Positions 1 through 64,000 of a DNA stretch of 64,000 nt are shown here, in pieces. This stretch comes from a virus: positions 62,001 to 126,000 of the IMG/VR virus record IMGVR_UViG_3300017917_002441; one strand, given 5' to 3'. The translations under genes were made by a program, and so were the position numbers. The notes beneath the pieces are model-generated. The model had not been told where the DNA came from. It did not search any database and saw only the letters and a list, made by a program, of their open reading frames with translations. Positions within the stretch are counted from its first letter, which is position 1; each line of letters begins with the position of its first letter.

Positions 1-630
1 ACCTATATCTACAACATAGAAAAACACTACGGTGCAGACATAGTTAATCTAGGATACGGTGGTAGTTCTATATACGATTTGATAGCAATACAACTCAAGC
101 CGTATATCAGTGACTTGTTGGATGTATATGTATTTGTGTGGACAGATTCTATGCGAGTGTTTCATAGAAGCATACGCAATTTAAAAAGTAATTTTGTAGG
201 CAGTAAATCTGATCCAATTGCCAATGCAGTAAGAGATTACTACAAATACATTCACGACGACGAAGTGGCCCATCTTCAGTACGTGGCAACATTGCAATAT
301 ATTGACAATCATATATTACCCCAGTTGCACAAGGCAAAAATTATACACATGTGGTCGTTTGGAAGGTTACCGCGGCATGCATGGGATAACAAAGAATTTG
401 ACACAAACGAAATTGAGTATAACCATACATGGAAGAACGGAATAGAAGTACGTCCTCCGCTGATAACATTGGGCATGGTTGACAACAAGATTTCTAAAAC
501 GTATAATGATCGTGTGCCAAATCACATACATGGTGATGTGTTAAATCAAACTTTGTCAGACATTATTATTGACATTGTTGATAACTATACAACTGCATCG
601 TCGCCAGTAACTATTAGGAAAAATGCATGA
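1..630 (+). CDS. SGNH/GDSL-like protein, 5'-truncated by window edge
   Basis: The reading frame is open from base 1, so the true start lies upstream; the first in-frame start-like codon (TTG at 79) is not convincing. The visible N-terminal part reads NLGYGGSSIYDL, followed about 25 residues later by a hydrophobic strand ending VFVWTDSMR. This resembles the glycine/serine block and following strand of phage SGNH-hydrolase-like proteins, but the catalytic Ser block is not fully visible. The stop overlaps the nrdB start (ATGA). Function is not established. Confidence 0.55.
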   Translation, partial: TYIYNIEKHYGADIVNLGYGGSSIYDLIAIQLKPYISDLLDVYVFVWTDSMRVFHRSIRNLKSNFVGSKSDPIANAVRDYYKYIHDDEVAHLQYVATLQYIDNHILPQLHKAKIIHMWSFGRLPRHAWDNKEFDTNEIEYNHTWKNGIEVRPPLITLGMVDNKISKTYNDRVPNHIHGDVLNQTLSDIIIDIVDNYTTASSPVTIRKNA

Positions 631-1727
631 GCAAACAACAATATAATTTAAAAACCAAAACTGACTATCTACATCGCAAGATGTTCCTGGACCCAGCAGG
701 CCCTGTGACCATTCAACGATTTGAAGAAGTTAAGTACAACAAGATTGCTAAATTTGAGCAAGAAGCTCGTGGCTTCTTCTGGGTACCAGAAGAAATCTCT
801 CTAACCAAGGATGCCGCAGACTTTAAAGATGCGTCAGACACAGTGCGGCACATCTTTACGTCAAACCTACTGCGTCAAACCGCGCTGGATAGCTTGCAAG
901 GTCGCGGCCCAAGTCAAATCTTTACCCCTGTGGTAAGTCTGCCAGAACTAGAAGCACTGGTGTACAACTGGACATTCTTTGAAACTAATATTCACAGTCG
1001 TAGTTACAGTCACATCATTCGTAACATTTACAATGTACCTAAAGAAGTGTTTAACACCATTCACGACACTGAAGAGATCGTTGGCATGGCAAGTAGTATT
1101 GGCCGGTATTACGACAAGTTACATGTGTTAAATTGTAACAAAGAGGCAGGATTTCATGTTGACGAACGTGAACACATTCATGCCATTTGGCTGGCACTCA
1201 ACGCCAGCTACGGCTTAGAGGCATTCCGCTTCATGGTGAGTTTTGCTACAAGTCTAGCCATGGTCGAGAATCGTATCTTTATTGGCAACGGCAATATCAT
1301 TAGTTTGATCTTGCAAGACGAAATCTTGCACAAAGAGTGGACTGCTTTCTTGATCAATCAAGTGGTCAAAGAAGATCCTAGATTCAAGGCCGCGCAAGTT
1401 GAATGCGAAGCTGAAGTGTACCAAATGTACCAGGATGTGATCCGTGAAGAAAAGGACTGGGCAGACTACTTGTTCAAAAAAGGTCCAGTGATTGGTCTTA
1501 ACGCCAATATTCTTAAAGACTTTGTGGACTACACAGCCGCAGGTGCGCTAAAGGAAATTGGTATCAAATATCAACATCCAGCACCCAAGACTACACCAAT
1601 CCCTTGGTTCAACAAACACGTTAATACATCAAACAAACAAACTGCACTTCAAGAAAACGAATCAACTAATTATGTTATTGGGGTGTTAAGTGACAATCTC
1701 AACTACGACGAGTTGCCGCAAATTTAA
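627..1727 (+). CDS. nrdB: Class Ia ribonucleotide reductase, small (beta) subunit
   Basis: Provides the tyrosyl-radical/diiron subunit that works with NrdA to make dNTPs for phage DNA synthesis. It has 366 residues, close to the E. coli length. Diiron ligands are readable: D88 (ALDSLQGR), E119 and H123 with radical tyrosine Y127 (ETNIHSRSY), the later Glu in YGLEAFRF, and the E/H pair in QDEILHKEW. The E119-H123 spacing is one residue longer than E. coli ETIH. The acidic/tyrosine C-terminus (NYDELPQI) suits docking to NrdA. nrdA is not in the window. Glutaredoxin follows at once. Confidence 0.96.
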   Translation: MSKQQYNLKTKTDYLHRKMFLDPAGPVTIQRFEEVKYNKIAKFEQEARGFFWVPEEISLTKDAADFKDASDTVRHIFTSNLLRQTALDSLQGRGPSQIFTPVVSLPELEALVYNWTFFETNIHSRSYSHIIRNIYNVPKEVFNTIHDTEEIVGMASSIGRYYDKLHVLNCNKEAGFHVDEREHIHAIWLALNASYGLEAFRFMVSFATSLAMVENRIFIGNGNIISLILQDEILHKEWTAFLINQVVKEDPRFKAAQVECEAEVYQMYQDVIREEKDWADYLFKKGPVIGLNANILKDFVDYTAAGALKEIGIKYQHPAPKTTPIPWFNKHVNTSNKQTALQENESTNYVIGVLSDNLNYDELPQI

Positions 1728-1743
1728 TTCAAGGAAGAAAGAA

Positions 1744-1971
1744 ATGACCAAAGCCATAGTATGGAGTAAGTATCACTGCCCTTATTGCGATCAAGCCAAA
1801 GCACTGCTAAAGCAAAAAGGAATCGCATTTGAAGAAAAGAAAATTGGTGACGGCTATACCAAAGAAGAACTGTTAGAAGCAGTGCCCACAGCACGTACAG
1901 TGCCACAGATTTTCCTTGATGGAAAATTAATTGGCGGATTTACCGAACTCAAACAACATTTACAAGGATAA
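1744..1971 (+). CDS. grx: Glutaredoxin (CPYC)
   Basis: A small thiol-disulfide oxidoreductase of 75 residues that likely re-reduces ribonucleotide reductase. It carries the dithiol active site CPYC near the N-terminus, the TVPQIF cis-proline motif and the following glycine pair (LIGGF) that bind glutathione. I chose ATG 1744 because an AAGGAAGAAAG ribosome site lies just upstream and the fold starts there; the frame is open further upstream inside nrdB. It sits 16 bases after nrdB, which fits a shared transcript. Confidence 0.93.
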   Translation: MTKAIVWSKYHCPYCDQAKALLKQKGIAFEEKKIGDGYTKEELLEAVPTARTVPQIFLDGKLIGGFTELKQHLQG

Positions 1972-1972
1972 C

Positions 1973-2272
1973 ATGAATATCAACACCGGAGAAGTTTACA
2001 CACTCAAGCTCAATTCAGGCGAAGAGCTAATTGCCAAAGTTGTAGCACGTACAGACCAATATCTAACTGTAGAAAGTCCTGTAAGCGTGGCCCCTGGGCC
2101 GCAAGGCATGGGCTTGGTGCCAAGCTTGTTTACAGCTGATCCCCGTGAAAATGTCACAATAAATATTAACAGTGTAGCAGTTGTTGCCGTCACTGAAGAT
2201 GCTGTCAAAATGAAATTCATTGAAGCAACCACTGGTATCAAGGTGCCAGATAAAAAGATCATTATGGGATAA
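1973..2272 (+). CDS. Small beta-rich (Sm-like?) phage protein
   Basis: A 99-residue protein starting one base after the glutaredoxin stop. The N-terminus (GEVYTLKLNSGEELIAKVV) alternates hydrophobic and polar residues as in an Sm/Hfq-type first strand and turn, followed by SPVSVAPGPQG and further strands. An Sm-like RNA-binding fold is a guess; conserved phage protein of unknown function is the safe reading. It precedes the spike-tip gene, so a structural role is also possible. Confidence 0.7.
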   Translation: MNINTGEVYTLKLNSGEELIAKVVARTDQYLTVESPVSVAPGPQGMGLVPSLFTADPRENVTININSVAVVAVTEDAVKMKFIEATTGIKVPDKKIIMG

Positions 2273-2273
2273 T

Positions 2274-2561
2274 ATGCCAGGAGTACAACGCAAGGGGGAT
2301 CCAAATTCAGCAGGTGGTGTTGCCACAGGCGGAGTTTCATCAGTCAAAGTCAATGGTCGCCCCATAGTTGTCAATGGTATATCTGTGTCTCCGCACCCTT
2401 GTTGCGGACAGCGTGGTTGTCCTCCCATACATTGCAGTGCAAAAACCACAGGTGGTGTCAGCAGTGTCAAGGCTGGCGGAATACCAATAATAGTAAACGG
2501 TAACGCAGACACTTGCGGTCACCCAAGAACAGCCGGCAGCGGCGATGTGAGAGTAGGCTAA
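2274..2561 (+). CDS. PAAR-domain spike-tip protein
   Basis: A 95-residue glycine/cysteine-rich protein. Two PAAR-type repeats are visible (GGVSSVKVNGRPIVVNG and GGVSSVKAGGIPIIVNG), with a Cys/His cluster between them (HPCCGQRGCPPIHC) and a late CGHPR that would bind metal at the cone apex. In T4-like phages such proteins cap the cell-puncturing spike. The ATG at 2274 starts one base after the upstream stop. The downstream genes are large virion-type proteins, consistent with a baseplate region. Confidence 0.88.
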   Translation: MPGVQRKGDPNSAGGVATGGVSSVKVNGRPIVVNGISVSPHPCCGQRGCPPIHCSAKTTGGVSSVKAGGIPIIVNGNADTCGHPRTAGSGDVRVG

Positions 2562-2562
2562 C

Positions 2563-3747
2563 GTGGCAAACAATAACAACACCCCTATCAGTCCACTGAG
2601 CTTAGAAGCTGGCGCTGGTTTATTAAACAATACCGGCGTCAAGCTTGGCGCCAATCTCACTGCCAACATCACTGCATATGAAACCACTAGCTTGGTTGCC
2701 AAACTTTTGCAAATACAAACCTTGGCAGCCACAGCAAACATTTCATCTGGCACACGTACCAGTCTGCAAACCATGGGCGCCAGCAGTGTTCCGGCACTGG
2801 GCGACTCAGTCCCAACTGCCAATCAAAACACACCGTATCCAGTGCCGCCACCTGGTGGTACTCCTTATTTGATTCCAGCCAGCAGTGCCAGTTTGTTCAG
2901 CGGCATCATTAGAGGTATTGGTAACACGTATCTTGGCAATGGTGATCTTGGCAAATTTGCACAAGCATACTTTTCCAGTTCGGGATATATCAGTCTTATC
3001 AACCCTGTTATCTTATCAGCGGCCAATGCCAACAACTATCTTGGCCCTACGTTTACTGACATGGACAACTTAATCACAGGCGATCTTGCACAAGCAAACT
3101 TGGCGTTCCCTGCGTTTGGTGAAGACTTGTCCAATTTGGGGTTTGCATTGAATTTAAAAAATCTTGATGCCCTGGGGTCACCGGCAGCATTGTTGCAGGC
3201 CTTGAGCCAGGCTGGAAACATGCCCACAGGAACCACGCCAGCAGTCAAAGCCGCGCTGAACGCCGTGGGCGTAACTGATGCAGAAATAACTGACTTAGTT
3301 ACAAACAATGTGTACAGTTTGTTCAATCCTGACGGACTGACAGAACCCGAATTCAACGCACTGCAAAAACGTGCATATTCTGGCTTGTGTAATGTTACTG
3401 GTGCTGACCTGCAAGATGTGCTGAACATACTTGACTGTACCACTGCCAACATTACACAGATGTGCGAGTTGTTGAATCCAGTTAAACTATTCCCCAACAG
3501 CTTCTTGAGCATAACACTGCCCACACCCAATGGTTCAATACTGGTGTATGGACCTGATGGCAGTGTCAATAGCGACATTGAACCCATTGTAAATTCAGGC
3601 CAGTTGGCACCAGTGGGCTGTGACGAATTGGCCAAGATTGTACCGCCGGCCAATGCTGTGGGTAGCAAAGCATTGCAAATTGCGTTACAACAGGTCAAGA
3701 ACATTGGTAGCTTGACAGCACCTCAACTAGCGGCGGTATTGATATGA
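2563..3747 (+). CDS. Putative virion/baseplate-associated protein
   Basis: A 394-residue protein with a GTG start, rich in Ala, Asn, Gly, Leu and Thr, with few charged residues, as is common in structural phage proteins. I recognise no domain. It lies between the PAAR gene and another protein of similar composition, and its stop overlaps the next start (ATGA at 3744). A virion role is inferred from position and composition only. Confidence 0.75.
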   Translation: MANNNNTPISPLSLEAGAGLLNNTGVKLGANLTANITAYETTSLVAKLLQIQTLAATANISSGTRTSLQTMGASSVPALGDSVPTANQNTPYPVPPPGGTPYLIPASSASLFSGIIRGIGNTYLGNGDLGKFAQAYFSSSGYISLINPVILSAANANNYLGPTFTDMDNLITGDLAQANLAFPAFGEDLSNLGFALNLKNLDALGSPAALLQALSQAGNMPTGTTPAVKAALNAVGVTDAEITDLVTNNVYSLFNPDGLTEPEFNALQKRAYSGLCNVTGADLQDVLNILDCTTANITQMCELLNPVKLFPNSFLSITLPTPNGSILVYGPDGSVNSDIEPIVNSGQLAPVGCDELAKIVPPANAVGSKALQIALQQVKNIGSLTAPQLAAVLI

Positions 3748-4580
3748 TCGAAAGTTTAAAGAATCTTCCGCTGTTACAGGCACAAACTCAGCCCTTGAGC
3801 TCGGCGTCGCAGAGTTTCTATGCCAATACTTTTGCCAGTGGCACTGGACCACAAGGTACTTTTACCATCACAGACTTTTTAGGCACTGCAATTGGTGTCA
3901 CTGTGGGTCCAATTTTTAAATCCACTGCTGATTTAATCTCATCACTGACTACAGCTGGTAGTCTAGCTGACTTGATTGAAATTTATGATGTCATGATTGG
4001 TTGCTTTCAAGGGCTTTATCCTGACCCACTCAATCCCCCCGACGGTATTGACATACCAGCGCCACTGCCTGGCGCAGGAATCTATGCTGACCTGGACAGT
4101 GCCATTACAGCTCTAGTGGCTTTGGCCAATGCAGAAATTACCAGTTTGGGAACCAGTCTTGGTGCCAATGCAACCGCACTCAACAGTAATTGGAATTCTA
4201 TTGTGAATCGAGTTGTGTACGAAGCCACAAACCAAAGCAAGGCCAGCTTGCAAATGTATGCTTTGATTCCCGGAGACAAAATGAGTGTCATGGCCCTGGT
4301 CACAGGATTAAACGGCATAGGCAATGAAACTGATTTGAATGGCCCAGCACAGTTTTTTGAAGAAATTGCTGACACAGCTGGACTGCCAGGACAAGCCATC
4401 ATTGGCGCATTACGTGAAGGAAGAAATGACACAGCTCTCAACAGTCAAGGACTTGGGCATGACAATGCAGTGTTGCCTACCCCCAGTGTAATACCACCGC
4501 CTGCGCCATTGCTGAATTCAGAATACACTGTAGCAGAAGCACGAGCATTTAATAGATTTAGGATCTTTAATAGACCTTGA
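3744..4580 (+). CDS. Putative virion/baseplate-associated protein
   Basis: A 278-residue Ala/Leu/Thr-rich protein translationally coupled to the previous gene. The composition resembles its neighbour: hydrophobic helices, SLGTSLGANATALNSNW-type low-charge stretches, and a C-terminal proline run (PTPSVIPPPAPLL) before a short basic tail. No family recognised. It is the last gene before the terminator at 4603, closing what looks like a late structural operon. Confidence 0.75.
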   Translation: MIESLKNLPLLQAQTQPLSSASQSFYANTFASGTGPQGTFTITDFLGTAIGVTVGPIFKSTADLISSLTTAGSLADLIEIYDVMIGCFQGLYPDPLNPPDGIDIPAPLPGAGIYADLDSAITALVALANAEITSLGTSLGANATALNSNWNSIVNRVVYEATNQSKASLQMYALIPGDKMSVMALVTGLNGIGNETDLNGPAQFFEEIADTAGLPGQAIIGALREGRNDTALNSQGLGHDNAVLPTPSVIPPPAPLLNSEYTVAEARAFNRFRIFNRP

Positions 4581-4602
4581 TTTGTTGCATTTTTACAACA
4601 CC

Positions 4603-4629
4603 AAAAACCCTACTTTTTGTAGGGTTTTT
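4603..4629 (+). terminator. Rho-independent terminator
   Basis: An 11-base arm (AAAAACCCTAC) pairs with GTAGGGTTTTT across a 5-base T loop, and the 3' arm ends in a T run. It follows the virion-type operon and directly precedes the promoter at 4636. Confidence 0.9.
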
Positions 4630-4635
4630 CTTTGG

Positions 4636-4664
4636 TTGACCAATATTTCCCAATTTGCTATAAT
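4636..4664 (+). promoter_or_regulatory. Sigma70-type phage promoter (family copy 1)
   Basis: TTGACC (4636-4641), 17-base spacer ending CCCAATTTGC, TATAAT (4659-4664) with an extended TGC before the -10. It shares its spacer sequence with about a dozen promoters in this window and drives the 4697 gene. Confidence 0.93.
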
Positions 4665-4696
4665 AATGACATAGCGTAACAAAACAGGAGTTCAAA

Positions 4697-4891
4697 ATGG
4701 CATTTGAAAAAACCATGCTTGCAGTGGCAGAAGATTGCGGACTGGAAGGCGCCTACTTTGCATACGGTACTATGTTTGTTCCAGTAGAAGGTGTAACAGA
4801 CGAAACTTTGGCCCGCTTCAAAGGCGAACTGGCTTACAACAAGATCCAAGTCTGCACAGCTGGCGACGAAGTAGCAATTGACTTCGTTTGA
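4697..4891 (+). CDS. Small phage protein, unknown
   Basis: A 64-residue protein with its own promoter and an ACAGGAG ribosome site. No motif recognised. Its stop codon lies inside the -35 element of the next promoter. Confidence 0.78.
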   Translation: MAFEKTMLAVAEDCGLEGAYFAYGTMFVPVEGVTDETLARFKGELAYNKIQVCTAGDEVAIDFV

Positions 4892-4916
4892 CCAATTAAT
4901 CCCATTTTGCTATAAT
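4888..4916 (+). promoter_or_regulatory. Sigma70-type phage promoter (family copy 2)
   Basis: TTGACC (4888-4893), 17-base spacer ending CATTTTGC, TATAAT (4911-4916), then the recurring leader ATAGGTATAGTGAAC and AAGGAG. The -35 overlaps the upstream stop codon. Confidence 0.93.
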
Positions 4917-4945
4917 ATAGGTATAGTGAACAACAAGGAGCCGCA

Positions 4946-5227
4946 ATGACTTACGCAACTATTCAAGAAATCAACAGCTCAATCATGTTTGGCGAGCTTA
5001 CTAATGATCAACTGGATTCTGTAATCTCAGCAGTGAAGTACGCTCGTGCTCAAATCACTAAACAAAACGCCCGCACCTTGCGCATTGGTGCCAATGTAAA
5101 ATTTACTAGCCACCGGACTGGTCAGACCATTACCGGCACAGTAGAATCAATCAAAATTAAAAACGTTATTGTCAGCACTTCCCTGGGCCGCTATCGTGTG
5201 CCAGCTAACATGCTGGAGGCAATATGA
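4946..5227 (+). CDS. Small phage protein with C-terminal beta barrel-like half
   Basis: 93 residues. The N-terminal half is helical (FGELTNDQLDSVISAVKYAR). The C-terminal half (VKFTSHRTGQTITGTVESI and LGRYRVPANMLE) looks like a small KOW/SH3-type barrel that often contacts nucleic acid. It starts under a strong promoter and is coupled to the next gene (ATGA at 5224). Confidence 0.8.
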   Translation: MTYATIQEINSSIMFGELTNDQLDSVISAVKYARAQITKQNARTLRIGANVKFTSHRTGQTITGTVESIKIKNVIVSTSLGRYRVPANMLEAI

Positions 5228-5388
5228 AGACTTTTCGTGCATGGGTGCATGAGTTGTGGTTGCAAAACTGCGACGAACTGTTTGAGTTTCATCAAATGCC
5301 CTATGATCAAAAAGAATATTTCAACAAATACAAGTATTGGCTAAAACGAGAGTATCGTTTTCAAAGGAGTAAACAACATGGGTCTTGA
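5224..5388 (+). CDS. Tiny Trp/Tyr-rich phage protein
   Basis: A 54-residue protein (MKTFRAWVHELWLQ...) with a helical, aromatic and basic C-terminus (YWLKREYRF). It starts by ATGA overlap with the previous stop and overlaps the next start by 11 bases. The pattern resembles small conserved proteins of T4-like aquatic phages. Function unknown. Confidence 0.7.
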   Translation: MKTFRAWVHELWLQNCDELFEFHQMPYDQKEYFNKYKYWLKREYRFQRSKQHGS

Positions 5389-5794
5389 TATGTACGCATA
5401 CGTGGCACACCGTGCCGGTCAGCGAAACGATTTCTATGAGGGCGGAGATTTTGATCCCGATACTCACGATTTTAAAAACCCTGCTGTACCAAAGCCACGT
5501 GAAATTGCTTATTGGCGCAAGCATCCTAATCTGCATGGTTGGATGCGTCAACTGTGGGAAAGCAAAGGCAACGAAGGCGAGTTCAACGGTGACGAGCTGG
5601 AACTTACCCGCGAAGACATTGACCAGCTGGAGCAAGATATTCTTGATGGCACCGTGGCTGGCATCAGCGAAATAGGTTTTTTCTTTGGTAACCCTTCAGA
5701 CGACTACTACCGTGAACAAGATCTTGAGTTTGTCAAGAATGCACGAGCTGAGTTGTTCATGGGCTTCAAAGTGTTTTACAATAGCTCTTGGTAA
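5378..5794 (+). CDS. Conserved phage protein starting MGLDMYAY
   Basis: A 138-residue protein beginning MGLDMYAYVAHR, with the block IAYWRKHPNLHGWM and an acidic middle. I recall this N-terminus and Trp/His block from phage and bacterial hypotheticals, sometimes labelled phosphoglycerate kinase without good reason. Ribosome site AAAGGAG precedes the ATG. Biochemical role unknown. Confidence 0.82.
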   Translation: MGLDMYAYVAHRAGQRNDFYEGGDFDPDTHDFKNPAVPKPREIAYWRKHPNLHGWMRQLWESKGNEGEFNGDELELTREDIDQLEQDILDGTVAGISEIGFFFGNPSDDYYREQDLEFVKNARAELFMGFKVFYNSSW

Positions 5795-5803
5795 GGAACA
5801 GCA

Positions 5804-6025
5804 ATGCCTACAGTAGAAACTTATGTTGAAGTTGACGTTGAACTCGACGACTTTGACGATGATGACCTTATTGAAGAACTGGAACGGCGAGGACTTGGGC
5901 TTGAAATTGCAAACCAAAGCGGTACTGAATTGATTACCGCAATATTTGAAAAGCGCCGCATGGGTCGTGACTATCAGCGCGAGCTTGATGAACTAATTTA
6001 CATGGGCATTGGGAGATTTGTTTGA
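5804..6025 (+). CDS. Small acidic phage protein
   Basis: 73 residues with a very acidic N-terminal half (VELDDFDDDDLIEELE). It overlaps the next gene, which starts at TTG 6022. No function recognised; the charge suggests possible DNA mimicry, but this is speculation. Confidence 0.75.
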   Translation: MPTVETYVEVDVELDDFDDDDLIEELERRGLGLEIANQSGTELITAIFEKRRMGRDYQRELDELIYMGIGRFV

Positions 6026-6480
6026 AAGAAATATTCTACAAAAAGGTAGGCCGCAGGTACGTTCCTGTTAGCGAGTATGACAGTGACTTGATGAGTGCGT
6101 TTCCCAAAGGCGCACACTTGGTGATGACATACCCTGGCGGCCGTAGCACACGATACAATGTTGACATTGCTTATGCTCCCATGCTTGCGGCTGCACGTTC
6201 GGCAGAAGATCGCATTGCCAATGCCATTGTCAAGGCATCTGAAATGCGTCCAAGTAAAACGCCAGTGACTGAATCTCAAGCACGTGCCTGGCGCAAGCTA
6301 CAAAAAGAATTTGGCGACGAACGTTATGCAGTACAGATTCCTGCCGCACGTGACATTGCCGAAGCTGGCGTGCAGGCCATGATGGAAGAAGCACATGAGC
6401 TTATGGCAAATCCTGTAGTACGCAAGGCCTACGATGAGTTTATGTTAGTATGTAAATTGGCCTCAACGGAGAGTAAATAA
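6022..6480 (+). CDS. Phage protein, unknown
   Basis: 152 residues, TTG start overlapping the previous TGA. It contains a helical C-terminal half and YPGGRSTRYN. It ends one base into the ligase start (TAATG), so translation is probably coupled. Confidence 0.78.
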   Translation: MKEIFYKKVGRRYVPVSEYDSDLMSAFPKGAHLVMTYPGGRSTRYNVDIAYAPMLAAARSAEDRIANAIVKASEMRPSKTPVTESQARAWRKLQKEFGDERYAVQIPAARDIAEAGVQAMMEEAHELMANPVVRKAYDEFMLVCKLASTESK

Positions 6481-7853
6481 TGATAGATGTACAAGACGCA
6501 CGTTTTGAGGGACTGAAGTTGGCCGCAGACTGGATCCGAGATCTCGAAAGCTCTGATAGCCGTATTCACAAAGAGAAAGTCATTGAAAAAGCTTTGATGG
6601 CTGCAAAATTGGGCAGTGCCAATGCCCAATGTTTTTTGTTCAACTGCTACCAGGCATACAATCCTTTCTACACGTTCAACATTCGGCAAGTGCCAGATAC
6701 TGAAGGTCTAGAAGGGCGTGCCAATCCGTGGCCACGTTTCTGGGCACTGCTGGAAAGTCTGCGCACTCGTTCAGTGACTGGCAACAATGCTCGCCAAGCC
6801 ATTGATGACCTTAGCCAAGACTTTGATAGCGAAGAGTGGAATCTAATCTGCGCACGTGTTATTCGCAAAGATCTTCGATGTGGCATCAGTGAAAAGACTT
6901 TGAACAAAATCCTTGGCAAGACTGAGTGGAAGATTCCTGTGTTCAGTTGCCAACTGGCGCAAGACAGCACAGATCAGCCTAAGAAAATGCGTGGCACCAA
7001 ACGACTAGAAGTCAAGCTGGACGGTGTGCGTGTGCTGGCCGTGGTGCAAGGCATGAGTGTAAGCTTGTTCAGTCGCAACGGCAAAGAGTTTGCTAACTTC
7101 CCACAAATTGCCAAGGCAATTCAAGTGCATCGTTCAGCGTTTCAAAGTCACTTGGGTTCAGGTGGTCGCTTTGTGTTGGACGGTGAGATTGTGGGCGAAA
7201 GCTTTCAAAAGCTCATGAAGCAAGCACATCGCAAAAGCGATGCCGAAACAGATGGCATGGTGTATCACATCTTTGACATTCTGCCCTTGGATGACTTTCA
7301 ACGTGGCTTCTGGAATGCGCAACAGCAAAAACGATTGGACATTCTAGATCGTGCTCGTGGCAAATTGGAAGAAGATTCTGACTGTTTGCGCATCATGCCT
7401 GGCCTAGACGTAAACTTGGACACCAGCGAAGGGCATGACATCATGCGCCGCTTTGCAGAAGATGCAGTGGACCAAGGCTTTGAAGGTATCATGATCAAAG
7501 ACATTGGCGCACCGTATGAGTGTAAGCGTAGTAGTTTTTGGATGAAGTGGAAGCCCACAATCAGCGTTGATTTGGAAATCGTGGGATTTGAAGAAGGCAC
7601 TGGGCGCAATGCTGGTCGCTTGGGTGCAATTATTTGCGAAGGAGTTGACAATGGACGTAACATTCGTGTTAATGTTGGTAGCGGTTTGTCTGATAGCGAT
7701 CGTGATGAGTATTGGGACGCCCGCGATAACTTACTTGGTCACTTGGTTGAAGTCCAAGCTGATGCGGTAACACAAAACCAAGACGGCAGCTACAGTCTGC
7801 GGTTCCCAAGGTTCCTGCGGTTCCGTGATATTGAAGCAGGAGACAAAATCTAA
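6480..7853 (+). CDS. lig: ATP-dependent DNA ligase
   Basis: Seals nicks during phage replication and repair. At 457 residues it is close to T4 gp30 (487). The nucleotidyltransferase motif I KLDGVR holds the adenylated lysine at K179. Motif III (VLDGEIVGE), motif IV (GFEGIMIKD) and motif V (WMKWKP) are all readable, followed by a C-terminal OB-fold region. The N-terminal helical domain (IRKDLRCGISEKTLNKILG) is typical of this group. Translation overlaps genes on both sides. Confidence 0.95.
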   Translation: MIDVQDARFEGLKLAADWIRDLESSDSRIHKEKVIEKALMAAKLGSANAQCFLFNCYQAYNPFYTFNIRQVPDTEGLEGRANPWPRFWALLESLRTRSVTGNNARQAIDDLSQDFDSEEWNLICARVIRKDLRCGISEKTLNKILGKTEWKIPVFSCQLAQDSTDQPKKMRGTKRLEVKLDGVRVLAVVQGMSVSLFSRNGKEFANFPQIAKAIQVHRSAFQSHLGSGGRFVLDGEIVGESFQKLMKQAHRKSDAETDGMVYHIFDILPLDDFQRGFWNAQQQKRLDILDRARGKLEEDSDCLRIMPGLDVNLDTSEGHDIMRRFAEDAVDQGFEGIMIKDIGAPYECKRSSFWMKWKPTISVDLEIVGFEEGTGRNAGRLGAIICEGVDNGRNIRVNVGSGLSDSDRDEYWDARDNLLGHLVEVQADAVTQNQDGSYSLRFPRFLRFRDIEAGDKI

Positions 7854-8092
7854 TGGGCAATTTAGCTGACTATTTTTTCAACAATCGCTACAAGCCCCGT
7901 TGGCACATTGGCGATCGGGTGCAAGGCAAATGGAACAAAATTCCGTTTAGAGGTACAGTGGGTAATGACACCTTGATTAACGAAACTCAAGGCCCCAGAG
8001 TCACTGTGCATTTGGATTTGCCTATTTTGCTCAAAAGCGAATTGCACAGAATCATATTTGTCAAGCCGGACGAACTGAAAGAATTTAAATGA
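7853..8092 (+). CDS. Small phage protein, unknown
   Basis: 79 residues; TAATG overlap with ligase. RWHIGDRVQGKWNKIPFRGTV looks like a small SH3/KOW-type barrel. Coupled to the next gene by ATGA. Confidence 0.75.
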   Translation: MGNLADYFFNNRYKPRWHIGDRVQGKWNKIPFRGTVGNDTLINETQGPRVTVHLDLPILLKSELHRIIFVKPDELKEFK

Positions 8093-8385
8093 TTCAAGCA
8101 ACACTGCAAGTTGGTACACCTTGGCATCTAGAGTTTTTTAAAAACCTAGGATGCCTACACGGTAGTATCACCAAACACAAATACTGGGAATTGGAACACA
8201 CTTACTACAGCGATGTTTTGCTGGACGTCAATGTGCAATTTAACAATCGCACAGACCATAGTGGATTATCAATCACAGTTGGTGTACTGGGGTATGGCAT
8301 TAGTTTTAAAATCTATGACCATCGTCACTGGGACTATGAAAACAACTGCTGGGAAGATCATGAGCAACACCCCCGAGCATCGTGA
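8089..8385 (+). CDS. Small phage protein, unknown
   Basis: 98 residues, with alternating strands and an aromatic C-terminus (HRHWDYENNCWEDHEQH). No family recognised. Its end overlaps the next gene by 26 bases. Confidence 0.72.
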   Translation: MIQATLQVGTPWHLEFFKNLGCLHGSITKHKYWELEHTYYSDVLLDVNVQFNNRTDHSGLSITVGVLGYGISFKIYDHRHWDYENNCWEDHEQHPRAS

Positions 8386-8602
8386 CATTTTGGGACAGCC
8401 CTTGGCCATAGGCGACTGTGTGGTATATCCGTCTAGCAATGCCATGTACGTGGGCACTATTGTTAAATTGAATCCAAAAATGATCAAGGTTCGCCGTGTG
8501 GGCACCAGATCAAACTGGGAACAAAATAAATATCCCGATGACCTTGCCAAGGTCAGTGGTGCCGAAGTCACTATGTATTTGTTGAAAAACAACGCTGGTT
8601 GA
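8360..8602 (+). CDS. Small phage protein with SH3-like pattern
   Basis: 80 residues starting MSNTPEHRD. ATG 8360 is preferred although the frame is open upstream. GDCVVYPSSNAMYVGTIVKL resembles a small beta-barrel. The stop lies in the -35 of the promoter at 8599. Confidence 0.72.
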   Translation: MSNTPEHRDILGQPLAIGDCVVYPSSNAMYVGTIVKLNPKMIKVRRVGTRSNWEQNKYPDDLAKVSGAEVTMYLLKNNAG

Positions 8603-8627
8603 CACAGTTATTCGATATTGTTATAAT
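8599..8627 (+). promoter_or_regulatory. Promoter giving a leaderless transcript
   Basis: TTGACA (8599-8604), 17-base spacer, TATAAT (8622-8627). Only six bases separate the -10 from ATG 8634, so the expected +1 falls on the start codon. Confidence 0.88.
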
Positions 8628-8633
8628 ATTGAC

Positions 8634-8858
8634 ATGGCATACAATACTCCCCAAACTCCTGACGACACTGAGTACTCGTTTATTCAACCCCCTAGCAGTA
8701 TTTCTTGCATGGCCGGCAGTGAAGAAATGTTCAGGGTTGGGCCTGATGGGTTTTGGGTACGTGGGACAAAGGTGCCGCAAGATGAGCACGAAGCTCAAGC
8801 CGTGTACCAGGCATTCAAAGAGTTTTTGACTTGGGCACAGCTAACTAGACCGTATTAA
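8634..8858 (+). CDS. Small phage protein, leaderless gene
   Basis: 74 residues, MAYNTPQTPDD... with a central GPDGFWVRG and an acidic C-terminal helix. There is no room for a ribosome-binding site because the promoter -10 ends six bases before the ATG. No function recognised. Confidence 0.75.
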   Translation: MAYNTPQTPDDTEYSFIQPPSSISCMAGSEEMFRVGPDGFWVRGTKVPQDEHEAQAVYQAFKEFLTWAQLTRPY

Positions 8859-8875
8859 TTAAACAAGGAGCAATT

Positions 8876-9550
8876 ATGTACGCAACTTCAACATATCGTT
8901 CTGCTGGGCAGATCAACTCAGCAATGAGCCGTGTGTATGGACACATGGGACTGGCAGTGATTACATCAATGATTGTGAGTTTCTTAGTGGGCAACAGTGC
9001 CGCACTAATGGCATTCTTTTTCACTGGTGTAATGAAATGGATTGTAATTTTCGCACCTCTCATTGCCATTCTTGGCGTTACCTTTGCCGCAGACAAGATG
9101 AGCAAAAGTGCGTTGACTATTTTCTTACATGGCTTTGCCGCATTAATGGGCCTGAGCTTTGCAACAATTTTTGTGGTGTATAACCTAGGATCAATTGTGT
9201 CAGCGTTCATGGCCGCGGCTGTGTTGTTTGGTACCATGAGTTTTTACGGATACTTTACTAAAAAGAACTTGGACTCCATTGGACAGTTCTTGTTTGTGGG
9301 ATTGATTGCAATCATCATTGCCAGCATCATTAATATCTTTATTGGATCAACAGTGATGCAAATGGTTATCTCAGCTATTGCTGTGATTGTGTTCCTGGGC
9401 CTAACTGCTTACGACACACAAAAAATCCGCAAACTTGTGAGCGTGGACAACGACGGCAAAGCTGAAATCTTTGGCGCACTTACACTGTATCTAGACTTTA
9501 TCAACTTGTTCTTGAGCTTGTTGCAACTGTTTGGTGGTCGCAAGGATTAA
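8876..9550 (+). CDS. Bax inhibitor-1 family membrane protein
   Basis: A 224-residue protein with about seven membrane segments and the family's C-terminal signatures TAYDTQKIR and LTLYLDFINLFL. Bacterial YbhL/YccA-type members sit in the inner membrane; YccA modulates the FtsH protease and other members leak calcium or protons. In a phage it may protect membrane proteins from FtsH or alter the envelope, which is inference. A good AAGGAG site precedes ATG 8876. Confidence 0.93.
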   Translation: MYATSTYRSAGQINSAMSRVYGHMGLAVITSMIVSFLVGNSAALMAFFFTGVMKWIVIFAPLIAILGVTFAADKMSKSALTIFLHGFAALMGLSFATIFVVYNLGSIVSAFMAAAVLFGTMSFYGYFTKKNLDSIGQFLFVGLIAIIIASIINIFIGSTVMQMVISAIAVIVFLGLTAYDTQKIRKLVSVDNDGKAEIFGALTLYLDFINLFLSLLQLFGGRKD

Positions 9551-9553
9551 CAC

Positions 9554-9946
9554 ATGGGTGCCGAACATACAGAACTAATTGAACATCTCAAGGGTGTCCG
9601 GCACATTGTAATCAACGCATGCCATGGCGGGTTTGGGCTCAGTCCCGACGCCATGCGCATGTATCTAACCAAGGCTGGACTTGAATACACCGAAGAAGAC
9701 CGTGGAGATCGATTCAGTACCACAACGTTTGGCCCACTCTTTTTTGTCAACGGGGAGTTTTTTAGCGATCGAGAAATTGCTAGAGACGATCCTATATTGA
9801 TTTCTGTTGTACGTGAACTAGGAGAAGAAGCTCCTGGTCGACACGCCGAACTCAAAATTCTAACAATACCTGCTGACGTGGATTGGCAAATCGACGAATA
9901 TGATGGTTGGGAATGGATAGCCGAAAAGCACCGCACTTGGTCATAA
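9554..9946 (+). CDS. Conserved phage protein (CHGGFGLS family)
   Basis: 130 residues with the recognisable INACHGGFGLSPDAM block and the C-terminal DWQIDEYDGWEWIAEKHR block. I recall both from many phage hypotheticals. Function unknown; the Cys-His-Gly-Gly block could be catalytic or metal-binding. Confidence 0.82.
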   Translation: MGAEHTELIEHLKGVRHIVINACHGGFGLSPDAMRMYLTKAGLEYTEEDRGDRFSTTTFGPLFFVNGEFFSDREIARDDPILISVVRELGEEAPGRHAELKILTIPADVDWQIDEYDGWEWIAEKHRTWS

Positions 9947-9949
9947 TAG

Positions 9950-9978
9950 TTGACACCTCCAACAGTTTATCATATAAT
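9950..9978 (+). promoter_or_regulatory. Sigma70-type promoter before candidate RNA
   Basis: TTGACA (9950-9955), 17-base spacer, TATAAT (9973-9978). Expected start is near 9985. Confidence 0.9.
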
Positions 9979-9984
9979 ATTAAG

Positions 9985-10140
9985 GCATGCTCAAGGAGAT
10001 TGTGCTTTCTAATGGGCCAGAGGGAGAAGCTAGCTTTGACCGGACCCAATGGTTGCCGTGACATGTAGATGTAAGTCACATAGGCTGAGACACTGTCCTT
10101 GAGAAATCAAAACCTGGGCTGGTACCCCGGGGGTATGTCC
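9985..10140 (+). ncRNA. Candidate structured RNA or leader
   Basis: About 190 bases with a strong promoter and no long reading frame. CTCAAGGA (9990-9997) pairs perfectly with TCCTTGAG (10096-10103) to close the element. Inside, TGGGCC (10013) pairs with GGACCCA (10042) with one bulge, and GCCGTGAC (10055) pairs with GTCAC plus GGC (10075-10085). A GGG/CCC hairpin follows near 10116. It may be a regulatory RNA or the leader of the 10170 gene. Alternative: a 24-codon frame (ATG 9987, stop 10061) could be a near-leaderless peptide. Confidence 0.5.
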
Positions 10141-10169
10141 ATAAGGAAATAACAGTGAAAGGATGTAGT

Positions 10170-10478
10170 ATGTCTGTTGATATCGAGGCCCCTGCGCAGA
10201 GCATGCCGAAGTCACTCGACTCTCTTAAAATAACGCCCGAGAGCATGCACCGAATTTACTTTGAGTTGAGTAACGAAAAATCTTGGTACTCGCTCATGGC
10301 TGAAGCCCGAACTTGGTTTGGCAAAAACTGGCGCACTCAACCCCGCGTCAAACGCAAATTCCAAAAATATGCCATAGTTCCATCAGTTAAAATATGGTTT
10401 GACGTTCCAGACCCCAAGTTTGGGACATGGGTAGCCGTTAAACTAGCCGTAAGACAGGTGGAAGGCCCCAATAAATAA
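10170..10478 (+). CDS. Phage protein, unknown
   Basis: 102 residues from ATG 10170 (site AAAGGA seven bases upstream); GTG 10155 is the alternative start. It contains SWYSLMAEARTWFGKNW and a basic region (RVKRKFQKY). Function unknown. Confidence 0.72.
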   Translation: MSVDIEAPAQSMPKSLDSLKITPESMHRIYFELSNEKSWYSLMAEARTWFGKNWRTQPRVKRKFQKYAIVPSVKIWFDVPDPKFGTWVAVKLAVRQVEGPNK

Positions 10479-10482
10479 ATCT

Positions 10483-11847
10483 ATGATCTTGAGTTATTGG
10501 ACCCTTGCTGTAGCACTGTCCTTGAGCCTGGTGGCTGCTTGGTATAGTATCGCTGGCCTTGCGGCCATTTTTGCCGCGGCAGTAATGCCCATTGTAATCA
10601 TGGGCGGTATCATGGAAGTGGCCAAGATCACTGTTACAATATGGTTGCACGAATACTGGCAATACGCCAAACGTGCCATGAAGATACAGCTCACTATTTC
10701 AGTGGTGTTGTTGATGTTTATTACCAGCATGGGCATTTTTGGTTTCCTAAGCAAGGCACACACAGATCAAAGTTTAATAAGTGGCGATGTACAAAGTAAG
10801 ATTGCAATATATGATGAAAAAATCAAAACTGCTCGAGAGAATATTGAAGCCAACCGCAGACAACTCAAACAAATGGATGAGGCTGTGGACCAAGTCATGG
10901 CACGAAGCACAACAGAAGAAGGTGCGTCAAAAGCGAATGCTATACGCAAATCTCAGCAAAGGGATCGTACTAGTCTTGCCAAAGACATTGAAGCCAACCA
11001 GAAGCTCATTGCTACTCTTAATGACGAAGCCGCACCTATTCGAGCAGAAGTACGTAAAGTAGAAGCCGAGGTTGGGCCAATCAAATACATTGCCGCCTTG
11101 GTTTATGGTGATAATCCCGACGCAAACTTACTAGAAAAAGCTGTACGCTGGGTAATAATTTTATTGGTTATAGTGTTTGATCCTTTGGCCATTGCCATGG
11201 TGTTGGCAGCCACGGAGAGTTTGAAATGGGAACGACAGCGAGTATTTGACGCCCTAAACGTTGTGCCTGAAGAAGCCAAAGATGACCCAACACCTGAACC
11301 TGCCCCAGTTGATGACCCGCCGACCGACAGTTGGCAAGAACGCACTGATGAATTACTGGAAATATTCAAAGACCAACCAACTCATTTGGATCCAGAACCA
11401 ACAACTGAGATCGACGATGAGCAAGAAACTCCAGAAATAAAAGAAGCCATGCGCCGTTGGAAAGAAGCTAACCCTGGGGACACACTCAAGCATCAACGTG
11501 CATTGTTAGAACAAGGCAAGATCAAAGAGTTGCCTTGGATGCAGTTGATTGCTGACAATGCTTTACCAAGAGAACCCAAGTCTAGATTTGGTACACGTTT
11601 CCCGGATGATCCCATCAAAGGCGATAGCTTTGTTAGAGTTGACCAGCTTCCCACTGTGTTGTATAAATTCAACGGAAAAGACTGGATTCAAGTTGACAAA
11701 AGTTTAACAGACAACTATACTTACGATACAGCCTACATTGATCACTTGATAGAAAAAATCAGCTCAGGTGAGCTTGATATTGAACTATTGAGCGACAGTG
11801 AACGTGAGCAAATTACTCAACAACTTCAAACTCGTACAAATCAATGA
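10483..11847 (+). CDS. Membrane protein with coiled coil and charged tail
   Basis: 454 residues. The first 90 hold three hydrophobic segments with a conserved-looking GGIMEVAKITVTIWLHEYW. A coiled coil (about 100-190) follows, then another membrane segment (VIILLVIVFDPLAIAMVLAA) and an acidic, proline-rich cytoplasmic tail. The architecture matches uncharacterised membrane proteins of T4-like aquatic phages. It overlaps clpX (ATGA at 11844), hinting at co-expression. Confidence 0.82.
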   Translation: MILSYWTLAVALSLSLVAAWYSIAGLAAIFAAAVMPIVIMGGIMEVAKITVTIWLHEYWQYAKRAMKIQLTISVVLLMFITSMGIFGFLSKAHTDQSLISGDVQSKIAIYDEKIKTARENIEANRRQLKQMDEAVDQVMARSTTEEGASKANAIRKSQQRDRTSLAKDIEANQKLIATLNDEAAPIRAEVRKVEAEVGPIKYIAALVYGDNPDANLLEKAVRWVIILLVIVFDPLAIAMVLAATESLKWERQRVFDALNVVPEEAKDDPTPEPAPVDDPPTDSWQERTDELLEIFKDQPTHLDPEPTTEIDDEQETPEIKEAMRRWKEANPGDTLKHQRALLEQGKIKELPWMQLIADNALPREPKSRFGTRFPDDPIKGDSFVRVDQLPTVLYKFNGKDWIQVDKSLTDNYTYDTAYIDHLIEKISSGELDIELLSDSEREQITQQLQTRTNQ

Positions 11848-13049
11848 CAAACCGAACAGATTTAGATTCATGCAGTTTTTGTGGCAAACACAAAGATGCA
11901 GTGGCCAAACTCATTGTTGGCGATAATGTCAGCATTTGTAATGAATGTGTAGACCTTTGCGAAAACCTTCTGAAAGAAGACCTTGGGCACGCCAAGAAGG
12001 CCGATCGTGCAGTCAGTATAGATCCAGTTGCTATCAAAGAGCACTTGGATCAGTACGTTATTGGGCAGGATGGTGCCAAGATTGTGCTCAGTGTGGCCAT
12101 TGCCAATCACTACAAACGCATCAATAACCCAGACAAAAACACCGAGATTGAAAAGGTCAATATTTTAATGTTTGGGCCCACAGGGTCTGGCAAAACACTG
12201 TTGGCACGTAGCGTAGCACGTTATCTTGATGTGCCGTTTGTTATCGCAGATGCCACAAGTTTAACCGAAGCTGGTTATGTAGGCGACGACGTAGAAAGCC
12301 TGATCAGCAGACTGTATGCGGCCGCAGACTATGACGTCAAACGTTGCGAACGCGGAATTGTGTTCTTGGACGAAGTTGACAAAATTAGTCGTCGTAGCGA
12401 GAGTGCCAGCATCACACGTGATGTGTCAGGAGAAGGCGTACAACAAGCTTTGCTCAAGCTAGTAGAAGGCACCAAGTGCCGTGTGACACCACAAGGCGGA
12501 CGCAAACACCCCACAGGCGAAATTGTGGAAATTGATACCACAAATATCTTGTTTATTGCTGGTGGTGCATTTGTCGGCATGGATAACATTGTCAAAAGTC
12601 GCATTCAGGGCACCAGCATTGGATTTGGTGCAGAAGTCAAGCGCGAAACTGTTAACTTGGGTCAAGCCACACCAGATGACATTGTGAAGTTTGGTATGAT
12701 TCCCGAATTTGTAGGACGTTTTCCAACTTGGGTTGCATTGCAACAACTCAGCAAAGAAGACCTAGTGCGTATCTTGATTGATATCAAGCACAGCTATATC
12801 AGTCAATACAAGTGGCTGTTTGGGCAAGATGAGATTGAGCTTGAGTTTACCCCTGAGGCCCTGGAGCAGATTGCTGGCAATACTATTTCCAACAAAACTG
12901 GTGCCCGTGGCTTGCACAGCGAACTTGAACGTGTGTTGTTGCCACACATGTATCGACTGCCTGAATACCGCAGACAAAACATTAACCGCGTAGTAATTGA
13001 CGAAACCATGGTAAATACACCAAGGGAGTTAAAACAAGCGAATGAGTAA
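11844..13049 (+). CDS. clpX: ATP-dependent unfoldase ClpX
   Basis: Hexameric AAA+ unfoldase that feeds ClpP. The N-terminal zinc domain has cysteines at 10, 13, 32 and 35. Walker A GPTGSGKT is at 111-118; Walker B reads IVFLDEVDKI. The pore loop GYVG, the RKH loop (GGRKHPTGE) and the ClpP-docking IGF loop (TSIGFGAEV) are all intact, so it could drive host or phage ClpP. 401 residues against about 424 in E. coli. Two ClpP homologues and ClpS are in the same window. It overlaps the bS21 gene by 8 bases. Confidence 0.97.
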   Translation: MTNRTDLDSCSFCGKHKDAVAKLIVGDNVSICNECVDLCENLLKEDLGHAKKADRAVSIDPVAIKEHLDQYVIGQDGAKIVLSVAIANHYKRINNPDKNTEIEKVNILMFGPTGSGKTLLARSVARYLDVPFVIADATSLTEAGYVGDDVESLISRLYAAADYDVKRCERGIVFLDEVDKISRRSESASITRDVSGEGVQQALLKLVEGTKCRVTPQGGRKHPTGEIVEIDTTNILFIAGGAFVGMDNIVKSRIQGTSIGFGAEVKRETVNLGQATPDDIVKFGMIPEFVGRFPTWVALQQLSKEDLVRILIDIKHSYISQYKWLFGQDEIELEFTPEALEQIAGNTISNKTGARGLHSELERVLLPHMYRLPEYRRQNINRVVIDETMVNTPRELKQANE

Positions 13050-13266
13050 TTTAAAAGGACGTAGCGTAACAGTAGTTGATGGCAATGTAGAAAAGGCATT
13101 GCGTAAATTCAAGAAAAAAGTTCAAGCCGCAGGTGTGCTGAACGATGTGAGAGATCGCGAACATTACGTCAAGCCTACTACAGAACGAAAACTCAAACGC
13201 AACGCCGCTCGCAAACGTTGGGAAAAACAATTAGTCAGTCAGCAATTGCCCAAAAAAATGTATTAA
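13042..13266 (+). CDS. rpsU: Ribosomal protein bS21 homologue
   Basis: A 74-residue basic protein. NVEKALRKFKKKVQAAGVL matches the N-terminal helix of bS21, and the signature YVKPTTERKLKRNAARKRW matches its conserved middle. bS21 binds the 30S platform near the 3' end of 16S rRNA, close to the anti-Shine-Dalgarno sequence, so a phage copy could exchange into host ribosomes and bias initiation. It starts inside the clpX end (8-base overlap), so translation is likely coupled. Confidence 0.93.
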   Translation: MSNLKGRSVTVVDGNVEKALRKFKKKVQAAGVLNDVRDREHYVKPTTERKLKRNAARKRWEKQLVSQQLPKKMY

Positions 13267-13268
13267 AT

Positions 13269-13297
13269 TTGACATAGTCAAATCATTGTTGTATAAA
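13269..13297 (+). promoter_or_regulatory. dnaK promoter
   Basis: TTGACA (13269-13274), 17-base spacer, TATAAA (13292-13297). This is a housekeeping-type rather than sigma32-type promoter. Confidence 0.88.
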
Positions 13298-13304
13298 TAT
13301 TATT

Positions 13305-13326
13305 GTAGTGCCGATGGTCGGGCTAC
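13305..13326 (+). promoter_or_regulatory. 5'-terminal hairpin of dnaK mRNA
   Basis: GTAG and CCGA pair with TCGG and CTAC around a TGG loop. The predicted +1 is about 13304, so the transcript would begin with this stem-loop, which could protect it from 5'-dependent decay or act as a thermometer. Confidence 0.6.
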
Positions 13327-13360
13327 AAACATAAATCTTGCTTAACAAAAGGAGAATGAT

Positions 13361-15241
13361 ATGAGCAAAGTCATTGGTATTGACTTAGGTACCACTAATT
13401 CATGTGTAGCCGTTATTGAAAACGGAACCCCCCGAGTAATTGAAAACAGCGAAGGCGCACGTACAACGCCCAGTATCGTTGCCTATGCCGAAGACGAAAT
13501 CCTAGTGGGTGCGTCGGCCAAACGCCAAGCAGTTACCAATCCCAAAAATACAGTGTATGCGGCCAAGCGACTGATTGGTCGTAAGTTTGAAGAACAAGCT
13601 GTACAAAAAGACATTGACTTGATGCCGTATGAAATCATCCGAGCAACCAATGGCGATGCATGGGTACGTGCTCGAGACAAAGACCTAGCACCTCCGCAAA
13701 TCTCTGCAGAAGTTCTTCGCAAAATGAAGAGAACTGCCGAAGACTATCTTGGTCACGAAGTAACTCAAGCAGTTATCACAGTTCCAGCTTACTTTAACGA
13801 TAGCCAACGTCAGGCCACCAAGGACGCAGGTAAAATTGCTGGCTTGGAAGTATTACGTATCATTAACGAACCCACAGCGGCTGCTCTAGCATACGGAGTA
13901 GACAAGAACGACAAAGCCGATCGCAAAGTAGCTGTGTATGACTTGGGTGGTGGTACATTTGACGTAAGCATCATTGAAATCGCCAACGTAGACGGTGACA
14001 AACAAGTTGAGGTACTCAGCACCAACGGCGACACCTTCCTGGGCGGTGAAGACTTTGACCAGCGCATTATGGACTTCCTGTGCGACGAGTTCAAGAAAGA
14101 AAATGGTATTGATCTCAAGAAAGACATGCTGGCATTGCAACGTCTCAAAGACGCCGCAGAAAAGGCCAAGATTGAACTTTCAAACAGCGCACAAACAGAC
14201 ATCAATTTGCCGTATGTCACAGCAGATGCTACTGGTCCCAAACACTTAAACGTCAAACTCACACGTGCTAAGTTGGAAAGCCTAGTAGAAGATCTTATCA
14301 AGCGCAGTCTTGAACCATGCCGTGTTGCTATGAAGGATGCCGGGGTAAGTGCCAGCGACATTGACGAAGTTATCCTTGTTGGTGGACAAACACGTATGCC
14401 CAAGGTACAAGAAGCAGTTGAGCAACTGTTTGGCAAGGCACCGCGTCGAGACGTAAACCCTGACGAAGCTGTGGCAGTGGGTGCGGCGATTCAAGGTGCA
14501 GTGTTGTCAGGGGATCGCAAAGACGTATTGTTGTTGGACGTTACTCCACTAAGCCTTGGCATTGAAACCATGGGCGGCGTAATGGCCAAGTTGATTCAGA
14601 AGAACACAACTATTCCTACAAAGCAAAGCCAAGTATTCTCTACAGCAGAAGATAACCAGCCTGCTGTGACAATCAAAGTGTACCAAGGTGAGCGAGAATT
14701 TTGCCAACACAACAAGCTCTTGGGCGAGTTTAACTTGGAAGGTATCCCGCCAGCACGTCGTGGCACACCGCAGATTGAAGTTACATTGGATATTGACGCC
14801 AATGGTATTATGCACGTCAGCGCCAAGGACAAAGCCACTGGCAAGGAAAACAAGATCACTATCAAGGCCAACTCAGGCCTAACAGAAGCAGAAATCCAAG
14901 ACATGATCAAAGACGCAGAACTCAATGCCGAAGAAGATCGTCGTCAACGTGATCTTGTGCAAGCTCGTAACAATGCCGAAAGCACTGTACACAATATCCG
15001 CAAGGACATTGAAGAACTACGCACTGAACTCACTGCTGAACAAATTGACAAGATTGAAGCAGTGTGCAAGGAACTCGAAGAAGCTGCCAAGGGCACTGAT
15101 CGTGAAGCAATTACTAGCAAGATCAGTGAAGTCATGGTAGCTAGCGAACCCATCTTTAAGGCAAAAGCCAACAAAGACAGCAGTGAAGCCAAAACTGACG
15201 ACACTGTGGTTGATGCTGACTTTACCGAGAAGAAAGACTGA
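13361..15241 (+). CDS. dnaK: Chaperone DnaK (Hsp70)
   Basis: ATP-driven chaperone, 626 residues, essentially full length. The N-terminus [14 protein letters not shown], phosphate-2 loop [12 protein letters not shown], adenosine motif VGGQTRMP, the linker [15 protein letters not shown], the substrate domain and the lid are all present; it ends with the acidic DADFTEKKD. No DnaJ or GrpE is in the window, so host co-chaperones are probably used. It has its own promoter and an AAAGGAG site. Confidence 0.98.
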
Positions 15242-15253
15242 GGGAACTCAGTA

Positions 15254-15278
15254 GGCGGTGCCCAATAAAGGGGCCGCC
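15254..15278 (+). other. Hairpin between dnaK and hsp20
   Basis: GGCGG and CCC pair with GGG and CCGCC around AATAAA. There is no T run, so a processing or stability element is more likely than a terminator. Confidence 0.55.
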
Positions 15279-15311
15279 ATAGTCAACTTGCTTAATTAAA
15301 GGAGAAACAAC

Positions 15312-15752
15312 ATGACTAAATTTACAGCTTTTGATCTAACCCCCATTTATCGCACCAGCATTGGTGTTGATCGATTGTTTGATCGTATCATGAACCAAGT
15401 GGAGCATGCGGCCACCAATAATTACCCACCCTATAACATTGTCAAAACTGGAGAGCATACATTTGAGCTACAGTTGGCAGTGGCTGGATTTACACAAGGT
15501 GAGCTAGAAATCACTGTCAAAGAAGGTACTTGCACTGTTGTTGGTGAAAAAATCAACAACGAATTGCCCGAAGGACACGAGTACTTCTACCATGGCATCA
15601 GCGCACGAAAATTTGTTCGTAGCTGGCCCTTGGGCGAGTATGTCGAAGTGCGTGATGCTGTTGTAAAAGATGGTATTTTGACAGTGCGTTTAGAGCAAGT
15701 GGTGCCCGAAAGCGCCAAGCCAAAGAGCATTGCAATCACTTACGCAAGTTAA
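15312..15752 (+). CDS. hsp20: Small heat-shock protein Hsp20 (IbpA type)
   Basis: 146 residues with an alpha-crystallin domain: NIVKTGEHTFELQLAVAGF, the ELEITVKEGTCTVVGEK strands and the late KDGILTVRLEQVVPE block. It starts like IbpA (LTPIYRTSIGVDRLFDRI). It holds unfolded proteins for DnaK, encoded just upstream. The AAAGGAG site and leader closely resemble those of dnaK. Confidence 0.94.
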   Translation: MTKFTAFDLTPIYRTSIGVDRLFDRIMNQVEHAATNNYPPYNIVKTGEHTFELQLAVAGFTQGELEITVKEGTCTVVGEKINNELPEGHEYFYHGISARKFVRSWPLGEYVEVRDAVVKDGILTVRLEQVVPESAKPKSIAITYAS

Positions 15753-15758
15753 TATAAT
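15730..15758 (+). promoter_or_regulatory. clpS promoter
   Basis: TTGCAA (15730-15735), 17-base spacer, TATAAT (15753-15758), lying across the end of hsp20. Confidence 0.75.
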
Positions 15759-15766
15759 AGTAAATA

Positions 15767-15791
15767 CAGTAGCGGGATAATCCCGCTACTG
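15767..15791 (+). promoter_or_regulatory. 5'-terminal hairpin of clpS mRNA
   Basis: CAGTAGCGGGA pairs with TCCCGCTACTG, 11 perfect pairs with a 3-base TAA loop, starting about two bases from the predicted +1 near 15765. There is no T tail, so it is not an obvious terminator. Confidence 0.65.
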
Positions 15792-15806
15792 ATCAAGGAA
15801 CAGAAC

Positions 15807-16118
15807 ATGGCACAAGCAGAACCAAGAACAAAAATCAAACCCGTAGAAAAAGTCAAAGAGCCACCTATGTTTCGTGTGATTTATCTAAATGATAATCAAA
15901 CCAGCATGGAGTTTGTAATTGATAGCCTCATGGAGTACTTTGATTACACCGAAGAAAGTGCTGAAAAACTCACCATTGACATCCACGAAACCGGCAGTGC
16001 TGTTGTTGCAGTGCTACCGTATGAAATTGCGGAACAAAAAGGTATTGAAGTTACAATCAGTGCCAGAAGTCAAAGCTACCCGCTACAGGTCAAGCTTGAG
16101 CCCGAAGACGTAGTTTAA
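15807..16118 (+). CDS. clpS: Clp protease adaptor ClpS
   Basis: 103 residues, close to E. coli ClpS. FRVIYLNDNQTSMEFVID matches the family's core YxVxLxNDDxTPMxFVV region, and the later HETGSAVVAVLPYEIAEQ matches the second conserved block. ClpS delivers N-end-rule substrates to ClpA. No ClpA is in the window, so it may retarget the host ClpAP. Confidence 0.93.
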   Translation: MAQAEPRTKIKPVEKVKEPPMFRVIYLNDNQTSMEFVIDSLMEYFDYTEESAEKLTIDIHETGSAVVAVLPYEIAEQKGIEVTISARSQSYPLQVKLEPEDVV

Positions 16119-16918
16119 ACATTAATCTCAATGCGCATGGGATGATACACATGACGGCACCAATCGGTGCCGTGTCTACCACGGCAGTTGTTTAAAAATC
16201 TTATGTCATGGCGAGTTTGATCCACACTGCCATGATAGTGTCCAAAGCACCAAGTATGTAATTTGTTGCCGTGGTCTGCGCCCAGGGCTTGCATCATGTT
16301 GTTGTTGCCCAAGGTGTTGAAGCGCATGGTACCGTCAAGACTGATGTCGTGTTTGACTAATTCCCAATAAGGCACAGTGTGTGTAACCGCTACAATATGC
16401 TGTACGTCAAGGTGAGTTTGTAGTTTGTCTACACTGCTGATCATGTAAGTGGCATCAGTGTTGCTCATTCTAGCGATGCTTTTGGTTGTGCGTGAGTTAA
16501 TTGGGGCATGTGGTTGCATTTTTTCTTCCCACCACAAGGCACATTGTTCAGGGTTGATGCTAATGTCAAAATCCCAGCCCCACCACCCGTTGGTGCCTAA
16601 TATAGCCACACCATCGATCACAACTAGATTATTTTGCAAGTAAACAACATTGGGAATTTTAGCAATGCGTTTTTCTAAGTCACGATAACTGTTGGGGAGA
16701 TCGTCATAGTAGTCCACATGTTCTTCGTTGCCGTCTATATAAAACACAGCTTGATAGCATTGACCAAGATGTCTAAGTGTATTAATTAACAAGTCACGAT
16801 CTCTAGCAACATCTCCAGCTACTATACAAAAGGAACTGGTGGCACGACCCTCCCAGTCAAACGGTTTAGGCCACGTGTCTACGTGTAAATCAGAAATTAA
16901 ATCAAAAGCAAATTGCAT
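16115..16918 (-). CDS. Calcineurin-like metallophosphoesterase
   Basis: 267 residues. Metal-site motifs in order: DLHVD (SDLHVD), AGDVARD, GNEEH, a late VTHTVPYW and GHYHGS. Substrate unknown. It is convergent with clpS, the stops overlapping by four bases. A second, unrelated-looking phosphoesterase is at 42270. Confidence 0.9.
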   Translation of the reverse strand: MQFAFDLISDLHVDTWPKPFDWEGRATSSFCIVAGDVARDRDLLINTLRHLGQCYQAVFYIDGNEEHVDYYDDLPNSYRDLEKRIAKIPNVVYLQNNLVVIDGVAILGTNGWWGWDFDISINPEQCALWWEEKMQPHAPINSRTTKSIARMSNTDATYMISSVDKLQTHLDVQHIVAVTHTVPYWELVKHDISLDGTMRFNTLGNNNMMQALGADHGNKLHTWCFGHYHGSVDQTRHDIRFLNNCRGRHGTDWCRHVYHPMRIEINV

Positions 16919-16942
16919 GATACATATTTAAAAGGAATTGAC

Positions 16943-17299
16943 ATGAACATAATATTTGGCGAAGACATTAAACATTTACCTGACAACTACACCATCCTAG
17001 AATTAGATAGTTTTAGATTCACTAGATCGGGAGAAATTGCCAAGGCATACTGTGTGGTTGAGAAAATACCCTTGGGTGAATTCCCCACACTAGACGAATA
17101 CAGAAATGCACACAATGAACTGTTGGTGCAGTATCGTGCTAAGAATTGGGAGTATTGCCAGGAAGCTATCAAAGCACTAACGGGCCGCTGGGGTGGAGAG
17201 CTTGACACATTTTATCAAAGCCTGCTGGAACGTGTGCAAGCTTACGAACAAACACCACCTGGTGATGACTGGGACGGTGTGATACTTAAAATAGCTTGA
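16943..17299 (+). CDS. Phage protein sharing the cyclase C-terminal module
   Basis: 118 residues from ATG 16943 (AAGGAATT site). The last 60 residues (YRAKNW, GRWGGELDTFYQ, then DWDGV) align with the C-terminus of the cyclase at 22858 (YRQKKF, GRFNGEMDYYYT, DWDGV). The N-terminal half is unrelated to anything I know. Its 3' end overlaps the opposite-strand gene by 58 bases. Confidence 0.75.
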   Translation: MNIIFGEDIKHLPDNYTILELDSFRFTRSGEIAKAYCVVEKIPLGEFPTLDEYRNAHNELLVQYRAKNWEYCQEAIKALTGRWGGELDTFYQSLLERVQAYEQTPPGDDWDGVILKIA

Positions 17300-18414
17300 T
17301 CAAAGTTAGTTAAGAACTCATTGATGATTTGTTGTTGAAACGCATGCGAAAAGAAGTGCTTTTGATTTCTTTTCGCAATAGCTCTTAACTGTTGCAAAGT
17401 GTGTTCATTGGCCAAGGTCAATTGATCCATGGCATACACAATGGCACGTAATCGTTGCACTGGATCTTTTATTGTGTCATATGTTTCGTCAATAAGCCCG
17501 CTGAATGTTTCAAATCCGTAACTGCGCAAATATTCAAGTGCGCCAGGGGTAGATGCAAGAATAAACGGCTGTGCGCATGCGATTGGTCGTAAAGCTTTTT
17601 CTGTTAAGTGTAGACGTTCATCGTCAAACAATGTTTCTAACACAACTTCAACATGAGTTTCTTGATAGTCTGTTGAACAATAATCTGCACTGGCTGACGC
17701 TGGGGTTTGATTCAAAGTAAAATGTTGTTCAAGATCAGTGGCAACAATTTTAAATGCAGGATTGGCGAACTCATGAGCTCTATAGTGCTGTTCGTTATCA
17801 ATGGGGTTGAATCCCATTTTACACAGTGTAGCAACACTGCTCTTTGATACTAATTCGGCAAATTTTAGTCGATATTCTCTAGACCCGCCCCAGGCTCGAT
17901 TGTAAATTAAAAATAGCTTTTGAATATTTTTCTTGTGTAGCAATGGATCATGCTCGGCATATCTGTACCAGTCACGTGCAATTAGTCCATGGCTCCAAAA
18001 GTACACTGGCCAGTGATTTTTACTTGCAAGGTTGCTAACTTGTTTACTGTTGAGTTCGCTGTGCGTAAACAACACTGGTTTATCTGAGTCCCCGGTTGCT
18101 AGTATTTTTAATTCAAATTTTCTAAACAATTCAACCGCTTGTTCGTCAGAGATGTGCCGTGATGTTGGATCAATCTGAACCATGTAATTCTTCCATTGAA
18201 TAATGTCTTGATTAGAATATTGGGAGAAGTTAATTGGCTCTTGGTCATGAGACAACATAACTAGCGATGTTTCTAATTGTTGATTGGTATAGTTTTTCAA
18301 CGGAACCATGTGTTCAAGTTTTTTTGAGCCATGCGGGAACCAGCGATAAATTATGATATCGGTCTTGACAACGTCTTCTAAAAAATTGTATAATCTATCT
18401 AAAGGAACACTCAT
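17242..18414 (-). CDS. Putative glycosyltransferase-like protein
   Basis: 390 residues from MSVPLDRLYN. The C-terminal block LTEKALRPIACAQPFILAS, then LRSYGFETFSGLIDETYD, resembles the conserved acceptor/donor region of GT10-type and related phage glycosyltransferases (seKt.kPi...PFi, LGF.tF...dE.Yd). IYNRAWGGSREYRLKF lies mid-protein. The start is divergent from the dehydrogenase gene, whose promoter lies inside this coding sequence. Confidence 0.68.
   Translation of the reverse strand: MSVPLDRLYNFLEDVVKTDIIIYRWFPHGSKKLEHMVPLKNYTNQQLETSLVMLSHDQEPINFSQYSNQDIIQWKNYMVQIDPTSRHISDEQAVELFRKFELKILATGDSDKPVLFTHSELNSKQVSNLASKNHWPVYFWSHGLIARDWYRYAEHDPLLHKKNIQKLFLIYNRAWGGSREYRLKFAELVSKSSVATLCKMGFNPIDNEQHYRAHEFANPAFKIVATDLEQHFTLNQTPASASADYCSTDYQETHVEVVLETLFDDERLHLTEKALRPIACAQPFILASTPGALEYLRSYGFETFSGLIDETYDTIKDPVQRLRAIVYAMDQLTLANEHTLQQLRAIAKRNQKHFFSHAFQQQIINEFLTNFDQAILSITPSQSSPGGVCS
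18365..18394 (+). promoter_or_regulatory. Promoter of the sugar dehydrogenase gene
   Basis: TTGACA (18365-18370), 18-base spacer, TATAAT (18389-18394), then AAAGGA before ATG 18416. It lies within the 5' part of the opposite-strand gene, so divergent transcription may interfere. Confidence 0.85.
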
Positions 18415-18415
18415 T

Positions 18416-19669
18416 ATGAAAAATATTGGTTTTATTGGTCTGGGCAAACTTGGCCTTGACTGTGCTGAAGTATTTGCTGAAAAGCACACAGTTCGCGGGT
18501 TTGATATTTACCAACGTACCAGCAACAGTGTAAAAGTTTGCGGCATTGAAGAATGTGTCAACGAAAGCGAGTGGATCTTTATTGCTGTGCCTACACCGCA
18601 TGCTGATGGATATGATGGCTCAGTGCCCAGCAGCCACATGTGTCCCATGGACTTTGGGCATGACGCTGTAATCGAAGCAATTGACAATGTCAATAAACAC
18701 GCTCGTGAATCAAAGAAAATTGTGTTGATTTCAACAGTGTTGCCTGGAACAACACGCCGTAAGTTTATCACACGCCTTGACAAAAAGCACCAGTTCTTGT
18801 ACAACCCTTATCTCATTGCCATGGGCAGTGTGAAGTGGGACATGGTCAATCCTGAAATGGTCATGATTGGCACAGAAGATGGCAACCCCAATGCACTAGC
18901 CGGCGAGCTAATTGACATTTACAAAACTATTATGCAAAACAACCCACGTTACGAAATTGGTACATGGGACGAATGCGAAGCCATCAAGATCTTCTATAAC
19001 ACATTTATTTCAGCCAAAGTTGGACTTGCAAACATGATTCAAGACTTTGCAATGAAAATTGGCAACATCAATGTTGATGTAGTTACAAACGCATTGGCAC
19101 GTAGTACCATGCGTATCATGGGGCCTAAATACATGACAGCAGGCATGGGCGATGCCGGTGCTTGCCATCCACGTGACAACATTGCCTTGCGCTGGCTAGC
19201 ACAAGAATACGACATTGGTTACGACTTGTTTGACACAATTATGCATGCTCGTGAAGTGCAAGCAAAAAACTTAGCAGAATTCTTAGTTAAAGAATCAGGT
19301 AATTACATTGTTGGTCAATACATGCCAATTGCTATTCATGGCAAAGCCTACAAGCCCGATGTTCCCTACTGCATTGGTAGTTACAGTACACTAGTGGGAC
19401 ACTATATCAAAGCCTTGGGCCGCGATGTTGTTTATCTTGATCCCTTGGCCGATGACCCCACAGATGTAGTAGCAAACCTTGGTGATACACCACATGTTGT
19501 GTTGTGGGCACACAACCGTAAAATCACATATGAGTACACTGGCGATCAAGCTGATACTCAACCCTATTGTGAAATTCCACAAGGATCTGTTATTGTTGAT
19601 CCGTGGCGTAAATTAGAACTCACAGGAAAGCATACTATTATCCATTATGGCAACACACGAAATAATTAA
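18416..19669 (+). CDS. UDP-glucose/GDP-mannose dehydrogenase family protein
   Basis: 417 residues. The Rossmann motif GFIGLGKLG opens the protein, VPTPHADGYDGS fits the family's cofactor domain, and GDAGACHPRDNIAL holds the presumed catalytic cysteine (usual form GGxCxPKD). It oxidises a nucleotide sugar to the uronic acid, or a related substrate. Product sugars could feed surface or DNA decoration with the neighbouring transferase. Starts at 18416; longer in-frame starts lack a site. Confidence 0.88.
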   Translation: MKNIGFIGLGKLGLDCAEVFAEKHTVRGFDIYQRTSNSVKVCGIEECVNESEWIFIAVPTPHADGYDGSVPSSHMCPMDFGHDAVIEAIDNVNKHARESKKIVLISTVLPGTTRRKFITRLDKKHQFLYNPYLIAMGSVKWDMVNPEMVMIGTEDGNPNALAGELIDIYKTIMQNNPRYEIGTWDECEAIKIFYNTFISAKVGLANMIQDFAMKIGNINVDVVTNALARSTMRIMGPKYMTAGMGDAGACHPRDNIALRWLAQEYDIGYDLFDTIMHAREVQAKNLAEFLVKESGNYIVGQYMPIAIHGKAYKPDVPYCIGSYSTLVGHYIKALGRDVVYLDPLADDPTDVVANLGDTPHVVLWAHNRKITYEYTGDQADTQPYCEIPQGSVIVDPWRKLELTGKHTIIHYGNTRNN

Positions 19670-20168
19670 GTACAATCTTGAAGTGTTTTGGGACGACGAG
19701 TATCAGCGTCTTGAGTATGTCAATGAACCCTTCAACGATGCACCCAACATGTTGCGTTGGGTAGAGTTAGGGTTTGCATTTAACAAGTGCACAGGTGACA
19801 TGTGTGATATGCGAGCCCAACAGCCTACTTGGAACAGCAAGTTTATCAAGCACTTTCAATCTCAAGGCTGGAAAGATATTGGTACTAGCTATTACAGAAT
19901 GATGCCCGGTACTATATTACCAACACACGGCGACCTTTACGTAAAATACGTTAATTTGTTTAACCTGCATGGCCAAGAGCATCGCATTAGACGTGCAATT
20001 GTGTTTCTTGAGGACTGGCAAAGCGGACATTACTTTGAGGGCATGGGTCGGCCACTTACTGAGTGGAAGGCCGGCACTGTTGTAGAGTGGCCATTTGACA
20101 CTCCCCACATGGCCGCCAACATGGGATTCACCCCAAGATATACTTTACAAATAACAGGACACGTATGA
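19647..20168 (+). CDS. 2OG-Fe(II) oxygenase-like (Asp/Asn hydroxylase fold)
   Basis: 173 residues. The jelly-roll metal motif HGD (ILPTHGDLY), the distal histidine (DTPHMAANMG) and the 2-oxoglutarate arginine (PRYTLQITG) are in order, as in aspartyl/asparaginyl beta-hydroxylase-like proteins. It overlaps the dehydrogenase by 23 bases and the amidinotransferase by four, so the three genes form one translational unit. Confidence 0.78.
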   Translation: MATHEIIKYNLEVFWDDEYQRLEYVNEPFNDAPNMLRWVELGFAFNKCTGDMCDMRAQQPTWNSKFIKHFQSQGWKDIGTSYYRMMPGTILPTHGDLYVKYVNLFNLHGQEHRIRRAIVFLEDWQSGHYFEGMGRPLTEWKAGTVVEWPFDTPHMAANMGFTPRYTLQITGHV

Positions 20169-21076
20169 TAAGCTCCTACAACGAGTGGAGCCCGCTTAAA
20201 AAAATCATTGTGGGCGATGCTACTAATGCCAACTGGCCTTTGTATGATCCCGTTTTTAAGCTAGAAAGCGAAAAAACAACTTGGAAAGAAACACCAGTAC
20301 CATCAGGCCCTGTGCCACAATGGATTATCGACGAAGCCAATGAAGACCTTGAAATCCTTGCCACAACATTGACCAAGTTGGGTGTAGAAGTATTGCGTCC
20401 AGACCCGCTGAATTTTCAAGTTCACGATGGCATGTACAATTACTGTCCTAGAGATAGACTGCTGGTGTACGGCGACACAATAATTGATCCTGCCATGATG
20501 TATCCTTGTAGAGACATGGAATTACAGTGCTATCATGACATAGTTGATTCTGCATCAAATTACAAATTCATGCCACGCAATGAGGGTATGGTATTGGATG
20601 CGGCAAATGTGTGCAGACTCAATGACAAAATGTTATTCTTGGAATCAGCATCGGGTAATCGCAAGGCCTATGAGTGGCTGTGTGAACAATTTCCCAATGT
20701 TGAAATTGAACTTTGCAATTTTTATGCTGGTGTACACATTGATTCAACTATTGTGCCTTTGCGTGAAGGATTGGTTATGTTAAATGGCAGTAGAGTATCA
20801 TTTGACGATGTACCCCGTGTGTTTGATGGCTGGCAAAAAATTTGGGTTCGCGACGTAGTACCTCAAGGATTTCATGAATATCCATATGCATCAAAATGGA
20901 TTGCTATGAACATGTTGGTAGTAGATCCGCACACTGTGATATGCGATGCTGATCAACCCAACTTAATTAAAACTCTAGAAAGTTACAAGTTTACAGTGAT
21001 TCCCTTACGGTTAAGACAAAGCCGCACTCTAGGAGGCGGCTTTCATTGCGTCACACTTGATTTGGTTAGAGCTTAG
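20165..21076 (+). CDS. Amidinotransferase / arginine-deiminase superfamily enzyme
   Basis: 303 residues. The C-terminal catalytic cysteine lies in GGGFHCVTLDL (C295), and the catalytic His block is AGVHIDSTIVPL. The MISSYNEWSPLKKIIVGDA start matches glycine- and inosamine-phosphate amidinotransferases. It likely moves an amidino group from arginine to an amine; the acceptor is unknown. With the adjacent sugar dehydrogenase and oxygenase it may make a modified amino sugar or amino acid. Confidence 0.88.
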   Translation: MISSYNEWSPLKKIIVGDATNANWPLYDPVFKLESEKTTWKETPVPSGPVPQWIIDEANEDLEILATTLTKLGVEVLRPDPLNFQVHDGMYNYCPRDRLLVYGDTIIDPAMMYPCRDMELQCYHDIVDSASNYKFMPRNEGMVLDAANVCRLNDKMLFLESASGNRKAYEWLCEQFPNVEIELCNFYAGVHIDSTIVPLREGLVMLNGSRVSFDDVPRVFDGWQKIWVRDVVPQGFHEYPYASKWIAMNMLVVDPHTVICDADQPNLIKTLESYKFTVIPLRLRQSRTLGGGFHCVTLDLVRA

Positions 21077-21431
21077 TCACGATCATATAAGGGTTAGTAA
21101 ATGTTAAAAAAAAGTTAACAGCCCGTTCAAAAATGTCATCAAACTCAACTTCAACTACATAACCATTGTCGGTCCATTCAACAGTTTTTTCAATTTGATT
21201 AGTCAGCACCAGCATCATATCTTCAAGGGTGTTTATGGATACATTGGTACTAGACATGATCAAATCACCAAGATCGTTTTCGGCATCAAGCGAAACTAAA
21301 ATAGTGTCTCCCGATGTCAATTCTATAGGTTCAGCTTTGAATTTAGCATAGTCAAAATTGGGGTCTTGATCAGCAAGCGATTTTGGGTAAAAAAAGTCTT
21401 TGCTGAACTCAAATTTAGTTCGTATAGTCAT
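21066..21431 (-). CDS. Phage protein, unknown
   Basis: 121 residues, acidic, with FEFSKDFFYPKSLADQ at the start. Convergent with the amidinotransferase (11-base overlap) and divergent from the UV endonuclease gene. No domain recognised. Confidence 0.72.
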   Translation of the reverse strand: MTIRTKFEFSKDFFYPKSLADQDPNFDYAKFKAEPIELTSGDTILVSLDAENDLGDLIMSSTNVSINTLEDMMLVLTNQIEKTVEWTDNGYVVEVEFDDIFERAVNFFLTFTNPYMIVTKL

Positions 21432-21470
21432 TTGGGAAGTCTCCAGTTAGAGTATTTATAACAACACTGC

Positions 21471-21499
21471 TTGACTTTTATTTTGTTTCGCTATATAAT
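21471..21499 (+). promoter_or_regulatory. Promoter giving a leaderless transcript
   Basis: TTGACT (21471-21476), 17-base spacer, TATAAT (21494-21499), six bases, then ATG 21506. +1 should fall on the start codon. Confidence 0.85.
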
Positions 21500-21505
21500 A
21501 AGCCT

Positions 21506-22534
21506 ATGACTAACAAATTTGGTTTCTGTTGCAAGTGGATCGATGACCCCAGCGAATGCGCTGGTCGTAAACCCACTACCGAAAGCCGTGATCTCAACGG
21601 CCGTTCAACTACTATGCGCTGGCTTCGCGAACACCCAAACGAAGCCGAACAGCGTCAGTGGGACATCATGAATCACAATGCTCGTGCGGCTCTGCTTATG
21701 GTTGAACGGGTTGCCGCATTACCACCCGAGCGTAGAATGGTGCGGCTGGGCAGTGAAATGCTACAAGGCTACACACACGAAGACTGGATTCCATTTTGGC
21801 AACAAGCAGATGTGCAAGCTCATTGTGCGCGGATCTTTGCGCCAGTTGGTGCTCGTGCTAGAGAACTAGGCGTGCGCTTGGGTTTTCATCCCGGTCAGTT
21901 TTGTGTACTGGCAAGTGAAAGCGACGAAATTGTAGAACGCAGTATTCTTGAATTTGAATACCACGCCGACATGGCTCGCTGGATGGGCTATGGTAGCACA
22001 TGGCATGATCATGGTTTTATGATCAATGTCCACTTGTCGGGCAAAGGTGGCCCAGACAAATTTTTGCGGACTCTTGGTAAACTTAGCCCCGAGGCTCGCA
22101 ACCTCATAACTATAGAAAACGACGAGGTATCAAATGGTTTGGACGTTACTCTCTCTGTGGCTGATCATGTGGCTCTTGTGCTGGACATTCATCACCACTG
22201 GGTCAAGACCGGTGAGTACATCGACGCAGGAGATGCTCGTGTACAGCGTGTGGCTGAGTCTTGGCGTGACGCTCGCCCTGGCATGCATTATAGTGTTAGC
22301 CGCGAAGATCTTCTTGTTGGTCATGATACCGGAAATCGCCCAGATCTTGCTGGACTTCTTGATCGAGGTTTTAAAAAGCAACAACTCAGGGCACACAGCG
22401 ATTTCATGTGGAATTCGGCTGTGAACAAGTGGGCACTGACCTTTTGTGATCAATTTGACATTGAAGTCGAAGCCAAAGGTAAAAATTTAGCAACCGATGG
22501 GTTGCATCAACAATGGCTGGCAACACGTGCTTGA
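21506..22534 (+). CDS. uvsE: UV damage endonuclease (UVDE/UvsE)
   Basis: 342 residues. The TIM-barrel metal sites are readable: FHPGQFCVLAS, SILEFEYHADMARWMG, NVHLSGKGG, LITIENDE, LVLDIHHHW and AHSDFMWN. UVDE nicks 5' of UV photoproducts and other lesions, starting alternative excision repair, useful to a phage in sunlit water. The start FGFCCKW is slightly unlike the usual RLGYV start. Transcript appears leaderless. Confidence 0.94.
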   Translation: MTNKFGFCCKWIDDPSECAGRKPTTESRDLNGRSTTMRWLREHPNEAEQRQWDIMNHNARAALLMVERVAALPPERRMVRLGSEMLQGYTHEDWIPFWQQADVQAHCARIFAPVGARARELGVRLGFHPGQFCVLASESDEIVERSILEFEYHADMARWMGYGSTWHDHGFMINVHLSGKGGPDKFLRTLGKLSPEARNLITIENDEVSNGLDVTLSVADHVALVLDIHHHWVKTGEYIDAGDARVQRVAESWRDARPGMHYSVSREDLLVGHDTGNRPDLAGLLDRGFKKQQLRAHSDFMWNSAVNKWALTFCDQFDIEVEAKGKNLATDGLHQQWLATRA

Positions 22535-22811
22535 TATTTTTGAAAACACATTTGAATGGATAAAAGATGACTGGAACTCTCATCCTTTCCGCTTTGTTAT
22601 CGAATTGCTTGCTTGGGCTATTAGTATTGGGTGCTCAATCACAATGGCTCTTACGGTCCCAAATCCACCTTTGCTTGTTCTTTATCCTATTTGGATTGCA
22701 GGTTGTGCTATGTACGCTTGGTCTGCTTATACTAGGAAATCATTTGGCATGCTGGCTAACTACATCTTGTTAACTACTATAGACACAGTTGGACTGATAC
22801 GCATGTTATAA
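22527..22811 (+). CDS. Small membrane protein
   Basis: 94 residues from GTG 22527 (MLDIFENTFEWIKDDW), which overlaps the uvsE stop; ATG 22497 is the alternative. There are about three hydrophobic segments. The pattern resembles small membrane proteins of T4-like aquatic phages; function unknown. Confidence 0.75.
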   Translation: MLDIFENTFEWIKDDWNSHPFRFVIELLAWAISIGCSITMALTVPNPPLLVLYPIWIAGCAMYAWSAYTRKSFGMLANYILLTTIDTVGLIRML

Positions 22812-22819
22812 AATAAACG

Positions 22820-22838
22820 GCCCCGTAAGGGGCTTTTT
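22820..22838 (+). terminator. Rho-independent terminator
   Basis: GCCCC-GTAA-GGGGC followed by TTTTT, right after the 22811 stop. Confidence 0.9.
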
Positions 22839-22857
22839 ATTTGGCGTAAATAAAGTC

Positions 22858-24909
22858 ATGCTAAAAAAATTACTGCTTTCACCATGGACAGCAACGGTAA
22901 CTCTTGTATTAATCTTGGCAGTTAGAACCGCAGATCCTGTTTTTGTTGAAAGTATTAGATTACGTTATTTTGACACACTGATCACTGCCAAAGAATCTAC
23001 AGTCAACAACATTGTTACTGTAAATATTGACGAAGCCAGTTTGGATCGTTATGGTCAATGGCCGTTGCCGAGAGCTGAATATGCCAAAATTGTTCGAGAT
23101 CTATACCAGAAGGGAGCAGGCCTTGTGGTACTTAATGTACTCATGCCAGAGCCAGACCGCACAGGTGGCGACAGTGCGTTGGGTCAAACTCTAAAGGAAT
23201 TCCCAGTAGTGCTGGGCAGTGCGCCTGCAAACAACACCAAAAACACTCCACGAGTACCTGGCTCAGCAGTGCTGAATCCCGAGTACCTAGATCAAATCAT
23301 ACAATATCCGGGGTTAATAGCCAACGTTCCGCAATTGGAACGCAATGCCGCTGGTGTTGGCGTCACAGGCACACTGCCCGAAGTCGACGGTGTTAATCGT
23401 CGCATGCCTTTGATTGTTGCAGTAGATGGCAAACTATATCCAGCTCTAAGCTTAGAAACTTTGCGTGTGGCAGCCAACGATTCAACCTTTCAAGTCAAGC
23501 TGTTTGAAGGCGGTGTTGAAAAAATGCGCATTCCACAGTTTGGTGTCATTGCAACGGATAGCCTAGGGCGTGTGTGGATTGACTGGAGTCAACAAAGTCA
23601 AAGCTACAGTCTAACCAATATACCAAACAATTTAAACGGAGCTATTGTAATAGTAGGCCCTACGGCCGCTGGAATAGGTAACCCGTTGCCAACTGCTCGT
23701 GGTGCTGTGTGGCCGCACGAAGTGCAAGCCGCAGTGATAGGCACCATGGTCAACGGCGTTGTTATACAACGTCCTGACTACGCAGACGGTGTAGAAATCA
23801 TAGCCCTGGCAGTGGCTAGTATATTACTGCTGTTTTTAACAAGGTGGACTTATGCGGGATTGGCTAGTGTTATTGTGTTGGTTTGTGGCTCCGTGGCTGG
23901 TAGTTGGTGGGCTTTTACTAATCATTTATGGTTATATGACGCTACTGCCTTTGCAGTTGGCACAGTCCTGGTCGCTTTGCATGCCTACGGAGTCAAATTT
24001 GTTTCAGAGTTCTTACAGAAACAACAAATAAAGAAACAGTTTGGCACATATCTCTCGCCCGCCATGGTTGAGAAGTTGCAGAAGAATCCTGAGCTATTAA
24101 CTTTGGGTGGCGAGTCAAGAGAGTTAAGTATCATGTTCACTGATGTGCGCGGGTTTACTTCGATATCTGAACACTATGGTCGAGACGTACAAGGTCTTAC
24201 TAAAATTATGAACCGGTACATGACTGCAATGACTGCCAAGATCATAGAAAACAACGGAACGTTAGACAAATACATTGGCGATGCACAAATGGCATTTTGG
24301 AACGCACCGCTAGACGATGCAGATCACGCAAAAAACGCAGTTCGAACAGCATTAGAAATGATGAGGAGCCTTGATGACTTTAATGCAGAAATTACTCAAG
24401 AAGGTGTGCCAGCCTTTGGTATGGGTCTTGGAATCAACACCGACACTGTTGTGGTGGGTAATATGGGATCTAGTCAGCGTTTTGACTATACTTGCCTTGG
24501 TGATGGCGTCAATTTGGCTAGCCGATTGGAGGGCCAGAGTAAGCCGTACGGTGTCCGAATTGTACTTGGTCCAAGGACTGCAGAATTGGTGCAGGAAGAA
24601 TACTACGTACTAGAACTAGACTGTATTGCTGTTAAAGGCAAAACACAAGGTGTACACATCTATACAGTGCTAGGGCACAACAATGATGTTGTTGCCGAAT
24701 CCAATGATAGACAGATGCACGAAGCAATGTTGGCATTGTATCGTCAGAAAAAGTTTGATACAGCTATAAAATTCTGTCAGGACTTGCGCGGAAGATTCAA
24801 CGGTGAAATGGATTACTACTACACTGCTTGGATTGAACGTTGTGAAGAAATGAAAAACACCCCTTTGCCCACAGACTGGGACGGGGTGTATCGTGCTACC
24901 AGCAAATAA
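22858..24909 (+). CDS. CHASE2-domain class III adenylate/guanylate cyclase
   Basis: 683 residues. After an N-terminal signal anchor comes an extracytoplasmic CHASE2 region (about 30-290, with VNIDEASLDRYGQWPLPR), then membrane segments (about 300-375) and a catalytic domain (about 420-600). Catalytic blocks: LSIMFTDVRGFTSISE (metal Asp), LDKYIGDAQMAFWNAP (substrate Lys, metal Asp), GLGINTDTVVVGNMG and RFDYTCLGDGVNLASRLE. The 60-residue tail is shared with the 16943 protein. It should make cAMP or cGMP in response to an external signal. A complete cyclase is unusual in a phage. Confidence 0.92.
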   Translation: MLKKLLLSPWTATVTLVLILAVRTADPVFVESIRLRYFDTLITAKESTVNNIVTVNIDEASLDRYGQWPLPRAEYAKIVRDLYQKGAGLVVLNVLMPEPDRTGGDSALGQTLKEFPVVLGSAPANNTKNTPRVPGSAVLNPEYLDQIIQYPGLIANVPQLERNAAGVGVTGTLPEVDGVNRRMPLIVAVDGKLYPALSLETLRVAANDSTFQVKLFEGGVEKMRIPQFGVIATDSLGRVWIDWSQQSQSYSLTNIPNNLNGAIVIVGPTAAGIGNPLPTARGAVWPHEVQAAVIGTMVNGVVIQRPDYADGVEIIALAVASILLLFLTRWTYAGLASVIVLVCGSVAGSWWAFTNHLWLYDATAFAVGTVLVALHAYGVKFVSEFLQKQQIKKQFGTYLSPAMVEKLQKNPELLTLGGESRELSIMFTDVRGFTSISEHYGRDVQGLTKIMNRYMTAMTAKIIENNGTLDKYIGDAQMAFWNAPLDDADHAKNAVRTALEMMRSLDDFNAEITQEGVPAFGMGLGINTDTVVVGNMGSSQRFDYTCLGDGVNLASRLEGQSKPYGVRIVLGPRTAELVQEEYYVLELDCIAVKGKTQGVHIYTVLGHNNDVVAESNDRQMHEAMLALYRQKKFDTAIKFCQDLRGRFNGEMDYYYTAWIERCEEMKNTPLPTDWDGVYRATSK

Positions 24910-24911
24910 AT

Positions 24912-25205
24912 TTACTGAGCCTTGTCAACAGATTTGTTGATTTTCTTGTCAGCTTCCATGCGTTCGCGTTCAATTTTATCGCCACGCAAATGCAAAGTCA
25001 CAGTGACCTTTTGATTGAGTCTGATCAAATCGTTATCCAACATACGAATACGATCGATCAAGGCAATTAATGTGGTGTTGGCTTCGCTCAACACTGGCTT
25101 GATTTCTGTTGTTGCCCACTTCCATACATAAAATATCAAGTAGCCCATGCCCCCGGCAGCTACTATAGGAAATCCATATTTGTTAACTAATTCTACAATG
25201 TCCAT
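24912..25205 (-). CDS. Small membrane protein with C-terminal coiled coil
   Basis: 97 residues: one N-terminal membrane helix (YGFPIVAAGGMGYLIFYVW), then a charged helix. It is paralogous in layout to the 25694 protein (GFPIAAAIAAGYFVFLTLKF). This resembles holin- or hemolysin-XhlA-like small phage proteins, but the role is unproven. Confidence 0.75.
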   Translation of the reverse strand: MDIVELVNKYGFPIVAAGGMGYLIFYVWKWATTEIKPVLSEANTTLIALIDRIRMLDNDLIRLNQKVTVTLHLRGDKIERERMEADKKINKSVDKAQ

Positions 25206-25208
25206 ACT

Positions 25209-25358
25209 TTACCCCAATAAAATTCCAACAACAACACCGATTGCAAACGCAACACTGGCAACATAAAACAAATCTCGGTCATGCCATAGAGGTTGATTTT
25301 TTAAATATATTTTGGTATGTTCAGGTAGACTGTTGTACCATTGGCTCCATTTGTCCAT
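25209..25358 (-). CDS. Tiny membrane protein
   Basis: 49 residues (MDKWSQWYNSLPEHTKIYLK...), with a C-terminal glycine-rich membrane helix (FAIGVVVGILLG). It overlaps the upstream gene by 38 bases in another frame and ends three bases from the next start. Confidence 0.7.
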   Translation of the reverse strand: MDKWSQWYNSLPEHTKIYLKNQPLWHDRDLFYVASVAFAIGVVVGILLG

Positions 25359-25503
25359 GTTGTAATCCTTGTTGTACTAATGCATTTAATTGGTCGGCGC
25401 ATCGTCTAATATCTTGCGACAGTTCTCCGTTACCAATGTCCTTTTCAACATCTCTTGCTACGTCATGCAGTTTAATTACGTCATCTACTAGTCTAAGAAT
25501 CAT
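25321..25503 (-). CDS. Small helical phage protein
   Basis: 60 residues from MILRLVDDVIKLHDVARDVE (GAGAGG site upstream). A single amphipathic helix-rich protein; no function recognised. Confidence 0.7.
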   Translation of the reverse strand: MILRLVDDVIKLHDVARDVEKDIGNGELSQDIRRCADQLNALVQQGLQHGQMEPMVQQST

Positions 25504-25513
25504 GTGATGCCTC

Positions 25514-25693
25514 TCAATCAATTTTGTTAACAAACTTTTCAAACGCATCTAGCCGACGCAGCCAACGCTGGCCGTCAATCTCAACCAGCTGAAAAACGTC
25601 ACCGGGATTCCAAGTTAGTTTTGCAACATTGATCTCTTCGTCAAGTTTGATACCGTTGGGATACAAGTCCCAGTCATAATCAACGTACTTCAT
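25514..25693 (-). CDS. Small phage protein
   Basis: 59 residues, MKYVDYDWDLYPNGIKLDEE..., with WNPGDVFQLVE. It lies one base from the downstream end of the 25694 gene and looks like a conserved small phage protein. Confidence 0.72.
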   Translation of the reverse strand: MKYVDYDWDLYPNGIKLDEEINVAKLTWNPGDVFQLVEIDGQRWLRRLDAFEKFVNKID

Positions 25694-25972
25694 TTAGTCC
25701 CTTCTAGCATCACTTTGTTCTGCTCGAGCAATACGATCTAAGTCAGGTTCTAGCCCTAGAGCATGCGATACTTTGGTGTCAATACGTACAACGTCGTGAT
25801 TCATGGCAGCCACACGTTTGTCTAATGCGCCAATAATACCGGCCATGCCTTTAACGCTGGAGGTAACTCCAGCAAGAATAAATTTCAGTGTTAGAAATAC
25901 AAAATAGCCGGCTGCAATAGCGGCTGCGATTGGAAAACCTAGTTCTGCAACTAGCTTGAAAAACTCACCCAT
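25694..25972 (-). CDS. Small membrane protein, paralogue of 24912
   Basis: 92 residues. N-terminal membrane helix, then a charged helix ending RAEQSDARRD. It begins with an AAGGAG site. Confidence 0.75.
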   Translation of the reverse strand: MGEFFKLVAELGFPIAAAIAAGYFVFLTLKFILAGVTSSVKGMAGIIGALDKRVAAMNHDVVRIDTKVSHALGLEPDLDRIARAEQSDARRD

Positions 25973-26017
25973 GTTGGCTCCTTGAAGGATATAATTTTAT
26001 TATGCAATTATTTATTA

Positions 26018-27109
26018 TTACCGCTGTATAATAGTGATCACTGTGGTTCCGCCGCGATTAATCTGCTGTGTTAATGGTGTACCGTCTTGCACAATGTTTA
26101 GCATAACATCAGCTTCAAGATCCACAGTTACTTGTGCAGTGTGTGTGGTTTGTTTGCGTAGCACTAGTTTGGTGTCGTCTTCGTTTTTTCCGTAAGTTAG
26201 CCCACTGGCAGCTGAGTACCCTGGCAACATTGTTTGTTCAGCTAATATAGCTTCTTGACTAGCAGACAACGTTTGGTTGGCCACGTCCAGCATGTTTGTT
26301 AAAAAATTAACGTCCAAGTAGTTGATATCTAGTTCAACAAATTTTCGAAGTTGGTCTTGGTCCAGTTCGTCATATTTTAAAAAATCTTGATTTAAAAAAT
26401 TTACATCTAATACAGTGCGTTGATCTGTGTTGTTGTCTTTTTCCGTGCTTTGCTTAATCTCAGGTGGCGGGCTAACAATCAATAAGTTGTTGATGTTAGC
26501 AGGGTCTACAGTTACTACCACAGGAGCGGTTGGCGGAGTTGACAAGCTGGCAACCAAAGTAGCTTGAAAAGGTTGGTCTAGTAATACAACCCCGGCATCA
26601 TTGCTGACCATAATAGCCCCAGTGACACAGGCTCGTGAATCACAGCTGGGCAATAGCATAACCAGGCTACGGCCCAGTTCGTCTACAGTCATTGAAAAAT
26701 CTGTACCACGCACTGCCACTGTAGCAGTGGGGGTCTGTACGTTGACATTTTGCGGTGAGTTTTTTGCTATCTGCCCTGATGCGTATCTAGCAGTGCCTTG
26801 TACCATTTTCATGGCCAATTTGCCAGATCCTTTTTTTGGATCATACACAAAGTCGTCTATCACCAACTTTGATTGTTCGGTAATTTTAACAGTGGTATTG
26901 TCGTCAAATGTGAGTTGAGCTTTTGCTCGAGCAGTTACCACAGTGTCGTTCATCTCCACGGCGGAATTTACATTACTCGATACAGACTTTTTGTTGCGTA
27001 TGATTTCAGTAGGGCCAGTTTGTTCTGTTACCCGGCCCACTGCCGCCCAATTAGTCTGACTGAATAATGCTAATATTATTGAGATTGCCAGTGCTGTTGA
27101 CCGTGACAC
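26018..27109 (-). CDS. FecR-domain exported protein
   Basis: 363 residues with a signal peptide ending NWAAVG. A FecR-type beta domain (about 40-150) includes VSSNVNSAVEMNDTVVT, DDNTTVKITEQSKLVID and TPTATVAVRGTDFSM. The C-terminal half is acidic then strand-rich (TAQVTVDLEADVMLNIVQDG). Its start overlaps the curlin-like gene by 59 bases, so it belongs to the curli-type block. FecR domains occur in outer-surface and adhesin-secretion loci. Confidence 0.82.
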   Translation of the reverse strand: MSRSTALAISIILALFSQTNWAAVGRVTEQTGPTEIIRNKKSVSSNVNSAVEMNDTVVTARAKAQLTFDDNTTVKITEQSKLVIDDFVYDPKKGSGKLAMKMVQGTARYASGQIAKNSPQNVNVQTPTATVAVRGTDFSMTVDELGRSLVMLLPSCDSRACVTGAIMVSNDAGVVLLDQPFQATLVASLSTPPTAPVVVTVDPANINNLLIVSPPPEIKQSTEKDNNTDQRTVLDVNFLNQDFLKYDELDQDQLRKFVELDINYLDVNFLTNMLDVANQTLSASQEAILAEQTMLPGYSAASGLTYGKNEDDTKLVLRKQTTHTAQVTVDLEADVMLNIVQDGTPLTQQINRGGTTVITIIQR

Positions 27110-27674
27110 TCTTGTTTAACATTCCACTTTGTGTTACTGCTACAGTGTTGGTATTGCCAGTCACTGTGATATCTGCTGAAGTTGTGCCAGTAGCAGTGCT
27201 GGTATGAGTCACAGTGTTAGTGTCCCCCGCAACAGTGATGTTACTGGTGTGATTTGCGCCAGCACCTAGAGTCTGTGTTATGGTGTTGTTGTCACCGTTC
27301 ACAGTTTGTGTGATAGTACTACCGCCGCAGGTTGATGACACTGTGCTACCACATGTGATTTCCTGAGTGTTGGTACTGCCAATGGTTGCAACAGCCACAG
27401 TTGTAGCCGCACCGTTTACCACCATGTTCAACACATTGTTGCTACCAATTTGATCTATAGTAACAGTGTTTGCACCTGACCCAATGTATGCTGGATTCAA
27501 ACTTGATCCAACTCGATTATCACTACCGTCTTGGGTAATGGTAATAGTACTGCCGCTGCCAATTTGTTCAACATAAACTTCGTTGGCATGCCCCGGCATT
27601 ATCATCGCAGACAATGCTAGAATTGCAAGTATTTTTTTCGACAACTTGCCAGCGCCTGTTCTTCCTTTTTTCAT
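27051..27674 (-). CDS. Curlin-like repeat (amyloid) protein
   Basis: 207 residues with a signal peptide (LAILALSAMIMPGHA). The rest is a string of short QxGxxNxxxxxQ/T units: VEQIGSGSTITITQDGSDN, TIDQIGSNN, ITQTVNGDNNTITQ, ITVTGNTNTVAVTQSG. This matches CsgA/CsgB-type beta-solenoid repeats. Located directly downstream of csgG and csgF, it is the probable secreted substrate. There are two cysteines near the centre, unusual for curlins. Confidence 0.82.
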   Translation of the reverse strand: MKKGRTGAGKLSKKILAILALSAMIMPGHANEVYVEQIGSGSTITITQDGSDNRVGSSLNPAYIGSGANTVTIDQIGSNNVLNMVVNGAATTVAVATIGSTNTQEITCGSTVSSTCGGSTITQTVNGDNNTITQTLGAGANHTSNITVAGDTNTVTHTSTATGTTSADITVTGNTNTVAVTQSGMLNKSVTVNSTGNLNNISIIQSD

Positions 27675-27676
27675 TT

Positions 27677-28456
27677 TTATTGTTTTCCTCGGAATCTCCA
27701 GAGCCCTCTTTTCTCACCCTCAACAATCATTTCGTAAACACCTTGTTCAATGGCTACACGAACTGCATAGTTTGTGGGTTCATTCAATGCGGCACCGCTT
27801 TCTAACTCAACACTGTTGGTGCTTTGATCAACAAAGCGCAACACGCCGACATTGTGTGCAGTGCTATAGATAGTCTTGGAAACAGCGTTGGTCAGTAAAA
27901 CTTCGCCCGAGTTAACGCTGATTAATCTTAAACTGATTACAACTTCATCAACTCGATACTGTTGGCTCCCACCGATTCCCAAAAATCTAGCACCATTACC
28001 ACCGGATCGTATATTGCTATCGTATCCAATAATGCCTCCTTCTATCATGATACCAGCCACTGTGAGTGGCTTCAAGGGCTTGGCATCTTTGCCCTCGTAA
28101 ACTTCACGCTGGTTGCGTATAAGTTGACGTTCTTTGACCAAGTTGTCTAATCCCACACGTTCAACAACTCGAAACCAATTTTTACTATCTTGTAAACTCT
28201 TTATTAGATACACTTCGGCGCCCTGAGTAACTGCTTTACTAAACAGTGCCAGTTTATCATTGGGTTTCATTTGTCCGGTTTTGTCTGCAAACCCATACAC
28301 AGCTATGGTCATGGGAGGACCGTCTAGTGCAGGCAAATTGTTCAGCAAGTTCTCACGTGGTTGCAAGGCCACCGGTTCTTCTCGAGCCAATTCCATGTGT
28401 ATATTGGCACAGCCACTCAGCGTTAACAAAACAATAATAGCGATTAGGTACTTCAT
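27677..28456 (-). CDS. csgG: CsgG, outer-membrane curli secretion lipoprotein
   Basis: 259 residues. A lipobox LLTLSGC gives the acylated cysteine. PPMTIAVYGFADKTGQMKP, WFRVVERVGLDNLVKERQLI and AGIMIEGGIIGYDSN match CsgG family blocks, and SGEVLLTNAVSKTI follows. CsgG forms a nonameric channel that exports curli subunits. Coupled to csgF by ATGA-type overlap. Confidence 0.94.
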   Translation of the reverse strand: MKYLIAIIVLLTLSGCANIHMELAREEPVALQPRENLLNNLPALDGPPMTIAVYGFADKTGQMKPNDKLALFSKAVTQGAEVYLIKSLQDSKNWFRVVERVGLDNLVKERQLIRNQREVYEGKDAKPLKPLTVAGIMIEGGIIGYDSNIRSGGNGARFLGIGGSQQYRVDEVVISLRLISVNSGEVLLTNAVSKTIYSTAHNVGVLRFVDQSTNSVELESGAALNEPTNYAVRVAIEQGVYEMIVEGEKRGLWRFRGKQ

Positions 28457-28902
28457 TAGAATGCAAAGCTCGCTATTGGAACAGTAATGTCAGTTCTATT
28501 ACCGTTGGACTCTATTATGGTTAGAGTAACATCTGCGCCAGTCTTGACCCAACTTATATTTGTTCCTTGAAAGTCTAAGTTGCCAGATGTGGCACCGCCA
28601 TCGGCAAACATTGCGTCTGCCAGTTGTTTGGATAATTGTGCGTAGATACGTGATTCAACGTTGACTAAGAACTTGGCCAAGTTAGTATTCTTGGCATCAC
28701 GTTCGGCCTTGTCGGCCAAGGCCTTGGCTTCGTCTCGGAGTTTTTGTTTGCGTTGGTTTTCCAACTGCTCGATTGTCAGGACGTGGCTACTATACCCTTG
28801 TCCTGAGAAGGCTGGCGAGTTGAACTGATGCACCAGTTCGGTGGCGTGGCTCCGGCCGATAATTACTACTGCCAGGGCGCCTGCGATTATAATTTTATTC
28901 AT
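28456..28902 (-). CDS. csgF: CsgF-like curli assembly factor
   Basis: 148 residues with a signal peptide. The mature start ATELVHQFNSPAFSGQGY matches CsgF, whose N-terminus plugs the CsgG pore. The C-terminal strands (DVTLTIIESNGNRTDITVP) also fit. It is the first gene of the curli block; its ribosome site is within a strong hairpin (28907-28935). Confidence 0.88.
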   Translation of the reverse strand: MNKIIIAGALAVVIIGRSHATELVHQFNSPAFSGQGYSSHVLTIEQLENQRKQKLRDEAKALADKAERDAKNTNLAKFLVNVESRIYAQLSKQLADAMFADGGATSGNLDFQGTNISWVKTGADVTLTIIESNGNRTDITVPIASFAF

Positions 28903-28906
28903 GACA

Positions 28907-28935
28907 ATCCCCGTGCTTAGTATTTACACGGGGAT
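28907..28935 (-). promoter_or_regulatory. Hairpin sequestering the csgF ribosome site
   Basis: On the minus strand ATCCCCGTG pairs with CACGGGGAT, nine perfect pairs with an 11-base loop. The 3' arm contains GGGGA five bases before the csgF ATG, so initiation should require opening of the stem. Confidence 0.65.
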
Positions 28936-28962
28936 GGTCAATTTAAATGTAGCTAGATTTTC

Positions 28963-28976
28963 TTGTTCTAGAACAA
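28963..28976. promoter_or_regulatory. Palindromic operator candidate upstream of csgF
   Basis: Perfect 14-base palindrome TTGTTCTAGAACAA about 60 bases before csgF. Suits a dimeric repressor; no regulator is identified. Confidence 0.45.
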
Positions 28977-28983
28977 AAAGTTT

Positions 28984-29238
28984 TTACTTTTTTGGTTTTG
29001 TGGTCTTGTTAGCTCCAGAGCTAACAGTCTTTTTTGGTTGTGGCTTTCGTGTTGGCTTGTTGCCTGTGGCCACAGGATCAACTGGCTTCTTGGCTGGTTG
29101 CTTGCGACTGTTCACAACAGGCTTTACAGGATTGACCACTGGCGTTTCTGCCACCGGCGGCACTGGTGCTTCGATCTTGTAAGGCGCCGCTGGTTCGGCC
29201 TGTTTGATACCAAAAAGGTTTGTGATGAATTTTAACAT
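28984..29238 (-). CDS. Pro/Lys-rich small protein
   Basis: 84 residues: short amphipathic start (MLKFITNLFGIKQAEPAAPY) then a basic proline-rich tail (KKPVDPVATGNKP, ending TTKPKK). The tail is probably disordered and might bind nucleic acid. AAGGAG site present. Confidence 0.7.
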   Translation of the reverse strand: MLKFITNLFGIKQAEPAAPYKIEAPVPPVAETPVVNPVKPVVNSRKQPAKKPVDPVATGNKPTRKPQPKKTVSSGANKTTKPKK

Positions 29239-29383
29239 GAGTTATCTCCTTAGGAAATTATTTAACCATAATTTTGGTTTTGGCAGAATTTGTTTATGTG
29301 CGGCCGCAACATTTTTAGCTAAATATATCAGTAGAAACCATGAGTCGCTACACACATTATAAATTACTCACAAGGAAATCATC

Positions 29384-29512
29384 ATGAAATTTATCAATAA
29401 CATAACCTCAGCATTTGCATCTATGTTAGAAAGCTTACATACAGCTAGACAAGCAACAGCGTTGACCAGACTAGGCAAGTGGCAACAAGCCCAAGCACTG
29501 TACAAAAACTAA
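29384..29512 (+). CDS. Tiny helical protein
   Basis: 42 residues (MKFINNITSAFASMLESLHT, then RLGKWQQAQALYKN). AAGGAAA site seven bases upstream. It precedes the acetyltransferase by three bases, likely one transcript. Confidence 0.68.
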   Translation: MKFINNITSAFASMLESLHTARQATALTRLGKWQQAQALYKN

Positions 29513-29515
29513 AAA

Positions 29516-30061
29516 ATGATAGCAACGACATTTCTCCACCAAGATGACTACCACTTGTACGGCTCGTGGTTAAAACAGCAAGATATAGAAACATTGCAAC
29601 TATATTTTGGAGTCACAGTTACCACAGGATACATTGATCGGTTAATGGAACGTATTACTCGAGATCCTGAAAAACACCGATTTTTAGTGGCATTTAATCA
29701 CGATAGATGGCTTGGAGTGGTACATATAGCTGATACACCTGATTTAGGGGCAGAGTTTGGATTCATTGTAAGCAAGAGCTTTCGTGGCCAAGGGATTGGG
29801 GATCGTCTAATGGACGAAGCTACTACTTGGTGCAGAAATCGCAGATATCAACGATTGTATTTGCACTGTTTGAGTTGGAATGAACCCATTAAAAAATTGT
29901 GTCGCAAGCACGGTTTAGAAATACATCGTAACAATGGAGATTCAGAAGTTGAAGTTGATTTACCGCCCCCTAGTTTTTTTAGTATTGGCAAAGAAATTTC
30001 TTCAGTTCAACGCAACTTGTTTACTATGATGTTAGATCGCACATTGAACCCAACGCAATAA
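29516..30061 (+). CDS. GNAT-family N-acetyltransferase
   Basis: 181 residues. Acetyl-CoA motif A reads VSKSFRGQGIGDRLMDEA (the R/Q-x-x-G-x-G form), and LYLHCLSWNEPIKKLCRKHG fits motif B. The acceptor is unknown. Followed by an alpha/beta hydrolase and a desaturase, so a lipid or envelope role is possible. Confidence 0.88.
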   Translation: MIATTFLHQDDYHLYGSWLKQQDIETLQLYFGVTVTTGYIDRLMERITRDPEKHRFLVAFNHDRWLGVVHIADTPDLGAEFGFIVSKSFRGQGIGDRLMDEATTWCRNRRYQRLYLHCLSWNEPIKKLCRKHGLEIHRNNGDSEVEVDLPPPSFFSIGKEISSVQRNLFTMMLDRTLNPTQ

Positions 30062-30062
30062 A

Positions 30063-30647
30063 ATGATAGTTTACATACACGGCGCCAGTGCTACTGCTGA
30101 AAGCTTTACGCATATCAGGCAATATGTCAGGGATACGTTTGAAGAACCTGACATCATGCTTGAATACAAAAGCGACGACGGCTTTGCCCATAATCTTGCT
30201 GAAATGAAAGGCAAGCTTGATGGCGAAGAAAGATTGTTTTTTATCAGTCACAGTCTAGGTGGTATCTATGCTTTGTATTTGGCCAATCATTATCAAGAAA
30301 CAACACACGGGGGAGTTAGTTTAAGTACTCCATACGGTGGAAGCAAGGAAGCAGATTTTGCTCGTTATTTCCTGCCGTTCAATAGACTCATGAAAGACAT
30401 TGGTTCAACGAGTCATCCAATGCGAGTAGCACGTGAATTACCTGCACCTCCAAATTGGACACAAATTATTTCAACTGTGGGACAAAGTCCTTGGATACGT
30501 GATGACAATGACGGTGTGGTTACACTGGACAGCATGCGATTCCGCAAAGACTTTGAGCAGATAGAAGTTCCTTTAAATCATTATGAAGTTGTTATTAGTG
30601 ATCGAGTGGTTGAGATAATCTTAGATAGGATTAAAAGATCATTATGA
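30063..30647 (+). CDS. Alpha/beta hydrolase (lipase/esterase-like)
   Basis: 194 residues. The fold begins with IVYIHGASATAESF (oxyanion-type HG), and the nucleophile elbow is ISHSLGG (GxSxG variant SHSLG). Late acid and His candidates are DNDGVVT and NHYEVV. It overlaps the desaturase by four bases, suggesting joint action on lipids. Confidence 0.87.
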   Translation: MIVYIHGASATAESFTHIRQYVRDTFEEPDIMLEYKSDDGFAHNLAEMKGKLDGEERLFFISHSLGGIYALYLANHYQETTHGGVSLSTPYGGSKEADFARYFLPFNRLMKDIGSTSHPMRVARELPAPPNWTQIISTVGQSPWIRDDNDGVVTLDSMRFRKDFEQIEVPLNHYEVVISDRVVEIILDRIKRSL

Positions 30648-31354
30648 TAGAACTAATATACACCTTGGTTATGGTACAAATTACCATTGCCTGCGTTACA
30701 CTGTATTTGCATCGCAGTCAGGCACATCGCGCTGTGCAGTTTCACCCGGCAGTAGCACACTTTATGCGAGCTTGGCTGTGGATGACCACAGGCATGGTTA
30801 CTCGACAGTGGGTCGCTATACATCGTCAGCATCATCAAGCGTCAGATACGCCACTGGACCCGCACAGTCCACAAGTTTATGGCATTTGGCGTGTGCTATT
30901 TGGCGGAGCATTTTTGTATCATCAAGCCAGTAAAAATAAAGCCATGATTGATCGTTTGGGCATGGGCACGCCGGATGACTGGGTAGAGCGCAATGTTTAC
31001 TCAACACACAGTAGACTGGGCATTGTGCTGATGTTGTTGATCAATGTGTTGTTGTTTGGCTGGTGGGGATTTGTAATTTGGGGCATACAAATGATCTGGA
31101 TTCCGTTTTGGGCCGCTGGTGTAGTCAATGGACTGTGTCACTGGTGGGGGTATAGAAATAACGAAACTCAAGACACCAGCAGAAATCTGTGGCCTTGGGC
31201 CGTATGGATCGGCGGCGAAGAATTGCACAATGGGCATCACGCCGATGGTGCCAATCCCAAATTTAGCCAAAAATGGTGGGAATTTGATATTGGGTGGGCG
31301 TACATACAAATACTACGCAGTTTGGGATTGGCAAAATTGAGAACCCCGCAATAA
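30644..31354 (+). CDS. Acyl-CoA/fatty-acid desaturase
   Basis: 236 residues, shorter than most cellular enzymes (about 300). The three histidine boxes are intact: HRSQAH, HRQHH and GEELHNGHH, with membrane segments between. LCHWWGYRN is the usual delta-9 desaturase block. It would add a double bond to host acyl chains, altering membrane fluidity. An electron donor could be the ferredoxin at 59203, which is speculation. Confidence 0.93.
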   Translation: MIELIYTLVMVQITIACVTLYLHRSQAHRAVQFHPAVAHFMRAWLWMTTGMVTRQWVAIHRQHHQASDTPLDPHSPQVYGIWRVLFGGAFLYHQASKNKAMIDRLGMGTPDDWVERNVYSTHSRLGIVLMLLINVLLFGWWGFVIWGIQMIWIPFWAAGVVNGLCHWWGYRNNETQDTSRNLWPWAVWIGGEELHNGHHADGANPKFSQKWWEFDIGWAYIQILRSLGLAKLRTPQ

Positions 31355-31472
31355 TCAAACTGGCTAGGAAAATGTTGCAGAGCAACATATAATCATAAAT
31401 AAGTTGGAGATGAGAAGTTGCTGGGTGGTCCGGGGCTTCAAATAACGCTCGCTTTATACAAGGAGAAACAAA
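31355..31472 (+). promoter_or_regulatory. Intergenic region and phasin leader
   Basis: Holds a perfect hairpin ATGTTGC-AGA-GCAACAT (31372-31388) that abuts a TATAAT (31388-31393); no consensus -35 is visible, so an activator may be needed. The 80-base leader is otherwise unremarkable and ends in AAGGAG. Confidence 0.5.
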
Positions 31473-31739
31473 ATGGAATTTACAAAATTTGATCTAAACA
31501 AGATGTTTGACATCACTACAGCTATTGACAGCCTAGAAAAAGGTGCCGCTAGCGTGGTTGGCTACTTGCCCGAACAAGTTCGTGGCACAGTGGAAACAGT
31601 GAACAAAGCCAACTTTGATTTGGCACGTAACAGCGCCAAGGCAGTGACCAAGTACATTGAAGTTGTGCAAAAGGTTACCAAAGAATCCACTGAAGGATTC
31701 ACCAAAGCTGTAGAAAAAACAGTTAAGGCCGCTGCCTAA
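31473..31739 (+). CDS. Phasin-like protein
   Basis: 88 residues, nearly all helical: VVGYLPEQVRGTVETVNKANFD, then KAVTKYIEVVQKVTKESTEGF. This fits the phasin family, which coats polyhydroxyalkanoate granules. It hints at a PHA-storing host. A smaller phasin-like protein is at 35916. Confidence 0.8.
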   Translation: MEFTKFDLNKMFDITTAIDSLEKGAASVVGYLPEQVRGTVETVNKANFDLARNSAKAVTKYIEVVQKVTKESTEGFTKAVEKTVKAAA

Positions 31740-31766
31740 TCTGTTGTTTTTTTACAACACTCAAAG

Positions 31767-31788
31767 CCTCCCCTAGCGGGAGGTTTTC
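31767..31788 (+). terminator. Rho-independent terminator
   Basis: CCTCCC pairs with GGGAGG followed by TTTTCTT, directly after the phasin gene. Confidence 0.88.
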
Positions 31789-31794
31789 TTTTGG

Positions 31795-31824
31795 TTGACT
31801 AATTATTGACTTTTCTGCTATACT
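31795..31824 (+). promoter_or_regulatory. Promoter of the lipoprotein gene
   Basis: TTGACT (31795-31800), 18-base spacer, extended TGC then TATACT (31819-31824). Confidence 0.8.
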
Positions 31825-31855
31825 AGCTATACGATTGTAACCTAGAGGAAAGTCA

Positions 31856-32548
31856 ATGAAACACACTGTTATGAGTATTGCTGTAGTAGCCGCCCTAGGC
31901 TTGTCAGCATGTAGTTCAACTAAAACTGCTGATGTCGGCGCCGGCGCCTTGGTGTCACCTGGGGCACAACAAGCCATCAGCGAGCAACGTCTTGAAAACA
32001 GTTTCAAGAGACAAGGTATCAAAGTCGTTTACTCAATGTCGGGCAAGCTTGAGGCAATTGAAACCACAGGCTATGCGCCAGTCTGGGGCAGTAGCCAAAA
32101 TGCCGCACGTGAAGCATTTCGTGTTGCAGAGCTAGAAGCCAAGAAGTCGCTTAATGACTTTATTAATCAAGAAACTATTCGTACTTCAACTTCTGTACGC
32201 ATGATTTCCAAGAACTTGGAAAAAGCCACAGACAACAAAACCAACAACTTTGCCACAAATCGCGGACGCGATTCAGTAGCAGCCATGACCGAGGATGGTG
32301 ACTTGACTGGCGAAACTCAAGCTGGCGATGTCAACCGCGAAGAGAATACCGCACTACGCAAGGATGCGCTGGCCATTGCTAGTCGTGTAAACACCACAAT
32401 TGTTACACAAAACCGTGGTATCCTTGGTGGCTTGTACCTTGTGGAGGGCAACGTCATCAATGATGGCAAAACTGTGCGTGTGGTATATCGTTGGGACGAA
32501 AAGCACACCGAAGTTCGCAAAATGGTTCGCAACGCAATGGCGCAATAA
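31856..32548 (+). CDS. Predicted lipoprotein
   Basis: 230 residues with lipobox GLSACSS. A helical region (AREAFRVAELEAKKSLNDFI) is followed by a polar middle and strands at the end (GGLYLVEGNVINDGKTVRVV). It resembles LPP20/FlgT-type envelope proteins in layout. Adjacent to an exported protein (32551), so the pair may act together at the outer membrane. Confidence 0.78.
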   Translation: MKHTVMSIAVVAALGLSACSSTKTADVGAGALVSPGAQQAISEQRLENSFKRQGIKVVYSMSGKLEAIETTGYAPVWGSSQNAAREAFRVAELEAKKSLNDFINQETIRTSTSVRMISKNLEKATDNKTNNFATNRGRDSVAAMTEDGDLTGETQAGDVNREENTALRKDALAIASRVNTTIVTQNRGILGGLYLVEGNVINDGKTVRVVYRWDEKHTEVRKMVRNAMAQ

Positions 32549-32550
32549 TC

Positions 32551-33627
32551 ATGCGTTGGCTAGCAACTGTTCTGGCTGTGGTGTTGCTGTCACAGCCAGT
32601 TCAAGCACAAACTGTTGGGGCGGCATTGCTGATACCCAGCCCTGTTAGTGTTGCACTCACACTTGGCCACTGGGTCATGACACGTGACAACCGCAAGGTG
32701 TTTTACGTAGAGGTACAAAGCCAGGCCGAAACTTTCACCGCGGCTCGCAGTGAAGGTTATAGGTTAGCAGTGGAACATGCTGTGGGCAGTTTGATCTTGA
32801 GCGAAACAGAAGTGCGTAACAGTCGCATGACACGTGAAGAAATCACTACCTATGCATCGGGTTACGTAGATCGGTTTGAAGTTGTTAGCGAGAAAAAAGT
32901 ACCCGGCGGTGTGCAACTGCACATGAAGGTATGGGTTGCGCACTCAGCGTTGGCAAACCGCTTGCTAAACCAAAGTGCCACAGCTGGCCGAGTAGAGGGC
33001 GAACGTATAAATGCGCAGATTGAAACATTTCGCACTGAACGCCAAGCTGGAGACCGTGTGTTGAATGCAGTGCTACGTGACTTTCCGCATAGAGCATTTG
33101 ATTTCCGTATGGAACCTACTCAAGTCATAGTTGACAATCAACGCAGGCCGCATTTGAGAATTGTATTTTCTATGAGTTGGAACACTGCATATCTCACAGC
33201 ACTGGGCGAAGCAGTGACCAAGGTAAATCAACGTCAAAACTGTAACAGTTGGCTCAAGCACTGCCAAACCACAAACACCGTGCAAGTGGTAATGAACAAC
33301 TACAGCTCAAACCCACAGGGTTGGTTTGACGACAATGTAGCCTGGAACATTTTTCATGAACACTTGATCCTAAGCAAGCCTCAAATACTAGTAACCATTC
33401 GTGATGCCGGTGGAACCAAACGATTTGAACAGTGCTGGAGCGCAGCCGAGCTGGATCACAGCAGTTATGCGCCCTGGCATTATGCCGAAGTTGGGCCCGG
33501 AGCGGTCACGGTACACGGACTCAAACAACGCAAATTTGATGGATTTTTGGATATATCCAATCAGCGTGTAGAAACGTTTGATCGGGTAGAATTGCGAGCT
33601 GTAAGGGCAACTCAGTGTCCGGCTTAG
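32551..33627 (+). CDS. Exported protein, possible FlgT-N-like domain
   Basis: 358 residues from ATG 32551, with a signal peptide ending PVQAQ. The stretch SEGYRLAVEHAVGSLILSET, then YASGYVDRFEVVSEKK and VQLHMKVWVAHSAL, resembles the N-terminal domain of flagellar/outer-membrane FlgT-like proteins; this is tentative. The C-terminal half is unknown. Confidence 0.7.
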   Translation: MRWLATVLAVVLLSQPVQAQTVGAALLIPSPVSVALTLGHWVMTRDNRKVFYVEVQSQAETFTAARSEGYRLAVEHAVGSLILSETEVRNSRMTREEITTYASGYVDRFEVVSEKKVPGGVQLHMKVWVAHSALANRLLNQSATAGRVEGERINAQIETFRTERQAGDRVLNAVLRDFPHRAFDFRMEPTQVIVDNQRRPHLRIVFSMSWNTAYLTALGEAVTKVNQRQNCNSWLKHCQTTNTVQVVMNNYSSNPQGWFDDNVAWNIFHEHLILSKPQILVTIRDAGGTKRFEQCWSAAELDHSSYAPWHYAEVGPGAVTVHGLKQRKFDGFLDISNQRVETFDRVELRAVRATQCPA

Positions 33628-33696
33628 GTTGGATAAGTACTAGCGATGTCCAAGATCTGTGTTACACTTAATATACATAGATAAAGGTCTAATAGA

Positions 33697-34281
33697 ATGT
33701 CTGATAAAATGTCCCAAGATATTGATCTAGAAAAATCACCCGGTCAGCTGTTGCAAGACAATGGCATGTACGTTTTCATGGATGACGTTGACAACGACAC
33801 CATTAGGCCCATTGTTGAGTGGATCTTGGTAGAAAACCATGTTACTAAACGCAAGAAAAAAGAATTGCTGTTGATGATTTGCAGTTCTGGCGGGGAAATG
33901 GAGCCAGCATTTGCACTGATTGATGTTATGAAGAGCAGTTCTATTCCCATTAAAACAGTGGGCTTGGGACAAATATCCAGCTGTGGACTGCTGATCTTTT
34001 TAGCAGGCGCACGTGGACGCAGGATCCTTACACCTAACACATCAATTTTAAGTCACCAATACAGCTGGGGCAGTGAAGGTAAACATCACGAACTATGGGC
34101 AATGACCAAGGAGTTTGGTCTGGCGCAAGAACGTATGTTGCGCCATTACAAAGAATGCACTGGCTTGAGTCATGAAGAAATCAAAGACAAACTGTTGCCA
34201 CCGCATGATGTGTGGCTCAGCTCAAAAGAAGCCCTGGACCTGGGCATTTGCGATTACGTCAGCGACTTAACCAAGAAATAA
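33697..34281 (+). CDS. clpP1: ClpP-type serine peptidase, divergent
   Basis: 194 residues. Alignment by eye to ClpP gives nucleophile Ser in GQISSCGLL (usual GQAASMG), His in LSHQYSWG (usual IHQP), and Asp in PPHDVWLSS (usual ERDRFLS). The oxyanion block is SSGG instead of SPGG. The triad therefore looks complete though diverged. It may form mixed rings with the 36123 protein or with the host ClpP. Confidence 0.88.
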   Translation: MSDKMSQDIDLEKSPGQLLQDNGMYVFMDDVDNDTIRPIVEWILVENHVTKRKKKELLLMICSSGGEMEPAFALIDVMKSSSIPIKTVGLGQISSCGLLIFLAGARGRRILTPNTSILSHQYSWGSEGKHHELWAMTKEFGLAQERMLRHYKECTGLSHEEIKDKLLPPHDVWLSSKEALDLGICDYVSDLTKK

Positions 34282-35868
34282 TTAACGACGTCGTTCACGA
34301 CCCAGTGTTGTAGCACTGTAGTCGGGCTCACGTGTCTTGGCGGCTTTTACGCCAGGGCCAGTCAATCTTGATCCTGATGTGACCTGATCTAACTTTTCTG
34401 TTTCGGCTTCGGCGTCTACTGGTGCCGCATCCACTGGCACATCTGTATCTTTGTTGCCGCCACCGTTGTAGCTGAAACTGATACGCCCAATAATGCCTGT
34501 TGCTGAATACACCTTTGTGGCATCTAGGCCCACAGTACCACGGAAGTCAGGCGGATACTTTGAAGTAAACCCTGTGACAGTGTAGTTACCACTTTTTTCA
34601 TTGCCATTGAGGTGTAGCTGAATAATAGGACTTACATTCAAGAACTTCAAGCAGGCTTCGCCAAACTTGGGGTCTTGGTTAACGTTTACAGCAACACGGC
34701 GAGCCAGTGCTGCCAAGGCATGATATCCGCGATTGTATCTAGGATTGTCTGTTTTGGCTTTGATGTCGCCCATGAGCTCTACTATGGCTGGATTGGTACT
34801 TTCAGCATTGGTCTTGATCATTTGCTTGATTTCTGTGCCAGTGGCCTCATCAATCAAACCTTGTTTGATACCGTACACTATGGGGAAGTCTACAGCACTG
34901 AGTTTACCGATTTCCTCAATGATTGCAACTTGTGGTTGGTAGGAATTCAGCAACGTTTCCATTTTCTTTTTACGTGCTGTTTCAACACCGTCAGAAATGT
35001 TTTTAACAGATGCGCTGGCACCTTTTTCGCCCTTGCTTGAAATGCCAATTTCCACACCACTGGGGTGAAATAGGTAACTGTCCACAAGTCCGTTGTTTTT
35101 GTCAGCTGGGAAGTTGATTTGACTGCCTTCAAAACTGCCCCTGGGGCCTAGGATATCTTTACGTGCGGCTTCTGCCCCGGCACCCATGTTCATGCCTTGT
35201 ATCAGTGCAATAGGACCAATGGTTTCGCCCAAGTCATCTCGCACAGCAGTGGCCATTTCGCCAACGTTGTCAAATGTGGGCAGTTTGCCTGTTAGCAATA
35301 CATCCATACCTGGGCGTATTTTGTCTATATGTGCCAGTTGATCTGGCGTAGTACCTGGGCGTGTGCCCATGGCAGCCACAGTGTCAGCTGGGGTAGCAAA
35401 AGTTGAGTTTGCTGGGAAGAGATCTGCTGGCTTGAGTTTGTAATATGCGCCTTTGAGACTCACTGCTTTGTTTAATTGCCAACCGCCGGGAAGGTCGTTG
35501 TTTTTCCAGAATCCAGCCATGTCTGGTTTGATTTCGTTGAAGAATCTACCAAAGTATGTTTTTTCCCCCGGCGCTGGCCCATCAAAGGTAAGTATGGCAA
35601 ATGCTTTGGTAGCCGGGCCAGGCTTGTTGCTCCAAGTTATAGCTGGGTATTGTTTGAACAACTCTACCCCTACAACAGCCATTTCATCGTAGTTGGCATA
35701 CGCACCGGGCATGCTGGGATAATATTCGGCTTTGTCAAACACAATTTCCGCAGTGGGGTTGTCTTTTGTGCCTTGGAAAAAGCTGTCGCCTTTTTCTCGG
35801 TACAATAAGCCGCGTGATTTTTCCATTAACAGTGAATCTAACCGATCTAGTATGTCTCTCATTTGCAT
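34282..35868 (-). CDS. Large phage protein, unknown
   Basis: 528 residues from MQMRDILDRLDSLL (GGAA site); ATG six bases later is an alternative. Blocks such as KTYFGRFFNEIKPDMAGFW, GISSKGEKGASASVKNI and RISFSYNGGG are readable but match no family I know. The C-terminus is a disordered acidic then Arg-rich tail (TLGRERRR). I recall similar MRDILxRL starts in T4-like aquatic phages; a virion or internal role is possible. It lies alone on the minus strand between the two clpP genes. Confidence 0.78.
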   Translation of the reverse strand: MQMRDILDRLDSLLMEKSRGLLYREKGDSFFQGTKDNPTAEIVFDKAEYYPSMPGAYANYDEMAVVGVELFKQYPAITWSNKPGPATKAFAILTFDGPAPGEKTYFGRFFNEIKPDMAGFWKNNDLPGGWQLNKAVSLKGAYYKLKPADLFPANSTFATPADTVAAMGTRPGTTPDQLAHIDKIRPGMDVLLTGKLPTFDNVGEMATAVRDDLGETIGPIALIQGMNMGAGAEAARKDILGPRGSFEGSQINFPADKNNGLVDSYLFHPSGVEIGISSKGEKGASASVKNISDGVETARKKKMETLLNSYQPQVAIIEEIGKLSAVDFPIVYGIKQGLIDEATGTEIKQMIKTNAESTNPAIVELMGDIKAKTDNPRYNRGYHALAALARRVAVNVNQDPKFGEACLKFLNVSPIIQLHLNGNEKSGNYTVTGFTSKYPPDFRGTVGLDATKVYSATGIIGRISFSYNGGGNKDTDVPVDAAPVDAEAETEKLDQVTSGSRLTGPGVKAAKTREPDYSATTLGRERRR

Positions 35869-35891
35869 AGTTCCAAAGAATATGTTATACT
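35863..35891 (+). promoter_or_regulatory. Promoter divergent from the 34282-35868 gene
   Basis: TTGCAT (35863-35868), 17-base spacer, TATACT (35886-35891). The -35 coincides with the start codon of the opposite-strand gene. Confidence 0.75.
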
Positions 35892-35915
35892 TATCTAACA
35901 CAACAAGGAGAAAAG

Positions 35916-36110
35916 ATGTTTACACCGCACTATTTCATTGACAACGTACAACAACTCAAACGCAATACTGTAGCCAGTTTAGTAAGTAATCCTGTGCTCA
36001 AGGATGAAATGCTTACTTTGATTGATGCACAAACACAATTTTACAAATCCACAGTCAATAGTTCGCTGGCAATTCTTGCCGCAACAGTCAAGACCGTTGA
36101 ACCCAAATAA
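35916..36110 (+). CDS. Small helical, phasin-like protein
   Basis: 64 residues (MFTPHYFIDNVQQLKRNTVA..., TQFYKSTVNSSLAILAATVK). The helical pattern resembles the phasin family but is short. AAGGAG site; leads into clpP. Confidence 0.68.
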   Translation: MFTPHYFIDNVQQLKRNTVASLVSNPVLKDEMLTLIDAQTQFYKSTVNSSLAILAATVKTVEPK

Positions 36111-36122
36111 CAAGGAAACCCT

Positions 36123-36713
36123 GTGCCTAATCTAGTACCCATTGTTCTTGAACAAACCTCCAAAGGTGAACGCAGTTACGACATCTATAGCCGTTTGCTG
36201 AAAGACCGCATTATCATGCTGGACAACGAAGTCAGTGAGCACAGCGCCAGCTTGATTGTAGCTCAATTGTTGTTTCTTGAAAGCGAAGATCCCGACAAAG
36301 ACATTAGCTTTTACATCAACTCTCCTGGCGGCGTAGTCACAGCAGGTATGGCAATTTACGATACCATGCAGTTTATCAAGCCCGATGTACAGACCATTGT
36401 CATGGGACAGGCCTGCTCCATGGGTTCGTTGTTGGCGCAAGCCGGAGCCCCGGGCAAACGCATGATACTGCCCAATGCCAGACACATGATTCATCAGCCC
36501 AGCGGTGGTGCTCGTGGACAAGCCACAGACATACAGATTCAAGCTCAAGAAATACTCAAAATGAAAAAGAACTTGACAGAAGTTTATGTCAAACATAACT
36601 CAGCTGACAAAACATTTGAACAGCTCAGTGCTGACATGGAACGCGATTTCTTTATGAGTGCAGAAGAAGCAGTGGCCTATGGGTTAGCAGACAAGATTAT
36701 TGACAAACGCTGA
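36123..36713 (+). CDS. clpP: ClpP peptidase, canonical
   Basis: 196 residues, GTG start. [19 protein letters not shown], the nucleophile [14 protein letters not shown], the His block MIHQPSGG and the Asp block [17 protein letters not shown] are all canonical. It has no long propeptide. It should assemble tetradecamers with ClpX or ClpA. TGATG-type overlap with the next gene. Confidence 0.96.
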
Positions 36714-37852
36714 TGTTTTTCCATATAGACAAACAATCACAAGAGAATTACCCCTGTCACTGGCAGCTGGGTAATTTTTCTATCAGTACTGACACCGGAT
36801 GGCAGCTTGCTCAAGCCGGAGACCGTGTAGTTTTATACAAAGGTTATGTTGACAATGGCCCTATAGAATCTTTTCTAGAACAAATAGTACAGCAGGTCAC
36901 TCCCCAGTTAACTGGTAATTTTTGTTTGCTCACGCTAGATCAAGGCAAAGTTTGCATCAAAACGGATCTATATCGAAGTTTTCCCATTTACATTGGCAAC
37001 CACAATGTCAATAACTTGATCCCGCAGGATCGCATTGCATGGTGTGATAGCCTGGTCACTGTAGACAATGATTTTTGTGTCACTGAAAACAAGTTTGATG
37101 TGATTGGTAATACAGAAATCAAAATCAGTGCCATTGATGACATTGATGCTCGGCTGACCAAAAAAGTGCAACAATTTGGTCAACAAGTCAGCCAACCCAT
37201 AAAGATTTTTTTAAGTGGTGGAGTGGACACGCTGTTGGTGTATAGTTACGTAAAAAAATTACAAATACCACATGAACTGGTTTGGAATCAGCACTGTGAT
37301 TTAGACTGGTTCACGTTGCAAAATCACAGCGAAATGCAAAAACACTGGGGCTATACTCAGATACACTATTGGAAAGATTCAACTGTGCTGGCATCGGGCG
37401 CACCTGGCGATGAATTTACGTTGCGTAGTCCAACCACAGCCAACTGGTATTTGTTGCACCATGGTACCAATATTTTAGATTTGTTGTTGGACTATCCCTC
37501 CTGTTTGCATCGTGAATATTTTACCAGGTACACAGATGCACTTCGGCAACAAATACAAAGTTACAAACCCGCTGACAGTGATGCTGATTTAGTCTGGAAA
37601 TTGTGTAACAATGTATCAAATGACTGGCAACATTGGCACATTGGTAAAACTTTGACCTGGACGCCTTTGCGTGATTTGGAGTTGTTCAAAATGTTTTTGT
37701 CATTGCCTCGGGAACTAGCCACACAACAGATTATGGACAGTGCGGTCAGCAAAACCTTGATTGAGCGCAATAGTCCCGGTCTGACCGCTGTGCTCAGTGA
37801 TCAAAAAAATCATGGAAACTTCATGAAAAACTTGACAAAAATACTACAATAA
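36713..37852 (+). CDS. Asparagine-synthase-like PP-loop protein
   Basis: 379 residues. The PP-loop ATP site is FLSGGVDTLLVYSYV (SGGxDS variant). The N-terminal third resembles an Ntn amidotransferase fold (LTGNFCLLTLDQGKVCIKTD, then RSFPIYIG) but lacks the N-terminal catalytic Cys after Met, so free ammonia or another nucleophile may be used. LRDLELFKMFLSLP fits the C-terminal AsnB helix. The product is unknown. Confidence 0.78.
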   Translation: MFFHIDKQSQENYPCHWQLGNFSISTDTGWQLAQAGDRVVLYKGYVDNGPIESFLEQIVQQVTPQLTGNFCLLTLDQGKVCIKTDLYRSFPIYIGNHNVNNLIPQDRIAWCDSLVTVDNDFCVTENKFDVIGNTEIKISAIDDIDARLTKKVQQFGQQVSQPIKIFLSGGVDTLLVYSYVKKLQIPHELVWNQHCDLDWFTLQNHSEMQKHWGYTQIHYWKDSTVLASGAPGDEFTLRSPTTANWYLLHHGTNILDLLLDYPSCLHREYFTRYTDALRQQIQSYKPADSDADLVWKLCNNVSNDWQHWHIGKTLTWTPLRDLELFKMFLSLPRELATQQIMDSAVSKTLIERNSPGLTAVLSDQKNHGNFMKNLTKILQ

Positions 37853-37874
37853 AATCAATGACTTAGCAACGTAT
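37853..37874 (+). repeat. Repeat AATCAATGACTTAGC, copy A
   Basis: AATCAATGACTTAGC plus AACGTAT just after the stop of the previous gene and ten bases before a promoter. Copies recur at 38570 (direct) and 38531 (inverted). Confidence 0.7.
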
Positions 37875-37883
37875 TTTTGTTGG

Positions 37884-37912
37884 TTGACCAAAAAACCCCA
37901 TTTTGCTACAAT
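37884..37912 (+). promoter_or_regulatory. Sigma70-type phage promoter (family copy)
   Basis: TTGACC (37884-37889), 17-base spacer ending CCCCATTTTGC, TACAAT (37907-37912). Confidence 0.88.
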
Positions 37913-37941
37913 AGAGTTACTGTGTTAAACAAGGAGCCAAA

Positions 37942-38283
37942 ATGGAATACACTGTAGAGCAAGTCAAAGCAATCGTGGCCGAAGCCCGCGAAGAAGCAAA
38001 AAAGGCCGCTGATGAGTTTTTCCAAAAAAAATTGGGAGGCCAAGATCAGTATGCTTGTGGGTTTGCCTGGGTCAATATCTACGGCGTCAAAGGCAACACC
38101 AAGCTGGGCAAAACTCTCAAAGCCGCTGGTCTCAAACAAGACTATACCAAGGCGTTTAGCATCTGGAATCCCAGCGAACACAATTGCCAAAATATCGATA
38201 CCAAAGAAGCTGGCGCCAATGCCGCGGCCAAGGTGTTTGAGAAATATGGTTTTCGTGCCTATGCTGGTTCACGTTTGGATTAA
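37942..38283 (+). CDS. Conserved phage protein
   Basis: 113 residues: N-terminal helix with EAREEAKKAADEFFQKK, then YACGFAWVNIYGVKGNT and a glycine-rich end. AAGGAG site. Function unknown. Confidence 0.8.
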   Translation: MEYTVEQVKAIVAEAREEAKKAADEFFQKKLGGQDQYACGFAWVNIYGVKGNTKLGKTLKAAGLKQDYTKAFSIWNPSEHNCQNIDTKEAGANAAAKVFEKYGFRAYAGSRLD

Positions 38284-38292
38284 GGGGAGATC

Positions 38293-38457
38293 ATGACTGT
38301 AAATGACCTGCGCGAACAAATCTCAGTCCTAGATGACACTGAGCTTTGGAATCAACTTGAGCTTTACCAAGGCCTGCAAAGTCGTGGTGTACGCGATGAA
38401 ATCATGCTCACACTGTTGGAAGACGAGACCTACAGCCGGACAGAATTAGACATTTAG
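38293..38457 (+). CDS. Small acidic protein
   Basis: 54 residues (MTVNDLREQISVLDDTELWN..., EDETYSRTELDI). AGGGGAGA site. Unknown function. Confidence 0.65.
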   Translation: MTVNDLREQISVLDDTELWNQLELYQGLQSRGVRDEIMLTLLEDETYSRTELDI

Positions 38458-38470
38458 TCTCCGCCCTGGT

Positions 38471-38584
38471 CCAATCTGGGCAGATGCTAGGCATCCTAAG
38501 TCCTAAATCCAGGATAAAGATTGGTAACGTGCTAAGTCATTGATTTCTAAAGGAAAATTTTTCTAATAGAATCAATGACTTAGC
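38471..38584 (+). ncRNA. Structured intergenic element
   Basis: No gene in 38458-38657. CCAATCT (38471) pairs with AGATTGG (38518) around two smaller hairpins (ATGC-TAG-GCAT; ATCCT/AGGAT). Directly after, GCTAAGTCATTGATT (38531) pairs with AATCAATGACTTAGC (38570), 15 perfect pairs with a 24-base loop. Could be a small RNA, a processed 3' end or a protein-binding site. Confidence 0.5.
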
Positions 38585-38598
38585 TACGTATAAAACAG

Positions 38599-38627
38599 TT
38601 GACCAAAAATGCCCAATTTGCTATAAT
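38599..38627 (+). promoter_or_regulatory. Sigma70-type phage promoter (family copy)
   Basis: TTGACC (38599-38604), 17-base spacer ending GCCCAATTTGC, TATAAT (38622-38627), leader ATAGGTATAGTGAAC. Confidence 0.93.
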
Positions 38628-38657
38628 ATAGGTATAGTGAACGAAAAGGAGCAAGCA

Positions 38658-39035
38658 ATGAGTGAGCAATTCAAGAGCTGGGAAGAACTGAGTCGCAAAG
38701 AGCAGTTGGCCGCTACTCACTATGATTTTTACAAAGACGTTCATGGCATCCGCCCACGTTGGATGAACTATGACGACATGACCGAAGCCGAGCTCGAAGC
38801 CGAACTTGAGCAGTTGGGTCGTGAAAGCGAAATCCAAGCTCGCGAAGAGCAGTGCCAACAAGAAGCCGCGGCTCATGATTTTGAAACTCGTGTGCAGATG
38901 TTGTTGGGCGCAGGTGCCAAGACACGTGAGCAAGCTATTAAATGGATACACGAAGCCGAAGGTTCGGATGGTGACGATGAGTACTTGTGCTTCTTGCTAG
39001 GTTTACGATATGGTTATTTTAGGAAGGCGGCCTAA
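38658..39035 (+). CDS. Conserved phage protein (MSEQFKSWEEL)
   Basis: 125 residues from ATG 38658 (AAAAGGAG site). KEQLAATHYDFYKDVHGIRP is a block I associate with small phage proteins; the middle is a long acidic helix. Overlaps the next gene by one base. Confidence 0.8.
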   Translation: MSEQFKSWEELSRKEQLAATHYDFYKDVHGIRPRWMNYDDMTEAELEAELEQLGRESEIQAREEQCQQEAAAHDFETRVQMLLGAGAKTREQAIKWIHEAEGSDGDDEYLCFLLGLRYGYFRKAA

Positions 39036-39220
39036 TGGACAAGAAGAAATTGTATAGCATACGTTATACCTTGAGCCCAGATCAGATCATGACCTTTGTG
39101 GGCGGCTTACACGGCATGCAGGCCGATATGATCGAAGAGGTTGTGGCTCGTAAGGAAAAAGAGGGATTCCCCGAAGCCACCGCAGTTATTGAACACATCA
39201 AGTCACTGGATAAGAAATGA
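39035..39220 (+). CDS. Small phage protein
   Basis: 61 residues, MDKKKLYSIRYTLSPDQIM..., ending IKSLDKK. Starts on the last base of the previous stop (TAATG); four-base overlap with the next gene. Confidence 0.75.
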   Translation: MDKKKLYSIRYTLSPDQIMTFVGGLHGMQADMIEEVVARKEKEGFPEATAVIEHIKSLDKK

Positions 39221-39573
39221 AAATTTTTCAAGAAGTTACTAGCTGGGCCGACGTTGCAGTGCCTCCCAACCATGTGTATCTCATGGACGGTGACAAGGCC
39301 TATGCATACGTGCCCTGGGGCAAAGGTAAGCCGCAGTACTTCAAGAATTTCATTAGGCTTGATCGACGCGGCCGCAAGTTTGTAGAAGTTAAACAAGACA
39401 CTTGGGGATTCAAGTTTGATGCAGAGCCACAAGGCCGTAGTTGGACAGTAAAAGGTAGCAAAGGCGACGAGTATCATGTCACAGAAAACAGTGGAGATTT
39501 CCAGTGTACGTGTACCGGCTTTAGGTTCCGCGGAGCCTGTAAGCACATCGAAAGTATTCGTCAAGCGGTTTGA
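39217..39573 (+). CDS. SWIM zinc-finger-like phage protein
   Basis: 118 residues. The C-terminus CTCTGFRFRGACKHI gives the SWIM pattern C-x-C-x(n)-C-x-H, a zinc-binding module for DNA or protein contacts. The N-terminal part is beta-rich. Overlaps on both sides. Confidence 0.82.
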   Translation: MKIFQEVTSWADVAVPPNHVYLMDGDKAYAYVPWGKGKPQYFKNFIRLDRRGRKFVEVKQDTWGFKFDAEPQGRSWTVKGSKGDEYHVTENSGDFQCTCTGFRFRGACKHIESIRQAV

Positions 39574-39583
39574 CAGCGTTTCA

Positions 39584-39730
39584 ATGGAACAGTGGGGCGA
39601 GATGCGTGATTGGTGCTACAACAATCTCTACCACGGTGGTTACTATGAGCCCAACTGGCATCATCAATACCCCAGTTTCTATTTCACAGACGAAAAGGAA
39701 TATACTCTGTTCTTGTTGAGGTGGGCATGA
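39584..39730 (+). CDS. Small phage protein with C-terminal F-x-LRW motif
   Basis: 48 residues from ATG 39584 (no clear ribosome site; the frame is open upstream inside the previous gene). It ends FTDEKEYTLFLLRWA, a motif shared with the 39727 and 46909 proteins. Confidence 0.6.
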   Translation: MEQWGEMRDWCYNNLYHGGYYEPNWHHQYPSFYFTDEKEYTLFLLRWA

Positions 39731-39930
39731 TAAAGAAACAATATCACAGAATGACTCCAGGTTATTTCTACAACTTTGTCAACAGTCAAAAAGATATGGA
39801 TTCCTATATTGAAGATGGGTTGCGTCCATATAAGGCCACTTTGGGAAAGAGTAAGAATCGTAACTACAAGTTAAATGTAAAATGGCATGATCTAAAGATG
39901 TATGCAATATTTGTGTTGAGGTGGTCATGA
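39727..39930 (+). CDS. Small phage protein with C-terminal F-x-LRW motif
   Basis: 67 residues starting by ATGA overlap, basic, ending WHDLKMYAIFVLRWS. Probably a diverged paralogue of its upstream neighbour. Unknown function. Confidence 0.72.
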   Translation: MIKKQYHRMTPGYFYNFVNSQKDMDSYIEDGLRPYKATLGKSKNRNYKLNVKWHDLKMYAIFVLRWS

Positions 39931-40217
39931 ACATTCAATATCGCTTTATAGGGTGGTGCAGGGACGAGCTTAAAAACGCCGACAAGGTCTGGGGTGCCAT
40001 TGCCATCAGCAACAACAAATGCATTACCTTCTGGGGGCGTCGCGGCAAAGCTCTTCAAACCAAGGTGGTCAATGATGACTGGGACCTTGACCGGCTGATC
40101 AACAAAAAACGCGACAAAGGATACCGCAGTGTTGACCAACAGCACTTGGAACGTGTGTATCCCGAATTCCAAAGTGACTTGGAACGTACCGCAGTTTGGG
40201 GGATGTTGCGGGCATAA
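39927..40217 (+). CDS. WGR-domain-like phage protein
   Basis: 96 residues, ATGA overlap. KVWGAIAISNNKCITFWGRRGKALQ resembles the WGR domain (Trp-Gly-Arg core) of PARP-associated and bacterial proteins that bind DNA. Otherwise unknown. Confidence 0.78.
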   Translation: MNIQYRFIGWCRDELKNADKVWGAIAISNNKCITFWGRRGKALQTKVVNDDWDLDRLINKKRDKGYRSVDQQHLERVYPEFQSDLERTAVWGMLRA

Positions 40218-40219
40218 AA

Positions 40220-40245
40220 AAATCTGGGGAGTTACCCCCAGATTT
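40220..40245 (-). terminator. Terminator for minus-strand genes
   Basis: AAATCTGGGG pairs with CCCCAGATTT; on the minus strand the stem is followed by a seven-T run, on the plus strand it is not. The stop of the 40232 gene lies inside it. Confidence 0.82.
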
Positions 40246-40405
40246 CTCGGTACTTCTGTAAAGCCAATTGTCTGGCCATGTACAATCTTAACTTGACATA
40301 ATCTGAAAGTTCTTCCTCGTCCACCAAGTCAGGTCGCCGGTAACTGCGATGTACTGCATCAGCAAACTCAATTTCAACTTCACAATCTTCAAATTCGAGT
40401 ATTAT
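40232..40405 (-). CDS. Small acidic phage protein, start unclear
   Basis: 57 codons that look truly coding (EVEIEFADAVHRSYRRP, DYVKLRLYMARQLALQKYRE). No ATG, GTG or TTG precedes the conserved-looking part. The plausible start is ATA at 40403-40405; otherwise a +1 slip from the upstream 60-codon gene or a sequencing error must be assumed. Confidence 0.55.
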   Translation of the reverse strand: MILEFEDCEVEIEFADAVHRSYRRPDLVDEEELSDYVKLRLYMARQLALQKYREIWG

Positions 40406-40418
40406 GGCCTGAGTTGGA

Positions 40419-40601
40419 TTACTTCTTAGCAGGCTCGGCTTTTTTAGCGTCGCTTTTGGCAGCTGGGGCCTGTGCTGTGGCTGGTGCTGGGGCACTAGCG
40501 GCAGGCTTGGCTTCCACCTTTTTTTCTTCTTTCTTGACAGGTGCTTGAGCAAAAGCAGACATTGCAAACACGGATGCTACGATAGCGATAAATGATTTCA
40601 T
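40419..40601 (-). CDS. Small exported Ala/Lys/Pro-rich protein
   Basis: 60 residues: signal peptide MKSFIAIVASVFAMSAFAQA, then a disordered KK/AP-rich tail ending KKAEPAKK. Ribosome site AAGGAAA. A periplasmic polycation is the simplest reading; role unknown. Confidence 0.75.
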   Translation of the reverse strand: MKSFIAIVASVFAMSAFAQAPVKKEEKKVEAKPAASAPAPATAQAPAAKSDAKKAEPAKK

Positions 40602-40682
40602 TTCAATTTCCTTTTTAAAAGCACAGAACAAATACGCCCTGTGTAATAATATAACGCCTGGCCAGCCAAAAGAGTTGACACA

Positions 40683-40702
40683 ATTTGGTAATTTTGCCAA
40701 AT
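40683..40702. promoter_or_regulatory. Palindromic operator candidate
   Basis: ATTTGG and CCAAAT flank eight bases, immediately upstream of the -35 of the 40783 gene. Could bind that gene's own HTH product. Confidence 0.4.
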
Positions 40703-40705
40703 GTA

Positions 40706-40734
40706 TTGCATGTGCTTCAACATTGTTATACAAT
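40706..40734 (+). promoter_or_regulatory. Promoter of the HTH gene with 5' hairpin
   Basis: TTGCAT (40706-40711), 17-base spacer, TACAAT (40729-40734). The transcript would begin about two bases before GCTGT-GAGA-ACAGC (40743-40756), a stem with a GNRA-type loop. Confidence 0.75.
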
Positions 40735-40782
40735 AATGACATGCTGTGAGAACAGCTACTTTTATGAAAGGTAATTTTTAAC

Positions 40783-41052
40783 ATGATGCGATTTAACGAA
40801 GATACAAAGACTTACAAGCTTTTTACAGCTCTCCACAGTGGCGAGACTGTTACTGCTAGTCAAGCTGCCAAGCGATTTGGCATTAAAAACATTTCGGCCG
40901 AAGTTAGCCGTATTCGCCAAGCTGGTTTTGCAGTTTATGCCAACAGCCGTACAGCCGGCAATGGTGTCAAGGTAACCGAGTACACAATCGGTAAGCCAAG
41001 CCGCAAGATCGTTGCCGCTGGCTACAGAGCTCTTGCAATGGGCTTGGTTTAA
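40783..41052 (+). CDS. HTH DNA-binding phage protein
   Basis: 89 residues. VTASQAAKRFGIKNISAEVSR reads as a helix-turn-helix, followed by a winged strand pair (AVYANSRTAGNGVKVTEYTI). Its leader holds a 5' hairpin and an upstream palindrome. Likely a phage transcription regulator. Confidence 0.85.
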   Translation: MMRFNEDTKTYKLFTALHSGETVTASQAAKRFGIKNISAEVSRIRQAGFAVYANSRTAGNGVKVTEYTIGKPSRKIVAAGYRALAMGLV

Positions 41053-41092
41053 TAACTGTCGCTGTCCAAATCCCACTGGACACCGGTTACTC

Positions 41093-41116
41093 AAAGGCCG
41101 CATTGACGGCCTTTTT
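41093..41116 (+). terminator. Rho-independent terminator
   Basis: AAAGGCCG pairs with CGGCCTTT around CATTGA, ending in TTTTT. The next -35 (TTGACC) starts two bases later. Confidence 0.9.
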
Positions 41117-41118
41117 AT

Positions 41119-41147
41119 TTGACCATTTATTCTAGAACCTGTATAAT
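41119..41147 (+). promoter_or_regulatory. Promoter giving a leaderless transcript
   Basis: TTGACC (41119-41124), 17-base spacer, TATAAT (41142-41147), six bases, ATG 41154. Confidence 0.88.
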
Positions 41148-41153
41148 TGATAC

Positions 41154-41609
41154 ATGCTTAAAAAATTAATGCAACGATTGGGACGGCATCGTGTTATCAA
41201 GGACCGTCAAGACAATGAACCTTACTTGGAAAGGTATTACCTTTTTCTCAAAGATCGCAAGCGGTTCCCGTTTAATGTATTCTTACACAAGTTCCTCAAA
41301 GGAGATCCAGACGATGTACATGATCACCCATGGCCCTATTGTACTCTCATTCTTGCGGGCGGCTATTATGAGTGGGTTCCGCAGTTTAACGCAGACGGTA
41401 CTAAAAATTGCGAGGTTCGGTATTGGCGCGGGCCCGGACACTTTCGTCATTGCAGTGCCAACAGTTATCACCGTATTGAACTCAAACCCGGTGTAACAGC
41501 ATGGACATTATTCATGCCCGGCCCACAGCGTCGAGATTGGGGTTTCTGGGTAAACGATGAATGGGTACAACACGAGCAGTATTTTGACATGAGAAAGGCA
41601 GAGAAATGA
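41154..41609 (+). CDS. Cupin-like phage protein, leaderless gene
   Basis: 151 residues. GDPDDVHDHPWPYCTLILAGGY and the later NSYHRIELKPGVTAW fit cupin motifs 1 and 2 (His/Glu metal ligands). Substrate unknown. No ribosome site; +1 coincides with the ATG. ATGA overlap with the next gene. Confidence 0.83.
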   Translation: MLKKLMQRLGRHRVIKDRQDNEPYLERYYLFLKDRKRFPFNVFLHKFLKGDPDDVHDHPWPYCTLILAGGYYEWVPQFNADGTKNCEVRYWRGPGHFRHCSANSYHRIELKPGVTAWTLFMPGPQRRDWGFWVNDEWVQHEQYFDMRKAEK

Positions 41610-41926
41610 AGTGGTTTGATCGTTGGTTTTATCGCAAAGCCAAGTGGGCTTGGGAAAATAGGGATGAAATAGAAGCTGATGTGCCAAGCTCTATTACCAG
41701 AGCCAGTAGAGGAAATCGTCTCGTCGCTGTGGAAGAAGATGTCAGCTGGGGCGATGGGTTGCGTATTCAAGTTCATCGTGTGCATGGTGGGCATGTTGTT
41801 ACGTTTAGGCATTATGATCGCAAAACTGATCGAAACAATGATCAACACTACATTATCAATGCTGATTCAGACTTTAACCAAGAGCTTGGCAAGTTGATCA
41901 CTATGGAATCTATGCGGCATAACTAA
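41606..41926 (+). CDS. Phage protein, unknown
   Basis: 106 residues starting MKWFDRWFYRKAKWAWENRD, with HVVTFRHYDRKTDRNN later. No domain recognised; the compact basic/aromatic start is common in small phage proteins. Confidence 0.76.
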   Translation: MKWFDRWFYRKAKWAWENRDEIEADVPSSITRASRGNRLVAVEEDVSWGDGLRIQVHRVHGGHVVTFRHYDRKTDRNNDQHYIINADSDFNQELGKLITMESMRHN

Positions 41927-41935
41927 GGAACTGAC

Positions 41936-42292
41936 ATGGATATTTTGGCTGGTATTGCAATTGGTATTGCACTGTGCGTGATTTGGTTTGTTTGGACAGC
42001 CAACCGTGTGATTGCAAAATTGGAACGTGAAGTGACAGCTGAGCTGGTGGAAAAAGCCAGCGACAAAATGGTGGGTCTTGTGGTTGAACGTGTCAGCAAT
42101 ACCATTTATTGCTACAGTGAGAAAGACAACGAGTTTGTGTGTCAAGGCACTACGCTGGAAGAACTTCGTACTGCATTCAAACAGAGATTTCCTGATCGTA
42201 CAGGATACATTGCCGGTGGTGACCCCGACACTGTAGAAAATTTAAAGAAACAATTGGAGTTGGTAAAAAATGAAAATAGCACTGGCATCTGA
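41936..42292 (+). CDS. Small membrane-anchored protein
   Basis: 118 residues with one N-terminal membrane helix (ILAGIAIGIALCVIWFVW), then a charged cytoplasmic region. Overlaps the phosphoesterase gene by 23 bases. Confidence 0.75.
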   Translation: MDILAGIAIGIALCVIWFVWTANRVIAKLEREVTAELVEKASDKMVGLVVERVSNTIYCYSEKDNEFVCQGTTLEELRTAFKQRFPDRTGYIAGGDPDTVENLKKQLELVKNENSTGI

Positions 42293-43094
42293 CATACATC
42301 TTGAGTTTGGCGACTTAATGCTCAAAAATGAGCAAGACGCTGACCTCTTGATCCTGGCCGGCGACATCTGTGTGGCCAAAGATGCGCTGAAAGAAGGCGA
42401 CATGGGCGACCGTGTGCGCAACTTCTTTCAGCGAGTGAGTTTTCAGTTTCCGCAAACACTGTACGTCATGGGCAATCACGAGCACTACTCGGGAGACTTT
42501 GCCAAGAGCCAAAATATCTTGCAAACCATGTTGGATCAGTTGTGTATCACCAATATCAAAATCATGGAAAAAAGCATCCATGAAATTGGCAATGTCACAT
42601 TCATTGGTGGCACAATGTGGACTGATTTCAACAACGGTGACAGCATTACACTGTTCCATGCGGCTCAGGCCATGAACGACTATCGCGGTGTGCGTAACAG
42701 CAACTCGGGTCATGCCTCAGGTGTATGGAAGTTTTTGCCCAAGCACAGTTACGAAGATCATGTCAGAATGAAACAATACATTCGTATGATTCTTGGCAAC
42801 TTGCGTGATCAAGGTCGCACAGATCAGCGTGTGGTAGTAATATCACATCATGCACCAACACATCTCAGCATTGACGAGTACTACAAAAACGATGCTGTGA
42901 TGAACGGTAACTTTGCCAGCCGGCTTGATGACTTGATCCTAGATCATCCTGAAATTGCTGTGTGGGTACATGGTCACATGCACAACCCCAGTGACTACCA
43001 AGTTGGTGATACACGTGTGTTATGCAACCCACGTGGTTATATTGGGTACGAAAGTCGTGCCAATACTTTTGAACTGTTACATTTTGAGGTGTAA
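42270..43094 (+). CDS. Calcineurin-like metallophosphoesterase
   Basis: 274 residues. Motifs: ASDIHLEF, LAGDICVA, MGNHEHY, SHHAPTH and GHMHNP, all in order, so it should bind two metals and hydrolyse a phosphoester, cyclic nucleotide or nucleic acid. It belongs to the same broad superfamily as 16115 but has a different layout. With a phage cyclase in the window, a cyclic-nucleotide phosphodiesterase role is worth noting, as inference. Confidence 0.93.
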   Translation: MKIALASDIHLEFGDLMLKNEQDADLLILAGDICVAKDALKEGDMGDRVRNFFQRVSFQFPQTLYVMGNHEHYSGDFAKSQNILQTMLDQLCITNIKIMEKSIHEIGNVTFIGGTMWTDFNNGDSITLFHAAQAMNDYRGVRNSNSGHASGVWKFLPKHSYEDHVRMKQYIRMILGNLRDQGRTDQRVVVISHHAPTHLSIDEYYKNDAVMNGNFASRLDDLILDHPEIAVWVHGHMHNPSDYQVGDTRVLCNPRGYIGYESRANTFELLHFEV

Positions 43095-43097
43095 AAA

Positions 43098-43544
43098 ATG
43101 AAAATCGGTCTTAGCTACAGTCGATGCATCCGCGACATTGTTGATGGCACAGTGGACATTGGTGATGTTCTAGTCATAATTTCACGCACAGATTTTGATC
43201 CACACGATGACAAACAGTGGCAGGGCATCTGGCTAGGATACGGTGGCGGCACCAGCAATACTGGCCTGCATGGTTTGTTTGGTGGTAGTCTGCCCGAGTG
43301 GGGCTCTTATGGCGATGAGGACGAAGACCGTTTTCGCTCAGTGAGCATTGAGTTGTGGGAAAGTGGCAAGTTTCACCAACCCAGAAAGTTTGGTGCTCGC
43401 CCACATCGACTGCCCTATTACTGGTTGGAAACTATGTTGCCCAACAGTGAGTTGGACGCCAATCCCGCAGTAAAGGCAGCCTGGGATCAGTTCCAAGTCA
43501 TTGCTGGACTGACTGGACATCACGGTGTGGAACACACGGCATGA
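43098..43544 (+). CDS. Conserved phage protein
   Basis: 148 residues (MKIGLSYSRCIRDIVDGTVD, ISRTDFDPHDD, the C-terminal GLTGHHGVEH). Looks like a conserved phage family; function unknown. Confidence 0.78.
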   Translation: MKIGLSYSRCIRDIVDGTVDIGDVLVIISRTDFDPHDDKQWQGIWLGYGGGTSNTGLHGLFGGSLPEWGSYGDEDEDRFRSVSIELWESGKFHQPRKFGARPHRLPYYWLETMLPNSELDANPAVKAAWDQFQVIAGLTGHHGVEHTA

Positions 43545-43720
43545 AATGGTTGCGATACTCGGGCATCAGTGTTATAATAACACTAAATCCACTGTGGTGG
43601 AAGGTGTTGCCCTGGTTCCGTAAAGAAACCAATGAGTGGGCTGGCCCAAAAGAGCATACTTGGGCCTTGACGTTTTTGTTTTTGACCATACGTGTATGGA
43701 TTGACGATGGGAGTTGGTAA
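43541..43720 (+). CDS. Small Trp-rich phage protein
   Basis: 59 residues, MKWLRYSGISVIITLNPLWW..., ending VWIDDGSW. ATGA overlap; the aromatic pattern is familiar from T4-like phages. Unknown function. Confidence 0.72.
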   Translation: MKWLRYSGISVIITLNPLWWKVLPWFRKETNEWAGPKEHTWALTFLFLTIRVWIDDGSW

Positions 43721-43905
43721 TGAATGACAAGTTAAGAGAGTTAGCGTTGCAAGTGGGCGGCAGTCACTACCCCGAAGTCAGCCAACAGTTTTTAGAAACC
43801 ACTGTGCGCCTGGTAATCAAGCAGTGTGCTGAAGCTTATCATCAAACACGACTGGCTGAAACACCTATTGAACAACACTTTTTGAAGAAATTTGATTTAG
43901 AATGA
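43720..43905 (+). CDS. Small phage protein
   Basis: 61 residues (MNDKLRELALQVGGSHYPEV...). TAATG and ATGA overlaps on both sides. Helical, no known role. Confidence 0.74.
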   Translation: MNDKLRELALQVGGSHYPEVSQQFLETTVRLVIKQCAEAYHQTRLAETPIEQHFLKKFDLE

Positions 43906-44639
43906 AAGTATATCTCAGCAAACCTCGAGATCATTGGATCTCACCATACACCATGTTGGACCGTGCGTTCTTCTGGACTGAGTGGTCAAAGTGTAGTCGT
44001 TGGACCCTGGAGCAAACTCTCGAAGACAATGCTCGAGTCACTCGCGGTGAAAAAAGCCAGTACGTGGAACATCCTGAGTGGGTAGAAAAAGCCTCAGATT
44101 ATCTAGTACCCATTAGCCGAGCTATTGCATGGGTCCTGGATCGTGTGCATCCGCCCATCAGATATGTCAAAATTGATCGCTGGGATACCTGGAGCATGGA
44201 TCATACCTTGGCTGACATTGTGTTGCCCATGTTGAAACAGCTCCGAGCTACCAAACATGGTGCTCCGTTTGTGGACGATGAAGATGTGCCCGAGCATCTG
44301 CGTAGCACAGCCGCGCCTGCTAAAGAGAATGAATGGGATACCGACGACAATCACTTCAAGCGTTGGGACTGGGCCATGGATGAAATGATCTTTGCATTTG
44401 AGTGCAAGGTTGACGATAGTTGGCAAGATGCATTCCGCTCAGGTGAGCATGACATCAAGTGGATTCCCGTGGATGCCGATGGCAACGAAGTACCCAAAGG
44501 CGAACACAAGTATTACCAAATGGGGCACGGCCCCAATGACACTTACCAATGCGATTATGATGGCATGAAGAAAGTGGAAGAACGGATTCAAAACGGGTTT
44601 AGATTGTTTGGCAAATATTATCAAGGACTGTGGGACTGA
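43902..44639 (+). CDS. Conserved phage protein
   Basis: 245 residues, MKVYLSKPRDHWISPYTMLD start; the block RYVKIDRWDTWSMDHTLADI recurs in phage hypotheticals. Acidic, with a metal-like His/Asp/Trp-rich middle. Function unknown. Confidence 0.82.
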   Translation: MKVYLSKPRDHWISPYTMLDRAFFWTEWSKCSRWTLEQTLEDNARVTRGEKSQYVEHPEWVEKASDYLVPISRAIAWVLDRVHPPIRYVKIDRWDTWSMDHTLADIVLPMLKQLRATKHGAPFVDDEDVPEHLRSTAAPAKENEWDTDDNHFKRWDWAMDEMIFAFECKVDDSWQDAFRSGEHDIKWIPVDADGNEVPKGEHKYYQMGHGPNDTYQCDYDGMKKVEERIQNGFRLFGKYYQGLWD

Positions 44640-44641
44640 CT

Positions 44642-45349
44642 ATGAATGCTGTGGTTGATTTGAAAGAAACATTTGACGCCTGGTTAAAAGATTTTCCCAC
44701 TAATGGGTCGCCCATTATTGATTTAAAGTCCCCTGAAGTCAAATTTAGCGACGATCCATTGGCATTGAGCTGTGCCAGCTATCGCATTTTCAAAAACACC
44801 AGTGTGCCGTTTACCGATATTGACAGCGTAACTGCCACAGCCGAGGACCGCGAAACTGCCGCATTGATCCGAAGTTACTATGGGCAAAAGCTGGTGTGGC
44901 AAGCTCTGCAAGGACGTAGTCTAAGTGAGTTTAGAACCAAAATGGGTCAGTTCCTTAACGGTGAACACCAACTGACGTCAGACGAGCTGGGCATGCTGTA
45001 CAGGATTCCTTACTTCTATGATGAGGACTGTGCGCTGGATAAAGTGATTGCAAATACTAAACCAGCCCAAGTCGTTGAACCTCACCTGGTGCATCGGCGC
45101 CGACTCAACTACATCACTTGCATTAATCAATATCGTCGTGCAAACACTTCACGTCACTACTGGTTTGCTGATGAGAATCAATATGCCTATGTAATCAAAG
45201 TGTTGGCCAACAATTCGTTGGTACCACTGTTAGAAAGTGTTATTGCTCGCGGGACGTTGGATGTTAATGCTAGGTTGTATCCTAGGTCACATCGTGGTGC
45301 CGACAGCGACAAAACATACTATGATCTAGTAAAGTTTGAATTGGCATGA
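44642..45349 (+). CDS. Conserved phage protein
   Basis: 235 residues from ATG 44642. AALIRSYYGQKLVWQALQG and SDELGMLYRIPYFYDED are recognisable blocks; family function unknown to me. ATGA overlap with the next gene. Confidence 0.8.
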   Translation: MNAVVDLKETFDAWLKDFPTNGSPIIDLKSPEVKFSDDPLALSCASYRIFKNTSVPFTDIDSVTATAEDRETAALIRSYYGQKLVWQALQGRSLSEFRTKMGQFLNGEHQLTSDELGMLYRIPYFYDEDCALDKVIANTKPAQVVEPHLVHRRRLNYITCINQYRRANTSRHYWFADENQYAYVIKVLANNSLVPLLESVIARGTLDVNARLYPRSHRGADSDKTYYDLVKFELA

Positions 45350-45585
45350 TGCCTTTTCCCAGCGCCTTTTCTGAATACATGCCCGAGCATGTTCACTTGT
45401 CAAGATCCACAGTAGACCACTGTTGGTCACTTTGGCCTCGTCGATGCAGTGTGTCTAATAGACTGCTATGGTTTACTAAAGCCTACCGTGCTCGCCGCAT
45501 AATTACTGGACCTGGGGAGCCTGTGATAGTAGATCGCTGGTACGGGCCACTAGAATTTTTAATTTTACAACTGAAGGAAATTTAA
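45346..45585 (+). CDS. Small phage protein
   Basis: 79 residues with WSLWPRRCSVSNRLLWFTKA. Overlaps metK by one base (TAATG). Unknown function. Confidence 0.74.
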   Translation: MMPFPSAFSEYMPEHVHLSRSTVDHCWSLWPRRCSVSNRLLWFTKAYRARRIITGPGEPVIVDRWYGPLEFLILQLKEI

Positions 45586-46685
45586 TGAGTTATTTGTTTA
45601 CAAGCGAGAGCGTGAGTGAAGGACATCCAGACAAAGTAGCAGACGCCATTAGCGATGCTATCCTTGACTTGGTCATGTCCAAGCAAGACCCCACATTGCG
45701 TTGCGCATGTGAAACACTGGTCACAACAAACATGGTCACTGTGGCAGGCGAATACAAAGGTATTTTGCACAAAGAAGAAGTAGACTCTACCATTCGCAAA
45801 ACTATCAAAAACATTGGTTACGAGCAGCCTGGCTTTGACTGGCGTACAGTAAAAATCTACAACGAGTTGCACGGACAATCAGCAGACATTGCACTGGGCA
45901 CTGACAACTTTGGCGCTGGAGACCAAGGCTTGATGTTTGGTTATGCTTGCAATGAAACCGACAGTTACATGCCCAGCGCAATTTACTGGAGTCATCGCAT
46001 TGTGGAAGGCTTGGCACAAGCACGTAAAAATGGTGTTGTGACTTGGCTTGGCCCCGACGCAAAAAGTCAAGTAACTTTTGAATACGATGAAACAAACAAA
46101 CCTATTCGTATTTCCAAGGTAGTTTGTAGTACACAACATGCCGAGTCAGTTGACATTGAAACTGTGCGCAGTGTTGTCAAAACTTTGATCACAAACATAC
46201 TTCCAGTGCAATATGTTGATACAAATACTGATTTTTATATTAATCCTACTGGGCGCTTTGTTATTGGCGGCCCTGATGGCGACACTGGACTTACCGGTCG
46301 CAAAATTATCGTTGATACATATGGTGGTTATAGCCCTCACGGTGGCGGAGCTTTCTCTGGTAAAGACCCTACTAAAGTTGACCGTTCAGCCGCTTACATG
46401 ATGCGCTACATTGCCAAGAACATTGTGGCCAGTGGACGTGCGGACTGGGCCACATGCCAAATCAGTTATGCTATTGGTATGGCGCAACCCATGAGTTTCT
46501 ACGTGGAATGCGAAGACCGAGCCCTGGCAAGAGATCTAACAATGCTGATTCCACGTGTGGTGGATTTGACACCAAAGGGCATTATTGATCGTTTTGATTT
46601 GTTTAGGCCTATTTACAGTTCTACAACAAATTATGGACACTTTGGTAAAGCAGATCTTCCTTGGGAACGGGTTGACTTGTTTTAA
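45585..46685 (+). CDS. metK: S-adenosylmethionine synthetase
   Basis: Makes SAM from ATP and methionine. 366 residues against 384 in E. coli. SESVSEGHPDKVADAISDA (ATP-binding His), the signature GAGDQGLMFGYA, VIGGPDGDTGLTGRKIIVD and the second signature GGGAFSGKDPTKVDRS are intact. The TylF-like methyltransferase at 47805 could use the product. A phage metK could also sustain SAM after host SAM breakdown. Confidence 0.97.
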   Translation: MSYLFTSESVSEGHPDKVADAISDAILDLVMSKQDPTLRCACETLVTTNMVTVAGEYKGILHKEEVDSTIRKTIKNIGYEQPGFDWRTVKIYNELHGQSADIALGTDNFGAGDQGLMFGYACNETDSYMPSAIYWSHRIVEGLAQARKNGVVTWLGPDAKSQVTFEYDETNKPIRISKVVCSTQHAESVDIETVRSVVKTLITNILPVQYVDTNTDFYINPTGRFVIGGPDGDTGLTGRKIIVDTYGGYSPHGGGAFSGKDPTKVDRSAAYMMRYIAKNIVASGRADWATCQISYAIGMAQPMSFYVECEDRALARDLTMLIPRVVDLTPKGIIDRFDLFRPIYSSTTNYGHFGKADLPWERVDLF

Positions 46686-46691
46686 ATAAGT

Positions 46692-46940
46692 ATGAGTCAA
46701 GGACATCAAGTTTTCAAATTCATAGAGGAGCAAATGTCCTTGGTCAGCAGAAGCCTTGACGTGAAAATTACTAGAGACGAGTACAATCTTTGGCAGAAAG
46801 ATTATACGTGGGAAGCACTCCACGGTATTCGTTACGGCCAAAGCTTCTGTAATCATTTCAACATCAACGACAACAAGCTTTACTATACACGGGATTCAGT
46901 TTGGGCTGATGACTACATACAAGAAACCTACATTAGGTGA
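46692..46940 (+). CDS. Small phage protein
   Basis: 82 residues, MSQGHQVFKFIEEQMSLVSR..., helix followed by aromatic segments (WQKDYTWEALHGIRYGQSF). Unknown. Confidence 0.72.
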   Translation: MSQGHQVFKFIEEQMSLVSRSLDVKITRDEYNLWQKDYTWEALHGIRYGQSFCNHFNINDNKLYYTRDSVWADDYIQETYIR

Positions 46941-47181
46941 ACATCTCAAAGGCATGAAACTCCCGTTTGAAATACGAGAGCAATCTAGTTTTCTCTATGC
47001 CAAGGAGATAGTCAAACCTTTTGGTGTGGTTGATCAGGTCATTGAGTGGTGCAAGCACGAAATGATTGCTGAGTGGCGCTGGCAACTGGTTGAAGTCAGT
47101 TCAGATGTGCGTCCGGGGCGTTACGTATTCTATTTTGACAGCGAGCGAGACGCTGTGGCCTTTACGCTACGCTGGATCTAG
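46909..47181 (+). CDS. Small phage protein with C-terminal F-x-LRW motif
   Basis: 90 residues, or 75 if the later ATG 46954 is used. It ends FDSERDAVAFTLRWI, matching the 39584 and 39727 proteins. The proteins appear to be a scattered small paralogue family. Confidence 0.7.
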   Translation: MTTYKKPTLGEHLKGMKLPFEIREQSSFLYAKEIVKPFGVVDQVIEWCKHEMIAEWRWQLVEVSSDVRPGRYVFYFDSERDAVAFTLRWI

Positions 47182-47186
47182 CCTGG

Positions 47187-47215
47187 TTGACCATTTATTC
47201 CTGTTTTGCTATAAT
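47187..47215 (+). promoter_or_regulatory. Sigma70-type phage promoter (family copy)
   Basis: TTGACC (47187-47192), 17-base spacer ending GTTTTGC, TATAAT (47210-47215), leader GTGTATAGT then AAGGAG. Confidence 0.92.
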
Positions 47216-47240
47216 ATGTGTATAGTACAAGGAGTATATC

Positions 47241-47465
47241 ATGAATGCACACGATCGTGGTAATCTAGAGTTTTTGCTGTCAGCAGACAAAGCCACAATG
47301 GATCAGTGGTACCAAACTGCCACAGCCGATGACCTTGCCTACGCTCAAGAACTGCTACAGATGGCTCGCAGTGAACTAGAACTACGTGCTCTGGAAGTAA
47401 TTGATGCAGAAGCTGACGAAGATGTGTCTGACGCTCAGGCAGTGCTGGCTCGTTTTGCACTATGA
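47241..47465 (+). CDS. Conserved small acidic protein
   Basis: 74 residues (MNAHDRGNLEFLLSADKATM...). Helical, acidic; looks conserved among small phage proteins. ATGA overlap with the next gene. Confidence 0.78.
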   Translation: MNAHDRGNLEFLLSADKATMDQWYQTATADDLAYAQELLQMARSELELRALEVIDAEADEDVSDAQAVLARFAL

Positions 47466-47797
47466 ATCACCAGTTTTTGATCATGTGGGACTGTCAAGGT
47501 CTTGAATGTGTTGTGGACATCACCGAAGATGAACAGCGCCGTATGTGGCAAAAACTCAAGGGTGAGCTACCGAATGAAACGGCTGTGCCCAATATCAATC
47601 ATCTTGTATTACGAGCCAGGTACAATAGCCAGCGCCACTACGAGATCTATTTCATAGAAGCACAAGAAGGCATCACACAAGACGATATTCGTGAAATGTT
47701 TGAAAGTGCTCCACAACATGCAGCCGACACTATCCGGCGAATAGGACAATGTCTTTACAGTGATAGGGTTGACAGTAACCGGGTAAAAATTGTATAA
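47462..47797 (+). CDS. Conserved phage protein
   Basis: 111 residues, MNHQFLIMWDCQGLECVVDI... Strands then helices; no function recognised. The last codons overlap the promoter at 47769. Confidence 0.78.
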   Translation: MNHQFLIMWDCQGLECVVDITEDEQRRMWQKLKGELPNETAVPNINHLVLRARYNSQRHYEIYFIEAQEGITQDDIREMFESAPQHAADTIRRIGQCLYSDRVDSNRVKIV

Positions 47798-47798
47798 T
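47769..47798 (+). promoter_or_regulatory. Promoter giving a leaderless transcript
   Basis: TTGACA (47769-47774), 18-base spacer, TATAAT (47793-47798), six bases, ATG 47805. It lies inside the end of the upstream gene. Confidence 0.85.
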
Positions 47799-47804
47799 TA
47801 TATC

Positions 47805-48539
47805 ATGGACCTATATAGAATATTAGACAGAATTGAAGAGTGGTGGAGATACCCACAACCTAGTCAGCGTCAACGCCAGTTACTGGGCTTGCATACTGAT
47901 GTCATTGACACAGAGTTTACAGCCACAAGACTGGCAAGTGAGGAATCAGCGCAATATGCGCTGACTTACATGCGAGCAGTGCCCAACTTTGACACTGATT
48001 ATGACTTGCATCGGTGGGTGGCCACAACACAGACTGATCCCACGCTGGAGTCAGGCTTGGTGCTGGAGTTCGGTGTTGCCACTGGACGTACATTGAATCA
48101 ATTTGCTCGTTGGTTCCCCGGCGACACTGTGTATGGATTTGATGGATTTCAAGGACTGCCCGAAGACTGGACCAGCCGCATGCGCCGTGGGTTCTTTGCT
48201 AGAAAGAACTTGCCCCGTGTGAGAAGCAACTGCGAACTTGTGGTGGGATGGTTTGATCGAACACTGCCAAACTTTGTTAGAAAAATTGGGCATAGACCAA
48301 TCAAGTTACTGCACGTGGATTGCGACTTGTATTCCAGCACTGTGACCATTTTGGAAAACTTGCGTCACAACATTGTGCCCGGCACTGTGATTGTGTTTGA
48401 CGAGTACATGAACTACCCAGGCTGGCAACTAGATGAATATCGCGCCTGGCAAGAGTTCGTTACACAATACAAAATTGACTATGAATACATTGGCCGTGTG
48501 AGCCGGCACCAAAAAGTAGCTGTAAGAGTACTAAAGTAA
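47805..48539 (+). CDS. TylF-like class I methyltransferase, leaderless gene
   Basis: 244 residues. SAM motif LEFGVATGRTLNQFAR, then TVYGFDGFQGLPEDW, LLHVDCDLYSST and VIVFDEYMNYPGW match the TylF/macrocin O-methyltransferase group. Possible targets are sugars or peptides. The metK gene lies 1.1 kb upstream. ATG 47805 is chosen because the promoter -10 ends six bases before it. Confidence 0.88.
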   Translation: MDLYRILDRIEEWWRYPQPSQRQRQLLGLHTDVIDTEFTATRLASEESAQYALTYMRAVPNFDTDYDLHRWVATTQTDPTLESGLVLEFGVATGRTLNQFARWFPGDTVYGFDGFQGLPEDWTSRMRRGFFARKNLPRVRSNCELVVGWFDRTLPNFVRKIGHRPIKLLHVDCDLYSSTVTILENLRHNIVPGTVIVFDEYMNYPGWQLDEYRAWQEFVTQYKIDYEYIGRVSRHQKVAVRVLK

Positions 48540-48553
48540 TACTCAAGTACTAC
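48536..48553. promoter_or_regulatory. Palindrome copy 1 (operator candidate)
   Basis: GTAATACT-CA-AGTACTAC, one mismatch from perfect, overlapping the gene stop and nine bases before the -35 at 48562. A perfect copy is at 54219. Confidence 0.5.
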
Positions 48554-48561
48554 TTTTGCGT

Positions 48562-48590
48562 TTGGCCAAAATTCGCTCTTTTGCTATAAT
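48562..48590 (+). promoter_or_regulatory. Sigma70-type phage promoter (family copy)
   Basis: TTGGCC (48562-48567), 17-base spacer ending CTTTTGC, TATAAT (48585-48590). Confidence 0.9.
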
Positions 48591-48613
48591 AGAAACATAG
48601 CAAGGAGCAAGTG

Positions 48614-48808
48614 ATGATTGAAAACGGTACCAACGTTTACATTGTACAGATCAACATGGCAGAGCCCAATCAAAATCCTGATTGGGACAATGTTGGCGTA
48701 TATCAAGACCGTCAGCAGGCAGTGACCCAAATTGACTGGATGAAAGCCGAGTACGGCGACACCATCGAGTTCCGCATTGACACTGTGCAATTCTACATTG
48801 CAGCCTAA
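48614..48808 (+). CDS. Small phage protein
   Basis: 64 residues from ATG 48614 (AAGGAG site). VYIVQINMAEPNQNPDWDNV; a ferredoxin-like strand-helix pattern is possible. Unknown. Confidence 0.76.
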   Translation: MIENGTNVYIVQINMAEPNQNPDWDNVGVYQDRQQAVTQIDWMKAEYGDTIEFRIDTVQFYIAA

Positions 48809-48818
48809 GGACATGCAA

Positions 48819-48998
48819 ATGAAATCCTACAAGGTCACGATTCTGTTTACCAATTTGGATAACAGTTTGTACACAGATTTTCAGGCCAGAGTAAAGTATG
48901 ACATTGAGTCAGACGACTACAGCCACGCATTCTTGATGGCCCAACGACTGGCCAAGTCCCTAGACGCTGACCAATTTGACATTGAGGAAGTACAGTGA
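48819..48998 (+). CDS. Small phage protein
   Basis: 59 residues from ATG 48819 (AAGGA seven bases before). MKSYKVTILFTNLDNSLYTD...; acidic C-terminus. Unknown. Confidence 0.72.
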   Translation: MKSYKVTILFTNLDNSLYTDFQARVKYDIESDDYSHAFLMAQRLAKSLDADQFDIEEVQ

Positions 48999-49117
48999 GC
49001 CAGGAGTTTATCCGTAGCCAAGTTGAATACTACAGGCGACATCTAAACTGTGGTCATCCGCGTGACTGGAACCAAATCCTTGGCCTGTATCAATATTACA
49101 AAGGATTGCTGAAATGA
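48995..49117 (+). CDS. Tiny phage protein
   Basis: 40 residues with GTG start overlapping the previous stop (GTGA). Basic/aromatic (RRHLNCGHPRDWNQILGLYQ). Its stop overlaps the next ATG. Confidence 0.65.
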   Translation: MSQEFIRSQVEYYRRHLNCGHPRDWNQILGLYQYYKGLLK

Positions 49118-49419
49118 ACATCCACACCGTAGCACAAAATCTCCGCAACACAATCGCCGGCAAGGAACACTTACTGAATCAATACAACCGAGCACTCGAA
49201 GGTGATAAGATGTTGTATGAACAGAAGATTGCAGTAAATGCCGCAAGTGAGTTTGTTAAAATCAACATTGACGAACTACGACGCATCTTGCAGGATGTAG
49301 AACAGTGTTGCGAAAAAGCCACAGCAGATTCATGGGCACTGAGTCCCGACCGTAGCGGTGGGCAATTCACTCAAGACGAAATCAACAATGCAGATCGTTC
49401 GGGCTGGATTGCACCCTGA
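49114..49419 (+). CDS. Conserved small phage protein
   Basis: 101 residues, mostly helical (MNIHTVAQNLRNTIAGKEHL...) with a polar end (SPDRSGGQFTQDEINNADRS). Likely coiled-coil; unknown function. Confidence 0.76.
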   Translation: MNIHTVAQNLRNTIAGKEHLLNQYNRALEGDKMLYEQKIAVNAASEFVKINIDELRRILQDVEQCCEKATADSWALSPDRSGGQFTQDEINNADRSGWIAP

Positions 49420-49425
49420 CAAAGG

Positions 49426-49454
49426 TTGACAAATAAACAGAATTTTGCTATAAT
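49426..49454 (+). promoter_or_regulatory. Promoter of the ParB-fold gene
   Basis: TTGACA (49426-49431), 17-base spacer ending TTTTGC, TATAAT (49449-49454). Confidence 0.92.
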
Positions 49455-49461
49455 TATTTTA

Positions 49462-49480
49462 CGGTGAAAGATTATCACCG
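49462..49480 (+). promoter_or_regulatory. 5'-terminal hairpin of ParB-fold mRNA
   Basis: CGGTGA pairs with TCACCG around AAGATTA; predicted +1 is 49461, so the RNA would start with this stem. A second hairpin, TTGAC-ATGGG-GTCAA, follows near 49502 in the 90-base leader. Confidence 0.6.
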
Positions 49481-49550
49481 GCTAACCTAGAAGTAACGAC
49501 TTGACATGGGGTCAACCAGTTACAAGGTTACGAACGAAAGGAATCGCTTT

Positions 49551-50747
49551 ATGGCAACCGCCAACGCAACTTATGCGGCACAACGTAACGCCCGCTTCTC
49601 TAACACTAGCTCTAACCTTGTAGACCTGGTTCAACGATACAATGACACCGTGGCTGCTTTGCCTGTACAGGCTCGTCGCAACCACCAAGCCGCACTGGCC
49701 AAAGCACTGAAACAGTTTCGCGCCAACCACCCTGGGCTCACTGTGCTCAGCGATCGTGGTCGCTTCCGTATGTGCAAGAGTCTCATGGGCCGACTCAAGG
49801 ACATTGAGATTGATACCACAATGCAACGTGAGCCCAATTTGAAGTGGATCATCACGATCATCGCCAACTTCCGTGCATATCAAGCACAACCCATTCAGGT
49901 GTACGAACTGCCCGACGGCAACTACGGTGCCTGGGACGGTCAACACACCAGCCTTGCACTGTACCTTATTGGTACACAGGCCCTGGGCATGGCGTTTGAA
50001 GACATTGAAGTTCCCATCAACATTTACGACATCAAGAGCCGCGGCGAGATCCGTAGCAACTTCATCAACAACAACACCACAGTGGGCAAAAACGCTGGCA
50101 AAAAACCTCTAGACATCATTGACATTTTCATGCAGATGATTTACGGTGTAGAAGTTGACGGCGTCTCAGAACAAGAGTGGGTAGATGCGCACGCCAAGTG
50201 GCGACACATTGCCAACGCTGGTATGTTCTTGACTGCTGACAAGTTTAACGATACAGATCAAGTGGGTGCAATTAGTCGTCTCAATGAAGTAGCAGACGAA
50301 GGCACTAGTGTAGAAACTGTGCGTCAGTTCTCTGTGTATGGAAAATACATTGTTGCCAGCCAGCAACGTGCTATCAACACAAAGGAAATTCCCATCATCA
50401 TTGAGCTGTTGAACCTTTGTGCCCAACAAGATATTCAGTGGAGCGATGCTGATATCGAGGACCTTGCGCAACACTGTATTGACTTGTTTGACGCCAACTT
50501 TGACGCCAAGGGTCCATACTGGGATCAAGTGCATCAAGCCAACCTCAATGCTTATAACAAAGCCAACAAGGGCATTCCCAAGCACCTGTGGCCTGAAGCA
50601 CCGCGTAACAGCAAGAACGTGCCACAAGGTATTGCATTTTTCTGGCATCAACTCATGACATCTTGGGTTCCCACCAAAGCCAAAAGTTTCCGTTTCCCCA
50701 AACAACCATTCAGTGCCTACACGCCTGACACCAAGGACTTGTTTTAA
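49551..50747 (+). CDS. ParB/sulfiredoxin-fold protein
   Basis: 398 residues from ATG 49551 (AAAGGA site). The core VYELPDGNYGAWDGQHTSLAL matches the ParB-N/Srx-like pattern (dG.y.i.DGqHR..A), and KDIEIDTTMQREPNLKW precedes it. The long C-terminal part is helical and ends FRFPKQPFSAYTPDTKDLF. ParB-fold proteins bind CTP or DNA; partition, nuclease or regulatory roles are all possible. Strong own promoter with structured leader. Confidence 0.82.
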   Translation: MATANATYAAQRNARFSNTSSNLVDLVQRYNDTVAALPVQARRNHQAALAKALKQFRANHPGLTVLSDRGRFRMCKSLMGRLKDIEIDTTMQREPNLKWIITIIANFRAYQAQPIQVYELPDGNYGAWDGQHTSLALYLIGTQALGMAFEDIEVPINIYDIKSRGEIRSNFINNNTTVGKNAGKKPLDIIDIFMQMIYGVEVDGVSEQEWVDAHAKWRHIANAGMFLTADKFNDTDQVGAISRLNEVADEGTSVETVRQFSVYGKYIVASQQRAINTKEIPIIIELLNLCAQQDIQWSDADIEDLAQHCIDLFDANFDAKGPYWDQVHQANLNAYNKANKGIPKHLWPEAPRNSKNVPQGIAFFWHQLMTSWVPTKAKSFRFPKQPFSAYTPDTKDLF

Positions 50748-50851
50748 TGAACAGCGATAAAATATTTTATGGCACCATCCTGGCCTTGATGACATTGTTG
50801 TTTGGGCATCCAGGGTGGGCATTTTGTATCTTTTTAATTGCAGTGCTATGA
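50747..50851 (+). CDS. Tiny membrane protein
   Basis: 34 residues, one or two hydrophobic helices (ILALMTLLFGHPGWAFCIFL). TAATG start and ATGA end overlaps. Confidence 0.62.
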   Translation: MNSDKIFYGTILALMTLLFGHPGWAFCIFLIAVL

Positions 50852-51117
50852 CATTGACTTACTACAAAATTCGTAACAAACACAATCCCGAATTATTCCG
50901 TAAGGCCGACGGTACTTGGAATCAATCAGGCAAAGTGTATGACACCTTGGGCAAGCTTCGTGCAATTATCACCCAGCATATGAACAGCACCAGTGATTAC
51001 TATCGTGCTAAGATTCAAGACTGGGAATTTGTTGAATACGAAGTTCGAGAAAAAGAAGTCCGGCAACTGATTGACATTGTGGACAAGAAGAAAATTTTTG
51101 AACTGTTGAAAAAATGA
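50848..51117 (+). CDS. Small phage protein
   Basis: 89 residues, MTLTYYKIRNKHNPELFRKA..., a conserved-looking Tyr/Lys-rich fold. ATG 50848 chosen by overlap. Unknown. Confidence 0.76.
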   Translation: MTLTYYKIRNKHNPELFRKADGTWNQSGKVYDTLGKLRAIITQHMNSTSDYYRAKIQDWEFVEYEVREKEVRQLIDIVDKKKIFELLKK

Positions 51118-51320
51118 TCTATATACTGTTGATTTGGACTGTGGTTGGCTACGGCGGAACTAAGTCTGGTCTCCACACCAAACACGATTGGCGACCCTTG
51201 GGTGAGTTTCATATGGAAGAGGGTCGTATGGGCAAAAAGACTGCACAAGAAATGTGTGAAGATGCGGCCCGAGAGCTTGCACTTAAAAAAGATCGTTATC
51301 GCTGTGTGAGGTCAAAATGA
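51114..51320 (+). CDS. Small phage protein with hydrophobic N-terminus
   Basis: 68 residues, short hydrophobic start (MIYILLIWTVVGYGG) then a charged helix. ATGA overlaps on both sides. Confidence 0.72.
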   Translation: MIYILLIWTVVGYGGTKSGLHTKHDWRPLGEFHMEEGRMGKKTAQEMCEDAARELALKKDRYRCVRSK

Positions 51321-51466
51321 ATTATATTGCGGGTGCCTTGGCCATCGTTGTACTGTTTATTCCGTTGATGGTTGTTCTTTACACGTTTCATAAACGTAAC
51401 AAAGAGATTGATCGTAGATACGAAGAAGCAATGAAACAAATTAAAAAGCGGTATGGAGTTGAATAA
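51317..51466 (+). CDS. Tiny membrane-anchored protein
   Basis: 49 residues: membrane helix (IAGALAIVVLFIPLMVVLY) and basic cytoplasmic helix. Overlaps both neighbours. Confidence 0.68.
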   Translation: MNYIAGALAIVVLFIPLMVVLYTFHKRNKEIDRRYEEAMKQIKKRYGVE

Positions 51467-51828
51467 TGAACGAAACATTGATCCTTGTCACACTGTTGTT
51501 CGCCAAGCACTTTGTCATAGATTTTCCGCTACAAACAAAGTTTCAATGGAGCAATAAAGGCACTTACTTGCACCCAGGCGGACTGTTGCATGCCGCACTG
51601 CATGGCATTGGAACTTGGCTATGCTTTTATTGGTACGCACCTTATGCGACGCTGTACCTGGCTTGGATCGACGCAGTGATTCACTATCACGTTGACTGGG
51701 CAAAAATGAACCTCAATGCCCGACTTGGCTATGGACCAACAACGCATGAACAGTTTTGGTGGTTGCTGGGTTTGGATCAGTTTTTGCATGCACTAACTTA
51801 CATTGGCCTTGTGGCCTTGGTGGTTTAA
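51466..51828 (+). CDS. DUF3307-family membrane protein
   Basis: 120 residues. AKHFVIDFPLQTKFQ, YLHPGGLLHAALHGIGT, VIHYHVDWAKMN and GLDQFLHALTYIGL are the blocks of this membrane family. Several membrane segments with buried His/Asp residues. Function unknown. Confidence 0.85.
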   Translation: MNETLILVTLLFAKHFVIDFPLQTKFQWSNKGTYLHPGGLLHAALHGIGTWLCFYWYAPYATLYLAWIDAVIHYHVDWAKMNLNARLGYGPTTHEQFWWLLGLDQFLHALTYIGLVALVV

Positions 51829-52065
51829 ATGGCATATTATGTTGATGGCGTAAGGTACGAAAAACTGCATTTGCCTTGTGGCGGCACTGCTCGCTTTGAC
51901 GAAGCCAGCGGCATCAGTTACAGATGCGAAGATTGTATGGCAGTGGTGGGCAGTATTGGTCAACCAGAGCACTGCAAAAATGTAGCACAAAAGTATGAAA
52001 TTCTTGCCCGACTTGGCAGTAAAATCAAATGGGATTATAATAATGGCTGTGAGGTGATAGAATGA
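51829..52065 (+). CDS. Small Cys-rich phage protein
   Basis: 78 residues. Cysteines at LPCGG and YRCEDC suggest a zinc-binding knuckle. ATGA overlap with next gene. Confidence 0.75.
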   Translation: MAYYVDGVRYEKLHLPCGGTARFDEASGISYRCEDCMAVVGSIGQPEHCKNVAQKYEILARLGSKIKWDYNNGCEVIE

Positions 52066-52616
52066 AAACATTAATGGAACGTGTGAGCGGGTTTGCTCAA
52101 ATCAAGCCCACCCCGGTGAAACGTGGTGGTGCCAGTTACGACTCTACTTATCGATTCTGTCAGCGAGGGCTCAAGCTGTGCATTTGGATGTACCGCCGCC
52201 TAAAGGTAGAAGATCAAACGGCACGATTGATCCGCGACGTCATGGACTTCTTGTTGCGTAGATACCATGGCTATGCCATCAAAGAAAACATCGGCGCACA
52301 CTACTACGAAAAAGGCTTGCCCCGCGGCGCCAAGACCGAGTTTGAGCACGTGATCCCTGCGGCTGTGGCTCGTGACTTGTTGCTGTATAATCGTATCACC
52401 ATTGACGAAGCCTTGAATATTCCCACATGCCGCTTGAGTGCCAAGCTTCACAAAAAGCTCAACAGCACCAAACTGGGATCTACTACTCCGGACATTTATT
52501 GGTTTTGGCAACGTTATCAAAGCTTGGGAATTCAAGTTGAAACACACGACGGTGTTGACGTTGACACTGTGACTTGGAATCTTGACAAGCATTATCAACA
52601 TTTTGGTATTGTTTGA
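52062..52616 (+). CDS. Conserved phage protein
   Basis: 184 residues. FEHVIPAAVARDLLLYNRIT, then NIPTCRLSAKLHKKLN; the EHVIP block recalls HNH-like motifs but the full set is not visible. Unknown. Confidence 0.78.
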   Translation: MKTLMERVSGFAQIKPTPVKRGGASYDSTYRFCQRGLKLCIWMYRRLKVEDQTARLIRDVMDFLLRRYHGYAIKENIGAHYYEKGLPRGAKTEFEHVIPAAVARDLLLYNRITIDEALNIPTCRLSAKLHKKLNSTKLGSTTPDIYWFWQRYQSLGIQVETHDGVDVDTVTWNLDKHYQHFGIV

Positions 52617-52628
52617 AAGGACTAACAC

Positions 52629-52874
52629 ATGGGCATCATTAACTTATACAGTAGGCCGCTGATTAGGTTTGATGTAAAAAATAAACAACACCGGCAATAT
52701 TATTCTCAGTATCTCATGGACCGGTGCTGGAAACAGTGCCCGGTTCAATTCTACATTGAGCCTGGGTATGGCGATCTTGTGAGCATGATCGAAAGCAAGC
52801 TTGCCTGGTATTATTTGAGCCGAGAAACCAAAAAACCTCTGCCCACACGTGAAGATTCTTGGCTAGGTCGTTGA
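52629..52874 (+). CDS. Small phage protein
   Basis: 81 residues (MGIINLYSRPLIRFDVKNKQ...). Basic, aromatic. Followed by a weak hairpin TGTTG/CAACA. Confidence 0.72.
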   Translation: MGIINLYSRPLIRFDVKNKQHRQYYSQYLMDRCWKQCPVQFYIEPGYGDLVSMIESKLAWYYLSRETKKPLPTREDSWLGR

Positions 52875-52906
52875 AAATACTGTTGTTTTTCTGCAACAAA
52901 ATTCGG

Positions 52907-52935
52907 TTGGCCAAAATATCCCAATTTGCTATAAT
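52907..52935 (+). promoter_or_regulatory. Sigma70-type phage promoter (family copy)
   Basis: TTGGCC (52907-52912), 17-base spacer ending CCCAATTTGC, TATAAT (52930-52935), leader ATAGGTATAGTGAAT. Confidence 0.92.
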
Positions 52936-52965
52936 ATAGGTATAGTGAATGATAAGGAGCCTGAG

Positions 52966-53193
52966 ATGACTGAATTTGAAAAGAACTGCTATGGAATGAC
53001 CGAGCAAGCAATTCGTGAAGAGTACATGGAAAGTATTACCGCAAGGTTTTCCGGACTTGAAATGGTTGTGATGGGTATTTTGTCTGATGCCCAGGAGTGC
53101 TCGGCAATGGGTTCCAAAGAAGAAGTTCGCAAGCAACTGAACATTGCCAAGTTCATTCTGTCCGAAATAATGGAAGCCAAGCAAGCGGCTTGA
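52966..53193 (+). CDS. Small helical phage protein
   Basis: 75 residues from ATG 52966: MTEFEKNCYGMTEQAIREEY..., all helical. Its stop lies within the next -35. Unknown. Confidence 0.76.
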   Translation: MTEFEKNCYGMTEQAIREEYMESITARFSGLEMVVMGILSDAQECSAMGSKEEVRKQLNIAKFILSEIMEAKQAA

Positions 53194-53218
53194 CCAAAAT
53201 TTCCCAATTTGCTATAAT
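53190..53218 (+). promoter_or_regulatory. Sigma70-type phage promoter (family copy)
   Basis: TTGACC (53190-53195), 17-base spacer ending CCCAATTTGC, TATAAT (53213-53218); leader like that at 4636 (GACATAGCGTAAC). Confidence 0.94.
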
Positions 53219-53250
53219 ATTGACATAGCGTAACTAAACAGGAGTTAGAA

Positions 53251-53712
53251 ATGGGTACACGTAGTCGGATTGCTGTGATGCATGGTGAAGTTTGCAAGAG
53301 CGTTTACTGTCACTGGGACGGTTACCTTGAGCACAATGGCTTCCTCCTGATGAATCACTATGACAGCACCAAGGCCAACTTCCTTGTAGCACTGGGCGAC
53401 ATCAGTTCCCTAGGAGAAGAAATTGGTGAAGAGCACCCGTTTGATCAGTACGGTTTGACCCCGGAAGAAAAGGCCCGTTACAAAAACTGGACTACATTTT
53501 ACGGTCGTGATCGTGGTGAAGAAAACGTGGGCTACCGTGTGGACCACAGTTTTGAAGACTTCTTGCGCCGTGTTGACAACTGTGGCGGCGAGTGGTACTA
53601 TGTCATGAAGGACGGTGAGTGGTACTGTGGCAACACTTACGAGGGCCACAAGCTGTACAATCGCTTGACTCCCTTGGCTACTGCAATTTACGAACTCAGC
53701 GAGCAAGAATAA
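53251..53712 (+). CDS. Conserved phage protein (MGTRSRIAVMHG)
   Basis: 153 residues, start MGTRSRIAVMHGEVCKSVYC, then HWDGYLEHNGFLLMNHY. I recall this family from diverse phages. Role unknown. TAATG overlap with next gene. Confidence 0.83.
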   Translation: MGTRSRIAVMHGEVCKSVYCHWDGYLEHNGFLLMNHYDSTKANFLVALGDISSLGEEIGEEHPFDQYGLTPEEKARYKNWTTFYGRDRGEENVGYRVDHSFEDFLRRVDNCGGEWYYVMKDGEWYCGNTYEGHKLYNRLTPLATAIYELSEQE

Positions 53713-53936
53713 TGCGTGACTTGAACTGGTATCTCAAGTGGTTGGCACTAGCGGCAACTCTCAGTGGCGCACTGTGTACCAGTTTGAGGATTGACCCTTT
53801 GAATGTGTACCTACTGAATTTGGGTGCATTGCTGTACCTGATTTGGAGTGTGCGCATTCGAGAGCTGAATTTGGTAGCCGTCAACGCTGGTTTATTGACC
53901 ATTTACGTTGTAGGGTTATTTTTTGGTAGATCTTGA
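53712..53936 (+). CDS. Small membrane protein
   Basis: 74 residues, about three hydrophobic helices (WLALAATLSGALCTSL, LLNLGALLYLIWSV, NAGLLTIYVVGLFF). Typical small phage membrane protein. Confidence 0.78.
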   Translation: MRDLNWYLKWLALAATLSGALCTSLRIDPLNVYLLNLGALLYLIWSVRIRELNLVAVNAGLLTIYVVGLFFGRS

Positions 53937-53961
53937 CCAAAATTTCCCAATTTGCTATAAT
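53933..53961 (+). promoter_or_regulatory. Sigma70-type phage promoter (family copy)
   Basis: TTGACC (53933-53938), 17-base spacer identical to the 53190 promoter, TATAAT (53956-53961), leader ATAGGTATAGTGAGT. Confidence 0.94.
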
Positions 53962-53991
53962 ATAGGTATAGTGAGTAACAAGGAGTTTGAA

Positions 53992-54222
53992 ATGACCAGT
54001 CCAGATTATGCAATGTACACCAGCTTTGGCAACGATGCAGTTCACGCAATTGTGCGCCGTGCGCAGATTCTCAAAATGTCTTGGTCGCAAGTGTACGCAG
54101 AACTGGCAGACCTGGCCGAACGCTTTCCTGAAGATTTTGGCGAGGCAACTGACACCGCAGTGCGAGAAGTGGTGTACAGTAAGCTGGGATTTGATCGCAC
54201 CAACCAGTCGTTTTATGTGTAA
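53992..54222 (+). CDS. Small phage protein
   Basis: 76 residues from ATG 53992, helical (RAQILKMSWSQVYAELADLA). AAGGAG site. Ends into the palindrome at 54219. Confidence 0.75.
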   Translation: MTSPDYAMYTSFGNDAVHAIVRRAQILKMSWSQVYAELADLAERFPEDFGEATDTAVREVVYSKLGFDRTNQSFYV

Positions 54223-54236
54223 TACTCAAGTATTAC
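54219..54236. promoter_or_regulatory. Palindrome copy 2 (operator candidate)
   Basis: GTAATACT-CA-AGTATTAC, perfect eight-base arms, 12 bases before the -35 at 54248. Confidence 0.55.
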
Positions 54237-54247
54237 CATTAAAAAGG

Positions 54248-54276
54248 TTGACCAAAATTGCCCAATTTGCTATAAT
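54248..54276 (+). promoter_or_regulatory. Sigma70-type phage promoter (family copy)
   Basis: TTGACC (54248-54253), 17-base spacer ending GCCCAATTTGC, TATAAT (54271-54276), leader ATAGGTATAGTAAG. Confidence 0.93.
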
Positions 54277-54306
54277 ATAGGTATAGTAAGAAACAAGGAG
54301 TTGAAC

Positions 54307-55083
54307 ATGGCTGGTTTTGTTGATGTTAGTAACATGAGTGCATTGGAGATCAAGCGTCTGGGCCAAATGGACGACGATGTAGAGGACCAGCCCCGTCAAC
54401 GCCGTTATGGCAAGTATCCGTCGACTCCCATTGTGGAGTACTCTGTAGACAATGTGTGGGCCGCGGCAGTGGCTGCTCAGCGAGTGAACGGCGCCTACTA
54501 CAAAGAAAATGTTTACAACTGGGACGACGCCACCCAACAACAGATTTTGGTCAAGCGCCGTAATCGCGACGTCATGATGAGTTACTTGCAAGACCCCAGC
54601 CAGCTCACTGCTGAAGACATCCAGCAAGGTCAGAATGTGCGCAACTTTATTCAAAGCGACATTACCTTCCGTGGGCTCAAAGGCAAGCTCACTGACTTTG
54701 ACTCTTCGGCTAGCCGTGTAGCGGCTGTGACTGGGGTGTTCAACACCGCCAAGCACAAGCTTGAACTGGCCACTGTGGCATGTTTGCCAGCCAGTGCCGA
54801 GCGCAGTCGTGCTCGCCAAGAATCCAGCAATCGCATCAGCATGGCCCAGGGTGGCTACATTGGCAAGCCCGATGATCGTGTGGTAGCCAATATTGAAGTG
54901 CTGGAATCATCTTACAGTCAAAAGTGGAATCTGTACTGGATCAAGGGCATTACTGACCAAGACCAACCAGTGTTCTTTAGCTTCAAACGAGGCATTGACT
55001 CTGGTACACGCATGTCAATACAGGGCAACGTCAAGGCCCATCGTGACAACTTGACTCAACTCAACCGTGTCAAAATTGTTTAA
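54307..55083 (+). CDS. Conserved phage protein
   Basis: 258 residues from ATG 54307. Helical N-terminal half; blocks TFRGLKGKLTDFDSSASRVA and SYSQKWNLYWIKGITDQDQP. Basic surface and strong promoter suggest an early nucleic-acid-related role, but nothing specific is visible. Confidence 0.8.
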   Translation: MAGFVDVSNMSALEIKRLGQMDDDVEDQPRQRRYGKYPSTPIVEYSVDNVWAAAVAAQRVNGAYYKENVYNWDDATQQQILVKRRNRDVMMSYLQDPSQLTAEDIQQGQNVRNFIQSDITFRGLKGKLTDFDSSASRVAAVTGVFNTAKHKLELATVACLPASAERSRARQESSNRISMAQGGYIGKPDDRVVANIEVLESSYSQKWNLYWIKGITDQDQPVFFSFKRGIDSGTRMSIQGNVKAHRDNLTQLNRVKIV

Positions 55084-55092
55084 GGAGACAAC

Positions 55093-55221
55093 ATGAAATC
55101 ATTTATCGCAGGCACTATTTTTGGACTGGTGATTGCAACTGTGGGTTTCTCGGGCGTGGCCCGTATGCTGGACAACGGCGTGGCCAAGGTGCAAGAGGTC
55201 AGCAAGGAAGCGGCAAAATGA
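55093..55221 (+). CDS. Tiny membrane-anchored protein
   Basis: 42 residues: MKSFIAGTIFGLVIATVGFS then an amphipathic helix ending VSKEAAK. AAGGAG site; ATGA overlap with next gene. Confidence 0.7.
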   Translation: MKSFIAGTIFGLVIATVGFSGVARMLDNGVAKVQEVSKEAAK

Positions 55222-55340
55222 AATACGTAATTCTATCGATTTCCGTAGCAATGCTCACAGCATGCGGTACTGTAGGCGGTGCTGTGTCTGGCGCTGGTCA
55301 GGATCTGACCCGAGCTGGTGAGTGGATTAGAAATCGGTAA
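55218..55340 (+). CDS. Entericidin-like lipopeptide
   Basis: 40 residues. Signal sequence with lipobox MLTACGT, then GAVSGAGQDLTRAGEWI, the pattern of bacterial entericidins (small outer-membrane lipoproteins; EcnB is toxic, EcnA protects). A phage copy may influence envelope integrity or lysis. Confidence 0.72.
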   Translation: MKYVILSISVAMLTACGTVGGAVSGAGQDLTRAGEWIRNR

Positions 55341-55359
55341 ACCAGAATTCAAAAAGTGG

Positions 55360-55388
55360 TTGACATCAATTCCGATTTCAGCTATAAT
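55360..55388 (+). promoter_or_regulatory. Promoter of the 55460 gene
   Basis: TTGACA (55360-55365), 17-base spacer, TATAAT (55383-55388). Confidence 0.9.
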
Positions 55389-55394
55389 TTGAAT

Positions 55395-55415
55395 ATGTTG
55401 AAAATTGTTCAACAT
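55395..55415 (+). promoter_or_regulatory. 5'-terminal hairpin
   Basis: ATGTTGAA pairs with TTCAACAT around AATTG. It begins at the predicted +1 (55395). Confidence 0.65.
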
Positions 55416-55459
55416 TGTTTTTAAACTTTGATAGGCAACTTTAGAAAGGCAACTTCAAA

Positions 55460-55822
55460 ATGGCAACAGAAAAAATGTTCACTGTGGCAGGTACTGCAAC
55501 TCACAAGGGTGTTACCAAGGTTCGTTTTGCTAACGATCTCGTGGCACGTATCAAGATCCTCAACAAGGCTGGCGCAACTAACGTCAATTTGATTGAACTC
55601 CCCCATGCAATGACCAAGCTTGATGCACTCAAGTATTTGGCAGAGCAAGGCATTACCGAAGGCGATGCTGGTTATGCTGTGTCCAACAAGCTGGCCGAAA
55701 AGTCCAAGGTAGCCAAGAAAGGCGAAGTCAAGGTGGCTGGCAAAGGTCTCAAAGCCAAGACCAAGACCACTGCTGTCAAGGCTGAAGTGCCTAGCGACGC
55801 GGTGGAAAGCACCAACGCTTAA
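55460..55822 (+). CDS. Conserved phage protein with basic tail
   Basis: 120 residues. MFTVAGTATHKGVTKVRFAN, then LVARIKILNKAGATNVNLIE; the C-terminal 45 residues are Lys/Ala-rich (KGLKAKTKTTAVKAE), like a nucleic-acid-binding tail. Strong promoter and stem-protected leader imply high expression. Confidence 0.8.
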   Translation: MATEKMFTVAGTATHKGVTKVRFANDLVARIKILNKAGATNVNLIELPHAMTKLDALKYLAEQGITEGDAGYAVSNKLAEKSKVAKKGEVKVAGKGLKAKTKTTAVKAEVPSDAVESTNA

Positions 55823-55851
55823 TATGGCCAGTAGCTGGGGCTACGGCCCCT

Positions 55852-56004
55852 GCTATAGATAAGTGCTAATAAAGGTATCGTTACAGGACGCTGTAACTAT
55901 TCGGGCCTAACTGGCGAGGAACAGGTCCTGATACAACTGGTTAGTCGCTGTGGAACGGAAGCACCGGACTCCTAAATAGACCACTCTTAGCACTTATCTA
56001 TAGC
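55852..56004 (+). ncRNA. Highly structured non-coding element
   Basis: GCTATAGATAAGTGCTAA (55852-55869) pairs perfectly, 18 of 18, with 55987-56004. Inside: GTATC (55875)/GATAC (55930) encloses hairpins GTTACAG-GACG-CTGTAAC (55880-55897) and GGGCCT (55903)/AGGTCC (55923, one G-U). A further arm pairs TGGT and AGTC (55938-55946) with GACT (55967) and ACCA (55980). Just before it lies GGGGC-TACG-GCCCC (55837-55850). No reading frame explains the region. Candidate regulatory RNA, ribozyme or replication/packaging element. Confidence 0.72.
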
Positions 56005-56087
56005 ATCAATCAGTGACGAAAAATAGTATTTCGTATAGGGCTGGTATAAGTATTTTTATATCATTGCCCGCAAAGGAAAAATCCCAA

Positions 56088-57170
56088 ATGAAAATATCCC
56101 GCATTCCTAATTTAGGTAGCTTCGGTGTCTACATCGATGACTTTGACATGGACCGTGCCTCCCCCGAGGAGTGGTTAGAAGTTGGTAAAATTTTTGTCAA
56201 AGAACTAGTGGTAGTTTTACGAAACATCAACATCAGCAAAGAACAATACTACGATCAAATTCCAAAGTTTGGCCCAATATACAACATTGCAGGTTCTTAT
56301 TTTTACAAGAAATATGGACACAATAATTTTAATAGAAACCCAGCAACTTGGGAACCCTTGGACGACCTTGACAAGAAGTTCATGGAGACTCGTTACATTC
56401 GCCAAGAAGATATTGGCAATAACAAATACCTTTCTAGAATTTATGGCGGCCGCGATGAGAATGGCCAGAGCCTAGGCTATTTTGATTCTGGTGACTTGTT
56501 TTGGCACAGCAACGAGGCTTCATCCCTGACTTTTGCTCCGTGTGTGTCATTATTGGGCTGGGAATCCATGGGTGGCAGCTCAACTGGATTCACCCAAACA
56601 GTTGATGTTTATGAAAACTTGCCCGAAAGCCTGCGCAAAGAACTTGATGAAATGGTGTTGGTACATGACTATGTTCCAGGTGTAGTCAACCCTGGCGAAA
56701 TCACAGACCCAGTTATGGCCAAGCACACACTGATGAACTTTGGTCCTTTCCCGGGCATGGAAACACCTTTGGTGTGTACTGCCCCCAACGGGCGCAAAGG
56801 ACTGCATTATGCAATTCACTCACGCAATGGCATTCGTGGTATGTCAAAAGAAGAGTCTGACAAACTGTTTGCACGACTTGACAAACTGATCTTTGCCGAA
56901 AACAATGTGTACGATCACTGGTATGACGAGCAACGTCGAGATTTGTTGTTGTTTGATAACAGTGTTACACTGCATCGTAGAATTGGTCACCAAGAAGGCC
57001 GCCTGGCATATCGTGTTCAGTTTACGCCCAGCGAAGTAGTTGAAAAGCCTTGGCTGCCTTGGGCACACATGCCAGCATGTGATCAACAATACCGTATCGA
57101 AATGAAAACATTGGTTGACTTGACTGGTGGCGACTTGCAGGCTCGATACAAAGTACCCGAGTTAGTTTAA
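56088..57170 (+). CDS. TauD/TfdA-like dioxygenase
   Basis: 360 residues from ATG 56088 (AAAGGA site). The presumed first metal motif is FWHSNEASS, His-x-Asn where TauD-type enzymes have His-x-Asp/Glu. The distal His (DNSVTLHRR) and 2-oxoglutarate Arg (LAYRVQFTP) are present, as is the GGSSTGF block. Either the ligand differs or the activity is altered. Substrate unknown. Confidence 0.82.
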   Translation: MKISRIPNLGSFGVYIDDFDMDRASPEEWLEVGKIFVKELVVVLRNINISKEQYYDQIPKFGPIYNIAGSYFYKKYGHNNFNRNPATWEPLDDLDKKFMETRYIRQEDIGNNKYLSRIYGGRDENGQSLGYFDSGDLFWHSNEASSLTFAPCVSLLGWESMGGSSTGFTQTVDVYENLPESLRKELDEMVLVHDYVPGVVNPGEITDPVMAKHTLMNFGPFPGMETPLVCTAPNGRKGLHYAIHSRNGIRGMSKEESDKLFARLDKLIFAENNVYDHWYDEQRRDLLLFDNSVTLHRRIGHQEGRLAYRVQFTPSEVVEKPWLPWAHMPACDQQYRIEMKTLVDLTGGDLQARYKVPELV

Positions 57171-57173
57171 CCA

Positions 57174-57233
57174 AATTGGCATAATTAATGTTATGCCAAT
57201 TATCTATATAAGTCGGCCACAAACTTGGCCGAC
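57174..57233 (+). other. Tandem hairpins between genes
   Basis: AATTGGCATA pairs with TATGCCAATT (57174-57201) and GTCGGCCA pairs with TGGCCGAC (57212-57233). Neither has a T tail. They fill most of the gap before the 57245 gene. Confidence 0.55.
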
Positions 57234-57244
57234 ACAAAACCCCA

Positions 57245-57487
57245 ATGTCTGTTTTAAATTTTAAATCAGCAGATCCACTTTATATTGTGATCATGCGAGA
57301 AGGTCAGGCCGAAGCACTATTTCGTTCCTGGATCAAAACCAATCGAATAGAGCATGCTATTGTCAACGGCAATCGTATGATGTTGCATCATCAAAATGCA
57401 TTTGACAGACTGTTGGTTAGTTGGAGTCATAGCTGGGACAATATCACTATCTGGGACACGTGGCATAGGCGTCACATTTACATTTGA
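57245..57487 (+). CDS. Small phage protein
   Basis: 80 residues, MSVLNFKSADPLYIVIMREG..., Trp-rich end (WSHSWDNITIWDTWHRRH). No clear ribosome site; weak candidate. Confidence 0.6.
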   Translation: MSVLNFKSADPLYIVIMREGQAEALFRSWIKTNRIEHAIVNGNRMMLHHQNAFDRLLVSWSHSWDNITIWDTWHRRHIYI

Positions 57488-57515
57488 TCAAGAGTGCCAA
57501 AATCCTTGGAATTTA

Positions 57516-57544
57516 TTGACACCTCCTTGTGCGGCTCGTATAAT
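57516..57544 (+). promoter_or_regulatory. Promoter overlapping an anti-SD arm
   Basis: TTGACA (57516-57521), 17-base spacer, TATAAT (57539-57544). Spacer bases CTCCTTGT (57523-57530) are complementary to the ribosome site ACAAGGAG (57555-57562). Confidence 0.88.
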
Positions 57545-57568
57545 TAATGCTGTTACAAGGAGAACTAC

Positions 57569-57757
57569 ATGTCACAACAACACGACACTATTAAACAAGC
57601 ATTCGAAACTTATCTAGCCGAGAACGAAAAGTTTACAGCCAAGGGCGTCAAGGCATCTGCCGCACGTGCCCGCAAAGCTTTGCAAGAACTTAGCAAAGCC
57701 ATCAAAGAACGTCGCAAAGAAATCACAGCAGAAAAAGAAGCTCTGGCCGCCAAGTAA
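57569..57757 (+). CDS. Histone H1-like (Hc1-type) small protein
   Basis: 62 residues, Lys/Ala-rich helices (GVKASAARARKALQELSKAI, KERRKEITAEKEAL). Resembles Hc1/H1-like DNA-binding proteins; could condense DNA. Strong promoter. Confidence 0.7.
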   Translation: MSQQHDTIKQAFETYLAENEKFTAKGVKASAARARKALQELSKAIKERRKEITAEKEALAAK

Positions 57758-57924
57758 TGAGTCAGTGTTTCACCAGAAGTGTGATCCAAGATCCTGACAA
57801 CCCCGAAGACCTGTTGCTGGACCTTGGCACAGAACTCTGTGAACTAGCCGGGTGGAAGCCCGGCGATGTCATTGAGTGGATAGATAACAAGGACGGAACA
57901 TGGACTCTACGGAAACAAAGTTAA
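57757..57924 (+). CDS. Small conserved phage protein
   Basis: 55 residues, MSQCFTRSVIQDPDNPEDLL..., then GDVIEWIDNKDGTWTLRK, which resembles an AbrB/antitoxin-like or transcription-regulator strand pattern. TAATG start. Confidence 0.7.
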   Translation: MSQCFTRSVIQDPDNPEDLLLDLGTELCELAGWKPGDVIEWIDNKDGTWTLRKQS

Positions 57925-58406
57925 ATGAAATCCAGATCAATCTGGATTCTATGATAACTGATTACAGTAGTGATTACAGTACTATCAGGATGTCTGATTA
58001 CAATATAAACATTTCAGACACCATTACACTGAGCAACACCGGTGCTATCAGCGGAGCAATGGGCTCCACATACCAATACCCCAATGTTACAATTGCCAAC
58101 GGTGCTTATACCACCAGCGCATTTGGAAACGTGTGGGGAGGAAATCCACTAACAGTTGGCGGATCAGGACAAGTTGATCTCATAGGTGAAAATGCTGATA
58201 TCAAAATCAACGGCAAAAGTTTGTGCAAAGCAATTGAAGCCATTGAACAACGACTCAACATACTCACCCCCAACACCAAACTAGAAGCCGAGTGGGATGA
58301 ACTACGCAAGCTAGGTGAACGCTATCGTGAGCTAGAAAAGCAGTGCTTGGAAAAAGCCGAGATGTGGAAAAAGCTCAAATCAATGCCCCCACCCGAAATA
58401 GTATGA
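57900..58406 (+). CDS. Putative virion protein with coiled coil
   Basis: 168 residues. Polar, strand-rich first half (SDTITLSNTGAISGAMGSTY) then KINGKSLCKAIEAIEQRLNI and a coiled coil. I recall the C-terminal block from T4-like phage proteins. Overlaps both neighbours. Confidence 0.74.
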   Translation: MDSTETKLNEIQINLDSMITDYSSDYSTIRMSDYNINISDTITLSNTGAISGAMGSTYQYPNVTIANGAYTTSAFGNVWGGNPLTVGGSGQVDLIGENADIKINGKSLCKAIEAIEQRLNILTPNTKLEAEWDELRKLGERYRELEKQCLEKAEMWKKLKSMPPPEIV

Positions 58407-59200
58407 CACCAAAACAAAGAATCAAGCACATAGTTTCGTGGATACGGAATTATGCCAAACAAAACAAAATCCAAACCTTGGTTGTTGGAGTAAGTGGTGG
58501 TATTGATTCTGCTGTGGTGTCTGCGCTGTGTGCCAAAACTGGTATGAGAACTGTGGCACTGAGCATGCCTATTCGTCAAAGCGAACACACGCACAATCTA
58601 AGTCAACAACATTGTATGTGGTTGGTCAATCGCTACGAAAACGCAGAATTCCATAACATTGATCTTACGTCTACATTCGAGCAATTTGAATCTGTTACAG
58701 TGCAGTTTGGTAATCAGCTGGCCTATGCAAACACTCGCAGTAGATTGCGAATGACAACACTGTATCAAGTAGCACAGGCCATGGACGGTATTGTAGTGGG
58801 CACCGGCAACCGAGTAGAAGACTTTGGAGTAGGATTCTTTACCAAGTACGGCGATGGCGGCGTGGACATCAGCCCCATTGCTGACTGTTTGAAGACTGAA
58901 GTGTGGGACATGGGCCGCGAGCTAGGTGTGTTATCAAGCATTATTGATGCCGCACCCACTGATGGATTATGGGACGATCAGCGCACTGACGAAGATCAAA
59001 TTGGCATGACATATCCTGATCTAGAGCGTATGATGGCACTAGACTTCTTGAAACGTGCGCACATTGTAGATTCCAGTATGCCCGGGAGTGCCAAACTCAA
59101 CGCAGATGACCGTAAAAAACTAAAACGCTACCAAGAACTACGTGCAAGAAACATGCACAAAATGATCCCAATACCTATTTGTAAAATACCCAAGGAATAA
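58403..59200 (+). CDS. nadE: NH3-dependent NAD synthetase
   Basis: 265 residues from ATG 58403. PP-loop [53 protein letters not shown] and [15 protein letters not shown] match NadE. No glutaminase domain, so ammonia is used. It would help the phage keep NAD levels. Followed at once by ferredoxin. Confidence 0.94.
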
Positions 59201-59202
59201 AG

Positions 59203-59529
59203 ATGACTTATGTTGTAACCGAAAGCTGTGTCAAATGCAAGTACACCGACTGTGTAGATGTTTGCCCAGTTGACTGTTTCAAAGCTGGACCAAACTTTCT
59301 TGTAATTGATCCCGACGAGTGCATTGATTGTGCTGTATGCGTAACCGAATGTCCGGTGAATGCTATCTACGCTGATCGAGATTTGCCCGAAAGCCAACGA
59401 GAATTTTTGGATATCAATGCTCGTCTAGCTAAAAACTGGCCTACAATTAGCAAAAAGATTGAGCCACTGCCTGATGCAGAAGAGTGGGCTGGTGTAACTG
59501 AAAAACGACATTTAATCGATCAAGGTTGA
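59203..59529 (+). CDS. fdxA: FdxA-type 7Fe ferredoxin
   Basis: 108 residues. First cluster site [17 protein letters not shown], second [12 protein letters not shown], giving the 3Fe-4S plus 4Fe-4S layout of the FdxA family. C-terminal helix DAEEWAGV also fits. Electron carrier; the partner in the phage is unknown. Confidence 0.95.
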
Positions 59530-59554
59530 CAACTAACTCAAAAACTCATATAAT
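59526..59554 (+). promoter_or_regulatory. Promoter upstream of the 59583 region
   Basis: TTGACA (59526-59531), 17-base spacer, TATAAT (59549-59554). Confidence 0.88.
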
Positions 59555-59582
59555 AGTGTTTTATTAGTTAAAACCCTATATT

Positions 59583-59984
59583 ATGGAAAAAATTGAGTGT
59601 TTTGGCAGTTTTTTAACTGATGTAGACAGTCAGAAACTAAGTAAAACTGAACGCGGAAAACAGATACCGGCGCTTTTTAAGCCATTGAAAGGGTCCGCGA
59701 ACACTTGCAGTCCGTTGCAAGATAATAATAATAAAAATACGGACACACGTTGCAGTCTTGGAATTTCGTCCAAAATACCAAGGCTGTTCGAAAGAGGGCT
59801 TCGGAAATCCTCTTCGTTGACAAATGGTATTGATTCCGCCAAACACTGTAGCGATATGGACGCTGGTGGAATCCAAGAGAGTATGCCAAAGAAGGCCCGA
59901 GGTCTCGCACATAACTCTGATGTAAATATCACGTCAACGTCGTTCATCTTGAACAACTCCGGTGAACAGCTCACTATTAGCTGA
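59583..59984 (+). CDS. Uncertain gene or structured leader of the lysin
   Basis: A 133-codon frame (MEKIECFGSFLTDVDSQKLS...) Ser/Asn-rich with no family likeness. Minus-strand frames are open here too, and the DNA is hairpin-rich: CTTGCA/TGCAAG, CTTGG/CCAAG, CGAAAGAGG/CCTCTTCG and ATTCCGCCA/TGGTGGAAT (one G-U). It may be a coding gene or a long structured leader or RNA preceding the lysin gene. Confidence 0.42.
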   Translation: MEKIECFGSFLTDVDSQKLSKTERGKQIPALFKPLKGSANTCSPLQDNNNKNTDTRCSLGISSKIPRLFERGLRKSSSLTNGIDSAKHCSDMDAGGIQESMPKKARGLAHNSDVNITSTSFILNNSGEQLTIS

Positions 59985-59996
59985 AAGGAGAAAACG

Positions 59997-60563
59997 TTGA
60001 AACTAACTTCAATTAATCGTTTAGGCAGTACAGCCTTAAAGGTTCTAGGTTTCGTAGCTGTGATTTTTGTAGTGGCTTCTGCCACCAATGCCAAGCTTGA
60101 TTCCCTGAAAGGAACCAATGAAGTAGCCCGCCAAGGATTTGTCAGTGTGGCGGATCGTACCAAGCAACTTGAGTGCTTGACACGTAACATTTATTGGGAA
60201 GCTGGCACAGAACCTTTTGAAGGCAAAGTAGCAGTGGCCCAAGTCACCTTGAACCGTGTGGAATCCGGTCGCTTTGCTCGTGACATTTGCGGTGTGGTAT
60301 ATCAAAAGAATGTGATCTATGACAAAGTAGTATGTCAGTTCTCATGGTTCTGTGATGGGTCCAGCAAGGTCCGACCCATTTATCCAGCACACTGGAAAGA
60401 AGCCGAAGAAGTAGCCAAAAAGGTTCTACTAGAAGGCTTTAGACTACCCAGTCTCAAAGATGCTCTTTATTTCCATGCTGATTATGTAAACCCGCAATGG
60501 AAGAAAGAAAAAGTAGCAAAGTTTGGTCGACATATCTTTTACGCAGAACGGAATAACATATGA
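59997..60563 (+). CDS. SleB-type cell wall hydrolase (lysin)
   Basis: 188 residues, TTG start with AAAGGAG. N-terminal hydrophobic anchor (LGFVAVIFVVASATN), then the hydrolase-2 fold: CLTRNIYWEAGTEPFEGKVA (catalytic Glu), VTLNRVESGRFARDICGVVY, CQFSWFCDG and ALYFHADYVNPQW. Lysis role likely. A signal-anchor form would give regulated release. Confidence 0.92.
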   Translation: MKLTSINRLGSTALKVLGFVAVIFVVASATNAKLDSLKGTNEVARQGFVSVADRTKQLECLTRNIYWEAGTEPFEGKVAVAQVTLNRVESGRFARDICGVVYQKNVIYDKVVCQFSWFCDGSSKVRPIYPAHWKEAEEVAKKVLLEGFRLPSLKDALYFHADYVNPQWKKEKVAKFGRHIFYAERNNI

Positions 60564-60877
60564 TCATGCAACGACTGGAAGAATTTAGAAAAAACTTCAA
60601 CGTCTGGACCAACCAGCACTTCAGCAAAATTTCAGCTGATACCTTGGGCTGGTTGGCAGTGATATTGATTCATTGCTCAACTATTCCCACCTTGTTGGCA
60701 TTGCTGACAGGACTCAGCGACACTGTACCCAATTTGGACATTGTGATGTTTATGTGGGCTGGCTTGGTGTTGTTGTTTGCACGTGCTGTGGTGCTCAAAG
60801 ATACTTTGAATATCATCACAGTGGGTGTGGGCTTTATTGCCCAAGCAGTGATCATGGCAATGATCTTGTTCAAATAA
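60560..60877 (+). CDS. Small membrane protein, possible holin
   Basis: 105 residues with three or so hydrophobic segments (GWLAVILIHCSTIPTLLALL, VMFMWAGLVLLFARAVV, IITVGVGFIAQAVIMAMIL). It overlaps the SleB gene by four bases, so a holin role is plausible from position. Confidence 0.75.
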   Translation: MIMQRLEEFRKNFNVWTNQHFSKISADTLGWLAVILIHCSTIPTLLALLTGLSDTVPNLDIVMFMWAGLVLLFARAVVLKDTLNIITVGVGFIAQAVIMAMILFK

Positions 60878-60880
60878 TGC

Positions 60881-60909
60881 TTGACCAAAAATCCCCATTT
60901 TGCTATAAT
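60881..60909 (+). promoter_or_regulatory. Phage promoter nested in a terminator-like repeat
   Basis: TTGACC (60881-60886), 17-base spacer, TATAAT (60904-60909). Spacer AAAAATCCCCATT (60887-60899) is perfectly complementary to AATGGGGATTTTT (60925-60937). Confidence 0.92.
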
Positions 60910-60937
60910 ATTGTTATTGTGAGTAATGGGGATTTTT
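60887..60937 (+). terminator. Read-through terminator / SD-masking stem
   Basis: A 13-pair stem with a 25-base loop and T run. Only RNA coming from upstream can form it; RNA started at about 60916 lacks the 5' arm and keeps the GGGGA site free for ATG 60939. Confidence 0.75.
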
Positions 60938-60938
60938 T

Positions 60939-61343
60939 ATGACCATGCATCTTGAAGGCCCTTGGCTGAGTACTACTGGCAAGCTAAAAAGCAAACGCAG
61001 AAAATATGCATCAGCAGATGCCGCCCGCAAGGCTCGAGAACTGCAAGCTGAGTGGGAACGCCGGCAACAAGAGTGGGACAAGCTGGCTCCAAAGTTCAGC
61101 AACAACAAAATGGCCAAAGCCCGGCCCAAATCCAATTTCCCTACATATCAACCTCCTCCCGGACGTGAAACTGTTCGTATTCCCAGCCTCAACAACGGTG
61201 TTGATACCGGGGTTGCTACACGTGCTCCTGACAAAGTGTACACTGGTACCAAGATCAAAGGCATTGGTACCATGCACAAATCCAATGCAGTGCCAATCTT
61301 TTCAGATGAGCAAGCTGTGGAAATAAGTAAGATGCGACGTTAA
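60939..61343 (+). CDS. Conserved phage protein (MTMHLEGP)
   Basis: 134 residues. Start [20 protein letters not shown] and the C-terminal [11 protein letters not shown] plus [12 protein letters not shown] are family blocks I know from many T4-like and other phages. Function unknown. Confidence 0.83.
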
Positions 61344-61363
61344 CAAAAGGAAAGCAAACTCAA

Positions 61364-61582
61364 TTGGCCAAAGAAGAAGGTTTTAAAATGGAAGGGCAAG
61401 TGGTAGAGGTACTACCCAACGCCATGTTCCGTGTCAAATTAGATGTAAATGCAACACCGGTGACCGGTATCATTTCAGGAAAAATGCGACAGCACAATAT
61501 CAAAATTCTCTTGGGAGACCGAGTAGAAATTGAATTCAGCCCATATGATCTAACTCGTGGGCGCATTACCCGTAGAAAATAA
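61364..61582 (+). CDS. infA: Translation initiation factor IF-1
   Basis: 72 residues, the same length as E. coli IF-1. TTG start fits because the product then reads [19 protein letters not shown] like E. coli [45 protein letters not shown] and [14 protein letters not shown] complete the S1-type OB fold. It binds the 30S A site and assists initiation. A phage IF-1 may reshape initiation together with the bS21 encoded at 13042. Confidence 0.95.
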
Positions 61583-61590
61583 ATATCAGT

Positions 61591-62133
61591 ATGCGTGAAC
61601 ATATTGATCTCATTGAAGCTAGCACTCGCCCAGCCAAACTAGAAACCACTCCGCTTCCTTACGGGGAACGAGATCTAGAACCTGTGATGAGCCGTGCTAC
61701 AATCAACTACCATTACGAACATTTAGCCAAAGGCTATGCAAAGCGTTACAACGCAGGAGAGGGCAATGCCAATTTTAATCGTGCTGGCAGTTATTTGCAC
61801 AATAAATTTTTCCCTCAACTTCGTGCTCCTAAACCCAGCAACCGCCCCAAGGGTGCTGTACTTGCGTTGATCGAAGAGCACTTTAAGACTTGGGAAGATT
61901 TCAAAGAATCTTTCAAAGAAGAAGCAATGAAGATACAAGGGTCGGGTTGGATTTATTTGAGCACATCGGGTGACATCAAAACCATTGCCAACCATGCTGT
62001 GCGCACTGATATCTGCATGCTGGTGGATTGGTGGGAACATGCTTGGGCTCTGGACTACCAAAGCGACAAAGAAGCATATCTAAACAATATCTGGAAAATT
62101 ATTGACTGGGACGTTTGCAACGAACGACTATGA
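61591..62133 (+). CDS. sodB: Fe/Mn superoxide dismutase
   Basis: 180 residues. Metal ligands in order: His in [10 protein letters not shown], His in [10 protein letters not shown], then Asp and His in [23 protein letters not shown] is also typical. Slightly short of the usual 190-200. It starts eight bases after infA and overlaps erpA. Confidence 0.92.
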
Positions 62134-62453
62134 TTACAATTACTGATTCTGCTGTTGAAAAAATTCGAGACATTCTTGCTGAAGAAAACAACCCCAATCT
62201 GCGATTGCGTGTGTTTGTGCAAGGTGGCGGCTGTTCGGGATTTCAGTACGGCTTTACACTAGATGAAGACCACAACGATGACGACTTTAATATCGAAGCT
62301 GGTGGTGTTGAAGTTTTAGTGGATGCAATGAGCAGTCAATACCTTCAAGGTGCCACAGTAGACTACAAAGAAGATGTGTACGGTGCCAACTTTACCATCA
62401 ACAATCCGCAAGCTGTTTCCACTTGCGGATGCGGTTCAAGTTTTTCTATTTAA
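62130..62453 (+). CDS. erpA: A-type Fe-S carrier (ErpA/IscA)
   Basis: 107 residues from ATG 62130. Conserved cysteines sit in [11 protein letters not shown] and CGCGSSFSI. It delivers Fe-S clusters to apo-proteins, possibly the phage ferredoxin. Overlaps the sod stop (ATGA) and the opposite-strand adhesin stop by four bases. Confidence 0.94.
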
Positions 62454-64000
62454 ACGTCAATAAAGAACGGGGTAACCCAGTTCTCGCTGCCAAATAATCC
62501 ACCACCGCCCATGTTTACTTGTGTCACAGCTATACCGGCTGCGGCACACTTGGCCAAGAACAAGTTGTAAGACGAACGCACAGTGTCTGTGGTCATGCTA
62601 CCTGAATTGTCCACTGCTAGTATTACTTTACTACCGGCAGATGCATTGTCAAGACCGCAGATAACAAACCAGTCAGAAACTGCACTGCTACCGTTGTCGC
62701 GATTTACAGCAATAGGGCCTCGAGATCCCCGATAATTATAATAGTTGTCAGGAACTTTCAAACTGCCTTGACTAGGGCCACCGGGTTGTAACAAGTTAAA
62801 TGCACGTAGCGGATAAGTGGCTGTGAATTGATCCCAGTTAGATTGTATAGTACCAGCGTTGACGCTACACTCGTCAATGACAGCAACACAGGATACAAAC
62901 GGAGTGCCTACAGAACTGCTTCGACTGACGTATCCAAACTGACCTGACGCAACAACAAAGTTTGGTGCGTAAGTGCCTGATACTGGTTCCCAAATTCCGT
63001 TTACATTTACAAAGTCACCTTTGACTGGATACCAATCACCGTTGTCTTTGACCCAGGTTTGTTTGACTGGTTGCCAACCGTCGTTGACCTTGACAAAGGT
63101 GCCATTGATATCAAAATCTAGTACAGCGTAGCCTGGGTTACCAGCTTGGCCAGTTGTGCCACCGTAGCCCACACCCCCGCCAGGGTAATACCCTTGTCCA
63201 GTTCCGCCAGGTGCTCGGCCACTGGGGTTAGCACTGACATCACCACGATTTCCGCCATAGAAACCAGGATATCCCCAAGTGTCATACGGTGCTTGATTGC
63301 CACCTTGTCCTGCACCCCAACCGCCACCTCCGGCTCCACCGCCACCGCCATCGCCCTCACGATCAACGCCGTCGCCACCAATGCTGATGCCAATTGCGGC
63401 TTGCCCGGCGGAACCAGGTGCATTGCCCGGTTGACCTCCACCGCCATTGATACCGGCACCTGCGCCACCACCGCCACCACCGGCTACAGCAACAACGACT
63501 CCGTTCTTTCTTAGCACTGTGGCTCCACCACCGCCGCCACCGCCACCAGACGACCCAATCCAACCTGCGCGGCCGCCAGATCCACCGCAGAAAGAATTAC
63601 CACCGTTGATAGACAATGCAAAACTGCCCGGACCACCAGTGTTTACGCCATACAATCTAACAGTGTGATTGCCTGCTGTTACGTATACACGAGCAATATA
63701 AGTGGTTCCGTACCCTGAAATATTCAGTATATTTGCCCCGTCAAGATAGATGTAACCGTAGTTGTCAACAGATCCTTCAAATGTGTACACACCGGTGCTA
63801 GGGAAGTTTACTGTGTAAGATCGATCAAATATTGCACTGCCACCACCGGCTTCATTCCAAACTCCATAGTTGTTTAGGAATGTGCAGTAAGCACTGTTTT
63901 GTACTCTAGGCAATCCAAGGTCGACTGTGTTAAAGAGGCCGCCACCTAGTAACAAACTAGGTCCGGCTGCGCCACCACTGGCACCGCCATAATATCCCCA
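62450..64000 (-). CDS. Polyglycine / VWA tail adhesin, N-terminus beyond window
   Basis: At least 516 residues; open to the window edge. A beta-rich N-terminal part ([18 protein letters not shown], like a PA14/fibre domain) is followed by a roughly 170-residue polyglycine region typical of receptor-binding tail adhesins. Then come three short repeats ([36 protein letters not shown]) and a VWA-like end with MIDAS DNSGSM. It should recognise the host surface. Confidence 0.82.

Follow-up and report, generated by a model that had tools for sequence, protein, structure and literature searches.

The boundary behind the lysis genes of a T4-like phage raises the question of whether the gene that follows is read from the lysis transcript or from a promoter of its own, and what part is played there by a hairpin whose arms lie in that promoter's spacer and in the leader of the gene. 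The window, by which we mean the whole stretch of DNA analysed (64,000 nt, positions 62,001 to 126,000 of the 149-kb IMG/VR record IMGVR_UViG_3300017917_002441), holds at 60881-60909 a sigma70-type promoter, TTGACC-17-TATAAT. The arms at 60887-60899 and 60925-60937 are complementary at 13 of 13 positions and enclose the -10 box in the 25 nt between them. The features of the locus are as follows.

59997-60563, + strand: endolysin gene (Cell Wall Hydrolase, PF07486), first of the upstream lysis pair
60560-60877, + strand: putative holin, a small hydrophobic protein, with its stop codon at 60875-60877
60881-60886, + strand: -35 box TTGACC, 3 nt past the upstream stop codon
60887-60899, + strand: 5' arm of the hairpin, AAAAATCCCCATT, within the promoter spacer (60887-60903)
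60904-60909, + strand: -10 box TATAAT, in the hairpin loop, preceded by TG as in extended -10 promoters
60916, + strand: putative local transcription start, placed by its spacing from the -10 box (7 nt after)
60925-60937, + strand: 3' arm of the hairpin, AATGGGGATTTTT
60928-60932, + strand: ribosome-binding site GGGGA, inside the 3' arm and predicted to be buried in read-through RNA
60933-60938, + strand: T6 run, a terminator-like tail past the stem core that abuts the start codon
60939-61343, + strand: downstream gene, 134 aa, phrog_27048, function not assigned, with a start (MTMHLEGPW) kept in relatives
61364-61582, + strand: homologue of translation initiation factor IF-1, next in the downstream run

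We call the upstream protein a holin from its place and its hydrophobicity, as it has no Pfam or PHROG match, and the predicted structure of the 134-aa downstream protein (pTM 0.28) is not informative. Cell-like genes lie near the lysis pair (58388-62453), namely those for NAD synthase, ferredoxin, IF-1, an Fe/Mn superoxide dismutase and an iron-sulphur assembly protein.

The original prediction described a spacer that is a perfect 13-base complement of the leader, including GGGGA and a T run, and every point of that description holds in the sequence: the 3' arm contains GGGGA together with most of the T6 run before the ATG at 60939. The read-through RNA folds with -26.8 kcal/mol (z -3.98 against shuffles), the 25-nt loop being partly closed by an inner hairpin, and the predicted openness of the ribosome site in this RNA is 0.22. 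As had also been proposed, RNA from the putative start at 60916 would lack the 5' arm, and here the site is predicted to be open (0.59).

The reading that we consider probable is that of an operon-boundary insulator, in which a promoter sits inside an RNA hairpin and the downstream gene is read mainly from its own promoter. The endolysin-holin read-through RNA would carry both arms, which would allow the promoter spacer and the next gene's leader to pair; the stem would bury the ribosome site of that gene, and the T-run past the stem would stop part of the polymerases. RNA from the nested promoter, beginning near 60916 and thus after the 5' arm, would form no stem and be translated. In this scheme we infer where transcription starts, how translation is affected, how much termination takes place and what the phage gains.

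Of the two halves of the proposal, masking is on firmer ground than termination, because the gap between the holin stop codon and the 5' arm is 9 nt, a distance at which ribosomes repress terminators. A terminator examined in a test system worked with an efficiency below 10% when placed 5 nt behind a stop codon and with one of about 90% at 28 nt, the cause being the trailing ribosome (PMC4824070). Given this 9-nt gap, termination at the window site is plausible but may be weak there (PMC4824070), and the loop of 25 nt, long for an intrinsic terminator, also counts against it. The earlier claim that read-through RNA both hides the site and terminates is supported by computation, through the predicted openness and through the forms found in relatives. 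GGGGA is itself a weak ribosome site even when open.

How far could such pairing arise by chance at a single locus? Among dinucleotide-shuffled leaders, 33 of 20,000 pair equally well with the spacer, and a longest exact spacer-leader match of 13 is estimated to occur by chance in 1 of 5,000 cases at this locus. The 149-kb record as a whole contains only two perfect inverted repeats of at least 13 bp with gaps of up to 45 nt. Ten sibling promoters in the window have similar spacers (for example AAAATTTCCCAATTTGC) and show exact complementarity of 3-8 nt, compared with 13 here; in several of them the initial transcript ATAGGTATAGTGA is followed by a ribosome site such as AAGGAG. The leader at 60910-60938 resembles such an early-type leader (compare ATAGGTATAGTGAGTAACAAGGAG at 53933) and appears to have had its ribosome-site region swapped for the spacer complement. 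Following the -10 box, the window phage and the Methylophilales phage Melnitz (L505:1750-1800) have the early-type initial transcript ATAGGTATAGTnA in common; Melnitz also has a promoter of this early type behind its relative of the holin, where inspection by eye showed no leader pairing. Corrected for the approximately 22 promoters per genome, the single site alone is only moderately significant, and the observation is secure because of the comparative test across relatives.

IMG/VR contains hundreds of relatives of the downstream gene (phrog_27048), and we compared those with a promoter before the gene, using as control spacers and leaders exchanged between loci. Native spacer-leader pairing over 57 clusters of these homologues was -6.9 kcal/mol versus -4.84 kcal/mol when swapped, a difference reached in 0 of 20,000 permutations. 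The pairing sequences vary among relatives (ACCTCCAAACTTG/CAAGTTTGGAGGT, AACTCCTGTTAT/ATAGCAGGAGTT, AAAACTCGTATTT/AAATACGGGTTTT and others), and in 27 of 27 paired cases the upstream gene is co-directional, its stop codon lying -4 to 13 nt before the -35 box. For relatives sharing CCAAAA/TTTTGG compensation is weak (cluster p about 0.04), because this core is conserved, and the case rests on the other groups. Relatives of the downstream gene in the isolated phages PhiW-14, ACP17, C48C1 and BUCT-ZZ01, viewed through their annotation only, are too remote for a comparison.

A second comparison picked the boundary sites solely by the stop codon of the homologous holin, which removes any choice by pairing or by downstream gene. 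A promoter and start were present at 62 of 128 distinct post-holin boundaries. Mean pairing for these 62 promoters was -12.55 kcal/mol as against -7.15 kcal/mol when swapped; none of 20,000 permutations reached the native value, although sequences and registers differ, and reversed-sequence controls gave -6.9 and -7.2. Sites at -9 kcal/mol or better numbered 46, where 15 were expected (n = 62). When reduced to 19 cluster representatives, the mean energy still lay beyond all 20,000 permutations, whereas the count of sites with strong pairing (11 of 19) matches, but does not exceed, the maximum of 5,000 permutations. In eight close relatives that were aligned, the stem exchanges C-G for G-C and A-U for U-A, with a covariation score of 0.24 versus at most 0.09 in slid registers. 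The insulation reading thereby finds computational support in a structure that is kept, with changed sequence, at the same boundary in relatives.

Three loci (L005, L011 and L059) have another open reading frame first behind the holin, and there the hairpin-promoter precedes that frame, from which it follows that the device belongs to the boundary. It is not required in every relative, since 16 of the 62 post-holin promoters are without pairing and 66 of the 128 boundaries are without such a promoter. In five further post-holin loci (L121, L067, L127, L383 and L157), the spacer between the -35 and -10 boxes consists of a hairpin of its own, with 8 bp and a loop of four bases (mostly TTCG), one example being TTGACA CCACCTTCGGGTGGTGT TATACT with the full hairpin between the promoter boxes. 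Behind the holin of distant relatives (L169, L140, L188 and others) stand T4 late-like motifs, GATAAATA, of which the window has none.

The relatives also differ in what the stem covers. In terminator-only forms (L171, L050, L070, L026 and others) the -10 box sits between the arms and the stem ends in a T-run, the ribosome site lying further down and outside the stem. In mask-only forms (L443, L450, L453 and L454) the ribosome site lies within the stem, which has no T-run behind it; the downstream gene of these loci begins MAFHLE and is probably a relative of the window's gene. The window combines both functions, as do L448, L442, L446, L464, L462 and L043. The automatic labels for these forms are rough, and several R labels with a 17-nt gap between stop codon and -35 box (MKKA genes) are probably due to chance. 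The existence of mask-only and terminator-only relatives supports the two halves of the insulator proposal separately. Furthermore, the median stop-codon gap is 20 nt in terminator-only relatives compared with 12 nt in the combined form, which fits the reading that ribosomes repress termination close behind a stop codon. Taken together, sequence and comparison show the pairing, its specificity for the boundary, its upkeep with changed sequence and the occurrence of mask-only and terminator-only forms.

The strongest competing explanation is that the hairpin only hides the ribosome site, as in T4 e and I-TevI, and that the T-run is a mere T-rich gap before the start codon. The T4 precedent (PMC2988022, PMC3014915), the relatives at the same boundary that have no T-run and the repression by ribosomes of terminators close behind a stop codon (PMC4824070) all speak for it, but the terminator-only forms at the same boundary do not, nor, in relatives of the downstream gene, does the T content before the start codon, which is higher with strong pairing even with the last 6 nt excluded from the pairing score (cluster p 0.003), an enrichment beyond the demand of pairing itself. 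We therefore hold masking alone to be a tentative possibility. Conversely, it is unlikely that the element serves solely to end the lysis operon as an intrinsic terminator, overlapping the next promoter for lack of space and hiding the site as a side effect. The stem with its T6 and the terminator-only relatives would accord with this, as would the canonical short-loop terminators found directly before other promoters in the window (4625, 31784 and 41113), given that none fits between holin stop and promoter here; against it stand the mask-only relatives without a T-run, the 9 nt to the stop codon and the 25-nt loop.

Less likely still is a 3'-end stabiliser or processing hairpin of the lysis mRNA with no role for the downstream gene, which would explain why a hairpin lies directly behind the holin stop codon in many relatives, but has no need of a 3' arm that coincides with the ribosome site, as it does in the mask forms, where 7-8 nt separate the stem end from the start codon. 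A role of the repeat as a DNA operator bound by a dimeric regulator, which symmetric arms flanking the -10 box might suggest, is very improbable, considering that arm sequences, lengths and registers vary while complementarity stays and that a conserved regulator would keep the sequence. Chance complementarity, to which the equally good shuffled leaders at the one site leave some room, is scarcely credible against the permutations across relatives.

In its wider form, the insulator reading would describe a recurring boundary device of largely uncultured T4-like phages, a proposition on which we are evenly divided. The spacer would be kept complementary to its own leader, and lineages would change from one form to another (terminator, mask or both) with the promoter remaining in the loop, such that about 60 bp serve as promoter, terminator and translational lock. 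Selection would then act on the promoter spacer, usually deemed free sequence, via its RNA copy in the transcript of the neighbouring operon. Terminator-only, mask-only and combined forms at one homologous place provide natural sets with which the insulation of neighbouring operons in compact genomes is directly testable, and the parts could serve as very short insulated promoters.

Perhaps the closest likeness is to the hairpins of T4 e, soc, 49 and I-TevI, in which the ribosome site is sequestered in long early transcripts; in the case of e and I-TevI, translatable RNA comes from late promoters within the hairpin region (PMC3014915, PMC2988022). As in these and in segB and Aeh1 mobE, a stem in long upstream RNA buries the site and a short RNA from an inner promoter, devoid of the 5' arm, is translated (PMC3014915, PMC2988022), which for the window is a prediction. 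Folding and pairing probabilities predict the ribosome site to lie in a stem of long transcripts only, and the promoter match at 60881-60909 puts the likely start near 60916, past the 5' arm. The phage is likewise of T4 type, and T4 e is also tied to lysis genes, although the masked gene here follows the lysis genes and is not one of them. Unlike the T4 late promoters (TATAAATA), the window promoter is of sigma70 type with -35 and -10 boxes and a spacer that forms the arm; additionally, a T-run is added and terminator-only relatives occur. The late motif TATAAATA has two chance-level matches in the window and none at this site, which we therefore do not file as a member of the T4 e and I-TevI group. 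What is new compared with T4 e and I-TevI, from which the masking logic is already known, is that a sigma70-type spacer acts as the arm and that the forms are interchangeable.

The site also shares with intrinsic (Rho-independent) terminators a G+C core stem followed immediately by a T-run (AATGGGGATTTTTT), with an upstream A-run that pairs with the T-run. It is distinct from them in its proximity to the upstream stop codon, in a 3' arm that doubles as ribosome site and in a loop that measures 25 nt rather than approximately 3-8 nt and contains the -10 box and the inner hairpin; a standard terminator scan does not list it. Rfam riboswitch and leader families gave no match at gathering score in 55000-64000, and the open-access literature searched yielded nothing apt on a promoter nested in a terminator. 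Analogous masking operates in the transposase genes of IS10 and IS50, in which RNA from outside promoters folds over the ribosome site and RNA from their own promoter does not. Those are insertion sequences, whereas the present site is a phage operon boundary with a phrog_27048 gene, and no transposase, behind the mask; we know of no nested -10 box in a terminator-like loop in IS10 or IS50.

A genome-wide check of spacer complementarity, proposed along with the original prediction, gave only a slight excess in five genomes. In five related genomes, 32 other promoters with an upstream stop codon no more than 25 nt away had no excess of pairing (-4.67 versus -4.71), and we reject the idea of a general device of these phages. 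The nested form is particular to the phrog_27048 gene and the boundary behind the lysis genes, apart from a few other cases such as a GroES-like gene (L239:15701) whose promoter lies in a terminator-like hairpin (GTTGCC..CATGT / ACATGGCAAC, then CTATTTTTT).

Elsewhere in the window, a pairing at 57516 (CCTCCTTGT / ACAAGGAG) before a 62-aa gene at 57569 was dismissed as chance, with -4.64 versus -4.59 among 43 relatives with a promoter (27 clusters). At 31766-31860, a canonical terminator directly precedes the promoter at 31795, whose spacer (TTGACTTTTCT) also pairs, at -14.8 kcal/mol, with a lipoprotein-like gene across its ribosome site and start codon; the only relative found is without such a promoter. 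At 38531-38584, shortly upstream of the promoter at 38599, lies a perfect inverted repeat of 15 bp (GCTAAGTCATTGATT) whose loop measures about 24 nt.
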